Shown in pieces: positions 1 through 64,000 of a stretch of 64,000 bases of DNA (position 1 is the stretch's first letter; each line of letters opens with the position of its first letter). The DNA is from Bryoerythrophyllum caledonicum. Lineage: Eukaryota; Streptophyta; Bryopsida; Pottiales; Pottiaceae. The stretch covers positions 40,895,158 to 40,959,157 of the forward strand of contig OZ020514.1 in the NCBI GenBank assembly GCA_963971425.1, written 5' to 3'. A program made the translations under genes and the position numbers. The notes below the pieces were generated by a model, which saw nothing but the letters and a program-made list of their open reading frames with translations, was not told the origin of the DNA and did not search any database.

Positions 1-85
1 CGGCTTGAAGTCTTGGTCCACCTCGTTAGAATCAAAGAGCTATTGAAGTATTGTCGTCTCCATCGCAATCTACATCCCTCACCAC
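1..85. repeat. direct repeat copy A (pair with 5098-5178)
   Basis: The first 85 bases match 5098-5178 with about 85-90% identity by eye, sharing the run CCACCTCGTTAGAATCA and the following TATTGAAGTATTG. The copy is cut by the window edge, so its true length is unknown. It marks two members of one repeat family 5.1 kb apart, each next to FCP1-like remains. Confidence 0.75.
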
Positions 86-1530
86 TACTCAAGTGAACAT
101 GGTGTCATAGATGGAGATGCTGATGAAGCAGATGGACGATCATTGAAGGTACTACGCTAGGCTGAAAGAGGAGAAGGAATTACAATAGCTAGAGCGCCAA
201 AATGGAGAATAAGCAGGAAAGATGAACATGTTGTAGGAACGTCATGTGAAAGTGCTCCACTTCTAGAGTGGCTTCCTTCGCCCATGCATATGTTGCTGCA
301 GCAGCCCTCCATCGCAGTGTGCTTAGGTGGAAGAGCTAACTCTTACTCAAGTACATCAAGTGTCTATGAGCCGTTGTCTAAGGAGCCACTTGTTGAACTA
401 CTAGCGGTACCATCGCCTCCAACCGAAGATGTTTATATGACATCCGCCAATGCAACTGCCTCGGAGTACTCGTTAGGTAGGGCTCTTAATGAATAGTTGT
501 TAATATATCTATTGTTTGTTATGCATTTTGTTGGTGTAAATACGCTTCTCCAAAAACCTTTGTATGGAATCGCTTAGGGATTTTATTTAGTACAATGCTG
601 TTCCTCTTTCAAATCCTACTTCCTTATTCCATTAACTTTTGTTTGAATGTTGGTTTTTGATCATTTCTTTGTTATTTAATCTTCATCTTGACTCGAGCTT
701 AATCCACTCCGTTCAGTACCTAAGATATGCCTGTAGTTGTATTCGTTGTAATGTCCCCTGCTGACGATCATGTTTTAATTATTGCCCATGCCCTATTCAG
801 CTCAACTTAAGTTGATTGTGCATGATATTATCTCTCTCATTACCTCACCACTTTAGACATAATACTCTACGTTCAAATTTTAGTTAGCTCAAACACAATC
901 AGCTTGAGTTGAGCTGAAATAGTCTACTCTATCCGTTTGAATTCCTTCTTATATGTGCATCCATTTATTATCTTCCTGAAGTTTTATCTGTTTGGATGAA
1001 TTATGAATGCATTGAGCCTTGAGGGAGATACCATCATGGATGCTACTTCTCACCGATTACGGGTTCTTCATGAAGGGCCCAATGTTCAGGATGTGCACCC
1101 TTCTGAAAGGTCCCTTCAATACTACATGCTTTGGTTTGTGCAGGGCACTTAGAAAGTACAATGATTTTTGTTCCATAGGTATGACTCTTCCTTGCACTTG
1201 TTGTGTTGATGGTCGTATTAAATTGCGTTGTTTGATTCAATGCTTTCTACCTTTAGATATTCGCAACTAGTGTTCATGGCAATCATTCATGCTTAGCAAG
1301 ACATTACACTCCTCTCTCTTTCCCATCTGCAACCAGCTGGTTAAGTTGTCGAAGGGCATTCATAGCTTGGTAGTTGGTGTTCCATGTACACCACCTAGAG
1401 TGTTTAAGCCTTCGTTGAACCTTGTGTTAGATAAGTGTGGTTTTCCCTTGATGAAATACATGTCTAGACTTTTTGAAGGTTCCGGTTTGTCTGTCTGTTT
1501 GTCAGTCACAAAATCCTGAATCACCAATTC
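86..1530. other. no gene recognised
   Basis: Apart from the fold-back element at 795-920 I see no supportable gene here. A 70-codon open stretch at 284-496 has no recognisable domain; it and the preceding 200 bases look like decayed coding sequence broken in all frames. Confidence 0.5.
795..920. repeat. 126-bp fold-back element
   Basis: The arm at 795-820 (ATTCAGCTCAACTTAAGTTG and on) is the near-perfect reverse complement of the arm at 894-920. Each arm is itself partly palindromic and resembles the AGCTC..GAGCT palindromes found elsewhere in the window. It could form a hairpin of about 26 bp stem with a 73-base loop. A single relic of the same motif lies at 3876-3899. Confidence 0.6.
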
Positions 1531-2260
1531 TTGAATGTGATACTGTGCGTATGTGAAGAATTTTGCCTGAAGCCCTTCACACTCAAGTTCAATCGGGACT
1601 GTTTGCCGCACTCAGCAACCATTCCGACCAAAGTCCAGCCTAGACGTGTGTATGTGCATCTGGGGTGCTCAATATTTTTTGAAGTTGTTTCTAAGTTTGC
1701 AACCATAACGGTTTAGATTTCAATGAAAGTCAACACCGCAGGAAATTGAGTACTACTTAAATAATAATTGGTGTGAAGTTCGATGAAAGTAAGCATTGGG
1801 GTAATCACGACAACTACAACGGACAACGTATCTCAGTTCTTGAAGATGAAGAACTTATATAAGGTAATATTCTTGAAGACGCTGTCGACGGACCTTTTTC
1901 TAAAGTATGTTGGATCCTTTACAAAGGACAACACTATCATCATAGATGACAGCCCTATCAAGCACATCCTCAACGATGCGGAGAATGTGCTTCTTCCTGA
2001 TAGGTGGTCCTACTAAGGGGATGGTTGCAACAATAGGTTAATCCTCGATGTCTTATTCCCCTGGCTCCACCAGTGGCACAATAGTGTAGAGTTAGGGCTG
2101 CAATCCTTTCAACAGGAGAATTCCTTAGGTCATTCTTTGCTTTTCTCGGAAGTGTACAGCTTCGAGTACTTGGAGATTATGGCCGCAATTAGGGTATCCA
2201 AAGCTCTCACATATCAGAGTTTTCCTGAAAGTCACCAAAATACATTGGATATGTACCCCA
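1531..2260 (+). pseudogene. FCP1/NIF-type phosphatase-like remnant, copy 1
   Basis: Two open pieces, 1531-1716 and 1783-2016, resemble the catalytic domain of the FCP1/NLI-interacting-factor phosphatases (HAD superfamily), which remove phosphate from proteins such as the RNA polymerase II tail. The first piece has PTKVQPRRVYVHLG followed by SKFATITV, matching the stretch PTKVGPTLVRVRPS..SKFAIITI of the better copy at 6715-7381. The second has IIIDDSPIKHILND, the acidic DDS motif III of the family. The N-terminal DxD-type motif is not recognisable here, and the pieces are not in one open frame, so this is a decayed copy. The match to copy 2 is the main support. The MITE at 2216-2545 overlaps its last bases. 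Confidence 0.55.
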
Positions 2261-2545
2261 AATCTTAGGGTTTTATGTTAGTAACCGGGACCACATGGTG
2301 TCTTGCCTTGGGAAAGGTTTGGGGAACTAATGGTAAATCCTCTGAGAACTTAGGGTACTATGGGGGAGCTTTAGCTTGCATGGGGTAGGGCCCAAGAACA
2401 TTGATTGTAAAGCGTTTCATTGGTGCAGAAAAAGGCGATATGAAATTTCCTCATGCTTTTTTTTTTTCTGTTTATACATCTCATACTCTCTGGCACCATA
2501 TTCCTCCTGACTTGCCCATTCGGGAGGCACTTTCAGGAAAACTCT
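2216..2545. mobile_element. 330-bp MITE with 17-bp perfect terminal inverted repeats
   Basis: AGAGTTTTCCTGAAAGT at 2216-2232 is repeated exactly in reverse complement at 2529-2545. The bases immediately outside are ATC on both sides (2213-2215 and 2546-2548), which fits a 3-bp target duplication. It has no coding capacity, so it is a non-autonomous DNA transposon. The superfamily is uncertain: 3-bp duplications occur in PIF/Harbinger and CACTA, but the termini match neither canonical end. Confidence 0.65.
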
Positions 2546-3128
2546 ATCATGTTTGTTCAAACATTCAGAATTAGAGAAACCCGTCGTATAATATTATCGT
2601 AGTAGATACCTTGTAATCTATGTGGCAGTTGCCAAATTTTGAATATCTAATTTGAAATTTGCCATTGATTCTCTGCTTGCGTTTTAGTGTAGAGATTTAA
2701 TTATACTTTCTTTAGGGTAATTATTGTGCCCCCTCCGTGGATTCTATTTTTAAGTGTGAGAATTGTGGACTTTCTAATCAAAGTAAAAATAATAATATAC
2801 ACGGCTGCAACAAGTCATTTCACAATGGACTACTTGACAACTCAAGCCCATGAAGGTGAAGTGAACAGCCAACTAGCTTAAACTTGTACCAAAACTTCTC
2901 CTCTTCGACCTCGTCGCATCTTGGGGTCCCCTGGTCTTGATAAGGGACATGCAAATGGAGGCCAAACAATTTTCATGCCCTTGAGGGACCTCGTCTCCTA
3001 TGCATTGTAGCATGGTTTGTCTCTCTTGTATTCTCAATGGATTGCCTCTTTGTTACAGTATGCACGTAATCAGTTTAAATAGAGCTGAATATGCTGAATT
3101 CCAAGTACTCATTTTTTTTGTGCTCTAG

Positions 3129-3755
3129 GATCGGACTCTGCGATCTGTTGTTGTTGTTGTATCACCTTCTTCAAAGGAGCTCTCTAAACAGAGTACAAGC
3201 CTGCTGTTTAGTACGTGTAAGCCTGCTGCAAGCTTAGAGAAAGTGAGGAGCAAGCTCGTTTCTTTGAGCGGAATAGCATGTAGTACTCCCAAGGTTGATT
3301 CCATTTCTTAACCTTCTTTAGGTGAACTATTTTCTCTTCAAATTTAGCTTTGCCAGAGCTGATTTTTTGCATTTCTGCATAATTTCTTGTTTTTTTAACA
3401 CCATGATTGTGCTATCGACTCCTGCACGTAAATTCCATTCAATTTTTTTGCAATTTCTAGGATGAGATAGCTTCTTTCCATAATTAGCTCGGTTTCAGTT
3501 GTTTTTCAATTCAATTTTTGTTAGGTGCCTGAACCAAATGTACAGCATGGAAGTCCGTCCTCAAGTGCACTGTTTGCTAGCCCTGGTGCAATTTTAGCAT
3601 TGGAATCTTGTCTCCTGTCCATGAAGCATGGTGCAAACGTCAAGCCCAAGCGTAATGGTCGTTGCCGCCACTCGTTTCTTCTTGAGCTTGTTGTCACTCC
3701 AAAACAAGAGATGCAACGCCAGCAATTTCAGGAACTTGTACGTGCCATATATTAG
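3129..3755 (+). CDS. two exon-like open segments, unknown protein
   Basis: A segment at about 3129-3294 begins after a CTAG acceptor and reads without stops (RSVVVVVSPSSKELSKQ and on, Ser/Lys-rich). It ends at AAG followed by GTTGATT, a weak donor. A second open segment at 3525-3755 follows a TTTTTGTTAG acceptor and continues in phase with VPEPNVQHGSPSSSALFASP, ending at TAG. Together they read as about 130 residues of low-complexity, probably nuclear protein. No domain is recognised. The pair could be an exon pair of a decayed transposon gene; the Ser-rich composition is the only functional hint. Confidence 0.3.
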
Positions 3756-4830
3756 TTACAGCTGTAAGGACGAACTTTATTGAGAAACGGACAAGTTAAA
3801 GAATGCAAATGATAATGAGGTGAAGAAGAAAAATAGACTTCTGTTTCAATGATGGTAGCAATTGTGGCGTACAGGTGGAAATCAGCTCAACTTGAGCCGA
3901 ATGTGGCTTGATTAGGAATGTGATGTATATATTTTTAGTTGTACCAGAGGATAAGACTTGTAATTTATATGGATTTGTCTTAAGATATTTAAAAAAATGA
4001 TTGCAATAATAGAATATTTATATTTCCTTCTCCAATGTTGGTGTCATTTGCGAATTCAACTCCTTAAATAAGAAATACTGCATTTTACCTCCATTCTATT
4101 CATGTTTTGATTCTAAGATAGAAGTATACTATGTCCTATCCATTTCTTACAATATGTCAAGTATGTAAACTTTATTATCAACACACCCTTTGTAAAATCT
4201 TTAATGAACTGCAACCGCCTACTGAGAAAATCGTGGCCGTGGGAATGTTTAGGTGAACTCAATATATCTTAGATTTGGTGTTGATCTCTTGGACTTGTGC
4301 AAATAAGACATGTAAATGTTTTCATTAACAATGCACATTTCTACTTGGTAAATCTGTGTACTAAACAATATTTGTTGTATACACAATGGGCTAGGGCATG
4401 AAAAATTAGGTTTTCATGGGTTTCAAGGCAAAAGAAGTTTTTATAAACACCGTATAGGCCCACCTAATTTTCATATGATTTATAAAGATGTCAAAACAAA
4501 GTTTTGGCAATAATCAGCATTCTCCCCAATTTTTATTTCATCTTTAAAATAGCCCACTTTCTTTTATTACAAGTGAGTCGAAGTTGCCGATTGATTTTTT
4601 TTAATTGAAAGTCCATCGACATTATCCTATAAAATCTACTCAAATTTTCATAGATCTATTCAGACTAAATTATTAAAAAGTTCATATGTACAAATTTTGG
4701 ATTTGTAACAAGTATATAGTCATATACAAATATACCTCTATTGTTCAAACCATTGAGCGGCGTTACAAAACGTTTGTGCAAATGGAACGGTATGAAAGTC
4801 TAAAATAACATTTTCGAATTGGTTAACCAG
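3756..4830. other. AT-rich, no gene recognised
   Basis: Long A/T-rich stretch with no usable open frame. The only motif noted is a worn AGCTCAACTTGAGC palindrome at 3876-3899. Confidence 0.5.
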
Positions 4831-5097
4831 AACCAGATCTATGCTGCACTTGTCACGCAAAGGAATGCTCAAGGCTCTCTGAATCACCTCCTTGAGAAGT
4901 GATTATATCATGAAGAGGAGGAGTGGCAGATGGCCCTTTTTGTGGCAAATGCAGAGGCAGTTGCTACTAATGACATGTCTCACAAAGCTCCATCTTGTGA
5001 GGATCTAAAGGTGTAGATGTCGACCAAGGCCTAGAAGAAGGCAAGGTACAACACTCTCCTATTGATGAGACATTTGACGATGATAAGCTTCCATTAT
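4831..5097 (+). pseudogene. decayed coding stretch, unknown
   Basis: The plus frame reads RNAQGSLNHLLEK, a stop, then a 37-codon acidic run EEEEWQMALFVANAEAV and on, followed by more stops. It looks like an old coding exon, with Glu-rich helical composition. No family is recognised. It runs directly into direct-repeat copy B. Confidence 0.25.
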
Positions 5098-5178
5098 TGG
5101 CTTAAAGTCGTACTCCACCTCGTTAGAATCATAAAGCTATTGAAGTATTGTTGTCTCCATTGCAATCTATGTCCCATC
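5098..5178. repeat. direct repeat copy B (pair with 1-85)
   Basis: Partner of the repeat at the window start, same orientation. Differences are single substitutions and one or two small shifts, so the two are old but clearly related copies. Confidence 0.75.
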
Positions 5179-5553
5179 CCATTGTTTGTTGCTAATGAAT
5201 AGCTTATAGAACACATTGCGTTATTGCTACATGGTATTCTTGGTTGCTTATGTATGAAGAAAATACCATATTGTTTATATTGGGAGATTTCCATGACTTT
5301 GAAGATATATGATCTTTGAAATATCAATATATATAGACATTTGTAGGTGCAAAGCATAAAGACAATGTACCAAGAATACTATATTTCATTCCATGGACGG
5401 ACCAAATTAGCCGAATGTCCAAAAAATTGGTAACGGTAAAAGAAGCATATACCATTAATCCAAGCTTTATGTAAAACTTTATATAAGAAAGTCACGAACA
5501 ACACTCATTTATCCCGAGGCAAAACACAATCGTCCTATCACTAATTAAATTGT

Positions 5554-6386
5554 CTAGGGAGTTCCTCCATAAGCCTCTATATGCGTCTTCAAAAAAGCCC
5601 TTTGATGTTGCCTAATCCATGTTGTGCCATTCTCTTCCATTAATGGACTGTCTAAAAGACGCTGCAAACCCCACCTATGCACCTCGTCAATGTCTGAATT
5701 GGGCAACGAGTGGCGGCGGGTGGGAGCTGAAGGAGAGCATTTGTTTCCAATAGTATGTTCTGAGAGAATGCGGGGGTGGAGACGTTTCTCAAATGGTTCC
5801 TGCACAATAGGTGCCACATAAAATCCAAACAAACATGCTATAGGTCGAATACTCCTACACGACATACATGAAAACTGTATCATTAAGATCCATCCAAATG
5901 CACTTTAGGTCGAATGGAGCAAAATGCTGAAGGGTACATTCACAGAGTACATTTACCATCCATCGAAATAAAAATGAGCTCGAAGGAAGCTAAATTACAT
6001 GAGTGTAATGCAGCTCAACAACAAACCAAGATTGCCTAGGCAAGAACGACTCAATAGTTCAATAACTAGGAGGTGAGCATAAAACGCACCGTAAGCGGGC
6101 ATGTATAAGTAGCATCCCTTAAACCGTCATAAAGAATACGCTTTGCAGGAGTACAATTATCCGGATTCAGACGCGGAGACCCTCGAATTGAACGAGGCCA
6201 CTGTGGCGAAGGGGAGTTAGTTCTATCATGAATAAGCTCCTGCGTAATAGGGCTTTCAACAACTCTGTCGTCCCCTGCCATGGTCGAATAATCCAATATT
6301 GACTGCGCAATTGCTGTAGAGTGCAACAAAAGCCCTTTACTCCAAAGGGAAAGAGCGAACTCCTTTGGGCCCAGCAAGGAATCCAC
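5554..6386 (-). pseudogene. two exon-like segments, unknown, downstream of FCP1-like copy 2
   Basis: Minus-strand segments 6066-6386 (106 codons, VDSLLGPKEFALSLWSKGLL region) and 5554-5883 (109 codons, ending HIEAYGGTP) stay open and have protein-like composition. They lie downstream of, and on the same strand as, the FCP1-like copy at 6715-7381, so they may be later exons of the same gene. No domain is recognised. A possible donor near 6070 (ACG followed by GTGCGT) is weak. This could equally be chance open sequence in a transposon. Confidence 0.3.
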
Positions 6387-6714
6387 GGACGCCCGACAAT
6401 CACAGTCTTGTAGAATTTTTAACCAAAGTGACGCTCACATACCTTAGAACAATAGATGAAAATTCCAATTATTCAAAACATGATGACATTCCATCAGCAG
6501 TAGATATCCAATCGGCACAACAAACAAAGTCGTGAAACATCTCAATTTGTATTATCCAAAAATATATATACACCAAAAATGATCCAACAAATTTTACAAA
6601 ATGGAGCTGTAGTCAATCGATACAATTTAGCTCTATCCAACCTAAAGTGTAATAGAGATCTAAGCGTTCCCAATGGCATTAAGAGCGGAGATTCTGAGAC
6701 GCTTGAATTGCTAT

Positions 6715-7381
6715 CTAGATAATTGCAGACAAACCACATGTCTTCTGATCATTATAGAACATCTCCCGGCCTAAGGGATGTTCGGCCCGGTACCGTGCTA
6801 GACCACCCGGAAACAGATGAAGGTCAGAGAGGTATGGCAGCGATTCCTCTTGCAGTACCGAATCCTCTCTTGCGCCATCATGTTTGTGCGACCATGATGG
6901 AAGAAGAAAGACGTTCTCGGGCAAATTGAGCATGTGCTTAATCAGGCTATCGTCAATGACAAGCGTATTCGCCGGAGTATACTCACGACCCAACATATTG
7001 AAGAGATGGTTCAATAATGTCTTCAAGAAGATGTCCTTCTGAGTGCCAAATTCCTTCATGTAGATTGTTCTGGTACCGACTCTATGCTCGGGAATCCTAT
7101 CGCAATTCTCGATACCAATGATCGTGAGAGGGTACGAAGGACACTGCTGAAAAAGATATTTACATAGATGTCATCATCAAACTCGAGATCGTAATGATGG
7201 CAAACTTAGACAACTTCGTGAGGAATTCAGCACAACTTGGGCGCACTCTTACTAGTGTAGGGCCTACTTTGGTCGGCAGCGAAGCCAAGTGTATGGACAA
7301 GTCAGAGTTCGTGAATCCCCTCGCCTGCCACGCAGGCTCATAAGTGCATAGAATCCCATTGAGGTCGAGCACAACATTCAA
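6715..7381 (-). pseudogene. FCP1/NIF-type phosphatase-like remnant, copy 2
   Basis: The minus strand holds the better of two FCP1-like copies. Segment 7160-7381 begins MNVVLDLNGILCTYEP, which fits HAD motif I of FCP1/NIF phosphatases (hydrophobic strand then DxDGT/DLN), followed by VRVRPSCAEFLTKLSKFAIITI. Segment 6715-7059 carries VIDDSLIKHMLN, the family's DDSP-like motif III, then an NVFLLPSW stretch. Between them the frame changes, so it is probably broken. The second aspartate of the catalytic DxD is Asn here (DLN), a variant that would be expected to weaken a phosphatase. An acidic N-terminal exon probably lies at 7603-7888. The class acts on phosphoserine in nuclear or membrane proteins. 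Confidence 0.6.
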
Positions 7382-7602
7382 CCACCTGCCCTAGAAATCT
7401 GATAGGACTCTAGGTATTTCTTCTAGATTATTGGCACCACGTATTGATACCTTGCAGACCTGGTTCAAAAATGCCAGGAGAATGAACAATATTACTACAG
7501 ATCCACCAACAATGACGGGTTCACAAAACGTAGAACGAAAGAGGCAAAGGGGGGTGGGCATCATGGGGAAAGTGGAGTGTGAGAAGTATTAGAAGAATAC
7601 CT

Positions 7603-7888
7603 TGAGAACTTCATCATCTTGTAGGAATTCGTCTCGGACCCCCATTGATCCGAATGAACCCTACATGTTGCCAAGGGTTTCCAAGGGTCCCTCAAACATT
7701 TGGGCGCCCGGCTTCGGGACAAGAAGAGGTGGCTCCGAGATAGCAGAATTAAGATTGACGTCTTCTACAAGCACAACCAAAGCTTGGACGACCTCTTCTA
7801 CGATTGGGGGTGCAGTTTGGACGACCTTTTCTATGACTAGGTGAACGAGCAGGTCATCACCAAAACTTAAATTTGGAAAATTCAACAA
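7603..7888 (-). pseudogene. acidic exon upstream of FCP1-like copy 2
   Basis: A minus-strand segment reads MLNFPNLSFGDDLLVHLVIE, a Val/Glu-rich stretch, then SEPPLLVPKPGAQMFEGP, one in-frame TAG at 7658-7660, then GSFGSMGVRDEFLQDDEVLK up to AAG followed by GTATTC, a usable donor. It precedes and shares strand with the FCP1-like domain, so it is likely the N-terminal exon. The TAG replaces what could have been CAG. Confidence 0.35.
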
Positions 7889-7950
7889 TTTTAACTATGA
7901 GCTGATGAACACAAAGGACAATGATACAAGGCAGAGTCGTCAGATGTCAA

Positions 7951-7978
7951 GCAGTTTAGCTCGAGTCAAGCTGCAGTG
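7951..7978. repeat. single AGCTCGAG-type palindrome
   Basis: GCAGTTTAGCTCGAGTCAAG followed by CTGCAGTG. One dispersed copy of the palindrome family, lying 3' of the minus-strand gene that ends at 8176. Confidence 0.7.
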
Positions 7979-8175
7979 CTCGCTGAGCATGGTAATATTA
8001 AAAAAAAATGGGAGTACAAAATTGGACATTTACAAAATGTTCAGTCTCTATACAATCGTAACTACATTACACTAACCTAACAATGAGTTGGGGACATCTT
8101 TGACAGATATGAACTAAGCGGGCGACTTCGGAGGGGAAGAGGGGGGTTCGACGAGGGTGGAGGAACACAAAGCAA

Positions 8176-9033
8176 TTAAGCTTCGATGGAGACAAGGGAG
8201 GAACCAGCCGAAGACGACAGCCGTGAACCGTGGGACTGACTCCCAATCCCTTTATCCACTAAGAGGAAAGGCTGGGAGATCGTAGCATTAACTACAGGTG
8301 GTGTAGTGGCGACAGTAGGGAAGTTAGCCGCCATGAATCTCCCCAGCAAGAGTATCATGTTGGCATGCCTCTGCTCTAGGTCCTTCTTCATTTCTTTGTC
8401 GCGCCTCAGCTGCAGGCTCCTCAGCTCCTCGTCACGCTCTGCCAGCCGCTGCTCCATCAACCTCCGTTGGGTGGCCTTCTCTTCAAGCTTCTTCTGGAGG
8501 GTGATCAACTTGCTATCGTCGCGAGCGATGCTCTCCAAAGCCAATAGAGAGCGGCCGCTCGCGCTGGCGACCTTCCTCATCTTGGCTACAGGTTGAGCGG
8601 ATGGCCCGCCCAAGGTGGGCATTGAATGAGGCCTGTCCGAAATATTGAGCGAATCCAACTCCGGGGACTCGAGTCGCTGCCGCGAGGTACCAATTGTGTC
8701 CACTGCTTTAGATTGAGTGGCACAGTGAAACTCCGGCAGAGTGGCGTCGTCAAAGTCGTTAAGGGATTCATCGTCCGCATTGGCCATGCTCGAGCTTAGG
8801 CACTCATCCAGGGAGCTCGGGTCTACATCCTCCTCCTCCTCAACGAGGTCAACACTTGCTTTTCCCTTCCCCTTGGCAACAACTTTGCTAAGCTCCAGGA
8901 AGACCTTCTTGTTGACGTGATATCCACCGAGGGCGAAATCGGCTCGCTTCAGCGTCAATACAACCTCTGCGGCTTCGTCGAAGTTCGTCTCATTGGAGTC
9001 GTGCGAGATGCAGAATGCCTCCAAATCTAACAT
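8176..9033 (-). CDS. coiled-coil protein or 3' exon, unknown function
   Basis: An uninterrupted 285-codon minus-strand frame. The first 60 residues are mixed; an acidic run follows (about residues 65-100, EEEEDVDPSS), then a Ser-rich linker. Residues about 165-225 form a strongly charged coiled coil rich in Lys/Glu/Arg (LQKKLEEKATQRRLMEQRLA and on). The tail is Ser/Thr-rich. The ATG at 9033 sits within ATGTTAG, a possible acceptor, so this may be the last exon of the larger gene at 9290-12588 rather than a free gene. There is no DNA-binding or catalytic motif. The composition suggests a nuclear, self-associating protein; many plant transposon accessory proteins look like this. It is the only fully open part of the 8-12.6 kb gene region. 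Confidence 0.5.
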   Translation of the reverse strand: MLDLEAFCISHDSNETNFDEAAEVVLTLKRADFALGGYHVNKKVFLELSKVVAKGKGKASVDLVEEEEDVDPSSLDECLSSSMANADDESLNDFDDATLPEFHCATQSKAVDTIGTSRQRLESPELDSLNISDRPHSMPTLGGPSAQPVAKMRKVASASGRSLLALESIARDDSKLITLQKKLEEKATQRRLMEQRLAERDEELRSLQLRRDKEMKKDLEQRHANMILLLGRFMAANFPTVATTPPVVNATISQPFLLVDKGIGSQSHGSRLSSSAGSSLVSIEA

Positions 9034-9180
9034 TTGTATACGAATGGATTAGACAAGTTACACTTTACGTCAAATCAAGTAAATGTAAAGGCATACAGAT
9101 ACCACACCTCAACTATTGAAAACTCAAGGGATACAATGAGATTGTTGACTGCTATACAAAAGCATGCAAGTCTAAGCCGA

Positions 9181-9207
9181 CACTTTAGCTCGACTCGAGC
9201 TAAACTG
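9181..9207. repeat. single AGCTCGAG-type palindrome
   Basis: CACTTTAGCTCGACTCGAGC then TAAACTG. It lies between open segments of the minus-strand gene, in what looks like an intron. Confidence 0.8.
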
Positions 9208-10665
9208 CAGGTGAACTTACCACGCTTGCAGAATGTAATTTTGTCCCACCGAACAATTGGACAACTACCTCCCCCCTCTCTCAAAAGAGTTCTAGGACCT
9301 TAATGAAGAACTCCATCCTGAGCTCGTTCATGTTCATTGTGTACGCCAACTTGTTGTACTTGCGAAGCTTTGTGTGCAGCACATGCTCTGGAGCTGCGTA
9401 GGTCTTTCTCACGGCTGGAATCTTCGTGAGCTCTTTCTTGAAGAGGAAGATGAGGCCAATAGGGTCCAGAGCATTGTTGCTCTTTGGGGCAAATCCCCCC
9501 AAGCGCTCGTTTCCGGAGGGAATGTACGTCAACTGCAGTACATTGTACACATGGCACAACGATGGGCCCTCTGCAATTGCCTTCACTAAAAGAAGGGACT
9601 GTGCGTCGCCGCAAATGAAGAGCCAGGCTGGAAGGTCGGTGAGTAAGGGCTACCCTTTCAATGCAAACATTGTCATGAACTCATTGAAGAACGGCTTGTC
9701 CAACGACAACCTTGCCTTTCCAGAGAAATCAAGGAAGTTCCAGAAGTCGATGATCCCGAGCTTCACGTTGCAGCCTAGGTTGCACTAGGAATCCGAGGGC
9801 CATGTCCCGAGCAAATTTGTTTGCGCCTTATACGAACGATAGTGCAAGGCCCCTTGTGGTGGAACGTACTGCGACCATACATGGAAGAAGACTTTGAAAA
9901 ACTCCTTTGCATACGGAGAGAGATCTTTACATTTGCAGTTGCGATACTGGGTCTGCCTCGTGTCGGCGTAGTACAAATCCGGAAGACCTCAATCCAAGAG
10001 GGCACGCTTTGAAGCCTTGCTGACGTTGTAGTCCTTCTTGAACTTCTGCCAGTTGGACCAATTGTACGCTTCAGCGCTGTTGAAGAAGCCCAGCTCCGGC
10101 TTCATAACTTGAAGCTCTATTCGAGCGACCTCCTTCCTCTTCCTCCGATCGACCCTGTCTAGGGCGGTGTAGCAATCCTTGAGCACAGAAGTCGGCTGCT
10201 TCACAACCACCTCAGGGTAAGGTAGTTTTTGCTATGGCCTCGATCGATTAAGAATGTGCTTACACATTTTTGCGTGATCAGCCTTGATCATGTTGCCGAG
10301 AAACTTGAAGAACTCAAGCAACAACATCCCATCCTACTCCGGGACCCAAGACTTGGCGTCCATGAACTTCACCATCGGCATCAATTTTGAATCGTCGTCC
10401 ATAAGGTCGCCGTGCGCCGCCAAAGAGATGACCTTGTCCCAGAGCTTGAAGGTATCTTCTAACGCGGTGATGATCTTCACCTCGTTTGTAAGCGAGAGCC
10501 CCTTTGCCATTCGGGCTTTCTTGAGCTCTGCCTAGCTCTTCGCAACGTTGATCATTGCAAAGCGATCACAAACCGCGTTTAAAAATGGTTGTACATAACC
10601 GAAACATGGTTGAATAAGTTTATCATTATAGTATAATGAGTATGAAGTCAAGCAAAACCCGATAA

Positions 10666-10695
10666 GTGCAAGTTAGCTCTAGTCGAGCTAACGTG
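10666..10695. repeat. single AGCTCGAG-type palindrome
   Basis: GTGCAAGTTAGCTCTAGTCG then AGCTAACGTG. It lies in a probable intron of the minus-strand gene (donor at 10818). Confidence 0.75.
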
Positions 10696-10763
10696 CAACC
10701 AGAGAATATACAATGTAATAGATTCGAATGAGAATCCAACACTATACAGATATGTTGCATACT

Positions 10764-10793
10764 TGCACGTAAGCTCGAGTCGAGCTAACGTGC
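10764..10793. repeat. single AGCTCGAG-type palindrome
   Basis: TGCACGTAAGCTCGAGTCGA then GCTAACGTGC. The arms GCACGT and ACGTGC match each other and differ from the CACTTTAG arms of other copies. Same probable intron as 10666-10695. Confidence 0.8.
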
Positions 10794-10974
10794 CTGAGTT
10801 TGATTTGAAAATCTTACCTCGTAATTCATGTCATTTGCAAAATCCACTACTGTTCTTCACCTTGACCTATGAGATCTGCAAGCCCCGGCAAAGTGCTTTG
10901 GCATTGGTCTCCCTGCGTGGATCTTCAAAGCCGGAGATCCAAAAATATTGGTTGTCCATGTTGACGTGAATTGG

Positions 10975-11575
10975 ACCAAGTGATTTACGCGATTATAATA
11001 CGCAAAAATCTTCCTCAGCTTCTCCGGATCCTGCATCCAGACAATGAAACATTGCCAGGTTCAAAAGTGATTCGTTATTATCTCTGGGACGGTGCCGTTT
11101 ATCATCGCCTTTGATGCTGCAACGCTATGCTGGCCGTTGATGATAAAGAAATCGTAGTCGTTGATGTCCTCAACCCTTGTTGGCATAACATCAAGCTTGG
11201 TCATGACGCAAAGAGTCTGCTTCTGCAACTTGTTCGAGAGTCGAGGATATTAGTTGCCCACGTCGACTTGAACTGGACTAAGTGGTTTATGCGATTATAA
11301 TACGCGGAAATCTTCCTCTGCTTCTCCGGATCCTGCGTCTAGACACTAAAACACTGCTAGGTTTGGAAGTGCTTCCTTATTTGCTCCTGGACGTTGCCGT
11401 TTACATTGCCTTTGATGCTGCAACGCTATGCTGGTCGTTGATGATATAAAAGTCACAATTGTTGATGTCCTCAATCTGCGTTGGCATAACATCAAGCTTG
11501 AAAATGATGTAGAGAGTCGGCTTCTGCGACTTGTCGGGCATTTCGATGTAATAATGCATCAACTCCTTCATGCCT
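10975..11575. repeat. tandem duplication, 302-bp period, within the ParB-like exon
   Basis: The block starting near 10980 (GCGATTATAATACGC) recurs near 11283 and both run through TTTGATGCTGCAACGCTATG and GGCATAACATCAAGCTTG. The duplicated part codes for the ING-QHS-AASK motif, so the gene has two copies of it, the 3'-most on the plus strand being more worn. Identity is about 85% by eye. Confidence 0.85.
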
Positions 11576-12634
11576 CAAGGTTTGAATGTACGGATCGTCC
11601 ACTCCGTAGATGCATTAAATGGCCTCATCATGTTGAACTCAAACTTTTTCTTTCTGTCTCCGAAGAAGAATCACCCTTAACACTCCGTCCAGAATTTTTG
11701 GTAAATCTCTTGGACCTTGGTGTAGTCGGTTGTCTTTCCGTACCCAAGCGCATGAGAGAGCTCTGAGAGTGTTGTGGCCATTGAATTGGCCAACTCCTCC
11801 TCTGATATGAGCTTCGTCTTCTTTCTCGAAGAGCTCTCCGACTTCTTGGCAGGTGAGCGCTTCTTGACGGGGGAAGCGAACAGCGCGTTGCGTAGGGTGC
11901 TTCAACTTGTTCTTGCGCCTCGTATTCTAACTGGTACCAACGCTTGACTCAGCTCCTGGCTACCAGTCCCGGCCCCTGACACTATTGAAATCGATAAAGG
12001 GCGCATATCCGCGATTGTCTTTGCCTTCTCTAGAGCGGCAAAAGTATTCATTCTAGATAGAATGACGCGGAGTTTATTGGCTACAACCTTTGCTTTAAGT
12101 GGTTGATCACTACTAGTCTCCCATTTCTTTATTGAGATTTTGTGGTCGATCTGAGCCACTACTTCATCGAATTTAGACGCCCTAAGTGTCTCAACACAAT
12201 CCTCGATAGAGAAAGGAGCCACGACATTGTTCACTACAATAGTAAACATATATGGGTCTACGGACTCAGTGGTTGTCACACATGACAACTTAATGTGATC
12301 GTTATCTTCGTAGACTACATTCGTAATTTTGGTATGGAAGTCTATGTTCTGTGGTTCTAAAACATCGCTAGCAAAGGTCTGACCAAACACCAGATTATCC
12401 GTACAGGAGGCCCACAAAATCGTCCACTTCAGTGTCTTTGTTGGGCCCTTGAGCTTCCAAAAATTCAAGTGGTTGTTGTTGTCTCCATCGTCGTCATTTA
12501 TGATGACGGGCTTTTGCTGGAAGAAATGCTGCAGTTGAGTCACCATCCTGCCCCTCTTATTTCTGCACGCATAAGAAACCGAGAACAAACATTAGATCTC
12601 TCAATTGATAATCCAAAGAAGTTGGAGAGGTTAC

Positions 12635-12660
12635 GCTTTAGTTCGACTCGAGCTAAAGTG
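12635..12660. repeat. single AGCTCGAG-type palindrome
   Basis: GCTTTAGTTCGACTCGAGCT then AAAGTG, just 5' of the first recognised segment of the minus-strand gene. Confidence 0.75.
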
Positions 12661-12940
12661 TACCCTGATTCAAAGTATGTCAGAATAACTTTGCTACACA
12701 AAATTGTCATTTGGAAAACTTCCCTAGACCCTATGACTCAACTCGCGTCTACTTGTCGTGCAACTCCCCAAACCTCGGAAAATCTTACGAATCGATCCGC
12801 TTCAAGATTTTCAAGTGGTTGGAACGGGACTAAAGCTCATGCAAGATTTAGGAAGTTGCACGAGAAGTAGACATGTGTTGAGATACCTGACTGTGATTAC
12901 ACGACGGTTAACATGGTTGTATTCTAGCTGTTGTTTTATC

Positions 12941-12966
12941 TTTAGCTCGACTTGAGCTTAAGTGTG
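12941..12966. repeat. single AGCTCGAG-type palindrome
   Basis: TTTAGCTCGACTTGAGCTTA then AGTGTG. Between the minus-strand gene and the array at 13354-13632. Confidence 0.7.
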
Positions 12967-13353
12967 ACTAAATTCATAGCATCGTAGTACAATTTCTCTA
13001 CGATATATAGTCATCCGAAAAGCATACATTGACTCTATGACGGAGACGAGCATCAGTAAACACAATGCTTATACTTGTAGCTATTCCCATGCAATCTTAT
13101 AAATCGAGCAGCAACTTATTACCCGATCAAAGCACTCACAAACCTTTAATAGTATGGTTCTCAAGTAATTGGATCGGTATGCAAGTTATTACACGATTTT
13201 TGAAATTGCACGAGAAGCAGACACGAGCAGAAATTATTGTGTCATCGGTAAGTCACGAAGAACTTTTTGAGTAGCCATCGGCAAATTTAGCTTTTGAACT
13301 GCTTAAAGCTTTGTAAGTTGTGGTGTTTGGATTTTGATTTTGGTGATTTGTTT

Positions 13354-13632
13354 CACACTTTAGCTCGAGTCAAGCTAGAGTGTATTGGCTTAGAAGAAAT
13401 TTGGAATATTCCTTTCAAGAATTCTGGTTTCAAGTTAGATAATAATGTCATTTTAGCTCGAGTCAAGCTAAAATGCGACCAAAGATGCATTGAACTCATA
13501 CATTTTAGCTCAAGTCGAGCTAAAGTGCGAACAAAGACGCATTGGACCTATACATTTTTGCTCGAGTCAAACTAAAGTACACTGGTCTAGTGCCTCTTTG
13601 GCCGCACTTTAGCTCGACTCAAGCTAAAGTGT
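13354..13632. repeat. array of five AGCTCGAG-type palindromes
   Basis: Palindromes lie at 13354-13383, 13449-13475, 13501-13528, 13553-13580 and 13605-13632; the last four have a spacing of about 52 bp. The centre is AGCTCGAGTCAAGCT or a close variant. Flanking arms match within a copy: CATTTTAG with CTAAAATG in the second, CACTTTAG with CTAAAGTG in the last. The array lies upstream of the minus-strand ParB-like gene, mirroring the position of the 30484-30740 array relative to the gene at 31-34 kb. Confidence 0.9.
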
Positions 13633-14560
13633 GGTGATAGAAATTCTGATTTCGTTACTTTTGGGCATGTTTTTTTCCTTTGAATATTGTTCAAGGCATA
13701 GGGTTTAAGGCTCTATAACGAGAGAATTTTGTTTATCTTTCAGCCATTTCTAATGAACTTCAACCATAGTTTTATGCAACTGGTACGTGACGTCCTGCAA
13801 CAAGAATAACATTCCAAACTATTAGCAACACAACCTACCCATGAACCATATCACAAACTCAGTCAACTAATCAATCATGAAGACAAACAACATTGAATGA
13901 AAGAAAACATACACAACAACAACACAAACACACGTAGCCGAACCCAAACACACACAATTACCAAACAGTAACTCCATACCAAAACACCAAACCAGATCAC
14001 AATTAGTCAACAAACATTGAGCACCGAAACAAAATAAAAAACAACATGCACACAGAATGTGTCGCAACATAAACACAATAATTCAACACACACCTAAACA
14101 CGAAGCAACTCATTGAACATTCTTATCAACACACGCACTCACAAAGCATTCTAATACAAACAGAAACCAAAAGCAATGCAGACAAAGCAAATGCCTGAAG
14201 ACAAAAACACCAAACAGACAAAAATAGCAAACACCAAAGAGCAAACAACAAACAACAAACAACAAACAACAAAAAACAAAGAGTAATTCACCAAACCTGA
14301 AAATACTACCAAACAATTGTCAAAAACATCAATCTGTGCATGTAAGGTGATTTTTTACCACTTCAACAAAACACCCAAGTATACCCACACCTCATAGGAT
14401 TCATTATTGGGATGATCATACGCCTAGTTTTAAGTATTTGAAGCTTAATTGTGTAGTTAAAGCTATCTTCTCGGTTAGTTCTTAAGGTTATCTATCTATA
14501 TTTTAGGAAATTAGGGCTATTAGCATCACTCCTAAGGGATCCACTCACAAAGTATAACCC
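13633..14560. other. CA/AAC-rich low-complexity, no gene
   Basis: The plus strand is rich in ACAACA/AACAC words, with a near-perfect AACAAAC run at about 14236-14275. Minus-strand open frames here are Phe/Val/Leu/Cys-rich products of that composition and are not credible genes. Confidence 0.6.
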
Positions 14561-15700
14561 CAAAAGATCTCTCGTGCCTTAAAAAGGAACATTAGTCCTT
14601 TTAAGATTGTGCTTGTGCCACTAACTTTATTACATATGCCACGCTGGACTAATGGAAGATTCCATTAAATCTCATTGCATTGGTTCCTTAATAACACCCT
14701 TTAAGAATTCAAAGTCTTACCTCATTCAATTCGATCAACTTCTCACGTCCGTCCATTGGATCCACGTGATCACGTACTTAATAAAAGGGTTAGTCTCAAA
14801 CAATCACACAAACAAGTTAACTTAAGTCTTAAGGAGTTCGCCTCTTAAGTCCTCACTTAAATTCACTCATCCATGTTTAACTCTTTAAGATGAACGGTAT
14901 TCTACACTTACACTTATCCTCCATAAGCCGTAACACTTAGTCTTTAAGATATATGACTGTTACTTAAGTCTTCATTCATGGTCAACTCCATGTTCTTAAG
15001 GACACAACCTCTGGTCTTAAGGTTCTTAAGCACTCACACTCTTACTTAGGACTGATCCTTTAAGAACCCGCACTATTTCGACCAAATTAGCCTTACCGTG
15101 TTTTTAAGTCTCCGACTTAAGACTACTAATGCAGGGAGTGCATCTTATTGAATGCAAATGATGTTCCATACTCTCGATCATATACACCTTTAAGTCCTGG
15201 TCTTTAAACTTAAGGGTCTCCTAGTACTTAAGGTCTTAATCTTCATAAACTTATATTATCCAATCTTGGATTTAATATTCTTAAGTTTCTATGCTCTTGC
15301 TTAAGTCTTCCTTAAGGATTTGTACCTTATTTACTCTTTTATGATAGATTCTTTAAATACTCACAAATCAGCCTATCTTAAAGAATCCCTTCTATTAAGG
15401 CTAGACTTAATGCTAATTATATGTATGCATATGACACTCTTTGCTATGCATCAAGGTATACCACTCTTGATGTTAATTGCATAAATTGTATTAACGTGAA
15501 TAAGAACTCCACTCTTATTCTTAAGATTCTCAAGTTATGCTCACTCACACTTGAGATCCTATTAAGTACTTATGCACAACCCTCTTATGCATTAAGTCAC
15601 TTAATTTTGTATTAACTCAATTAAGCCCCACACTTATTATTCATACTCCAACGCACATAAGATTACACACACGACCTTAATAGTTAGGATATTTCCCTAA
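14560..15700. repeat. block saturated with TTAAG/CTTAAG
   Basis: The words CTTAAG, TTTAAG and ACTTAAG occur several times per 100 bp through most of this block (for example three in 14820-14850), at no fixed period. There is no credible coding frame. It looks like the non-coding body of a retroelement or other repeat family with a self-complementary word. Confidence 0.6.
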
Positions 15701-15882
15701 TTTATTCTATGAAGATTAATTAAGTAATGCATTTATGCATAGGAATTTTATCCACAATTAGTACCTATGCATACAATTGCATTCACAAAATCCAATTTCA
15801 AATTTATTCAATGAAGATCACATATTATTGCAATTATACATATGACTCAAGTCACACACAAGACTTTACATATGCAAATTCA

Positions 15883-15883
<1 letters not shown>

Positions 15884-15922
<39 letters not shown>
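15884..15922. repeat. TA microsatellite
   Basis: About 16 to 19 uninterrupted TA units following CAATATAA. Confidence 0.95.
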
Positions 15923-15927
<5 letters not shown>

Positions 15928-16611
15928 CAATACTCTTACAACATTAAGAGTCATCAACTAGCTTTTTCACCTAAAGCTAGGGCCCACTCTAATCTTCCTC
16001 CAAGGAATTGCTATGGTAATGGCCAAGAATGCTAAACATTCAAGCTAGTCATTCTTCTCTACATCCAAGAGGTACACCTTTTGGCAAGAGGTTTTCCCTA
16101 TCATTAACCATTAAGATTAATTCCACTAAATCCTCACATTTCTTCATATCTATTTATGAAAAGGTACATCCTTCCCAAAGGGTGCAAGCTCAACCCTTTT
16201 CCCATTATTTCCTAATTCTTGGATATGAACACATATTTTTAATTAATTAATTACTTAGTGTAAACTTAATCATTAATTATTTAATTCTCCATATATCTAC
16301 AACCGTTTTTAGACTTAATTTTTGAAAAAAAATATTTTTGTCATTTTGGCTCTACAGTGCATATACCTTTGATTGTCAAAAATCTTGCACTCCTTGCTCC
16401 TGGTTGGAAGTTCACGTCGGTCCTCCGCGCATAGCCGTTTGTATCTCTAGGTGCTCAAAACCTCACACAATACTAACCCTCACTTTCTTCAAACCCTATC
16501 TGCACGAAATCAAAGCGTTGCAGATAACCTGCGCAACAAACCATAAACAAAAGCGCTACAACTTTCACAAACTCAGCAAACACTATAGCAAACTACACGA
16601 ACACGAGTGCA

Positions 16612-16727
16612 ACACGAAGACGAAGACGAAGACGAAGACAAAGACGATGACGAAGACAAAGACAAAGACAAAGACGAAGACGAAGTCGAAGACGAAGACG
16701 AACATGAACACGAAGACAAAGACAAAG

Positions 16728-16762
<35 letters not shown>
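16612..16762. repeat. hexamer microsatellite (GAAGAC/GAACAC)
   Basis: ACGAAG, ACAAAG and ACGAAC units run without gaps for about 150 bp. They create long Lys-Thr (plus) and Arg-Leu (minus) repeats in translation, which are artefacts of the repeat and not genes. Confidence 0.95.
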
Positions 16763-17096
16763 TCATTGCACTTCTAAGATGGGATGTCTCAAATCGGGTG
16801 CAAATTTGGCGCACCGAAGTCCGCTTCCTTCGACATCTTCGTTCTGAATTGTATTCGAGCTTGAAAGTTAAATTCTTAAAAGGTTTTGAAAAAAGCTTTT
16901 TGAGTTCGACAAAATACAAAGTTTTTGAAAAAACTTTGTTATATATGACGAAATCTCTCTCCCCAAATAAATCACTTTTCAACTCCCAAATTTTAGGAGC
17001 TAATGGATGGATTTCGCCAGCCAAAGCCACTCCGCATCCACTCAAGATATATGAGAGGGAGAAGAAAAGTGAGGAAAAAGGGGGAGCGAACAACCT

Positions 17097-17290
17097 TTAA
17101 CAGGCGCCGATTGGCCTCCTGGCCGTCTGCCCAATTGAACGGCCAAGATCAATCGGCCGTCCAATCAAAGGGCCGAGAGGCTCGCGGCCCCCCGATCGAA
17201 CGGCCGCGTGCCGTCCGCCACATCGGACAGCCGCCTGCCCTATAATCTCATGATGGGACGGCCGTGAAGCCTTCCACCCTAATCCGACGG
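17097..17290. repeat. GC-rich block with repeated CGGCCG
   Basis: GGCCG/CGGCC words recur about every 15-25 bp (for example TCGGCCGTCC, AACGGCCGCG, ACGGCCGTGA). It lies directly before the Ty1/copia scrap and may be an LTR or untranslated part of a retroelement. No gene. Confidence 0.5.
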
Positions 17291-17439
17291 CCACGATTTA
17301 TCCACTTTAATTTACTGTAAAAATTTGTACACCCTCATTTTTACTATATGTCCGCAATAAAAGTTTATTACCGCCAAACGTTCTGTCGGACCGGGCGTCT
17401 GGACGTTGCCATCCGCCATACTTTTTCTTAGACAATTGG

Positions 17440-17710
17440 ACCTTTTAAATCGTCGGATTGGTAACTGTGAGATGGAGGAGTGCAAGCCCATTGGTACCCC
17501 TCTTGATGTGAATGTCAAGTTGTTGAAGCTTTCGGAGGAAGAGTTTCAAGCCAATGAAGGTGAGATGGAAAGCGTGGTATTTAGTGTAAAAAAATACAAG
17601 AGTGGAGTTGGATCCTTGATGTATGCCATGGTAGGCACACGGCCTGACCTTGCTTTTGCAATGAGCATGGTGAGTCAATTCATGTCTAGGGCTGATCCGA
17701 CACATTGGAG
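17440..17710 (+). mobile_element. Ty1/copia reverse-transcriptase/RNase H fragment
   Basis: The plus frame reads MEECKPIGTPLDVNVKL and later YKSGVGSLMYAMVGTRPDLA, then MSMVSQFMSRADPTHW. This is the conserved end of Ty1/copia reverse transcriptase leading into RNase H. Only this part of the polyprotein is present, embedded in unrelated sequence, so it is an old truncated fossil. Confidence 0.9.
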
Positions 17711-18235
17711 TGCAAGCTCAACTTACAGCTTAAAGCTTGCAACCCAAGCTCGACTTAATACAAAGACAAAGACGAAGTAGCTTAAGCTCAAGCTTGACTA
17801 AACTTGAAGACAAAGATGCTCTCATGACGCTATAGACACTTCAAGTATGTTGAAAACAAACACAACGCTACCTGTTCTTGGACAAATACAAGGCTTTCAA
17901 ACTCTAACTATATATGAAATGAAATGGTAATGCTTTAATACTAAAAGCAGAGCAACCTCTTCCTGAGGTAAAGAAAGCAAGAAATAACTGAAGAACTCGT
18001 TCAATCATTGATAGGGTTAGAATCACAATCATTTCCGAGGAGCTGGAGAAACATACAAGTGCCACTTGTGATGTAATTATATCGAAGAGAGAAAACGACA
18101 ACAACAAAGATAGGGTAAATCATATTTGAAAAATTGTTCTTGAATAATAAGAATGTCCATTGCTCATGAAGATCACAAGATATTTCAGAACTAATCATGA
18201 ATATAGGACAATTTGTAAAAGTTACAATCATTAAC

Positions 18236-18465
18236 CTATTAGACTAGGTTTAAGATTTAGGCTTTTGGATACGAGATTACAGGTTTAGGCTTCCACATTT
18301 ATGGTTCTAAGTATAGGATTTTAGGTTTTAGGTTTTAGCTTTAGGATTTGGGATTCAGGGTTCTAGAATTAGGGTCCTAGGTTCAAGGTTTTAGCTTCAG
18401 GGTTTAGGATTCAAAGTTCTAGGTTTAGGGTTTTATAATTAAGGTTTTATATTTAGGCCTTGGTA
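18236..18465 (+). repeat. degenerate plant telomere-like repeats
   Basis: Repeated GGTTTAGG, AGGGTTTAG, TTTTAGGTTTTAG and TTTAGGGTTTTA units, that is, decayed TTTAGGG. Such interstitial tracts are common in plants. It lies about 1.5 kb beyond the 3' side of the Penelope-like RT remnant at 19973-20660. Confidence 0.75.
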
Positions 18466-19960
18466 TATAACATCCTGATAGAGGACATTTTCTACTCATC
18501 CACAATACAACATCCATAAACTTTGAGGACTTCAATTTTCACGTCTCTGCACAAAAAATCACAAAGTGTAAACAATCCGAATGTTTTAGAAGCAAGAAAA
18601 GGTGACTGAAATGTAATAACTGAAGTTGCTTCTGACAAAAGTATAAACGTCAAGGTACAAGAAAGCAACTTAGTAAGTAGCCTTATAGTTCAATGTTAGA
18701 AGCTGGAATTGGTGGTATCATCAATAGTTGATGGACCGAGAGTAACAAGTTTTTATAATTTGAAAGCCAAAAACTAAAAACCAAAAAAGGAGAAACTCTA
18801 AAATAGACATTTGCAGTTTGGAGAGGTCTGCAGTGGTCCACGAACCAACTCAAAAAGTGCACATTAGATAGAAAAAATTGGAACTGTGTACGAAGTTTCA
18901 AACATTCATGAGTAATCTTATGCACTTGAAAAAGGAGGGGTGGTACAAAAGATTGAAAAGCTGCAACGGCCTAGACGTCAAGAAAAAAGTTTGAATTGCG
19001 TCTACTTGCTGAATATGCTAGTTAAACAAAAGCAGAAAAATGTGGATGGAGGAGTGTTGAAGCAGAAGTGTTGATATGAAAATGTTGTAAGAGGAAGTGG
19101 CCCTCACATGTGCCCGCTCCAAAAACAAACACAAACCAATGTGACGTTGCAACAGGCTTCGAACGGACCACTTCTGCTTGCTATCGTTGTCACTTGAACA
19201 GAATCATGCAAGATATATAACCTGCATCAACAAACACCATGACATTATATGCAAGTACATTTGTCGTTACATAGGAAAACCAATGAGCTGCTCGGCGGTG
19301 ACATGATCTGTCTATGTGAGTAGCTAGACCTTTGAATTGTAGTAAGTTTGGCGTTCAGTTTGGCGCGCAAACTCACGAACAGTGTCTGAAAGGTGGGACT
19401 ATAGTTACTAGATGTGTGAGGTGCAATAAGTTTTTACAAATCGACTGTAGATAGAATGTGGCAAGTTGGGCGACCTTGGCTCTTTTTATCAGCTCCAATA
19501 AGGTGCCAAGTCTATGGTCATAGGTAGATTTGACGGATCATGGAACTTATCCAGTATTGAACTGCAAGTTGTTCTTCAATGAAGAGGCGGCATGGCAAAT
19601 AGTGTGCGGCAAATTGCAGAATTATTGAGAATCCTGGTAGTTAGGCCAGTGTATCTACTTTTGATTGCGTAGGTGTAAGCTAGTTTGGGTTCATGCATGT
19701 TGCGTAGATTGTAAACATGCATAAGTATTAAATACCTCAACTCTTCACATGCATGTAGTCATTAGTATGTCAAGGGATACACAAGACAATCTTTTATGTA
19801 TATGGTATGGAGGAAGCTTTCAGGCATCCCGCAAACCCGCCTTGGCGTGAGGTTGTTGGAGGAATATAAAAAGTTTCCTTCCAGAAACTAGATTTGACAA
19901 AGTGCAGCTTGGAGCCATGGTAACGTACCTAAGAAGAGAGATTTTTATCAAGGGTGCAAT
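18466..19960. other. no gene recognised
   Basis: AT-rich with no credible open frame. It may include the worn 3' part of the Penelope-like element whose RT lies at 19973-20660 on the minus strand. Confidence 0.45.
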
Positions 19961-19972
19961 CGAAAAACGGAT

Positions 19973-20660
19973 TCAAGGGAATGAACCTTCATTGAGGTAC
20001 TTCGTCACTCTCTGCCTTAGGCGAGGTCGTGAGAAGCCATTGTGCGTGAGGGTTGAAATAAGCCGGTTGATCTTATTTTCAACTACATAAACTGACTTTG
20101 AAAGGTACATGATTGGTACGATTTGTGAGACAATGATGGCGTAGGATTGCCGGATAGGGCGGTTGGAATGGAATTTGATATAGTGCGTATACTTAAACGG
20201 GAGATTGCGTTGTTTATCGTATCTGCAGATATTATAGTTAGGGTCAGAATCCTTATTGATAATATGTAGATCCATACTCATGAAATGTGCATGAGTGTCT
20301 CGAGTTAATTGTAGGGTATCAAACTCGGACACTTCGCATTTGATCTCAAGTATATTGAGTGATAAATCTAAAACAGATTTTCTGGAGATCGTTCTTGTTG
20401 TAGTGAGAAGAATTCTGTGGCAGATCCATGGTCTATCTAAGACAGGCCATTGATATACCAAAAGGCAATATTGAACTTAGTCATGAGGTCATGTCTCTTG
20501 AGTTTGGCCAGCTTTAAGATGAATCGTGATTCATAAGAGAGCAAGAAAAGATTGCACCATAACAGCGAGCAGGCAAAGCCCATGGGAATGTCCATGACTT
20601 GCTGCCAGACGCGGTCCCCTTAGGCTATAAACAGTTGCAATTGAGCCATGAGTGTAAGCT
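19973..20660 (-). mobile_element. Penelope-like element reverse transcriptase remnant
   Basis: The minus strand shows Penelope-type RT landmarks: QVMDIPMGFACSLLWCNLFL then LSYESRFI (the GIPMG..CSP..N motif), the neighbourhood of the YxDD box about 50 residues later, then DLHIINKDS, and DKQRNLPFKYTHYIKFHSNR followed by PIRQSY and a NGFSRPRLRQRV C-terminal thumb stretch. No GIY-YIG nuclease is recognisable downstream. Penelope-like elements are non-LTR retroelements; nuclease-free forms are known to sit at telomeres in several lineages, including plants. The copy is broken and covers only the C-terminal half of the RT. Confidence 0.8.
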
Positions 20661-22435
20661 AATAAACGTTGCTGCTGCAAAAAGCCTGTGGTAATTACGT
20701 GAGCAATCGCATCTTGAAGGTTAATCAGTCCTACTTCATGAAAGGACCAAGATTAAAACATTTCTATAAAGATTCGGTAGTGCTTGTTGAGGGATTCTTT
20801 ATCCACTAGGGGAAGCCCTTAAGCATATTGATATATTAAAAATATTTCTCCTCCATTGATTCAAAAATGCCAAAATGAATTTTTTGAACATATAACCATA
20901 GAATCTTCCTCTAAACTTATACGAGAGGACTCAAGATATCTGAATAATTTGTGAAATTCGATTGTTCAAAGTGAGATTTATTTGAAATTTGTCCTCCAAA
21001 GGAATTTTTGATTCTTTAAGAATTTGTCCTTAAAATTTAGTCAAGAACTATATGTTAAGACACATATATTTTTTAGTACAATACAAAACATTGTTCTGAT
21101 GTTTAGCAAGACTTATTATCTTGATTTGAATGATTCTTCAATCAGCATCTTTTATTTGGAGATTATTTCAATATCTAAACCTTATCATGTTTAGATACAA
21201 CACCATACATGTAGATTACTGTGGCCACAAGTAGGACCTTATAATATTTAAGGTTTGATAGACCTTGAACATTGGGATGTTATATATCAATGCTTGTCAA
21301 ACTATGTCATATGTTAAAATCATAAATCTTTTCAAAAATAAAATAATATGGACCCATTAGAATATATATTTATTTTTATATATTTATATATTTTTCTTAA
21401 TTCCTAAAAGACCAAATCCACCTATCTTTTATTTAAACTCAATAGTAGTCTTCTATATAAATTTATTCTTGTGAACCCAGCCTTAGGATTTATTACTAGG
21501 AGCACAAGTATCTATTATTGGATAAAACACTTTTTCTTTTATTATTAATATTATAATAAATATAATTACAATAATACTAATAATTATTATAGAGAGAGCA
21601 AACGAGTTGTGGTATACAATTCAACTCTTTGTTGTCTCCAATAAGCTAAAGGCAATTCCTACTTAAAATTTGCATATGCGTAAGTTATTTTTATTTACAT
21701 GTTATTTTATATAAATATACATACATATGATATCCTGGTTGCCTAAATATATATAAAGTAAAAGTATTGAAATAAAATCATTAAACTAAAAATATGAAAT
21801 CTTTTAAAAGCTTTTATAATATTTGTGCTCTTAAGAAGGAGATCATTGTCAACATTGTTGGTAAGAAAGATTCATAGATAATAAAACCTTATAGCATTAA
21901 TAAACCATATGTTGTGGCTACTAAACATGAAGTAGAGTGTAGTTGATTTCCTAGAGGACCTTCGTGTGTACCAAAACAAAAACAAAAGTATACCAAAGAA
22001 AATATCACAGTGTTCATAATTGATACCACAAAAATGTTAAAGAACCAACACAAGAATCCACAAAAATCATAATGGAAGATTTTATGGAACTATAAGAGTT
22101 TGGAATGTATTTACATGTATCCAAAGCATAAAACTCAAACCTTGAGCATTTAGGGACCATCAAAAAAGGACTATCTCAAATATCAAAATCCTAACAATTT
22201 CTTTGAATCCTAAGATATTGTGGTGTACCATAAATATTTTGGTTATTTAAACCTAAATATTATGCCACTACATTTTATTAAGCAACTCACTACATGAAAG
22301 ATTACATAGTGTTGACAAACCATGCCTCAACATACATATTTGGAATAAACAAGTCTTTTAGAGTACAAGTATTGTAAAGAAAAAATACGATCCATAGAAG
22401 GCCTAGCCTATTTTTTGTAGCACATCATCACTGAA
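20661..22435. other. AT-rich, no gene recognised
   Basis: Very AT-rich with long TATAT/TTATT tracts near 21350-21750. No credible frame longer than chance. Confidence 0.55.
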
Positions 22436-22960
22436 GTGAACTTTGTGTGTCAATTAACTTGGGCCTTTAAAATCTTTTATGCATGTGGCATATTGCTTAT
22501 CTTCACATTACCTTCAATCTCACAAGGTCTTACCATACGCTGTAGCAATCTTCACTATTTCCATAGCAACCCTCACAAATTTGTGTCACTTTGTGTGTCA
22601 ACAAACTTGAACCTTTGAAGTCTAATAGGCATGTGGCATATTGCTTACCGTCACATTACCTTGAATCTAACGTTTGTACTCACCAATCGTAGTAGCAATC
22701 TTCACTGATTCCGTAGCAGCCTTCACAAAATCTCTCTCACCAATCTATCTCACTAGTCTCTATTTTCTCTCACCATTTGTTGTAGGTTTGTCAACATTGT
22801 GTAGCAAAAAAATTAAGACTTCATGGTCAAATTGCCATATCACATATTTCTTACCCTCACATTACCTTCATTGTCACGTTTGTGCTCACCAACCGTTGTA
22901 GCAGTCATCACTGATTCTATCTCACAAAGTCTCACCATTTGGCACTAATCTGGCAACGAG
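22436..22960. repeat. degenerate direct repeats, about 150-250 bp units
   Basis: TTTGTGTGTCAAYWAACTTG, then GCATGTGGCATATTGCTTA, CACATTACCTT and GTAGCAATCTTCACT, recur near 22440, 22587 and (worn) 22785-22915. Three imperfect units lead into the open frame at 22991. Confidence 0.7.
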
Positions 22961-22990
22961 TCACACCATTTGTTGTAGCACGCCTTCATA

Positions 22991-23332
22991 ATGGACAAAC
23001 ATGGAAGACTCGTCAAAGTACTTTCCTCCAACTTAGATGCAGACACTATTGACAAGATTTCTAGCAAGAGTAGTGATAGAGCTCCTCCTCATTCTCTTCA
23101 CATTCCCAATCCTAGCATCTGGACTTATCCTTATGAGGTTGGTAATTTAGGCCCTAACATTAGAAAGCAATCAATTGAGCATTTTCCATTCTTCTTTAGT
23201 GACAACGCCAGCTACAACGTAGAGTTCTTTCACGAGGTTGGAGGGTTTTCCATGAAGGAGGTTCCATTCAAGCGTTTGAAGGAAGAAAAATTTCTCCATG
23301 GAAGCATTTGTAGGCATCTATCTTCCCAATAG
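22991..23332 (+). CDS. hypothetical 113-residue open frame
   Basis: ATG-started frame (MDKHGRLVKVLSSNLDAD and on) of mixed, protein-like composition with no recognisable domain, signal peptide or membrane segment. Sequence to 23540 continues to look coding in broken frames, and 23930-24070 has a charged helical stretch (KKHEKMEQ-like), so this may be the start of a decayed transposon gene. No neighbour explains it. Confidence 0.3.
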   Translation: MDKHGRLVKVLSSNLDADTIDKISSKSSDRAPPHSLHIPNPSIWTYPYEVGNLGPNIRKQSIEHFPFFFSDNASYNVEFFHEVGGFSMKEVPFKRLKEEKFLHGSICRHLSSQ

Positions 23333-26300
23333 GAATGAGAATCTACATCCGCTACAACACATGGAAAAAAAATGGTTGTATTGGCTCTTTGAATGTACCA
23401 ACATGTTTATGGAGGAAATATCCTAGGCGGTGGCAAATTTGGGACTACATTGGTAAAAGGGTTGATGCTTGAAGCAAAAAAAGTGGAAAACTGACTGGGT
23501 GTATAGCGCCGTCAAGCTAGCAAAGATAAATATCTTGTTGTTGCAATGACTCTTTGTGTATTTTTTTTTGCATGCTAAATATTTTCTTTAAGGTATGTAT
23601 GGTGCTCATGCATGTACGGTGTAGCATGCCTTCACTGATTTGGCAACGCTATACTACATCGTTATGTATTTATTGCCTAATGAATATTTGTGCTTCAAAT
23701 ATGTAAAGTACTCATGTAAGTTTGCCTCAACAGTTCGAGTAGCAATCTTGGAAAGCTTACTCCTACATGCTTGCCTAAGGATATCCAAACAATGCTTGAT
23801 GTGTTTCATGAATTATTGTCTTGAGCCGTGATGCCAGGACAAAGAGGCGCAAGCAGTGCACACGAGAAATAATACACACATTGGATCCATTGTGCAGTAG
23901 CTACGCTGTACAAAGACTTTGGCGGAAGCACCACTCCGGGAAACAACATTCAAAGAGGCAGAAGCATCAATGAAGAAACATGAGAAGATGGAATAAGAGC
24001 TACTTCAAATTAGATCACGGCTACAACATGCAAAAATGAAGTTAGCAAAGTGAGAGACAACATGAGCACCATACAACTTCTATGCGCTTGGTGACAGAAG
24101 GCGTTGCTAGAGTGTCGGTTGCATTGATAGCTTTGTCACTTGAAATCAAGCATTGGACTACTAATGCTCAACGGCTGCGTACCGAAATGGTTCCGCAACA
24201 CTATTAAATAACTAACTTTAGTACCAAAATTGACGTGAGGATAGTTCAAAAAAGTTTTATTTCTACTTTCCTATGAAGTAAGAGGGAATGGTACTACAAA
24301 AGCAATCCCTCCCAAGCATCTTTTGCGGATGCTACAAAGCAGAGATGCCTTTAGTAAACCCTCCTTGCGGATGTTTACTTCATCCATTTTGTTTGTTTTA
24401 GGTTGCGCTGGGCTCTAACACTTGTTGTCTCACCTACAACATTACGCCTAATGGAAGAAAGATGGGCCAGGGGCTTCAAGACTAACAATGCCTCCCAAGA
24501 GACTGTTGTCGCATCATTGTAGAAGGAAAATTGGGCATTTCTACTAGGCCACCTAGAGATGAAATTGTAAGATTCCAAACAAAAACTTTCTATCTTATCA
24601 TCCAATTATCCCTTAAAGAAAGCATGATTGCAAGTACCCAACTTTGATTGGTCCAACCAAGTCCTTGTTATTTTCCATGAGCCTATGATAGTATTTGATG
24701 TTGTAGCAACCGGCAATGTGGCACCCGACAATGTAAAATTTGACAATGCTATAATCCGAGAAGTAGCAGGCAAAATAGTATGTAAAAATTGACAATGTTG
24801 TGACCACTGATGTAGTGACTGGCTAAATAGAGAGCGATGTGGCTGGTGATGTTATAGACTCAATAGTCAGTCAAATCCATGTACTTCTCACAACAAAACT
24901 TCAACCTTCAAACATTCGGAGGAAGTCATTGATTGCGGCCGTAGACAAGGACTATTGCTCCTGATCTCCAGCATGTTGAATTTGTCTCCTTGTCCACATA
25001 CTAAAATTGTTCAAATAAAACATATTTCAATTAGTTATAAAATTTCACGGCAACTTGTTATAATAATCACAAGTTATAATTGTCACTGTAAGAAAAGTGT
25101 ACTCTCCAACACTCTTAGTGTATCTCCGATTGCATTTTTACAAGTACTGTGATGTTGAGTTTTAGCCTCTTATCTCAAAATAGTATACAAAAGATACTAA
25201 GTAATAGCAGTGATAGAATCTCTATTAGTTTGGAAGTTTGTCCAGCATTAGCCATCATCGCATAGGTTCCTCAATCATTGTTAGTCTCATTATCAAAGTC
25301 ACTCCATCCAGTGTCAAAACCACCAATGGGCTCTTCTGTCTCTGATGCTTTTGCAACACATTTCATGCCCTGTCAAGTACGTCCTATCCACCATGCTTCA
25401 CAAGCTTCTTGAGTACCAGACGCATATCGAGCACCGCGCCTACAAAACGTCGTGGCAATGACCCTAAGGTAAAGCAATGTTTATTGAACTTCAAGAATTT
25501 GTTTTTGCAACTATGCATTGTATTTGTGTTGTATGTTTAATACCAAAACTCACATTGTTGTTCAATAACACTAGTCTAGGATTTTGTCCCTCCATATTGT
25601 CCATGGTATTGGCTACATGCTTTGAGTGCATGGTCGGATTTCACTATCCTTTGGTAGTTCCAAACAGACCACTTCCATATTTCTCCACAAACGAGGGACC
25701 ATGCTTGACCGGTACATGCCGCAAATATTAAGGATAAAAGTAGAAACGTCATTATAGACTAGCTTTACTAAGCGTATGACTATAATAGCGGCTTTCTCAA
25801 ACTTTGTTAATATTCCAAGATTTCCCTACAACAACAACCAAAAGTCAATTAGGTAATTTTGTTGTCTTACTATATAATGTGTCACGTGACCCTCACCACG
25901 AACAACAACGAAAGCCCATCCAAAAGCTCCAATCAACACTCTACAGTTTCTCCTCTTTTCATCTATCACAACCAGCCCAGTAAAGTATGGTTGCAACGCC
26001 TGAAGGGTCTCCTACATTCTCCTACATTTCATCCTTGCTTCGCCATTTTCCAGATTATTAACCTATAAAGCAAGCGTGTCCTTCTAGACCTCTTCATACC
26101 AAGACCATGAACTTGGTCCAAACAACTTCTTTGACAAGACTCGGCCAATGCTCGGCTTCTAGACAACATTCTCTGTTCTTCTAGATAATTTTGGATCATA
26201 CTTCAGCACATAATCAGATCCCTCTACACTAATTGCAAACATAGTTTTCTCCATCGCATATATTGCAATTGATTTCCTCTCTTCATCTCGCAAGTTCCAT

Positions 26301-27130
26301 ATGAAAATAAAGTGGAGATGGAGAACTTTCTCTACAATATAAACCAAGGCATGCAAAGTACATATATGTGTCTTGCTGAGGGGAATTGGTAGAATTGGTT
26401 TTCATCAAGGATGTATGTCAATGTGAAATGATGCACGTTGAATACCGGATGCAAACAACCTTCCTTTACAAAATCTTTTTCCACAAGTGGACGTTGCGCG
26501 TTCTACTTCAGCCCCCGTACAAGTCCTTAAACATTTATGCTTTTGCTTGCAATACATGCAATTCATCTTGCATGCCGGTCCATGTTATAGAACATACATA
26601 CAATTTATGGTTTACATATCTGCACTTCGATGTCACTCAACTAAAAAAATCCCATAGTTTTGTACTTATACCCTCGAGATGCACCCTGAGATATCGGGGT
26701 AATAACCTCGGGTATGATTGGTGGATGCACCACAATTCATTGACCTTCAATATTGATACCCGGAATTTCAAGATGGAAATTAAATTTCACTAGGTTAATT
26801 TGAAGATATTATACACGTTTTCTATTTCTCTACTCGTAAGTTTCCAAGACAATTTCTTTGAGCTTAAGACTTATAAATTGACATATTCTCAATAATACAC
26901 AAACTTTGATTGCACGGAAGTGAACGATTCTGGTATTTAGTGTTAAAAACAAGAATGTAGTGTTTGATTATCTTTCATGCTCTGATTGGATCAGCTGCCT
27001 TTTACTTGACTCGATTTCAATTTTTGCAATAGACAAGGAGTAAATTCATTACCATCATTATATATAATTTCCTGCTACACCGGTTATTAGGTGTTGGAGA
27101 GGGATGAAGCACATTTAAAATAGTTTTAAA
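23333..27130. other. no gene recognised
   Basis: Scattered short open frames (for example 26386-26793, 135 codons, Cys- and aromatic-rich; 25477-25731) have no recognisable domain or splice context. A minus-strand acidic run near 25380-25285 (EPIGGFDTGWSDFDNET) resembles a protein tail but is isolated. Probably decayed repeats. Confidence 0.45.
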
Positions 27131-27265
27131 GCTACGATTTAAGATTCTACTACTTTGAATTCAAGTTTTTCTTTTTTGTGAATTTGATATTTTTTACTAT
27201 GAGAATTGAATAGATAATATGTAGGTTTAGACCACATCTTGCAATAGTAAAATTTTAAAATAAAT

Positions 27266-27560
27266 GATGGTGCACACTTTAGCTCTACTAGAGCTAAAGT
27301 ATGCATATTTTCTTTTTGATTCCCTACACTTACTAGTGATGGTGCACACTTTAGCTCTACTGGAGCTAACGTGTGCATATTTTCTTTTTGATTCCCTACA
27401 CTTACTAGTGATGGTGCACACTTTAGCTCTACTGGAGCTAACGTGTGCATTATTTTTTTTTGATTCCCTACACTTACTAGTGATGGTGCATACTTTAGCT
27501 CTAATAGAGCTTAAGTGTGAATATTTTCTTTTTAGTTCACTTCATTTAGTGATGGTGCAC
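27266..27560. repeat. palindrome-bearing tandem array, 72-bp units
   Basis: GATGGTGCACAC starts units at 27266, 27338, 27410 and 27482, exactly 72 bp apart, with a worn fifth near 27551. Each unit holds a palindrome GCACACTTTAGCTCTACTAG then AGCTAAAG, followed by a TTTTCTTTTTGATTCCCTAC spacer. Translations give repeated HTLALLELK-like peptides on the plus strand, an artefact of the repeat. Confidence 0.95.
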
Positions 27561-27889
27561 AATTTAGATTACACTACAGATTGCTTGTAGTGTAACAATA
27601 CAACTAGTGTAGTTAGCCTAGTAGAGCTATTTGTTAACAAGTTGGCAATTAGTGTTAGCCACATTGTCATGAATATTATCCTTCAATCGTCCACCTACTC
27701 TAGTTCATTTCTTATAAGCCGCCAATTAAAACCCTACCCTAGCACACAAATTTGTTAGTTGATAAATAGAGTTAGCCCTCAATCTTTTGCCTACCGACTT
27801 CCATGCATTTATTCTTTTTGTCTCATCCTCAACCTCATTTCCTTATCCTCCCATTTTCAACTATTCCCATTCCAATCTCTTGTATTCCT

Positions 27890-28290
27890 TTTATATTTTT
27901 AATGAATATCTAATGAATATTTAATGTGTAATTATATATTTAACAAAAAACTAATGAATTTGTAATGAATTTTAAAAGAATATTTAATGTATATTTGTGT
28001 ATCTGTAACTTTGAAGAACAACTAAAGAAAATTTAAATACTATTTGATGAATCTTTAGAGTTTTTAAAGTATATTTTATAACAGTTTAATGAATATTTGT
28101 ATATTTAATGATTATTTAAAGAGTATTTAATGAATTATTAATGAATAGTTAATAAATTTCTAATGTGTAATCAATGTGTATTTGAATATTCAATGAATAT
28201 TTCATGAATATAACCTAAATATGTAATGCATATTGAATGCATATGTGATGGATATCTAATGAGTATTTTATTTGTATTTCTATATTTATT
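27890..28290. repeat. AT-rich degenerate repeat (TAATGAATATT words)
   Basis: TTAATGAATATTT, TAATGAATTTT and related words recur roughly every 12-30 bp. No coding capacity. Confidence 0.7.
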
Positions 28291-28719
28291 GTGTGTTTAA
28301 TTTTTTTCCTTTTCCAATATTCTTTTCTTTTCTCACTTTCGTTCCCAAAAGAATGTTCTTATCTTTCCAATCTTATACTTATAGTTTCATTTTCCCTCCA
28401 TATGTACATTCTACTTTGTCCAATTTTTGAGATTTTCTTTTTGCTCCATATCTACGTTCTATTTTTCCCAAACTCTTTCTTGCGAATTCTTGTTTTTCTG
28501 CATGCACTCAACCCTTCTTTACTTTGATGCTCATGATATACACATTATCATTTTTTAGGTTTCATACATTAGTAGTCCACAGGTAAAAAACTTTATGTTC
28601 TACTATTTACTAGGATTGACATTTTGTGTAGTAGTTGACATTTAGTGTAATATAGTTTTGTCACTACACTTATTAAAAAATTTACAGTTAGTGTATGGGT
28701 TTGTATTTAGTGTCCACTA

Positions 28720-29070
28720 TAGTAGAAGCCATCTTGTGTGTAGTGGAGCTAAAGAGTGCATTTTTGCATTCTAGTCCACTCCATTTAGTGATGGTGTACA
28801 ATTTAGCACTAGTAGAGCTAAAGTGTGCGTATTTTCTTTTAAGTCCACTGCACCTAGTGATGGGGCACACTTTAGCTCTCAGAGAGCTAAAGTGTGTGCA
28901 CACACTCCTTTTAGTTCATTGCACGTAGTGATGGGACACCTCCGCTAAAAACCGAGCTGATGTGTGTGCAATGTGTATTTCCACTTCTTCAAACAATCAT
29001 TTTAATCTCCCTAATTCTCTTTATGGTTAAGTATTCCACAAGGTGAACTCGAAATCTTTTGACTTTTAAA
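28720..29070. repeat. second palindrome-bearing array with shared terminal block
   Basis: Units of about 70 bp begin near 28720, 28789, 28859 and 28929, with the same palindrome (CACACTTTAGCTCTCAGAGA then GCTAAAGTGTG in the third). The last unit and the following sequence to about 29070 (GTGTGTGCAA..CCACTTCT..AAGGTGAACT) match 34339-34475, the block downstream of the transposase-like gene. It is therefore an independent copy of that element's end. Confidence 0.85.
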
Positions 29071-29152
29071 AGAATTATCAAAATATGTACACCTAAATCT
29101 CCAATAATAATATTAAAAAGCAAAAAAATATGATGATCTCCTAGTCTTAAGT

Positions 29153-29345
29153 GGATATGAAGTCTAAGTATTCCTCGCACCCTAAACCAAAAATATGTAA
29201 CAATGTGTGAGAATGTATGACTTGGGATATAATGTTAATTTTCACTAGAATATGAAGTCTAAGTATTCTTGGTACCCTAAACCGATAATATGTGACAATG
29301 TGTGAAAATGTATGGCTTGGGATATAATCTTATTTTTCACTAGAG
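29153..29345. repeat. tandem duplication, about 98 bp
   Basis: GATATGAAGTCTAAGTATTC through CTTGGGATATAATSTTAWTT and TTTCACTAGA is present twice in a row with about 90% identity. Confidence 0.9.
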
Positions 29346-30483
29346 AAAAGAAATGCTTTTCCACGATATGCAATGTTCTAATATTACTTCTATATATTGA
29401 AAATATCACATTCCATAGCGTGTCATAGCAAAAGGTTTTTAAGTTGCGTGTTGGCAATCGAGAAGTTTCTCTTTCGGCTAGCATAACTTTTAAAGAAGAT
29501 GTTCAATGAGAAAATAAATTACTTAGTAATATGCCTCATGTCTTCTATCATCCTTCTACAAAATTTTGAGAATTTAAAATATAATTTGCAACCACTGGAA
29601 CGTGCTCAAAAACTAATTATTCTTTTACTGCATGTATGAATAAATCCAAAATCACTTAAATTATGCTTGATGCACTAAGTGTATATTTTTTCTTTGAATT
29701 AGTTAAATTAAATATTTTGATTATCTTTTTTTTGTCATGAGAACGTCATTCCATTTCTTGCATAAATCTTTTAATATTGTTCCACTCTCTATGTTTTACA
29801 AATGGCAGAGTTTTTAATTTCACGTCAAAACATAAAATATATTGTGTACTCTCAACAATTCTTACATCTTTCATGTCATGCTTAGATTGTCACCGAGTAA
29901 ACCCTGATAATACAATGTGAACTCAAGAATAAGATATTTTAATCCAAATATTAGTTTTTGCACATTTTCAATCTTTGAGTACTTAGTGGATAGTAACCAA
30001 TTTCAATTCCAAATTCAGACCATGGGGACACTGGGGATTCTTGCAAAAGAATGGACATTCTAAAATGATTACAAACTAATAACATTATGCACTTTTTAAA
30101 AACCCCAAAGAATAATGTGCACATACAATTTTGTTTTCGTAAATAGTGTACAATTGCAAGAAGTTGAAGAGGGCAACGTTTATAGGTTGCACACAGTTTA
30201 GCAGGGCGCTTGCGCAAGGCAACAACGCACCCGTTGTCTACTTCATAAGGTAAACAAAATATACTTCTTGCATTCTTCGTATATTCTAGCAATTAGGATG
30301 TGACAGTGATGCTTATTGCTCTAGTTCAAGTTGCTAGTGTGATTCTGAAGCATCACTGTGAGTTTCTCGATTACTAACGCAAAGATTTGAATTCTAGTAT
30401 ACAAAAAGGCAAATTCATAGGCTGAAGCGTTGGTCCATATGATGCCCGAAAATGACGGCGATAATCACGGAAGGACTGTTTTG
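29346..30483. other. no gene recognised
   Basis: AT-rich. A minus-strand open frame at 29951-30292 (113 codons) has no recognisable domain and no supporting context. Confidence 0.5.
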
Positions 30484-30740
30484 CTCAATTCTAGCTAAAG
30501 TGCGAGACCGTATTTAGTACGACAGTTTAGCTCGACTTGATCTAAACTCTCATACCTTATTATCTACAACAGTTTAGCTCGACTTGAGCAAAACTATTAT
30601 TTTATTTTAAGTACGACTATTTAGCTCACATTGAGCTAAACTGTCATACCTCATTTTCTATGACAGTTTAGCTCAACTCGAGCTAAATTGTCATACCGTT
30701 TTAAATTCAACATATTAGCTCGGGTCGAGCTAAAATGTCA
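30484..30740. repeat. 5'-side array of AGCTCGAG-type palindromes
   Basis: Palindromes lie at 30521-30549, 30569-30597, 30614-30645, 30661-30692 and 30710-30738, plus a half copy at 30484-30506, spaced about 40-50 bp. The arms are of the ACAGTTTAG..CTAAACTGT kind, unlike the CACACTTTAG arms of the arrays at 27, 28 and 34 kb. The array lies 280 bp upstream of the first coding segment of the gene at 31-34 kb. Confidence 0.9.
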
Positions 30741-31016
30741 TTGTCAAGGGTGTGATTATTTTATATTTGCATTAAAAGCATTGACATGGGATTGTATTCT
30801 CGTCATATAATACCACTTGAGTTTACCTCAAGTCCAGCTTGATTTGTCTGTTCTACAACGTCAATTTAATTAGTCCTTTTTTCAAGCGCCAAACCTAACC
30901 TCAATTCGGGCTAAATTACCCACTTCATATGCTTCTGCATTGATTTCCATTCCTACATGGTTTTCACCCATACTTATTGGAAGGATTATAATTATATTTT
31001 TCTTATTGAAATGTAG

Positions 31017-33888
31017 GATGTTTTCCTTGGAGGATGACGAGGTTCATGTTGATGCTCCCGTGAATCCAAACCTTCCTGAATTTGATGTTATTCCTCGCTG
31101 TCTATAGGTCACGATGACTATTTCGTTTCACAATGGTTCAAGTGTTCGCCTTGCGGAGGGGTTGGTTCACAATGTCCGGTCTAGTGCGATTCGAGGTTCT
31201 TCTGGTCCTCTTGGCGATTCAAATGTTGTACTACGTGTGTCCAGTACTTTTGTTGAGGAGGAAGCTCCTGATGAATGGAGGTACTCGTTTAAGTCCTAGC
31301 CAATTCAACAAGTCTTTTTAAACGATGTGAGTCTCTTCCATCATTGCCTTAGGAACGTTTACAATGTCTAGTTGGTTGAGTGTAACAAACCTTTAGGTGG
31401 AAGCACCCGTTCGTACAACAATTTGTCAAGGAATACACGTCCAATAGTGCCTAGGAATGTTGAATTCCTCATGACCCCTCATTCCATTAATGTAGTTGCG
31501 AGCAATAGTTGTTGCATTCAAAACTATGTTCAACACTACCCTTTTATTTCAAGAGATAAAATAAAAGTCCTCCGGACGCGCTTGTATAGTGAGACCATCG
31601 TGCAGTTTAGAAATCATATCAAACTCAACGTTCACAGACGATTTCATAGAAACGCTATGGGTATGAAGGTTGTGACTCTAGAGGGTGTGGACGTTTGTGC
31701 CCATGCTTGGATGAAAATCAAGGGTGTAAGTTTGAGTAGTTTCTATCGAAATGCAAAGGACGCTGCCGCTGGTCATGCGGCTCAACACCATGGGAATACC
31801 GATTTGCATAAGCCTAGAGGTCATACGGTTGAGGCTACTGCTGCTCTTGGAGCCATCCTCGATAGACATGCGGACCACATGCCTTACAAGTCTTGTGTTC
31901 TCCAATCTGACGAGAAGGTTGTGGCAAAGGTCCTCCCTACAAGTTTTATGTGGAAGGATTAGATACCGCTTCTTGATGATCATCTCGCTGATTGTGGATT
32001 GCCGCCAATCTCAACCTCAAGTTTGAGGAAGATTCAGGGAGTGAGCTTCTGTGAGTACTATGCCAAGAAAGGTTGAGCCCATTGTTCCACGTGTGACAAA
32101 TACTAGGATCAGAAGAAGCTTACTCAACATGGAACACAAGCATCACTACTATGGCAAAAGAAGATGCAAGTCCACATCAATTCTACTTTCACACATCGGG
32201 ACTTGTACTACCAGAACCGATTTTGATCAAAGTCGTCGCCCCAAGAGGTACTAACCATCATGCATGATAAGATGGATTACTCAAAGACCGCCTCCCCAAT
32301 TTTTTCACATAAAACAAAGCACTTAGATGGGCTTATGAAGTTGCCTCTTGCAATCACAGGCATGCTTGCCCATGGTAAGGTAGACCAACGTTATGCCCAA
32401 TACGTCCTTGATTTATACTCCCATGATGCCAATTACACAGTCGGGTCGTTCGCAAAACTATTGCGTGACCTATAGGCGCCTCCGAAATCATCGTCCGGGC
32501 AACTCTTTCCAGAGTCTAGTTCTCATCCATTGTATGCGGCGATATTACGGGGTACAGAGATGTGTTTGGATCCATTAGGGCCGATTCCAGATATCCCAGT
32601 TCATAGAAGGCCTTTGCCACCAATATTGAACGTGCAAATGGACAATGCTCTTGGTGATAACAAAAATAGACTTGTTTTCTGTTTTTGGTCTCTCATTGTT
32701 GCTAAATGCATCTTCTGCGAGGTATATGTTAATTTCATGCTAGTTGGTCACACACATGATGATATTGATGCATTATTTGGACGTCGGAGTATAACACTGA
32801 AGAAGGAGAGTTTTCCAACCATTTCTTTGCTTATGAGGTCGTTTATGAAAAATGAGAGTGTTCTCACAATCTCGCATCTTATCCAAGCGGTTTCTGACTT
32901 TAAGAAGTTTATTAGGGATATGATTGCGGACGGTGATGAAGCTTTGCACAGTCATACAAAGGCTCATCAGTTCAAGATTTATCTCGACTCAAATGGTTGT
33001 CCGGTGATAAAGTACAAAATCCTTTGTCATGATGAGGATTGGCTTTTTGAGGGAGGAGAAGGTAGTGGCATCAAATTGTGGAAGGAGGATTCTGGACGAA
33101 GAACTTTATGGCCTCACAATGAAGGAGGATTCTGAAGGAAGAACTTTATGGCTTCGCGGATAATCTGATGCATTGAAGCCTTCTACGATGCGGCATCTCC
33201 TTGAGGTGGTAATGGAACTTTCAGGATTCATCACTCACTGGGAGCAATCATCGCGGGAGTCTGTTGAAGCCAGATCACGCTTTGAGCCGCTATCGTACTA
33301 TTGGCGCGACGTTAGAGATGCTCTGACTCTTCCAATGGATACGCCCATATCATTGGAAGACGGCTTTCGGCCAACAATACGAATAGCCCATGTCGTTGAA
33401 GATGAGTTCTCAGCGGAGGGTGAGGTACGCGAGGAGTACTGTGAAGATGAGCATTTTGTTGGCCAGAGGCACATTTGTCCACCTCCTTCTTTTAGAGTTG
33501 GTCGTGATCTTTTTGCTGGCTATTTTATTGCATTGCAGCCTTGTGATGGAGAAGAGCGTCCATTTTGGATCGCTCAAGCAATTTCAGATCCTAACTCTAA
33601 CCCGGATATGCAAAACAACGTCCGTATTCAATTCTTCCACCCTATATCGCACGATCCGGATGTTTTGAAGTTCTACAAAGATTGGGATACAGACTGCAAC
33701 CTTTGCTGGACAGTTGAAAAGGGGATAGCCATAACGTAGGAGAGTACCGATTCAATCTTGACAGCATGGAAACCTAGGTCTTCAAAGAGGGATAGAGGTC
33801 GTGTACAAGATTCAACTACAAAAATTCCGAGGGGGCAAGTAGTGATTATCAAGGCCTCTTTGGAAGCACTTGCCAGGTCCGAATTGTA
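31017..33888 (+). pseudogene. DDE-like transposase of the GHTHDDID (DUF7869-like) family, decayed
   Basis: One plus-strand frame can be followed from about 31017 (after an AAATGTAG acceptor) to 33132. Landmarks are a central region with HGNTDLHKPRGHTVEAT then ILDRHADHMP, and the core NVQMDNALGDNKNRLVFCFW..VNFMLVGHTHDDIDALF (two adjoining pieces, 32628-32782), typical of the transposase-like family I associate with Pfam DUF7869. The C-terminal part (33173-33888) shifts frame at a 40-bp tandem duplication and reads RPFWIAQAISDPNSNPD, then ILTAWKPR. Stops in the main frame are TAG at 31105, 31297, 31369, 31960, 32104 and 32473 and TGA at 32074 and 32224; none is TAA. Palindrome arrays lie on both sides. 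It is a plain DNA transposon gene, not functional here; the family name is recalled, not searched. Confidence 0.75.
33081..33160. repeat. 40-bp tandem duplication in the transposase gene
   Basis: GAAGGAGGATTCTGGACGAA and the next 20 bases (33081-33120) are repeated at 33121-33160 with a few changes. Because 40 is not a multiple of three, it shifts the reading frame of the C-terminal part. Confidence 0.95.
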
Positions 33889-34193
33889 ATACTTAGATAA
33901 ATGAACTTTCCTTTTCCTAGATTTTGGATTTTGATGCATGATACTTCATGTAGTATAGTTAGATCCATTGGTGCTGAGATTATAGATATTTGTATTGATT
34001 ATACTCCGTATGACTATATCTGATGCCAATGATTGCTATGAAATATTCTCTCCATTGTTTTTGCGTATTAGTGATAATTTGCAGTATGTTTTTGTTTCTC
34101 TTTTTATGTAACAATGTCGTAAATTGCCTCTAATCTTGAAACCAATAATTCCAGTATTTGCCTTGATGGTGAATGATAGAAAGTAAATGCTGG

Positions 34194-34475
34194 TGCACAC
34201 TTTAGCTCTAGTGGAGCTAAAGTGTAAGCAACTTTTCTATTAAGTTCACTGCACTTAGTAATGGTGCGTACTTTAGGTCAAGTGGAGCTAAAGTGTGTGG
34301 AATTACTTTTTAAAGTTCATTGCACCTCTAAATGATGAATACTTTAGCTCGAAAAGAGCTGCTGTGTGTGCAATTTTTTTCCCACTTCTCAACACCATCA
34401 TTTGAAACTCGCCACTTATTTTTTTATCCATGTATTCTAGAAGGTGAACTGAAATTCTTTTGAATTTAAATACGG
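34194..34475. repeat. 3'-side palindrome array and element end
   Basis: Three palindrome units at 34194-34226, 34263-34298 and 34339-34371 (about 70-bp spacing) have the CACTTTAGCTCTAGTGGAGC core of the 27- and 28-kb arrays. The last unit and following bases to about 34475 match 28929-29070. With 30484-30740 it brackets the transposase-like gene, so it probably marks the element's 3' subterminal region. Confidence 0.85.
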
Positions 34476-35960
34476 TTCAGAATATTTATAACTAATTCTC
34501 TTATAAGTGGCTATTAGCCTGTCATTTAGCTCACTTTTAGCTAAACTTGGAGCATGGTGTTAATCCGGGTTAGTAGTTTGGAGGAAATTTCGTAACTTCT
34601 AAGGCTTCAATGTGAATATTAAGCTATTCATATTCAATGAACACATGTGGTATAAAAGAAGTGTCGACTAATGTAATCTTCTTTTCATTATTATAGTTAA
34701 ATTTGTAATGTAATGTTATCCGTAGTACTTATTTTTCTAGGGATTTTTGTAGTGAACATTACCTCCCAATTTAATGGCAACTCATATCCCTCCATAGTGT
34801 AGAATCTAGATGTCTACTTTAGCTCTTATGTCCTACATGTGTTAATTAAGGAGTTGCTAAATCTTCCAATATAACAATTATGGTGTTAGAAGACTTTCAG
34901 ATTGAATTAGCTCCTCTTGAAACTAATTGCTCAAAAAGAGTGATATAAGAGACATTTGTATGCAAGTCTAGAATCTTTTAAATGCTTCTTGAAGCAACTT
35001 AGAATGAACCTTCCCCATGCATCTTAGATCAATTCAAACATTAAAATAAATTGCTTGAAAAAAAATTTGTTTGGTAAGTTTGGAAATTTGTTTCCAAGGA
35101 AATTTACTTAGCAATAAAAATAGCAAGTATAGTAAAAATGTTGTAGGTGCAATAAAACCTAGCCAGATAAAGTCTTGTAACTAACGTGCTTGAAACTTAG
35201 ATTTTAGATAGATTTTAGATGGATTGGATGAATGTTAGTTAGATCTAGAGTTGATAAGCCTCGTGTCACGAGATGTCATGTCAAGGGCTTCTCCGTATTG
35301 TAGTTTTAGCGTAGATTAGTTGCTACTAATCTACGTGTGTTTAGGGACGAATGGCGGCGCACCGCATTCATCCGTGGATGATTTTCATCCACTTAGGGTT
35401 GTATGCGTATGCTTATAGCGTTGCACATGTCCTTGACTTAACGTCTTTGTCAAGTCAAACTTTGTGAGTGAGTTAGTGAGTGTATAGTGAGTTCTTTGCT
35501 TGTAATTAATGATTTGTCATTAGTAAAAGCTCTGCATTCACTATTTAGTTGCACTCGTTGATTTTCCCCTTGTCGAGTGTGTGCCGCCTGACTTCTTGTG
35601 GAAAACACATGTATCTTTCACTTGACAAAGACCTCCACTTATCTCTCGCATTAGAGAAATTTGTTCAGAATGGGAAGAATAGAGGATGGTGGGTTACAAA
35701 AATTAAACATTGATTAATGATGTTAATTAGGATTTTAGTGTGTACAACTGTCTTTGCTCGGTTGGAACTGGAGTGCAATCTCCGCTCTGGAGGTGTTGGA
35801 GCTCGTGGAAGGAAGCCCGATAATTCATTTGTTTGAGCAATTGTCGTAGTCCAGTAGTTCGTATTTCTTAAAATTAACCAAAATTAACCTTAAGAAAGCC
35901 CCACCTAACCGGATTAGTTCCAGGGATTTCTATCGTGCGTTAAACAATTTACTTCTAAAC
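34476..35960. other. no gene; possible worn LTR near 35230-35640
   Basis: No coding frame. TAGATTAGTTGCTACTAATC with following TA (35312-35333) is a clean hairpin, and 35230-35640 has promoter-like spacing and GAGTGAGTTAGTGAGTG words reminiscent of plant LTRs. No partner copy or target duplication was found, so this stays a suggestion. Confidence 0.3.
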
Positions 35961-36900
35961 ACAAAGCCATTTCAAAATACCTTAGCACATCCCGGAGAAT
36001 GGCTTCCCGGGCATTTTCATGACCAACAAATAGCAACCGACTTGTTTAGTTTAAACTCCGTTGAGCGTCGGAGTAGATTTCCGGTGAGTTTTTATAGTGC
36101 CCGGAAAATCACTACCCTCCGTTCTCGCAGTCCAGAGGCCATCAAAAATCCACAAGCTAAACTACCCTTAGATTTAGACAAAAGGTTGTAGTTAGTTTCC
36201 CCGGGTTTCACAATCTCCCGGAAGGCTACCCCGGGGAGGTTTTCCCGGAAAAGCCTTCCCGGTGAATAGGTCACGCAAACCCGGGTTTCCCACCACAACC
36301 ACACCTAATGAATCAAAGCAAAAATAATGTAAGAATCATAACAAGCTAGTGTCATACAAACAAAATGAGCAAGACTTCCTTCTACGGGGATTATGGAGCC
36401 TCATCCGCCGCAAGGGTAGAAACCTTAGAATACTCTAAGATAAGGCTTAACCGGCACCTCTACCGGCGTACCAAGAGTGGGGATATCACCCCTCCTCTCC
36501 TACCAATCCAAGCACTTCCCACTTAAGGAACGCTATCATTAATAGCGGTGGGTTTTCCCGGATCCCGGATCCGGTGAAAACAACCCTTCCCGGTCCCGGA
36601 CCGGTCTCTAGGGTTTGAAGTAGGTCCCGGACCTCCCTTCACCTATTCTAACTTGGATGCCCTACACCCTCCAAAAGCCTCGGGCTCACAACACACACTA
36701 GCAAGTCACAACTTCACATCACCTAGGCAAAGACACACTAGGAGGACTCACCTCTTTCTATCTTCACTTGCAACAAACTCTACAAAAGTCAAGACAACAT
36801 ATCAATGAAGACACAAAGAAAAGAAAGAAGACACAAGGATACATATAAGGACACCAAAGACATGAGCAAAGACATAAACATAAGCAAAGACGCAAAGAGG

Positions 36901-37145
36901 GAGAGTGAAGATACAAAGGAGTGTAAAGACACAAAAACACAAGCAAAGACACAAAGAGGGAATGAAGATACAAAGAAGGAGTGTAAAGACACAAAAACAC
37001 AAGCAAAGACACAAAGAGGGAATGAAGATACAAAGAAGGAGTGTAAAGACACAAAAAACACAAGCAAAGACACAAAGAGGGAATGAAGATACAAAGAAGG
37101 AGTGTAAAGACACAAAAACACAAGCAAAGACACAAAGAGGGAATG
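36901..37145. repeat. 60-bp minisatellite, four units
   Basis: Units starting near 36901, 36961, 37021 and 37082 share AATGAAGATACAAAGAAGGA and ACACAAGCAAAGACACAAAG. The third unit carries one extra base. Open frames here are repeat artefacts (Lys/Thr-rich on plus, Leu/Cys/Phe-rich on minus). Confidence 0.95.
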
Positions 37146-37540
37146 AATTAAAAGGAGCACCAAGCCCCCCTTAAGTACACCAAGGCCACTCACTAAACTA
37201 CGAAAACCTAGATCCACAAATCATGGAAAAAAGAATCTAGATCCTATAATCTAGGGTGGCCTAGTCACCGGGACACCGGGAAATCCCGGTTTCCCTTCCC
37301 GGTAACCATATCCTCAACAATAAGAGGAAAATGGAAGAATTCACTTAAGTGGCAATGACCGGGTGCACAATAGGGCCCCATCGACATCATTACTCTCACT
37401 TAGTTCAATCAACCACCTTCCAAAATCTTCCCACCAATGGTAGGAAAATTACATAACAAAACATAACATTTAACAAAAAAAACATAACGAAACATAACAT
37501 GACATAACCAGTAGCATTGAAACATAGACTTCCGGTAAGT

Positions 37541-38176
37541 CTAGTCGGAGAAATAATAAACATCCTCCTCTTCCTCCTCTAAGCATTCAAAATGCTCGTA
37601 AAGGTGAAATAGGTATGGCGTGAGGAAAACTTTCGTATTCTCACCTTCTTGAATGGCACGAATTTGAGGTGTTAACACTTCTTGAAGAAGAAGTGCCCAA
37701 TCCGGAGAGGAGACGTCGAAATAAGCTTGCACATAAGCCGTTGCCAACCTCACCGGGATTCGCTCCTTCCGGTTGGGATGGAAAATCGAGTTTAAAAATT
37801 CAATCACCCTTCTCAACCTTAAATCGATGAAGCATGAGCTATGATATCTCTCGGAGGAATCATAGCTCCGAGAGGTGTGAGAATCTAGCAATACCTTGTT
37901 ATTTCTCGGCTTCCAACCCTCCCGGTTTTCGAATGAGTAGACCTTCCTCCATTTCCTTCGAGTCCATACCCGAGGCTTGGCCCGGTAAGCTCCCCGGGAA
38001 GTCCCGGGTGATGCCAATTCTTCCACTACTCCACCTCCCGCCAACTTCCAAGGCTTCTCGTATAATCCTCCACACCCCATCCGAATGAGATCCTCTTCAA
38101 GTTGCCTTCCTTCTTCCGTCCCTTCCCGCTTGTTGGGATCCACTTTCAACAACTTGAAAGTAGCCGGTAGAGCCAT
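37541..38176 (-). CDS. intact 211-residue protein, possibly gag-like, unknown
   Basis: A clean ATG-to-stop minus-strand frame. N-terminal residues 1-60 are charged (KLLKVDPNKREGTEEGRQLE); the middle is basic, with RKWRKVYSFENREGWKPRNN; residues about 135-200 look helical and compact (VRLATAYVQAYFDVSSPDWA then LLLQEVLTPQIRAIQEG); the tail is acidic (EEEEEDVYYFSD). There is no zinc knuckle, protease or RT. Length and helical content fit a gag-like or plant-mobile-element protein, but I do not recognise the family. It is the longest undamaged single frame in the CCCGG block, which suggests a young copy. The ATG at 38176 follows CCGGGACAAC and has no better upstream alternative. Confidence 0.55.
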   Translation of the reverse strand: MALPATFKLLKVDPNKREGTEEGRQLEEDLIRMGCGGLYEKPWKLAGGGVVEELASPGTSRGAYRAKPRVWTRRKWRKVYSFENREGWKPRNNKVLLDSHTSRSYDSSERYHSSCFIDLRLRRVIEFLNSIFHPNRKERIPVRLATAYVQAYFDVSSPDWALLLQEVLTPQIRAIQEGENTKVFLTPYLFHLYEHFECLEEEEEDVYYFSD

Positions 38177-39004
38177 GTTGTCCCGGGAAATTCACCGGGA
38201 CACCTATGTCTCAAAAATGCTACTTGACTTACACAAAAACAACACTTAAGTACAACACCCCTTTTGAAGTAAAGAGGTTTCTCAAGGGTTTACCGGTGAC
38301 CACCGGGAGACCGGGACGAACTTAGAATTTGTGCAAGACAAAGTTATGCAAAATTTGCATAACTCTTCTCACAAATCCAAACAATCACAAGCTTTCTTAC
38401 AAAAGAAGAGAAACAACAATAGAAGTGAGAGTAGGAGTTTTTATGACAAACAAGGAGATTTTACAAACAAGCAATTGTACAACTAGAAGTTGCACATACA
38501 CAAAAGATGAAATTTACAAGGTGGAGGCACTTTGCTTACAAAGATTCAAGTGCCTTGGAGTTGCTTCCGCCACTCCTAGTCTCTTTGCGCTTCTCGCACT
38601 CTTACAACCTTCAAACCCCAAAAACCCTAATCTAAAATAGATTTAGGTTTTTGGGTTTTCTTCCGTCTTCTTCTTCCTTCAAGCTCCAAGCTCCACCAAG
38701 GTTTTTAAGATTCAAACCCTAACTCTAAATCTCTCAAAACTTAGTTTCCTCACTTCTAAAATTTAAAGACACAAAAGAGGAAATCCTTCCTCTTGTAATT
38801 GTGCAAGCCTCTTTACTCACAAACCCACCAATTGTATCTACCCTAGACACTCCTCGGTCTCTTACTTCCTTGCATCAAAGAGGACAAGAAAAAGGAGAGA
38901 CAACCCAAGAAGAACAACAAAAAAAAAAAAAACAAACAACCTCTCCTCCCCTTGGTGTCTTCGCGGCCCTCCTCTTCTTCCTCCTCTATTAAAATAAAAG
39001 CTAC

Positions 39005-39260
39005 TGTCCGGGCCGGGGGATAGGGTCCCGGTCCCGGTCCTTTCTTTTTTTTTTTTTTTTTGACACAAAGTCCTGTCCGGGCCGGGGGATCGGGTCCCGG
39101 TCCCGGCTGGTGGTCGGGCCGGGGGTTGTGACCCGGTCCCGGCCACCACAGGGTCGGGGTTGGGATCCCGGCCCTGAGCCATTTATTTATTTATTTATTT
39201 ATTTATATTTATTTATTTTTTAAAATTTTTTTTTTAAATTTTTTTTTTTTTTTATATTTA
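39005..39260. repeat. GC-rich duplication followed by TTTA and poly-T tracts
   Basis: CTGTCCGGGCCGGGGGATMG followed by GGTCCCGGTCCCGG occurs at about 39006-39040 and 39074-39107, with related GGGCCGGGGGTTGTGACCCG after it. Then TTTA units (39181-39222) and long T/A runs follow. Not coding. Confidence 0.85.
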
Positions 39261-39767
39261 AAAAAAATCTAATTTATTTTATTCTTTTCTAATTAAATAA
39301 AAATCTAATTCATTTACAAAACAAAACATAAAGACTAACTAACTGACTAAAAGAATTTGAAAAAAAAACTACAATTACTAATATAACTAATCTATCTTCT
39401 TACTAATCTAGTTAAATAAGGTATTAACTAATATGTGAAAACCTTAACTATAAAAATTTGATTAGAATGGTGGTTCCACATAAAGAAGTACCGGGAAGGT
39501 TTTCGGACTATCCCGGGAAAGGTTTTCCCGGCCTCCCGGGCATCTTTCATAGTGTTTCCGGGTATAGGAATTTACTAGTTTAAGACCCGGTATTATTACC
39601 ATTCTAAAACTAATTAAGAAGTTAAGCATTTTCCTATTTTACCTAATTCTTATACTAACTAATTATATGTACAATTAACTACTTTCTAACAACAATTAAT
39701 CAAAACAAATACTTTTAACTCATTTTTTTAGTGGGGCCTATAAAGTGGGAGTTTTCACACTCCCACA

Positions 39768-41050
39768 GCAATCATCCATCAGGCGGGTCATCCATCCGTG
39801 ACACTAGGCGTATTGTGCTGGGATTCATGGAGGAGCCCAAGAGCTGAGAACGGAATCAAGAAGCTACGGGCAGCATGAACAGTTTATCTAGTGGCAGCAA
39901 GGGCAAATGTGTCCGTCTCAAGTGGTACTTCATCTAAGGACTCGGCGCTCGGCGCATGGGGAGGATTTACCTGCGACATTAGCCCATTCGAGCAGGGTTT
40001 GTACCCAAGGATAGGTGGCGCAAGAAGGACAAGCGCACGCACAAGGTGCGTGGTCAACGGGGCCCCACGGGTAAAGAGCTTGGATATAAAGCCGATATAA
40101 ACTTAAAACCACAGGAGCCTCAATTGCGCTTTGTAATACCTTAAACTGTGGGTTTTGCACCCAAAACTTCAGAAGTCCCTAGAGTTGGAAGTTCAAATCT
40201 AGATTTTGCAATTTTACTTAGTTTTTGAAACTGATTGCATATTTGGATTTGTAAGAAAATTCTAAGAGTAATGGCGTAGAAATTTGTTATTCAATTTATT
40301 TTTTAATTTGGCTAGATTTCGTGATGTCTGAAAACAATCACATCTTCATGTGACGTTAAAAAAAAAGTAAGAGCAAATCTTTGGGAGTAGATTACAAGGG
40401 CATTGTTACTTGGATGTGAGTGACATTTATGCTTATAGTTAGGATTTCCGCCATTTGACCTAATTTTAGTGTTAGTTTGGCGTTTGTTGTGATTTTCTAC
40501 TAATTTATATTATTTCATTGGAGGATTAATGTTTTTAAACACCATGGTTAATCTCCACTACTCCCTTAGTTTTAGACGTTAAGGGGAAACACTTTTTAGT
40601 GCTTCTCTTTGTATTGCAGGTTTGCGACTCGGGCCATCCACTGTAGGCGTGTGCTAGTGGTTCTAACTCCTTGTCTTTTCTGCTTTTATGTTCTTGGAGG
40701 AGAGGATCCGGTTTTGATTTCTGGATATTTGTACGGTTCGTCCCTCGTATTACGCGCTTGTTGCCGGTGTTTTCTAGTGGCCCAATTTCTGGTTGTACTA
40801 GATCACAATAGGGTACCGTAGAGGTGGCCGGCAAGACCTTTCTATATGGGAGGCTGTGGTTGGACTTGTGCTAGCCGGAGGTGATGACCATTGAACCACA
40901 AAGTTTGGTGGTTTTGTAGGTGTAGTTTGCCCATTCGTACCCTTACCCTTTGGATAACCCGTAGACAGGTCTTGAGGTGGTTGTTATTTATGGTAAGTAC
41001 ACAGAGTCAGTATTACCGCGTTTTCCCTCACCAGACCACTTAGAGAGTGC
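39768..41050. other. no gene recognised; 5' side of the Ty3/gypsy element
   Basis: No supportable gene. A 5' LTR of the following Ty3/gypsy element would be expected here, but I do not find a second copy of its putative 3' LTR start (TGAGGGTGGGGTATAAGTCC). The 5' LTR is therefore lost, too diverged, or the element is truncated. Confidence 0.45.
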
Positions 41051-41417
41051 TTTCACGGTAGACTTTGGGCTAGGGTCAGATACCAACGAGGCTTTTGAGC
41101 CTGTCTAGGCGTTGGATACCGATTGTAGGCTTCGGTTCTAAGGCCTGGGCACGTTTGAGGACATGGAGGATGATCTCAGTCATGTGGTACGAGATTGGTT
41201 CTCCGGACGAGCTGGGGCATCTCCTTGCCCGATTGGCGGCTTCCATTCTAGACGTGGATGAAGGAGAAGCGCGAGAGGACGCCGCCGTTGAACAACTAGT
41301 ATGCATTCGAGTTCTTGCCCCAAGATTTGGGATTGGAGGCTCTTCAGTCATATGGTAGGTGAACCATGCCACGTTGACGTACAGTTACAACCCGTTAAGG
41401 AGTAGTGGCGCTAGCAT

Positions 41418-42307
41418 ATGGAGTTGGGGACTGCGTTCAAGGAGAGTGCGGTTGCCCAATTCTTGAATTCCCTCGAGGAGCCCAAGGTGGAAGAGGGTTT
41501 CCTCAATGAAGACTCTAGGGGCAAGGGCATTGCCGTTGTGGCCGAATGGTCTGGCTTGGGGGCCATGTCACGTTTGCCTTGGCAACATGTGCGGCATTGA
41601 TGGCGGTTGGCAATCCGCCAGCTTTTAATCCTCTGGCACAATACATGGCGCACTTGGAGGTGAAGGACAGAGGGTTCAAGCGTGATCAGATGCAACGCAT
41701 CCAGGATTTTTGCTAAGAGAAGGACGATACCCCAAGCACCATGTATACATGGCTGGCACGATTGTCAACGGAGTCAAGTGATGTGTTCACGCAACGCTAG
41801 TTGGTGAAGATCTTCATCTCCAAGCTGGATAAGCGGATGGTGGAGTTGAATAGTAAACATCTTCTTTTCCAATATCACGGGAATGCCACTTTTGCGGAAG
41901 CATTTGCAGAGGTAGAAGCGCTTGATAGAGCGATGGGCGTGAGGGAGGCCACAGATTTGGTCACAACATTGATGGATGGTCTTAAGCCTCAGAAGCTTGT
42001 CCCTGCAACCGATAGCTTGGCGGAGGCACAACCTAAAAAGATTGTGCATTGATGGGCTTGTGGGGAGGCGGGTCATACCAAGGAAGATCCCAATTGCTCC
42101 AAGAAGAAGGGGGCAGGCACCGTGAAGGCCAAGCCCAAGACCGAGGTGGCCACGACTGCAGAAAAGGCTGCAGGCAAGGGGATGAAGGCTCTGACATGTT
42201 CTTATTGTGGCAAGACTGGCCACAGTGATGAGAACTGTTTTGCTTTTCACCCAGAGAAGCGCCCAAGGTCTTTGGCTGCTGAATTGGAGGTGGTGCAGAA
42301 AGTTTAG
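41418..42307 (+). pseudogene. gag region with two zinc knuckles (Ty3/gypsy fossil)
   Basis: Helical capsid-like sequence (LVKIFISKLDKRMVELNSKH, then EAFAEVEALDRAMGVREAT) is followed by two nucleic-acid-binding knuckles. The first is about 42056-42098 (ACGEAGHTKEDPNC) and the second about 42199-42240 (CSYCGKTGHSDENC, a C-x2-C-x4-H-x4-C). Lys-rich linkers surround them. This is the usual retroelement nucleocapsid arrangement. Fossil, broken. Confidence 0.85.
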
Positions 42308-42784
42308 GCCGAAATGGCGGAGCTGAGGAAGCAAATGAGCGCGATTGCTTCTTTAGCACAAGTGGCGGACACACAACCTCCGGTGAGGGCTCAGGGCTCA
42401 TCTTTACCCCTAGATCACTATTTGTATGACGCTTCAGGGGAGGTGGTGGCTGCATTCGCCACTCGTGCTCAGACCACCGCACATGCGATGACACCTTCTC
42501 TCTCTGTACCAGGAGGTAATGGCCGTTCAGGCCACACGGGATTGCCGGATTGCACTGGTCAGTCTTGGTTGCTTCTTTCTTCAAGCATTGCAGATGCGGC
42601 AACTTCTACTAGCGCTCCAACTCCGACCCCGGTCCTACCGATTTCTTCCATTCGTGGAGATGCCACACACACCTTGGCGTATATAATGTTGGAGTTGCCG
42701 GTGTTTGCTGGTGTGGACTTTCTGACACCGAATTTTCAACCATCCGGTGTATTCCACTTGGCGGGTAGTATGTAGGAGGGCAAG

Positions 42785-43552
42785 GTGTCCATGCCATCGT
42801 TGGAGGTATTGCAGGTAGTGATGGCTCCACCCATTGAGGAGGATTTGGTAGCAATGCGGGCCAAGTTGGTGGCGGACGCCATATCCGCACTCGAGACCAG
42901 TGCCATATCCACACCTATGGAGCACTCCTCCGAGGATGAGTCTTTGGTCTCTGGAGCTACTTATTTGGCTGAAGTTGCGGCCCGGTCGGCACAAGAGCGA
43001 CATAGTGTGCGTCTTGGGGTGGTACGCTTAGTAAACGATAACGGAGTCATGGTGGTTGGTTGTTCGGACGTCAACTCCACCCGAGCTATCCCTCTCCGTG
43101 TGATGTTGGACTTCGGACCTCAGCCAAATATGATTGGCAAGCAGTTAGTCCAGGATTTGGATCTAGGTCCTTCAGAACTTGAGCCTTGCCCATTTACGAT
43201 TATTACATCAATTGGGGGCATGGAGAAGGCCATGGGCTACACCCGACATCCGTTGCAATTGATGTTTGACGTGGGATCTGGTCCTTTATTCTCTCATGCA
43301 TCTCTCCAGTGCGTTGTGATTGGCGCCACCAACTACGACATTTTGGTGGATCAGCAGGCGTTTTATTCTCTTGGATTTGGAGTGGATAACTTGACAGAGG
43401 AGGCTTGGATTAGGCCTGGGTGGTCTGCCGGTGATGGCAGAAAGGAGGTCATTCCGGTTGCCTTTGCAGCTAGCACGGTGACTTCCATGGCGGATGCAAT
43501 TCTCGGGTGCAGTGCTTTGGCATCCGATTTGCCATGTGGTTCTACGCTTTAG
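42785..43552 (+). pseudogene. retropepsin-like protease region (Ty3/gypsy fossil)
   Basis: A 255-codon segment. The second half reads IPLRVMLDFGPQPNMIGKQL, then CVVIGATNYDILVDQQAFY, matching the active-site strand and the ILG-like second half of Ty3/gypsy retropepsins. The N-terminal half is an acidic linker. It lies directly upstream of the methyltransferase domain. Confidence 0.75.
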
Positions 43553-43570
43553 GAGGAGACATATGCTTTT

Positions 43571-44580
43571 ATGTCGGGGGTAGCGGAATCACGGGATTAC
43601 AGATCAGTGGAGATCCTTGCATGTCATTGCAAGGATCCCATTCCTCCATGGGGAACTCAGTTGGAGCTTACATGCCACAGTCCGAAGATTGTGGATGCTA
43701 TTGATGCTCTACAACTTTTAGTGGACTCTTCTACTCCAATGTTGGCTCGCACGATTCAGTGGCAACCACCAAATGAGAGTATTATCCTCCTGGAGCTATT
43801 TGCCGGGATCGGTACAGGGCTCGCGGCTGTGTTAGAGACCGAGATCAAGGTACGACGGTATATCCATGTGGATAGTGGCTTTGCAACCAACCGTGCCGCT
43901 CATTGTCACATTCAACGTCTTCTAGCGTTGTATCCAGAGCAGCTACCACCTTCTGCGATTCAAGGGTGTTTTGGCAAGTTGCCACATGATGTGTCGTTGA
44001 TCAGTGAGGATGATCTTCGCCGGTTAGGTCACATGGACTTGGGGATTGCCCGATGGCCTTGCGAAGGCCATTCACGGGCGAGCAGTGGACGTTGTTTGGA
44101 TGATCCAAGGTCGGGTTTCATTACGGATTTGCTCAAGCTTATTGAGTGGTGGACTAATCACCAATCGACACCACCGGGGTACATTTTTTAGAAATCACCC
44201 CCATTGAAGGATACATGGACAAAGGTGTGTGAGGATTGTGCATACATCCATCACCTTCTTGGTCCCCCCACAATTATTAATGCCGCGGCGTTGGGCTCTT
44301 ACGCCCATCGGCTACATTGGATTTGGACCAACATTGCATCATCGACATTGCTCACCTCTGCATTTACTCAAGTACAACGGTCCGTGCGCTCTGAGCTCGA
44401 TGACATCTTGGACAACCACCGTGTTTCCACGGAGGTTTCCAAGGATGATGAGCCACCATTGGCCATAGTCAAACGGGTTTGTTTCACTCGGGGGGCATTT
44501 CCCACCTTGATGTGCTATGCGGTCTCTTTTGCCTTTAGGACACCTGGTCCGAGCATGGTTTAGGATTCTTCTTCCCAAAC
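43571..44580 (+). pseudogene. C5 cytosine DNA methyltransferase domain inside the retroelement
   Basis: The segment carries the methyltransferase landmarks in order: motif I IILLELFAGIGTGLAAVLE (SAM binding), a motif II-like acidic end HVDSGF, motif IV DLGIARWPCEGHSRASSGR with the catalytic PC dipeptide, then LDDPRSGFITDLLKLIEWW, and a motif VIII-like AALGSYAHRLHWIWTN, followed by a long C-terminal half ending FPTLMCYAVSFAFRTPGPSM. This is the fold that methylates cytosine at C5 in DNA. It sits between protease and RT in the same strand and spacing as an extra polyprotein domain, so it was captured by an ancestor of this element, not inserted by chance. Part of a broken fossil; no activity is implied. 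Confidence 0.88.
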
Positions 44581-45368
44581 TTACGAGGAGCCTTCTACCG
44601 ATGAGAGGGAGCAGGCAACGGGCTTAAGTTTCTTACATGCACCACCGCCGCACCAGATCTGTATGAAAGCTAGCGTTATTATTTGTTGGGTCAAGCCTTT
44701 GACTTCAACACCCTCGTTTCAGTTTGTGACCTCTATTTTGCTGTTCAGCGCCGTTTAAGTGATCATCTACGCGTGCTAGGGGCAAAATCTAATGATCAGG
44801 GGGCAGCGATGCGACATCTCTCAGAGATCGAGGAAGCGAAGTTGTTTTTTCGTTAAAAGAGGCATTCAACTAAAGAGCTTCGTGCTCAGCGTGTCTTTGC
44901 AGCCTTGGCGAGGACTTTGGTCGAGAGGATGCTCGGGATATCTTTGCCCGATTTTATCATCACGACAGGAGATTTTCTGTGGATCTCGTGAGTGAGGAGT
45001 CTGGGGGCATCAAAGCCCTCTCTACTACCAAGTAGCAATCATCGGCCATGCCAATACGTGGTGAGTCTTCTATTGTGGAGAAGGAAACCACGAAGTTAGA
45101 CGAATGGCCTTTGAATTTGGGGCCACATCTTATCGGTGCCGAGGCACGAAAGCTACAAGCGTTTATACGTTTGTATTATAGTTGTTTTGCCTTTAGTCTC
45201 CATGATTTGGAGGGCAAACTAATTTAGAGGCAAACCAATACGCATCCAATTGGAAGACGACCACCCCATCTTCCAACGACCGTACAAGCTCAGTCTCTCT
45301 GAGAAAGTTGGAGTTCAGACTCGTTGCCATGAGTTCTTGGCCGCTAGCTTGATTGAGCTCTCTAACGG

Positions 45369-47135
45369 TGTCCTGATGGAAATTCTTCCATCATGTACAT
45401 ACAAGTATTAGTCTTTATATGTGTGGATTTTAATAAGTAAGGAGTTGGGAAAAGGGGTTGATCGTGGTAAGAACCACGGTTTGAGGATTTGGGCGAGTGT
45501 TAGCATTTACGTGCTGCACCGCTCTTGTCACTGCTCAGGGGGGTAGGTAGCGGGTTGACTGGTATTTTTCCTGTCTCACTAGCAAGCCAAGTCGTGGGCC
45601 GCCGAACCACTCGACGGGCTCGATCGGGTTCGAACCCGGACCGGCGGCAGCCACTGACCACGACATTTCCAGCCAACCAAGTCCACGACTTGGCGATCAG
45701 GTTGTGCGAATCAACACCTTTATACGTCCGTACCATCAGCTATCTTACGATAAGTTTTATTTTATTTTTATTTCGTTATTTTTTTTTTATTTTACTTATC
45801 TTGTTGGTTGGAAGGTCTAAGTTTTTAGTCTTCCAATAAATAAAAGACTAGGGGATTTTATGTGGTTGAAAGTGGAAAGGATAAGAAAGTAATGAAGTAC
45901 CTTGTGGGGTACTTTGGGTAGGGTGACATGGGCTGGAGTGCCCACGTCCACTTGAGGTGGAAAAGTTGGAAAAGGAGATTCCTTAGGGAGGGTGTGTGTG
46001 TGTGTGTGCGGGAGAGAGAGCAAGGGTTTGGAGCAGAACTTTGACTGTATGTAGCTCGGCGAATTTTGTTCGCATGGAATTGAAAATTTTATGGTTTGTT
46101 CTTTGTCTTCAGAGATTTCTATACTCGTTTCAAAAATTGAATTCGGAGTTATGTAGCAAAAGTTATGAAGGTTTGTTTTTCTGTGAAAACCCGAGGCCAT
46201 CTATTGAGAGGCAGAGGTTTGACAAGCTATAACTTTTGCTGTAGTTCTTAGTTTTCTTTGAGATTTGGAGGATGTATGCATCTCTATCTTAGCTTTCTAG
46301 AAAGATATCACAATTGAAATTCGGAGTTGTGAGGAAGAAGTTATAGAGATCTGAATGAATAGGGGTAGGCAGAACTTTGATTGTCCATAACTTTCGGACA
46401 GTAGTTTAGATTGACTTGAAATTTGGAGGAGTGTTAGTTGTCTGAATTAGCTTTCCAGAGAGCTATTACACTTAGTATTTGAAGTTTTGAGTCATCTGTG
46501 TCACTTGTTTGAAGGTTACAGCCTTGGTGAAACTTTTCCATTGTGTTTTTGAACACTTCTTTTGAGTTTCTTAGTGTTTTTGAACACTTGAAGACTTTGG
46601 AGTTGAAGGATGGAGGAATTGAAGACTTGAGGATTGACTTGAAGAGAAGAGAAGATGGAGACAAGTGTGTTGTGGCTTGTGGTCCGATTTCTTTTTTTGT
46701 GATTCCAAGCCAGCTTTGGAGGCTAGTTGTATTTCAATTCTGTTCTTGTAAACTCTGTTGCGGCGAAGTGGGGTTAATTGCCCACACGGTCGTGTTTATG
46801 TCGTTCCCACCGGTGAGGCACGTTTGCTGGTCACCGTGGGTTTGAATTTTAGGAGCCAATCTTTCGGACGGTTTCAGCTTGTGGTTTGGCCGTCCCGTTT
46901 TACCCGTCCGAGGCCGTGGTTTCTTATCACCCACCTTTACCCTTAACCCTTTAGAGCCACCACATGATAGGCCAACGGGGAGGAGTTTGAAGACTGAAGA
47001 CTGAAGACTGAAGACTGAAGACTAGAGACCGAAGACCTGAAGATTTGAAGATACGATTGGTTTCCCAAGCAAACAATCTCCAGTCGCAGCCAGATTCCCT
47101 GCGAATTCTCAAGGCGCTCCCCTCTCTACACGACA
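45369..47135. mobile_element. solo-LTR-like insertion (TGTC...GACA) inside the RT
   Basis: The insert begins TGTCCTGATGG and ends TACACGACA, giving TGTC/GACA termini. ACGG (AACGG with one base of ambiguity) precedes it at 45364-45368 and follows it at 47135-47139, fitting a 4-5-bp target duplication. At about 1.77 kb with no coding sequence, it fits a solo LTR. It contains three imperfect repeats around 46040-46500 (TTTGRAGATTTGGAGG, AGCTTTCYAGARAG), a TG run near 45995-46010 and GAAGACT repeats at 46985-47030. The clean duplication shows the Ty3/gypsy copy was already in place when this arrived. Confidence 0.75.
45587..45704. repeat. long stem-loop with palindromic GGGTTCGAACCC
   Basis: GCCAAGTCGTGG is matched by CCACGACTTGGC about 100 bases later, and inside them GCCGCCG pairs with CGGCGGC around GGGTTCGAACCC (45626-45637). 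The centre is also a pol III B-box-like word. No convincing A box or tRNA cloverleaf was seen. Confidence 0.6.
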
Positions 47136-47831
47136 ACGGCGAGTATGCTGTGCCACGGTTATGCCATCAAAGAAAGATATCTTTGGTAACAGGATAGAGA
47201 AGCGGATGTCTAGGAATTATAGGCCGGTCAATTGCAAGACCAAGTCATACCAGTATTCCATGCTTACGGCGGAGGAGTTGTTTAATGCGGTGGGTCATTC
47301 TAGAATATTTAGTACTTTAGTTTGTGGACCCTAAACCATCAGTTACCATTGATGGTGGATGACCGGGTGAAGACTGCATTCTAGAGAGTTGGTCAGGATG
47401 GAATAGATCAACTCTATCATTGGAAGTTTCTCCCATTTGGCCTCAAGAACGCACCCGCTGAGTTTCAGAGGGTGATGGATCGGGTGTTGACCGGTTTACC
47501 GTTTGCCCGATGCTACATTGATGATGTTATCATTTTTAGTAGCAGCCGACAGGAGCATGTGAGGCATCTTCAGGCAAAATTTGAGAAGTTACGGCAGTGT
47601 GGATTGCGCTTGCACCATGGCAAGTGTAAGTTCTTCCACGACCGGTTGCGATATTTGGGACAAATGATTGTTCCACAGGGTCTTGGCATACTGCAGGCTA
47701 AGGTGGATGCATTGCAAAAGATTCATGCTCCAATCGACGTGTCACGGCTTTGAGCTTTTACTAGCTTGGCAAATTACTATCGCCGGTTTGTCAAGAACTT
47801 TAGCTTGATTGCTAAGCCATAGACTATTCTC

Positions 47832-48425
47832 ATGGGAACGGATCAATCATGGACTTGGGGACAAGAGCAGCCACAAGCATTTGCTACTTTGAAGCTGAAG
47901 CTTCGTTCAGCGCTGGTGCTGCGGTGTCCAGCTGCTACACGACGCTTCCAGTTGCACACAAGTTGGAGTGTTGTGGGATTGGGGGCAGTGTTGACTCAGA
48001 AGGATGATGAAGGATGGGAGTACATTGTGGCGTTTGCTTCTAGGAGCAACAACAACGTGGAGTCCAACTATTTTTTCTATGAGGGAGAGGCCTTGGCTAT
48101 AGTTTCGGCCATAGCTCATTTTAGGTCCTATTTGTATGGGCAACGTTTTACATTGGTGATTGACCATTAGCCTTTAAAGTCGCTCATGGAGTCTGATAAG
48201 CTTATTGGTAAGCTCGCCAAGATGGCTTTGTTGTTTCCCGGGTATGACTTTGAGGTTGTTCACCGGGCTGGCATCACGAACTTGGATGCGGATGGTCTAT
48301 CTTGCAATCCAAGTCCTTTGGAGGAGGATTTGACTGGTGCCAGGTGGCATGGAGATTGTGACAAGGAGCCAGTTCTGGGGTGGCATGCGGCGGCTTACCT
48401 CACGTCAATGTCTGGCTTTGCATAG
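47832..48425 (+). pseudogene. RNase H region (Ty3/gypsy fossil)
   Basis: FQLHTSWSVVGLGAVLTQKD, then YIVAFASRSNNNVESNYFFY with EGEALAIVSAIAHFRSYLYG and FTLVIDH, followed by LIGKLAKMALLFPGYDFEVV and ITNLDADGLS. Standard Ty3/gypsy RNase H and connection. Confidence 0.93.
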
Positions 48426-48482
48426 ACGTTGCTTGATTTGACAACGGATGAAGAATCGGATAGGATCTAAGTTGTCAGTGAT

Positions 48483-49630
48483 GTGTGGGAAGATGGTCCT
48501 CTCTTGCACAAGCTACAACATGGGACACGTCTTCTAGTTCTTTCTGCTATAGAGCGTGATAGAGTTGAGCACCAATTAGCAAGGTTTTGTAGGGAGAACG
48601 GCCTTCTATTTCGGGTGTGGCCAGATGGAACAAGGCGCACAGTTCTGAGGCCAGATGAGAGGGCTTTGTTGGTACGGCAAGTACACAAAGACCTAGGATA
48701 TTTTGGTGTGCTACGGATTCATTCAATGTTGCGTAGCCAGTATTGATGGACCGGCATGTATCAACAGGTCGCCACGTATGTTTCTAGGTGTGAAGTTTAT
48801 GATCGGGTAAGATCCAACTTCAACACCTTATCATCCCAGTTGTAGCCCTTGCCCATTATGGGGCTAGGATACCGGTGGTCTTTAGACTTTTCTTTTCCAT
48901 TTGTCGTGACTCCACGCAGAGCCAAATATGTCTTGGTGATGGTGGAGCATTTTAACAAGTGGATTGAGCTCGTGGCTCTTCCGTAGAACTTTGCATAGTT
49001 CCAAGGCCATGGCGTTCCTTACGTGTTGGCTTGTTTTGGAGCTCTAGTTGAGGTTTTGATTGACCAGGGACGTGAGTTCCTTGGGGCTTTCAAAGCTTTG
49101 CGTACTTAGGCTTTGATTGCCCATCGAACCATTTATCAGGATCACCCAAAAGCGGACGGTTTGGCAAAAAGTGTGGTTCAGACTGTGAAGCGAGGCCTAC
49201 GGAAGTATGGATTACTTCAAGGTGGCCACCGTGATTAAGATCTGATGATACCATGGATCGCTTTGGAGTACCAGTTTAGTCGGCAGGCTTCACTAGCTGC
49301 TTTCAGTCTATATTAGTTGTTGTACGGGCAGGAGCCAATTTTACCGAGTTTTGTTTGGCAAATGTTGGCTTTGGTTGTGGATTTGGATGATCCAAAGGTG
49401 TGGGCCCAATATCTACAGGATCGAGCGGAATTCTTCAAGCGGGCTATGCCCATGGCCATAGAAAACTTGTCCATCGCTCAACACTCTGACACCTTACGGT
49501 ACGCTCGTATTCATAGCGGTGCCTATCGACCTCAACTGCGACGTTTTCCACGGGTGATTACGTTTATCTGTAGCGTGAGGCACCCACAACATTGGACGTC
49601 AAGGCTAGGCGCACCATTCATCGCGTAAAA
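48483..49630 (+). pseudogene. integrase region (Ty3/gypsy fossil)
   Basis: An N-terminal zinc-binding stretch (VRQVHKDLGYFGVLRIHSML, then a C-x2-C-like SRCEVYDRV) is followed by the catalytic core (YRWSLDFSFPF, VLVMVEHFNKWIELVALP, LIDQGREFLGAFKALR) and a C-terminal part reaching the PHD finger. Order and spacing are as in Ty3/gypsy integrases. Confidence 0.9.
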
Positions 49631-49951
49631 GATGTGTTGCCCAGTGGCATCTTGTTGCTGGAAGGCAAGGATGGCCGGGAGTGTCGGGAGCACTCTAAGA
49701 ATTGTGCTACCTGCCATTTATCCATTGATGGCTTTCATCATCCGGAGTTGGCGGTTGTGCCCAACGACCTTCCATGTTTTGTGTGTGGTGAGAAGAAGGG
49801 CACAGCTACCATGTTGCTTTGTGACCATTGCCAACGTGGTTGGCATATGGCTTGCCTGACGCCACTTCTTTCTACTCTACCATTTAGGGATTGGACTTGC
49901 CTTTGTTGTCGGAGGTCTTCAAGCCACGTATTGCCCAATGAAACGGTTTAA
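49592..49951 (+). pseudogene. PHD finger at the integrase C-terminus
   Basis: An open 119-codon segment reading LPSGILLLEGKDGRECREHS (a chromo/SH3-like stretch where integrase tails often lie) and then a complete C4-H-C3 PHD finger: C-x2-C (CFVC), C-x2-C (CDHC), H-x2-C (HMAC) and C-x2-C (CLCC), including the conserved W of RDWTC. PHD fingers bind the histone H3 tail. Many plant gypsy elements carry a chromodomain here; this one carries a PHD finger instead, consistent with chromatin-guided integration. Part of a broken fossil. Confidence 0.9.
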
Positions 49952-50256
49952 ATTCCTCGTGAACTTGTCATTGTATGGTGCGTTGCCATCTTGTTGGAGT
50001 TCCTGGTTTCCATCCAGGAATAGGCAACGTTGGAGATTGACCAAGGGATTGGCAACAAATTTGCCTTAGGCGATTAATGATGGGGCTCACATTGCACCCG
50101 GCCTACCCTCTCTTTGTTACTTCTTCATATGTTTATTGATTCGGCAACGGGCGACATCTTCAACTGGATGCGTACAGTTGTTGCATCGACATCACCGTGG
50201 CATTTAGTCTTGTTAGTGTTGTATGGTCCTAGCTGGATAGAGGATCTCTTTATCCG

Positions 50257-51000
50257 CTAGGGGGGCACTTGAGGGTGGGGTATAAGTCCACTAAGCTTAC
50301 TCACTTTTGGGCAAAACAAATATACTACAGAGTATTTTTTTCTAAGAGCCCTTTGTAAGAGGTTGCGAACGTTGAGGACCGTCCATCCAACTGGATTAGG
50401 GTAATCTTGGCCGTCGATTGCGCGCTTCTACCTGACATAATTACAAACAACGGCGCATCAATCTTGACGACCAGGATGAAGCCACGTGGCTGTGACTTTA
50501 TGAAGGTGTACATGGCGCGGTTTTCAAGGGGTTCCTGGGCCGACGAGTTCTAGGCCGGCCACTTTGTGTTTTTTTCCGCACGGCTGTGGTTTGCGCTCCT
50601 CTTGGCGCCCTTGAGTTTGGGTGAAATTAACTGAGGCGATGGCCGAGGTATTGCAAAGCGAGTAGAGGCAGTGCTCGTGCGGAGCGCGATTGACGCGGGT
50701 AATTGAAGAAATCAGAGCCACAACATTCAATCACTATAGTGAATGAGAGAGCGCCAAGGTTGTTGTATGTTAGAAGACTTGTATGGAGATGAGGTGAGCA
50801 CATCTTCGTGGCGGACGAGGTGCTGGAGTGATTGAGGGTTTAGCGCTCCCGGAAAGCGGTGCTCTTGAACTGTCTGTGCGTGGAAGGTTGTCTCGGGAGG
50901 TGGGTCGGGCAACGAACCTCAACGTGTATATGAAGACCGCAGAGGCGTGGAGGTTGGATCGCAGTTGAAGGAGGAGCTCTTGATCGCAGTTCGCGCTCGG
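50257..51000 (+). repeat. purine tract and putative 3' LTR of the Ty3/gypsy element
   Basis: GCTAGGGGGGCACT is a polypurine-like tract; TGAGGGTGGGGTATAAGTCC then starts at 50270 and has the look of an LTR start. GC-rich, regulatory-looking sequence without coding frames continues to about 51000. The exact right end and target duplication were not determined because no second LTR is available for comparison. Confidence 0.5.
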
Positions 51001-51356
51001 GGTGGCGACGGCGATGTGTTCTTGGTAAGTTTGCCTGATGTTACGCGTTTTCCATTTCTCATGCTTTTTTTCCTTCTTTTGCTGTGATACACGTGGATCG
51101 AAGGATCATGTATGTAGCTAGGGGACGTGTGGGTCGTGCTTGCAAGTTTTGGGTGTGTGCTTGCAATTTCCCTCATGTGTGCTTGCAAGTACTGTTTCTA
51201 ATAGTAAGTTGCTCTCGTTTTCGGGTCTTGCTAATCAGTGTAAAATAATGTGCGCGGCTTGTTCGTTTCATTACATGTGTGTTTCGGGTGGACCTACATT
51301 GGTCGTCCATGGCTGGAAACATTTTGTGCAAGGAGCAGGTTATTCCTTGATTAGTG

Positions 51357-51815
51357 TACACCTGAACTGTAGGTGATGCAAATTTTTGTTGTGAGCGTGC
51401 AATTCGTCACGATTTCATACAAGTTTTTACAAGAGCTTACAACAGACTTCTAGCCGACCACTTCAGGGCTGCCGAGATAAAACACAGGAACACATTTGTA
51501 AGTTTTCTCTCTTTCTAGTATTTATTTTCTGCAGTTCTTCTTTTGCTTCTTCTGTAATATTTGTGTAGAGAGCGCAGCACGTACGTAAGTGCTACACGAC
51601 TTCGTGAGGTCTAGAAAGAAGTATATTTGCCAGTTCGTTTGAAGTAGCTAATACAATGATGTACACCTGAACTGTAGGTGATTTGGAAAGGATTGTCTAC
51701 GACCAATTCCTGACGATATGGTTTAGGGGTGTAGACGTGAGCTAACAACGAAACAAGTGTCGACAGCTTCAGGGCTGATTACAAAAAGCACTGAAATATA
51801 GGTAATGTGCGTTTC
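51357..51815. repeat. tandem duplication, about 305 bp, GTACACCTGAACTGTAGGTG units
   Basis: GTACACCTGAACTGTAGGTGAT occurs near 51356 and 51661, each followed about 110 bp later by CTTCAGGGCTG and an AAAACAC/AAAAGCAC stretch with a GTAA donor-like word. Non-coding; it may be the untranslated leader of the gene starting at 53082. Confidence 0.7.
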
Positions 51816-52189
51816 CATCTACAACGTCTGATTATATGATTGCTATAGTCTACTTCATTGTATGGACACACTGTCGTGGTGGTTAACATGTTTGCGGTTT
51901 AGTTGTTCAAAACTTTGTCATTGGTAAATACATCGGGTTAGAGTAATATGGAGGTTGCTGTGCATACATGGGTTGATGAGCATATCTGTGTCGATGTTCA
52001 TACATGGGTTACAGTGTATATCTAGGTGGGGTACTATACAATGGTATTGATGTATATCTGGATTCGGGGCCATACCTAGGGTTCGTGTGTATACCTCGGT
52101 TGATCCGCATACCTGGATTGGTTTTTCCAAACATTAACTGAGGTGTTTACCTAGGTAGATATCCGTATCAAACCAATGTCGCTTATCTA

Positions 52190-52620
52190 GGTTTGGGTGT
52201 CTAGTCTAGTACTTATGTATACCTTGTGTTGGGTGCATACCCATGTGGGTGCATACCTAGGTGACTGTATATGTAGGTGCATACCCATGTGGGTGCATAT
52301 GTGAATGCATACCCATGTTGGTGCATATCCATGTAGGTTCAGCATGTATCCGGGGTTGGATGCATACCCATGTGGGTGCATACCTAGGTGACTGTATACG
52401 AAGGTGCATACCCATGTGGGTGCATACCTAGGTGACTGTATACGAAGGTGCATACCCATGTGGGTGCATATGTGGGTGCATACCCAGGTGGGTTCAGCAT
52501 GTATCCGGGGTTGAGTGCATATTTATGTGGGTGCATACCTAGGTGATTGTATACGTAGGTGCATACCCATGTGGGTGCATACCTAGTAGCTAGGTGACTG
52601 TATACGTAGGTGGTGGTTCT
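52190..52620. repeat. minisatellite of GTGCATACCCATGTGG and GTGCATACCTAGGTGA words
   Basis: The two 16-bp words alternate with GACTGTATACGAAG-like spacers, and a longer period carries GTTCAGCATGTATCCGGGGT twice (about 52337 and 52493). It is rich in GTATAC and GCATAC. Open frames on the minus strand here are repeat artefacts. Confidence 0.9.
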
Positions 52621-53081
52621 TGTTGTGGCCTTATATGTGCTTCAGATTTACATGTGCGTCAATGTATACGAATAGAAAATCTCCCTTATCTGGGTTCGGG
52701 TGTCTAGTCCAGTACTTATGTATACCCGGCTTTAATCGTATATCCGGGGTTAGGTGCATACCCATATGTTTGCTAATACGTAGGTGGTGCTTCTTGCTGC
52801 GGGTTTCTATTTGCGTAGGATTTACACGTGGATCAATGTATACTACTTGGTACTCCACATTAGTTTAGTTCATATGCGTGCATTCTTGGAAAACTATGCT
52901 ACCTTTTCTGGAATTTACTATTGAGCACTGTAGTACACCGTAGTATATCGTATGAGACATTGCATATTTCTCACTGTAGTATATTATAGTCACTGCAGTA
53001 TATTTCAGTTTAAAATTAAACTATCACGTCATGTGCATGTCTGGTAGGTGCTACTGGACCTGAGTACGGTAATCATCCGGT

Positions 53082-56000
53082 ATGGGGAGGCAAGACAGAA
53101 GGAGATACCAGGGGCTTAAGAAGAAAGAGGTGGCCATCCGAAGGATTGACAACACCGATGAACGAGATGAGTCGGACACGGAGGAGGAGGCCAGGGAGGA
53201 GGAGGAGGCCAGAGAGGAGGAGGACGATAAGGTGGAGAATATCGACGACAGTAGCGATGAGAAGGGGTCTGAATTGGAGGACATTGAGCTGAAGATGGGG
53301 ATGATGCTCAGAGGCGCGCCGCCTCGTACTGTTTCATATGAGCAATTCCGAGACCAGTACAAGCTACACGCGGGTGGGTTGAACCCACACAAGCACGAGG
53401 AGAAGCATGATGTCACGGAAAATGACCTCATTGTGATTTTTGGACCGAGGCGATTGGGTAAGTCCGGTTATTCATTCAGGAAGGTCGCGGATACGGCAAT
53501 AACTAATGCAATAAACCGCTACTATTGCATTTGTTATCAGAAGCCGCGGGTGCCTCACTCAAAGCTTGTAGGGAAGGACTTTGCGGTCGCAGTTGTTGCA
53601 GAGGTGGTCAAGGGGGTTGAAGTGGACTGGGCGGGTTTTGCTACTATTACGAACACAAACCAGAGGTCTGTCTGGCACAAGAAGATGATGGGATTGGTGA
53701 AGGAAAAATCGCGCATTACTGGTAAGTCTCTTCCTGAGATTGTGCAAGAGGAGGGATTGGCGTGCTATTTCGAGGGAGGGAATTCGGTGAAGCGAGAGGG
53801 TGCCGAAGCTTCTACAGGAATGTTGGACAACAACGCCTCTCAAAGCTCTTTGTGGACGGAGAAGAAGAGGGCAGAGGTGCAAGAGCTTCTTCCGCTGGTG
53901 GGGTTGGAGACCGAGGCAGCAAAGAAGGAGCTTGAGGTGGCAAAAAAGGATCTCCACCATCTAAACCAGCAAATCGTGAGTCAAGGCCAACTAGTTGAGA
54001 CCATGGAGGCCACTGTGACCGCTGCAAGGAAGCGTATGGATGACTGCAAGAATGATGGGCAGTTGCAACACTTGCGGCTGCACAATGATTTTTATGGTGA
54101 CATGTTCAGGGAAGCAGGCGACAAGCTTGGGATCCTCAAGGCAGATTACGAATGCAAAGTTGCATTGATTGCCAGACTGGAGTGGAGAGAAGACATCTTG
54201 GAGAAGCAGGCCAAGGACTTGTTCAAGCTCGCAGGGACTTTGAAGGCTGGGCACAACGGTCTATCCGTTTCTCCGCACCCCATGGTGTACCTCGAGGAAG
54301 CAGAGGGTAAGGGATGGAACACATTGAAATGGAGGACATGCACGGTATGTGATCTTCCATTTCCTTACAATGACATCCATATATGTAGTTGTGAGCATGT
54401 GTATCACCCGTGGTGTGCGAGGCTGTGGTTTCAATCAAATTCAAAGTGTGCGTCGAAGAATTGCGGGTTGGTCCATCCAGACTGGTACAAGTCAAATGGA
54501 TACAGGGAGTTGCTGGGTGACCTTCAAGTGGAGGCTGAAACTTTGGATTGTAACTTTTCTCGGGTATTGGCAATTTCGGCACGTACACTGTCGGCCAAGA
54601 AGAACTGCACCACAGATGGTAAGTGTTTCATAATTCATTCATGGTACACTTGTGGTATCTCTTTATAAGAATGCATATTTATTGGAGAACATGTGAAATG
54701 CTACCATACATTGTGTCTTGTATGTTTAGTACTACCTCAAATGTGATTGTGTCTTCGCCTGCTCATGTAGAAGTATTGAGTTTGTATATTATGTTGTTCT
54801 TTATCCTCTGATATGCTTTCTAGTACGGGCTTAGGTGCCGGTTTTGGGTATATAGAATACCTCAAAATACTATTTGCTACTATAGACGTGTAAAGAATAT
54901 GCATGGAACGGTGTATGCTTAAGTGGAGTGTCTCTGGGTGGAGTGTATGCATGGGTATCAATTTTACCTGGGTGGTGTATACAGTTGTCAGAAGTGTTTA
55001 CATTGCATGTGGTACATACACTCGGTGGATGTTAATACCGTGGGTGGGATTCATGCATTACTGCAAGTGTGACTACCCCCCGTGGAGTATAGACATTATG
55101 TGAGTGGGTTGTATACTAGGGACCAGGTATAGGATAGGCTAGGGGTAATAGGATAGGAGTCTAGATATCTGTACAACAGTATGTACTAGTATATCTGGGT
55201 GGGTATATACATTGGTTGGAACAAGGTAGGGGTATACATCTGACTGACTGGGAAGGTGCATGTCCATGGGAGGCAGGGGTGTATTAGTTACGTAGGGTAT
55301 ATACCACTGTCACCTGTGGAAGTGTGTATCGGTTTAAGTGTATACCCTCGAGGGGTATATATCCTCAAGAAATATACACCCCTAAAAGATATATACCCTC
55401 TACGAGTGTATACTCCTAAACCGTGTATATTTAAGGGTGTATATTATGGTTGGGCAGTATAAACCGAGGCGTAGTGTACTGCACATCTGTGGATTATTTT
55501 GTATATTATGCAAATATTCTTTGGGGGTTCGCTTGAGTGACGGCCATGCATAATGGGAGGTGATTGTTCCACTGTTTTGTGCTATTCTTACTGATGTAAT
55601 TGTACGTTTGAACCTCCTATTGCAGATTCATCCCATGTGCATCACAGTCCCAATTCCACCACCACATGCACGCAAAGCGCGGGTGAGTTCAGCCAAGTGA
55701 AGGTCAGTTCTATCATAAGTGATAGTAGATATCTTGAGGCAAAGGGGGGTGGTAGGCCTCAATACATGGAAACTCGTTCTTTGAAGTTGACAGGGCAACC
55801 AGCCCTTGACAGCTGTAGGGGATCTAGTGTCCATGAGTTACGAAAGGTGAATAAGTCGTCCCCTTCGAAGATAGCTAGTGATGTAGTTCCCTCTCCAAGG
55901 AGACCTGTGGGTGGATTAGAGGTGGACGATGTCATGCTCACTCCACGGAGAGCGTTGTATGCTTTGCCAGTAGAACATTTGGTCAACACTCCAAGGAGAG

Positions 56001-58590
56001 CTACCTGCGGCGCAGGACTGGTCGATGCTGTAAGAACTCCAGTGAGAGCGTCGGACGGGATGACATCAACAGCCATGACACCTAAAGGAGTGATTGTACC
56101 CGACATTCAAGTTCAACAACCGGCCCAACAGCCAACAGTAGCCTTGCAACCAGCATGCACGGTTGTTAGGCCATCTACTGCAGCTATAGCTGTATCACCA
56201 CCGAAGCAGGGTTTGCTGCTTCAGCCCAAGAGCGGTGAAGGCCAAGCATTGCCTCCGAATACAAAGCAGGGCAACGCAGAAGAAGGTAGGTCTGAGTTCA
56301 TTAAGCACAATGTCTGTGCATGTTGCTATATGGTTCAAGATAAGGAGGTGGCCTTTCAAATTAAGAAGCTAATGTATATACATGTGCGTTGACTGGTATA
56401 CCTACGTGTACTGATGCGTGATGGATCATGACTGCAGCAAGTAATTCATCGGATGATGATACTTAGGAGTTGGATGACGAGAACATGCTTCTAGCGGAGG
56501 CTCGATTGATAGCAGAATGTCAGGACAGGATCGCGGAGATGAAGTCTTCAAAGGCTAAGAATGGAACTTCTTTAGCTAAAGGGGTTTCAAGTGCTCTTCC
56601 AGAGAGTAACAACGTTGGAGCACAAACAAGGGGGAAAGGAAATCTGAAAATGAGGACACGTGGTGATGGACCTTCTGAAGACGTCAGCTTCACAGGTACA
56701 GGGAAAAAGGGGGGGAATAAGAGGAAGAGATTTGAGTCTGTACGTGGTGACGACGTAGTGGACATTGACGGTGACGGCTCGAAAGTTGCAAAGGTAAAAA
56801 GTAGGGGCAAGAAGTAGTGATATGTTTTCTGCAGAGTGTTCGTTTATGTAGCCACTATATGCGGTTCAGGCATTTTCCCATTTTGTGGCCTGCCAATGTG
56901 TAATGGCACTCTGCGTTAGTTTTCACGTTAGTTATGGGTTCAGGGTTCTCATATTAGCACTAGCAATATGTATGGAGACGGTGCGTCTCCATACATATAA
57001 CACATGTACGTCTTCCTACATGAATTGCATTGGTGTGCTCGGCCTCGCGGAGCCTATATGTGATACACACTCTTCTACCTCTGTGTTCTCCATGTATTAT
57101 GTATTTTACTAAACCGTGGATCATGTATTAACTACAAAGTATACTTCTTTGTTACCATAGCTATAGTATTTATTTCATAATATTGTTGACGATCATATAT
57201 TGTAGACGGGTACAACCGTTCAGTGGTTCTGTAATCAAAACGTTTTGCCTGTATGTTTGCAGGTTGTAGAGGCATTACAAAAGTCATATGATTTATCCGA
57301 TGGTGTTGAGCGGATTCCCATAGACGTGGTTGTCAAAGAAGACACATATCTGGGACCCAATGATTTTGAGTATATTTTAGAGAGCTCATTAAGTGGAACT
57401 GTTTGTGTAGACCTAGACATGACCACACGGCAGGGGGGTGGCTGCCAGAGGTGTGTTTATGCGTGCGGAGTGGGAAGGAGGAACACATGCCCATGTGCTT
57501 ATTTTGCTGCGGATTGTGCCCCCTACACCAAAGACGGCCTCCTTCATGAGCACTATGTTGAAATGGTAAGCCACAGTTGTTAAGCATAGAAATTCATATA
57601 TACAGGTTGTCGATATTAACGCCTCTCATTTTTGGGCGTCTCAATGGAAGTTCACGATTTCTCTGTTAATCTTCTTTTGCAGGCGCTGAATGAGACTTTA
57701 GCAATGGATACGACTTTGTATGAATATCGTGATAGTGCAGGTTGTTCTAATAATTTCGAGGGGAGCTGTATTGGACATATAACACGGACCTTTATAACAG
57801 AATGTGGGACATCTTGTCAATGCAGTTCCGGTTGTGCTAATCGTGTTGTGCAAAAGGGAGTGACACGCAAACTACAGGTGCAGTGCTTCGTACATGCTGT
57901 ATGAGTATTATCCATTTCCACATACAAACTTATTTGTATTGTAAATGATTTATGCCTATTCGTTTATGCATGCGAGTTTTTACATCTCTTTGCACTTCTT
58001 TCTGAACAGGTCTTCACCAAAAGGGATGGGGCATTAAGTCGTTGGAAGATTTGCCAATAGGCGCATTTGTCTTTGAGTTTGTTGGAGAGGTTATATCTAA
58101 TGAGGATCTCGATACCCGAATGCGCAGCCATGGTAAGTATAACCTAAACTTGGATGCGAAGTGGAGATTAGAAGACCAGCTCAGCGATGCAGAGTGTCTC
58201 TCAATTGATGCGACCTATCGTGGAAATGTCTATAGGTTTTTAAACCACAGGTAAGTGATTTCGATGGGACATATTAGCTCACCATGTTTCCGTTGGATTA
58301 CTATGATATAGAAACATGAATGCGTTATTTAATTCTTGTTTGTTTCTACTCCCCGCAGATGCTATGACGCAAATTTGTTGCAGATCCCGGTCATCATTGA
58401 GACACATTTGATGGGCTACTATCACGTCGCCTTCTTTACCAATCAACTAGTTTTGGCGGGTGAGGAACTCACATGGGACTATGGGATAGATTTCCATGAC
58501 ACATCTAGTTTGGTTCCTACCTTTCGGTGCGTATGTGGAAGCAAAGGTTGTCGTGACAGAAGGAGCCGCCATCAAACATATCGACGATAG
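53082..58590 (+). CDS. coiled-coil/RING-like/SET fusion protein (SUVR4-type), seven exons
   Basis: By splice signals and phase the exons are 53082-54618, 55626-56285, 56438-56793, 57263-57565, 57683-57877, 58010 (or 58024)-58250 and 58359-58590, giving about 1170 residues. Exon 1 has an acidic stretch (residues about 25-70), an unknown domain (DLIVIFGPRRLGKSGYSF), a coiled coil (about 265-375) and a RING-like zinc site at 54339-54470 (CTVC, CSC, HVYHPWC, CASKNC). Exon 2 is a Pro/Ser/Thr linker with repeated TPRRA motifs, and exon 3 is basic. Exon 3 joins the SET part in phase 0 (AAG followed by GTAAAA; TTTGCAG acceptor at 57262). One in-frame TAG lies at 56464-56466 and the usual exon 6 acceptor gives a one-base shift, so this copy may be inactive. 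Plant SUVR4 proteins have a different N-terminus (WIYLD), so the fusion is unusual. Confidence 0.75.
54900..55470. repeat. GTATAC-rich intron repeats
   Basis: GTATAC, GTATATAC, GGGTATATA and TATACACCC words recur in both orientations inside intron 1 of the SET gene, for example TATACCCTCGAGGGGTATAT at about 55340-55360, which is a palindrome. Similar words fill intron 1 of the convergent transposase gene (61.5-62.5 kb) and the region before the SET gene (51.9-52.8 kb). Confidence 0.75.
57263..58590 (+). CDS. SUVR4-type pre-SET/SET/post-SET module (H3K9 methyltransferase class)
   Basis: Exon 4 gives VERIPIDVVVKED, then a Cys-rich pre-SET run ending YTKDGLLHEHYVEM, as in Arabidopsis SUVR4. Exon 5 gives TECGTSCQCSSGCANRVVQK. 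Exon 6 gives GWGIKSLEDLPIGAFVFEFV then GEVIS. Exons 6-7 give NHRCYDANL (the NHxCxxN cofactor motif, in the NHRC form typical of SUVR1/2/4), YYHVAFFTNQLVLAGEELTW then DYGIDF (catalytic Tyr region), and the post-SET CVCGSKGCRDRR. The class methylates histone H3 Lys9 and silences transposons. With the acceptor at 58009 the frame is off by one at the AAAAGGG run (58019-58025); an acceptor AAAAG at 58023 keeps frame but loses about five conserved residues (the VFTK strand). Confidence 0.9.
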
Positions 58591-59243
58591 TGTCTCAATT
58601 TCTGAGTAAGTTGAAATTTTTTTGGGGACTTCGAACATTCAAAGCTATTCTCTTTGTATAATTTTGTCAACTGCTCTTCTACCTTGGACAATATGTTTTC
58701 CATTGAATATGTGCACAAATGTGTACATAATATACCACAAATACACCATATGTGGGTGAAATATACCACATGTGTACCAAATATACCACACAAAATACCA
58801 AATCATACTTCAAAAGGACTTCTGTACTACTAAATATGTGCTGTAATATTGAACTGGTTCAAATTATACTAGCTTACGCATATTCAGCCAAAACAAACTC
58901 TTTCATGAAGAAATGAAGAGATTAAATTATGATAGGCATTGTAATAAAATGATAACATTTTAGGCCAAGGCCACAGGGATCTAGAGCCTTTGCCTAAGAT
59001 CAATGAGCATACAAGGACCAAAATATACGCATTCTAGAAATTAGCGATGTCTGGCTACAATTGCCTATAACCACCCTGAATCCGATATCTGCCAACCTAG
59101 GTTACTAAATACAATCCCAAGAAAACCTTGTTGTACTCAATCATGATAATATTGCACTACATACTACAGTACTATAGTAATATGTACAATACCTGCCTAT
59201 ATGAAGAATGTAAACACATATTGTAGCCTGACAAGGAGCTCGC
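58591..59243. other. intergenic space between convergent genes
   Basis: About 650 bp between the two stop codons. It contains AATATACCACA repeats at about 58730-58800 and no gene. Presumably it holds the 3' ends and polyadenylation signals of both genes. Confidence 0.6.
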
Positions 59244-62200
59244 TTACAAACTCTCTAGAGATGTCCTAATGACATCTATGGACTCATCACTGAGTTGGTA
59301 CACAGGGTCACCACCTTTAACCATGTGTACAGCTGGAACCATTAGAAATTTACATGCGACTACCAAAGCTGCATCTACATGGGCAAGACGAGAGTTTTTC
59401 AAGAAAACATAGGAGTTTGGACTTGTGCCCCACTTCGGATAGTAGGTTCCAACAATTGTGTGTTGACCCACGTCAAATAAACCGCCCCAAGCGCAGGTAA
59501 ATTTCTTCAGAACGACAGATTTTTGGCGTTGGCACTGGAGAACGTAGAAGTCTACACCCTCTTTGTTATCCTCGTCCGCTGGAATGGCAAAATTGTCGCC
59601 GACTTCAACCAACTCTCCTAGGCTCTCATCCATAGTGTAGTCCCAGGCGTCTTCATTTCCTTCATCCTGTTGTGTCTGCTGCATCATTTCTCTAGCGAAT
59701 GTAGATTCCGTGGGTGCCAACTTCACAACCGTCCATGGCTTCACGTGTGCAACCTTCTCACATGCTGCCCAATTACCATCCAAGCACGATGAACAATAAC
59801 AACTTAAGTCACGTACCAGCAACGACGTTGGATCCAAGGCTGACACTCCTCGAATGGAGTGGAGCTTCCGAGAACCTGGAATAGTATGGCAGCCGTGGGC
59901 ATGTCGGCGGTCCAGTGCATTCACTGCAATGAAATGAAAGTAGCGCTCAGACACCACTTTTGACTCGCCAACCGAGCTCCCTACCAAACCCCCCAACCTC
60001 TCTTCCAAGAAATCGACAACGTCCCTCGCATCTTGTAGTTTGCGCCAAGGGTTGTGAAGTTGCTCCGTGCGCAATGCCCTCTTCACCACTGCACATGCCC
60101 CATCCCACTCTCCCTTCCCGTGTCCCGTTCCAAAGAAGTTCCACTCCATTCGGCAGCCTCCTGTCAAACTCGGATATCTACTCACAAAGCACATGCAGCG
60201 GGCCCCCTTGAATTGTCCTGCAAAGCCAATTGCCGCAATACAATTTGTTGACTGGCCATATATGCATCTAGGGATGCCCACGTAATGACTATAATACTTT
60301 GCGGTTGTATACCATGAGGCTTCACAACGACATCGTCAATATAACAAAAAATGTGTTTACATAATACAATAGTCGAGGCTATACTAACCTGCGCAGCCGT
60401 CGCTCCACACCCAATGGCGTTGGATCCGGTTACCACGTTCAGTCAGCCACTCCCAATGCTTGATGAAACAATGCTGCACAAAGAGTGTATCGTGGGTCCT
60501 ATCGTCTGAAACATAAAAGTGAGACTCTTTCACCATACTCTCACAATCATGAACATATCGATACGAAATGTGTACTAGTATAGTAATTTGGGTCGACTGC
60601 CAATGCATGCTTTGGATCTCATTTTGAATCTCAAATGTGTAATTCTCTGCAAAACCCACATGCGATAGTATAACATCCCGCGGCAGCTCCTCCATGCTGG
60701 CTCTGCACTACACGTCTTGCCATCTTGCTACAAAGTTGTGAGTAATAAATTTGTGCAGTTTTGGCCACAGATAGTCAAAGAAATCGCTGAGGGAGGTCTC
60801 CATGTACACTTCCCCTATTCTCTTCTTAGGTCTCCCGTCGTCACCAACTCCCACCACATGCATATCGAATCGGCGCCACTTCAGTCGAAACTCCGTCGTT
60901 GAGGTCTCAAGCGGGCAAATTGGCAACATATGTCCTCCACATCTTCCACATTCTCCCATCAGACACTCTAGCCGGTGAAATTCATCGTTCTCCTCCTTTT
61001 GACATACAACTAGTTCCCACATTTTAGTGACTCCATCGAAGCTCTTCAAATGTGCCGAACATGGGTCACCATTCTCACTAGAACATACTACGCATCTACA
61101 TTGGCAAGAATATCCAACGTGGAAACCTCTAGCTGAGTCTCTGACCAACTGTAGGGCTTGACGCAATATGTCAAGCTCCACGTGATACCTACAGCAATAT
61201 ACATTCCTGTCGTTGCATTTTTTCACGAAGTACGGCCTCAATCTTTCAAATGCGCGCATGGAGATGGGCTCATCTGCATGCGCAACCCTAAACCGGTCGT
61301 ACAAAGAAGACTGCACGAGGTACCATGCAAGAAACCATCATTAATGTGTCTATAACCATTGTTCTAGACATACCATGTGCCTATCTTCAAAGTATAAAGC
61401 ATGCATGGTCCCAAGATGACATGACAGCTTCACACAATAAAAACATTCAAATATTGACATTTGTGTTCAACAAAGATATGACGATGGAGTATGTGTTCAT
61501 ACCCTCAAAGAGTTTACATTAGTAAACTACGAGTGAGTGATTAATGAGTATGTACTTCCCCAAAGTGTACGTAATTATATATCTTGTTGAGGACATACCT
61601 TAAGAAGGACTTCTGAGGTATGCAAAAGACATCCACAAGTATACAACCGTTCGACATTGGACCTCTCATGTCTAAGGGTGGACTATGTACAACTGTATCC
61701 AGACAAAGTATATATGAGTATATACCCATCTGTTGGACAATGAGTATGAACTCCCTCAAAGTGTATATAACTACAAACCCACATGGGGAGGACATACCTA
61801 AGAAGGACTTCCGAAGTATGCAGTAGACCTCCACCAAGTATGTCAACATACAAGGACTGTGTACTGGACATCCTAGGTTTTGTACAAACCATTTACATAC
61901 ACACGAATAGTGTGACCAAGTATACAACCATTGGACATTGGACCCCTCATGTCTAAGGATGGACTATGTACAACTGTATCCAGACAAAGTATATATGAGT
62001 ATATACCCATCTATTGGACAATGAGTATGAACTCCCTCAAAGTGTATATAACTACAGACCCACATGGGAAGACCATACCTAAGAAGGACTTCCGAAGTAT
62101 GCAGTAGACCTCCACCAAGTATGTCAACATACAAGGACTATGTACTGGACATCCTAGGTTTTGTACAAACCATTTACATACACAGAGGAATAGTGTGACC

Positions 62201-63503
62201 AAGTATACAACTAAAATCCAAGAAGGCTTCTCATGTCTGAGGATGGATTACGTATAAATATCCAGATAAAGAATATTCAAGAATGTACCCTCTGAAAGAC
62301 TCCTAAGTATATACATCGTCAATGTTTACATGAGTCTATATCATGTGGATGACATACTTCAAAGAGAAGATCTAAAGTATGTCAAAGACCCTTGTAGAGT
62401 ATACAAAGACAAAAGGACTGTGTACGCAAAACCTGGGTGTGGATGTCACAAGCACGCCAATTGACCATATAGGTGTTACTTCTGGACGTATACAACGTGT
62501 TCAAGTCTAGACATAATGACTAGATTCACACCATTCAAGTGTGTAGAAAAATATTGGTATATGACAAATGACGAAAAAGATAGGTGAATACAATGCAGGA
62601 GTACTACTTAGGACTTATTAAGTATACAACACACCGAAACAAAGAATGTATCACTAATGGACCAGTACAGTATTCTCCCTACACAAATTTTAATTTCAGA
62701 CTTGAGAAGGTGCTTAGAAGTACCTGACTCTCGAGGAGGAGGTGGGTCGCATGCGTCTCGTATACATGTGGCCCTAAACGCCTTCTCCTTACGTCCTTCT
62801 TGTTCGGACTCACACGTGTTTCTGAACACCACCACGCTATAACTAGGTCCTTTGCAATCGCGGACAGACCTGGCCTCTTCTTTCGCTCAGCCAACATGAA
62901 AATGGAGGACCCGCTTGACTGTAGACTATGGCGACGTTGCACTGCTGCAACAATGCACTTAGGATTTGCACCTAGAACCTTCGACAACGCTCGTACGCCC
63001 GACACATCGGTACTCATCGCAGCCTCCAACAAAGCCTTCTTCCTTACAAGTTTTTCCTTAGAGCACGGGTTTTTCAATAGCCGCAATTCATTTCTATACG
63101 ATTCCAGAAATGCATGGCTAGCTTGAACTTTGGAGTGACTATGGTAACACTCAGGCAAATGCAAGGCTACATTCTTGTTAGAAAATACTGATTCCAATAC
63201 AGCCTGGCTAAACCTAGAACCCTCTCCAGCATTCACAAGTTCCTTCAGAATGAAATTGGAAATGCGTGATGAGACCCTGTGTACATCTCTACGGTCATAG
63301 TGATCCTGACCTGGAACCGTAGCTACCGATGCTAGTTGAAACGACCTATCCTCCAGTTCCCGTCTCCTTGCTCTTGAACGTCGTTGTCTCTCACCCGCAT
63401 TCTCTCGAGCCAGCGTAGTATTGTCTTCATGTACGGACGTTCCCACAGTTGGTGTAGAGCGACCCACACCCCTCCGTTGATCTCCAGCCCTAGTAGTAAC
63501 CAT
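59244..63503 (-). CDS. DDE-transposase-like protein, three exons, about 890 residues
   Basis: Exons (minus) are 63503-62724, 61310-60389 and 60217-59244; phases match and the sum is exactly 892 codons with the stop. Exon 1 is basic (MVTTRAGDQRRGVGR). Exon 2 has MRAFERLRPYFVKKC with NVYCCRYHVELDILRQAL (a Cys/His zinc site), more CxC clusters, then FAENYTFEIQNEIQSMHWQS and HFYVSDDRTHDTLFVQHC. The exon 2-3 junction reads WSDGCAGQFKGARC, then WNFFGTGHGKGEWDGA and VVKRAL. The FAENY..NEIQS..SDGxxxQFK..HGKGxxDG set is a widespread DDE-like transposase family whose name I cannot give. FAENY is normally preceded by Asp but here by Gly (VGFAENY), removing a likely catalytic acid. One in-frame TAG (60708-60710) stands where Gln is expected. 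It is convergent with the SET gene. Confidence 0.8.
61641..62202. repeat. 281-bp tandem duplication in intron 1 of the transposase gene
   Basis: 61641-61921 and 61922-62202 are more than 90% identical by eye (for example TGGACTATGTACAACTGTAT and CTATGTGTACTGGACATCC-like stretches in both). Few differences suggest a recent duplication. GTATAC/GTATATA words are frequent. Confidence 0.95.
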
Positions 63504-64000
63504 TACTAGAAGCCAAAATACCACTATGAGTACTAGAATGCATGAAGTAGGAAAGACCTCATCTAAATAAGTAATTGAAGTATAGACACCATATCTACGT
63601 ATGGAATACTATATTGTATATTAAATTACAAAAGTACAGCCACCAATACTTTGCACGCAGTTCTATACACAATACTCAATGACGAAAGCATGGCCATTCG
63701 CCACCAAACCATGCATGTATAGTAGCGTACATGATATAATATGAGAATGCTATGAGATCAACATGATGTCAACATTATAGAAAACTTCTTTATAAGTACG
63801 TCGCAGCCTATGAAACAAGTATATTTTTGAGGTCACATTACTCAATATTTCAGGTGTTGTTTACTACTAGATGGTAAAGAATCTTCACCTCAATGCGGCT
63901 CATCCAACTTGATCAAAGAGAGCCATCTCGCAATACAATAGAGTCATCTCACTACTCTCTCCAACGTTTACTTTGTGCGACTCGTTTGACACCCAGGTTC
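63504..64000. other. no gene recognised; upstream of the transposase gene
   Basis: AT-rich, presumably the promoter side of the minus-strand transposase gene. Any terminal inverted repeat of the element would be here or beyond the window. I see no repeat of a left-hand end. Confidence 0.45.

Follow-up and report, generated by a model that had tools for sequence, protein, structure and literature searches.

Plant transposable elements are normally targets of cytosine methylation, and the locus described here raises the question whether such an element has itself acquired a methyltransferase and, if so, for what use. The window, i.e. the whole stretch of 64,000 nucleotides that was analysed, is located on a 65-Mb contig of the 437-Mb genome of the moss Bryoerythrophyllum caledonicum. 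A first-pass annotation had placed a DNA cytosine methyltransferase (DNMT) at 43571–44580, inside a Ty3/gypsy element, and had suggested that plants of this lineage bear an element of the kind reported from charophyte algae and dinoflagellates.

The decayed copy in the window

The element in the window is a dead member of its family, decayed by C-to-T changes. By blastn with copies L013, L017 and L022 the homology extends over 40164–50277 on the forward strand, where all features of the element are located, and terminal repeats of this copy are not recognisable by blastn. A gag region with broken frames is found at 40969–42034 (tblastn of residues 1–355 of L017 ORF1), followed by a nucleocapsid-like region at 42035–42277, with two zinc-knuckle motifs in copy L013, and by an aspartic protease region at 43040–43534 that is 82% identical to L017. 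A decayed DNMT3-type C5 cytosine methyltransferase domain, mapped with L017, constitutes 43745–44718 and shows 78% and 73% identity to that copy in two frames. The range first annotated begins about 170 nt ahead of the domain and stops about 140 nt before its end. Motif I (ELFAGIGTG, 43793–43819) and motif IV with the catalytic PC (WPCEGHS, 44054–44074) are both present on the same strand after the protease and before the reverse transcriptase (RT), as had been annotated. An in-frame stop at motif VI (44189–44191) breaks the domain, the frames are ended by other in-frame stops at 43550–43552 and 44561–44563, and there are more frame breaks besides.

ORF1 ends with a conserved UAG followed by CAATCA (45033–45041), and the N-terminal part of ORF2 (pol) is located at 45036–45369. 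Comparison of the junctions with L017 places a nested insertion of 1767 bp in ORF2 at 45369–47135, ahead of RT. It has the ends TGTC...ACACGACA, with end letters equal to those of the host element, and is bordered by ACGG duplicates at 45365–45368 and 47136–47139; it may be the solo terminal repeat of a related element. RT follows at 47149–47723, RNase H at 47850–48266 (Pfam on L017), a DDE integrase at 48612–49223 (Pfam rve and Integrase_H2C2 on L017), and a C-terminal PHD finger at 49769–49945.

Compared with three other copies, C-to-T changes are present in the window copy at 82 of 439 CG, 69 of 336 CHG and 147 of 1591 CHH positions, and A>G/T>C changes at 62 of 2265. The excess at CG and CHG fits what is expected of a long-methylated plant element. 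The decayed DNMT has a dN/dS of 0.37 against L017. Because of this decay the profile evidence from the window frame is weak, with an E-value of 0.24 for Pfam PF00145, under the cut-off, and no relevant PDB match to the window copy by phmmer.

Short direct repeat clusters, with units of about 60 bp and about 117 bp, flank the element region at 36873–37147 and 52188–52871, and an open frame of 531 aa is located downstream of the element (53073–54668), with a RING-like zinc-binding match just under the cut-off (PF17120, E=6e-6). A tRNA scan of the whole window and an Rfam search of 38000–54000 found nothing.

The methyltransferase and its distribution in the genome

The profile match expected by the first-pass annotation is lacking in the window copy and significant in frame-intact ones. 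PF00145 matches copies L013, L070, L004 and L056 with E-values from 6.7e-11 to 5.5e-13 (L004 4.3e-11, above the cut-off), and all 39 rows of a DNMT alignment. Since frame-intact copies in the same genome match the profiles, the identity of the domain as a DNMT is certain, and a chance match of motifs is ruled out by the same copies (PF00145 and the PDB profile search). In PDB a single intact sequence matches DNMT3A (1.4e-8), HhaI (7e-5) and DRM (0.06). With the 39-row profile the best match is DNMT3A (8.8e-25), followed by DNMT3B (2e-23) and DRM (from 3e-10), with weaker matches to HhaI (4e-7) and DNMT2 (from 2e-4), and no chain named DNMT1 or CMT is found up to E=0.1. An AlphaFold2 model of the L056 domain has a mean pLDDT of 94.3 and a pTM of 0.92, and its best 50 fold matches listed from PDB are all DNMT3 entries, with E from 4.7e-20 and about 21% identity. 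The stretches in ORF1 of L013 that we take to be motifs I, IV, VI, VIII and IX/X are located at residues 942 (motif I), 1028 (GWPCQGHS), 1073 (FENV), 1115 (PRWIWTN) and 1217 (MGFLTG), an unrearranged order, unlike that of DRM. In the 39-row alignment the motif VI glutamate, E150, is the same in every row, and the catalytic residues P106 and C107 are nearly so, at 90% or more. As judged from its sequence, the domain is a DNMT3-type C5 enzyme without the DRM rearrangement.

ORF1 of L013 encodes 1353 aa with gag, two CCHC knuckles, protease and then DNMT; on L004 the protease is matched by Asp_protease_2 of Pfam (E=6e-4), under the cut-off. ORF2 of L017 encodes 1047 aa with RT, RNase H, the integrase zinc-binding domain, rve and the C-terminal PHD finger, all above the Pfam cut-off. 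The order in this first subfamily is gag-protease-DNMT-UAG-RT-RNaseH-integrase-PHD. A genome search with a 212-residue stretch of the window, in which the best 150 of 1620 first-look candidates were scored, gave at least 150 matches, all with E below 1e-90. Many of them lie in open frames, the longest of 1426 aa; many of the listed copies carry stops and not all are intact. Among the best 80 of 150 scored RT copies, 67 have one of the scored DNMT places upstream on the same strand, as the first-pass annotation predicted for other gypsy copies, and 61 of the 67 pairs are spaced by 1740–1759 bp. A host DNMT gene between element fragments is rejected by this constant spacing (61 of the 80 RT copies). 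Seven of the 13 unpaired RT copies were inspected and all seven carry at least part of a DNMT upstream, with only the C-terminal part in L065 and L066 and a deletion over motif I in L063, and sister copies lacking DNMT are likewise rejected.

Two more subfamilies carry the domain. In the second, with the order DNMT-UAG-start of ORF2, five RT copies at 82–86% identity were inspected and all have a DNMT at the same place, 44–46% identical over the end of ORF1. A query with DNMT3A gave at least 150 further places in the genome, none within 1.5 kb of the first 150. The third subfamily, with protease-DNMT-UAG-RT, was recovered with this query at 12 of 12 loci, its DNMT being 52–55% identical. The same query also found a second-subfamily copy (L070) and a DRM-type exon, and the place C3:9280883 may be of DRM type too. 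Nearly all of the at least 300 non-overlapping DNMT places probably belong to elements, of at least three subfamilies; the number would be at least 298–299 if the unfetched places resemble the inspected ones. The genome may also have a host DNMT3. In the DRM-type exon (L087, C3:13529853–13532852) a motif X-like stretch is located ahead of motif I, the rearranged order; Physcomitrium patens is described, in the part of the source consulted, as having no DRM1/DRM2 orthologues (PMC10952607). The plastid-like contig C894, probably of the host plastid, has an accD that is 96% identical to a cluster of 236 sequences bearing the name of Timmiella anomala, a Pottiaceae moss, while the second-ranking match is at 86%. 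The assembly contains two distinct rbcL sequences (L037, L039, L038; contig C821 against C894/C590), each with adjoining accD on C821 and C894, and the second rbcL-accD set is either from a contaminating bryophyte-like plant or a diverged copy.

Selection was estimated as dN/dS by NG86 against L056, a 94% identical environmental relative. The values for DNMT are 0.054 (L017) and 0.069 (L013), and for scale those for the gag part are 0.064 and for the protease 0.014 and 0.041. RT (0.025), RNase H (0.018) and integrase (0.017) are the most constrained, the DNMT values being 2–4 times higher, and the PHD finger (0.13–0.18), the linker (0.24–0.25) and the ORF1 tail (0.29–0.34) are looser. For pairs of close copies, which differ by few changes, DNMT values are 0.09 (L017/L023), 0.13 (L013/L023) and 0.26 (L013/L017). 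On these ratios the DNMT is under clear purifying selection. Overall dS is about 1 in gag and 0.3–0.7 elsewhere, and among the copies L013, L017, L023 and L056 it is about 1 in gag and 0.1–0.5 in the remainder of ORF1; this difference between gag and the rest hints at mosaic copies, perhaps formed by template switching between lineages.

Ends of the element and the stop codon between its frames

The ends were studied in 12 copies of the first subfamily, which have the order A1 (about 360 bp), internal region, B1 (about 108 bp), A2 and B2, with B2 disturbed in L023. These are split direct repeats, the 5′ end consisting of A only and the 3′ end of B-A-B. The element ends are TGTC...GACA, with an exact 4-bp target duplication in 10 of the 12 copies, one mismatch in L017 and no duplication in L020. 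The B1/A2 joint of L017 reads GACA-GC-TGTC and resembles two abutted ends. Since A1 and A2 are 97.0–99.7% identical in the 12 copies, these are young by this measure and the activity of the subfamily is recent.

A canonical element with a complete LTR at both ends is rejected, the 5′ end being without the B part, and the class "gypsy-type" therefore applies by pol only, as it did for KnitGypsy. The protease-RT-RNaseH-integrase (DDE) order of Ty3/gypsy is present, as are TG...CA ends and a target duplication in the 4–5 bp range of that group. For ORF2 Pfam lists the rve integrase and, up to E=1, no recombinase family. DIRS elements have split direct repeats, a tyrosine recombinase and no target duplication. 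The split direct repeats are common to them and the moss element, whereas the latter has an rve integrase and 4-bp duplications, and how such repeats are copied by an element with a DDE integrase that makes a 4-bp duplication is a puzzle.

DNMT and pol are separated by UAG in 38 of 39 distinct copies of the three subfamilies, and by UAG CARYYA in 37 of the 39, these copies being top-ranked and mostly well preserved. In the first subfamily UAG with CAATCA is found in all 22 distinct copies (21 genomic ones including that of the window, plus L056). All five copies of the second subfamily have the UAG, followed by CAACTA in four and CAACGA in one, and 11 of 12 in the third have CAA-UAG-CAACCA; in the remaining one, L083, the stop is absent and the two ORFs are fused after a deletion. 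The residues encoded past the UAG vary (QS, QL, QP) while the CAR-YYA consensus stays. ORF2 is in frame with ORF1 in, for example, L017 and L056, and is itself broken in some copies. RNA downstream of the UAG, compared with shuffled sequences in one copy per subfamily, folds with z-scores of -3.4, -2.9 and -1.2 for subfamilies 1, 2 and 3, that is better than the shuffles in the first two and not in the third.

CAR YYA is the plant consensus for readthrough and is essential for that of tobacco mosaic virus, as described in the part of PMC2754532 consulted. The moss element has this type I (TMV-like) context, UAG CAR YYA with the following ORF in frame. Gypsy elements with a leaky stop are no novelty, since RIRE2 of rice is cited there as a gypsy candidate for readthrough; RIRE2 shares the proposed leaky stop with the moss element, and a methyltransferase is unmentioned for it in the part consulted (PMC2754532). 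A DNMT ahead of a leaky gypsy stop was not met in the literature consulted. Since the DNMT stands at the end of the Gag-protease frame, with the conserved UAG CAR-YYA between it and pol, the predicted level of the enzyme is that of Gag.

Relatives in bryophytes, algae and dinoflagellates

Protein homologue searches listed at least 34 matches at polyprotein scale and at least 87 others, from Marchantia polymorpha, Calypogeia fissa, Closterium NIES-54 and environmental contigs with up to 91% identity. The protease precedes the DNMT in 26 of the 34 polyprotein-scale matches listed, and two show neither arrangement. Five Marchantia proteins (P0017, P0019 and P0022–P0024) and one of Calypogeia (P0063) have a DNMT 43–48% identical to that of the moss element. 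In those of Marchantia it follows the protease as in the moss, and P0019 runs on into RT and RNase H. In the records one of these proteins is called a DNA cytosine-5 enzyme and the others are hypothetical, uncharacterised or unnamed; they form a separate DNMT clade. The suggestion that a plant lineage has this kind of element holds by these named matches for the two liverworts as well as the moss. Six environmental gypsy-type polyproteins (P0025–P0028, P0030 and P0032) have the DNMT after RNase H, from either a relocation of the domain or a second capture; integrase and PHD follow in four of the six, the PHD finger being kept where the C-terminus is present. P0020 has a single open frame through DNMT and RT without a stop.

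A DNMT tree was made from 65 sequences and 259 columns, including subfamilies 1 and 2, and a protein entered it if one matched stretch within the E cut-off spanned 270 or more profile positions (57 of 121 protein matches in, 64 out). It is in effect unrooted, because the sole outgroup is a long-branched DNMT3A piece of 168 residues. In this unrooted tree the after-RNase-H clade has a support of 97 and the Marchantia and Calypogeia clade of 100. Subfamilies 1 and 2 of the moss fall into separate clades, both of which also contain environmental sequences. A search of viral contigs with a single query gave no relative and one with the DNMT alignment gave 16 generic methyltransferase loci; these and six bacterial loci are all below the score and length filter for the tree. 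L056 (CADCWO010000201.1) is a copy of the moss element binned as a Synechococcales (cyanobacterial) MAG, and an overlap of 127 bp between its ends may mean a circular molecule or repeats that collapsed in the assembly. P0039, named "DNA cytosine methyltransferase", is a 78% relative from an Obscuribacterales MAG. Both are likely plant elements contaminating bacterial bins, L056 being of likely moss origin.

The closest published case, compared by its published description, is KnitGypsy-Dnmt3 of the alga Klebsormidium nitens, for which the consulted part of the source reports gypsy-type domains, an intronless unrearranged DNMT3 under purifying selection and, in a figure legend, repeats laid out as in DIRS (PMC5890265, de Mendoza et al. 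2018). By that account the two elements share the unrearranged DNMT3, the gypsy pol, the DIRS-like repeats and the selection on DNMT. The algal DNMT is part of the Pol ORF, whereas that of the moss ends the Gag-protease ORF ahead of the conserved UAG, and the algal element has fewer copies than in Symbiodinium, whereas that of the moss is present in at least three subfamilies (PMC5890265). The pol of the moss element ends with a PHD finger, a term absent from the main text of PMC5890265. A shared history of the moss element and KnitGypsy-Dnmt3, known by description only, is likely; K. nitens is not named among the listed protein homologues of the moss DNMT. In yeast KnitGypsy-Dnmt3 gave no methylation, a result its authors call inconclusive, and SymbioDIRS-Dnmt3 methylates CG de novo, according to the same partly consulted source (PMC5890265). 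SymbioDIRS-Dnmt3 and SymbioLINE-Dnmt of dinoflagellates are also retroelement-borne, but belong to other element classes as described there, the moss element having a DDE integrase and 4-bp duplications (PMC5890265).

The PHD finger resembles by sequence those of CHD4, PHF12, KDM5, PHF21A and UHRF1, and for this reason it likely reads an H3 tail. Chromoviruses have a chromatin-reader domain, the chromodomain, at the integrase end. A reader is thus located there in both, with a PHD finger in place of the chromodomain in the moss element.

What the methyltransferase may do

The reading we favour, with a probability of roughly 0.4, is that DNMT in Gag dosage would be carried in the particle and would methylate the cDNA of the element before integration. 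Readthrough of the UAG should give a minority Gag-PR-DNMT-Pol product, so that the bulk of DNMT would come with Gag and a small share with Pol. The particle-borne enzyme might act de novo on the cDNA, at CG and possibly in other contexts, and the new copy would arrive already with 5mC of the host type before the integrase inserts it, with the PHD finger on the integrase side reading a histone tail and steering the insertion. A pre-methylated copy would likely benefit by being tolerated as ordinary silent DNA that triggers no new response; alternatively it might be shielded from an attack on unmethylated foreign DNA. This explanation is weakest on the purpose, which may be tolerance, protection or restraint. 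Many gypsy elements thrive without a DNMT, and carrying one spares old copies neither methylation nor its mutational cost, as seen from the C-to-T decay in the window. Dosage at the level of Gag is not shared by all members of the wider group, since P0020 is without the stop and six relatives have the DNMT after RNase H. Somewhat less probable, and put forward tentatively, is the wider proposal of an ancient PHD-bearing gypsy clade of algae, liverworts and mosses, in which DNMT3 would be made in Gag dosage by way of a TMV-type leaky UAG, the cDNA would be pre-methylated, and insertion by the DDE integrase would proceed from a DIRS-like split-repeat intermediate.

An unlikely alternative, though the strongest of the rivals, is that the enzyme acts as a brake by methylating integrated copies of the family and aiding host silencing, which would give a tolerable copy number and long persistence. 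The heavy decay at CG and CHG in the old window copy and the persistence of three subfamilies in one genome agree with this, and slowed retrotransposition is among the options listed in the part of PMC5890265 consulted, but host enzymes alone would account for the decay, and the near-identical A repeats of 12 copies together with the many open frames indicate a recent expansion. It is rather improbable that the domain is kept for binding of DNA or RNA in the particle, e.g. as a nucleic-acid chaperone with methyl transfer being incidental, since P106, C107 and E150 are among the most conserved residues of the 39-row alignment, even if its place in one frame with Gag and protease is where nucleic-acid binding helps. 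Slightly less probable again is an enzyme aimed at others, such as DNA viruses, competing elements or host genes that hold the element in check. An antiviral role has been proposed for transposon-borne methylases generally, but the proposal, as seen in part of the source, explains their supposed loss in land plants (PMC6338049), whereas they are abundant in this bryophyte, and the sequence points to no target beyond the element. A passenger, i.e. a fragment of a host DNMT that landed once in one copy, would suit the window copy alone, with its insignificant profile match, but is refuted by the at least 150 first-subfamily places, the three subfamilies, the liverwort matches and a dN/dS of 0.05–0.07.

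DNMT-bearing elements in mosses or liverworts are not reported in the open-access literature, including the parts consulted of PMC12344493, PMC6317226, PMC10952607 and PMC9985172, and a report in subscription papers or bioRxiv is possible. According to the part consulted of a 2019 article, transposons bearing methylases are absent from land plants, a printed claim that the moss element contradicts for bryophytes. A successful family of moss elements has a methylation writer of its own, on which purifying selection is clear, and bryophytes, Marchantia among them, are hosts in which to ask what an element gains from methylating DNA, with the predicted Gag-level dosage of DNMT through the leaky UAG as a mechanistic handle. 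If methylation of the cDNA in the particle is true, a retroelement would write its own epigenetic mark before integrating, and would flourish in the land plants, where such elements were thought to have been lost.
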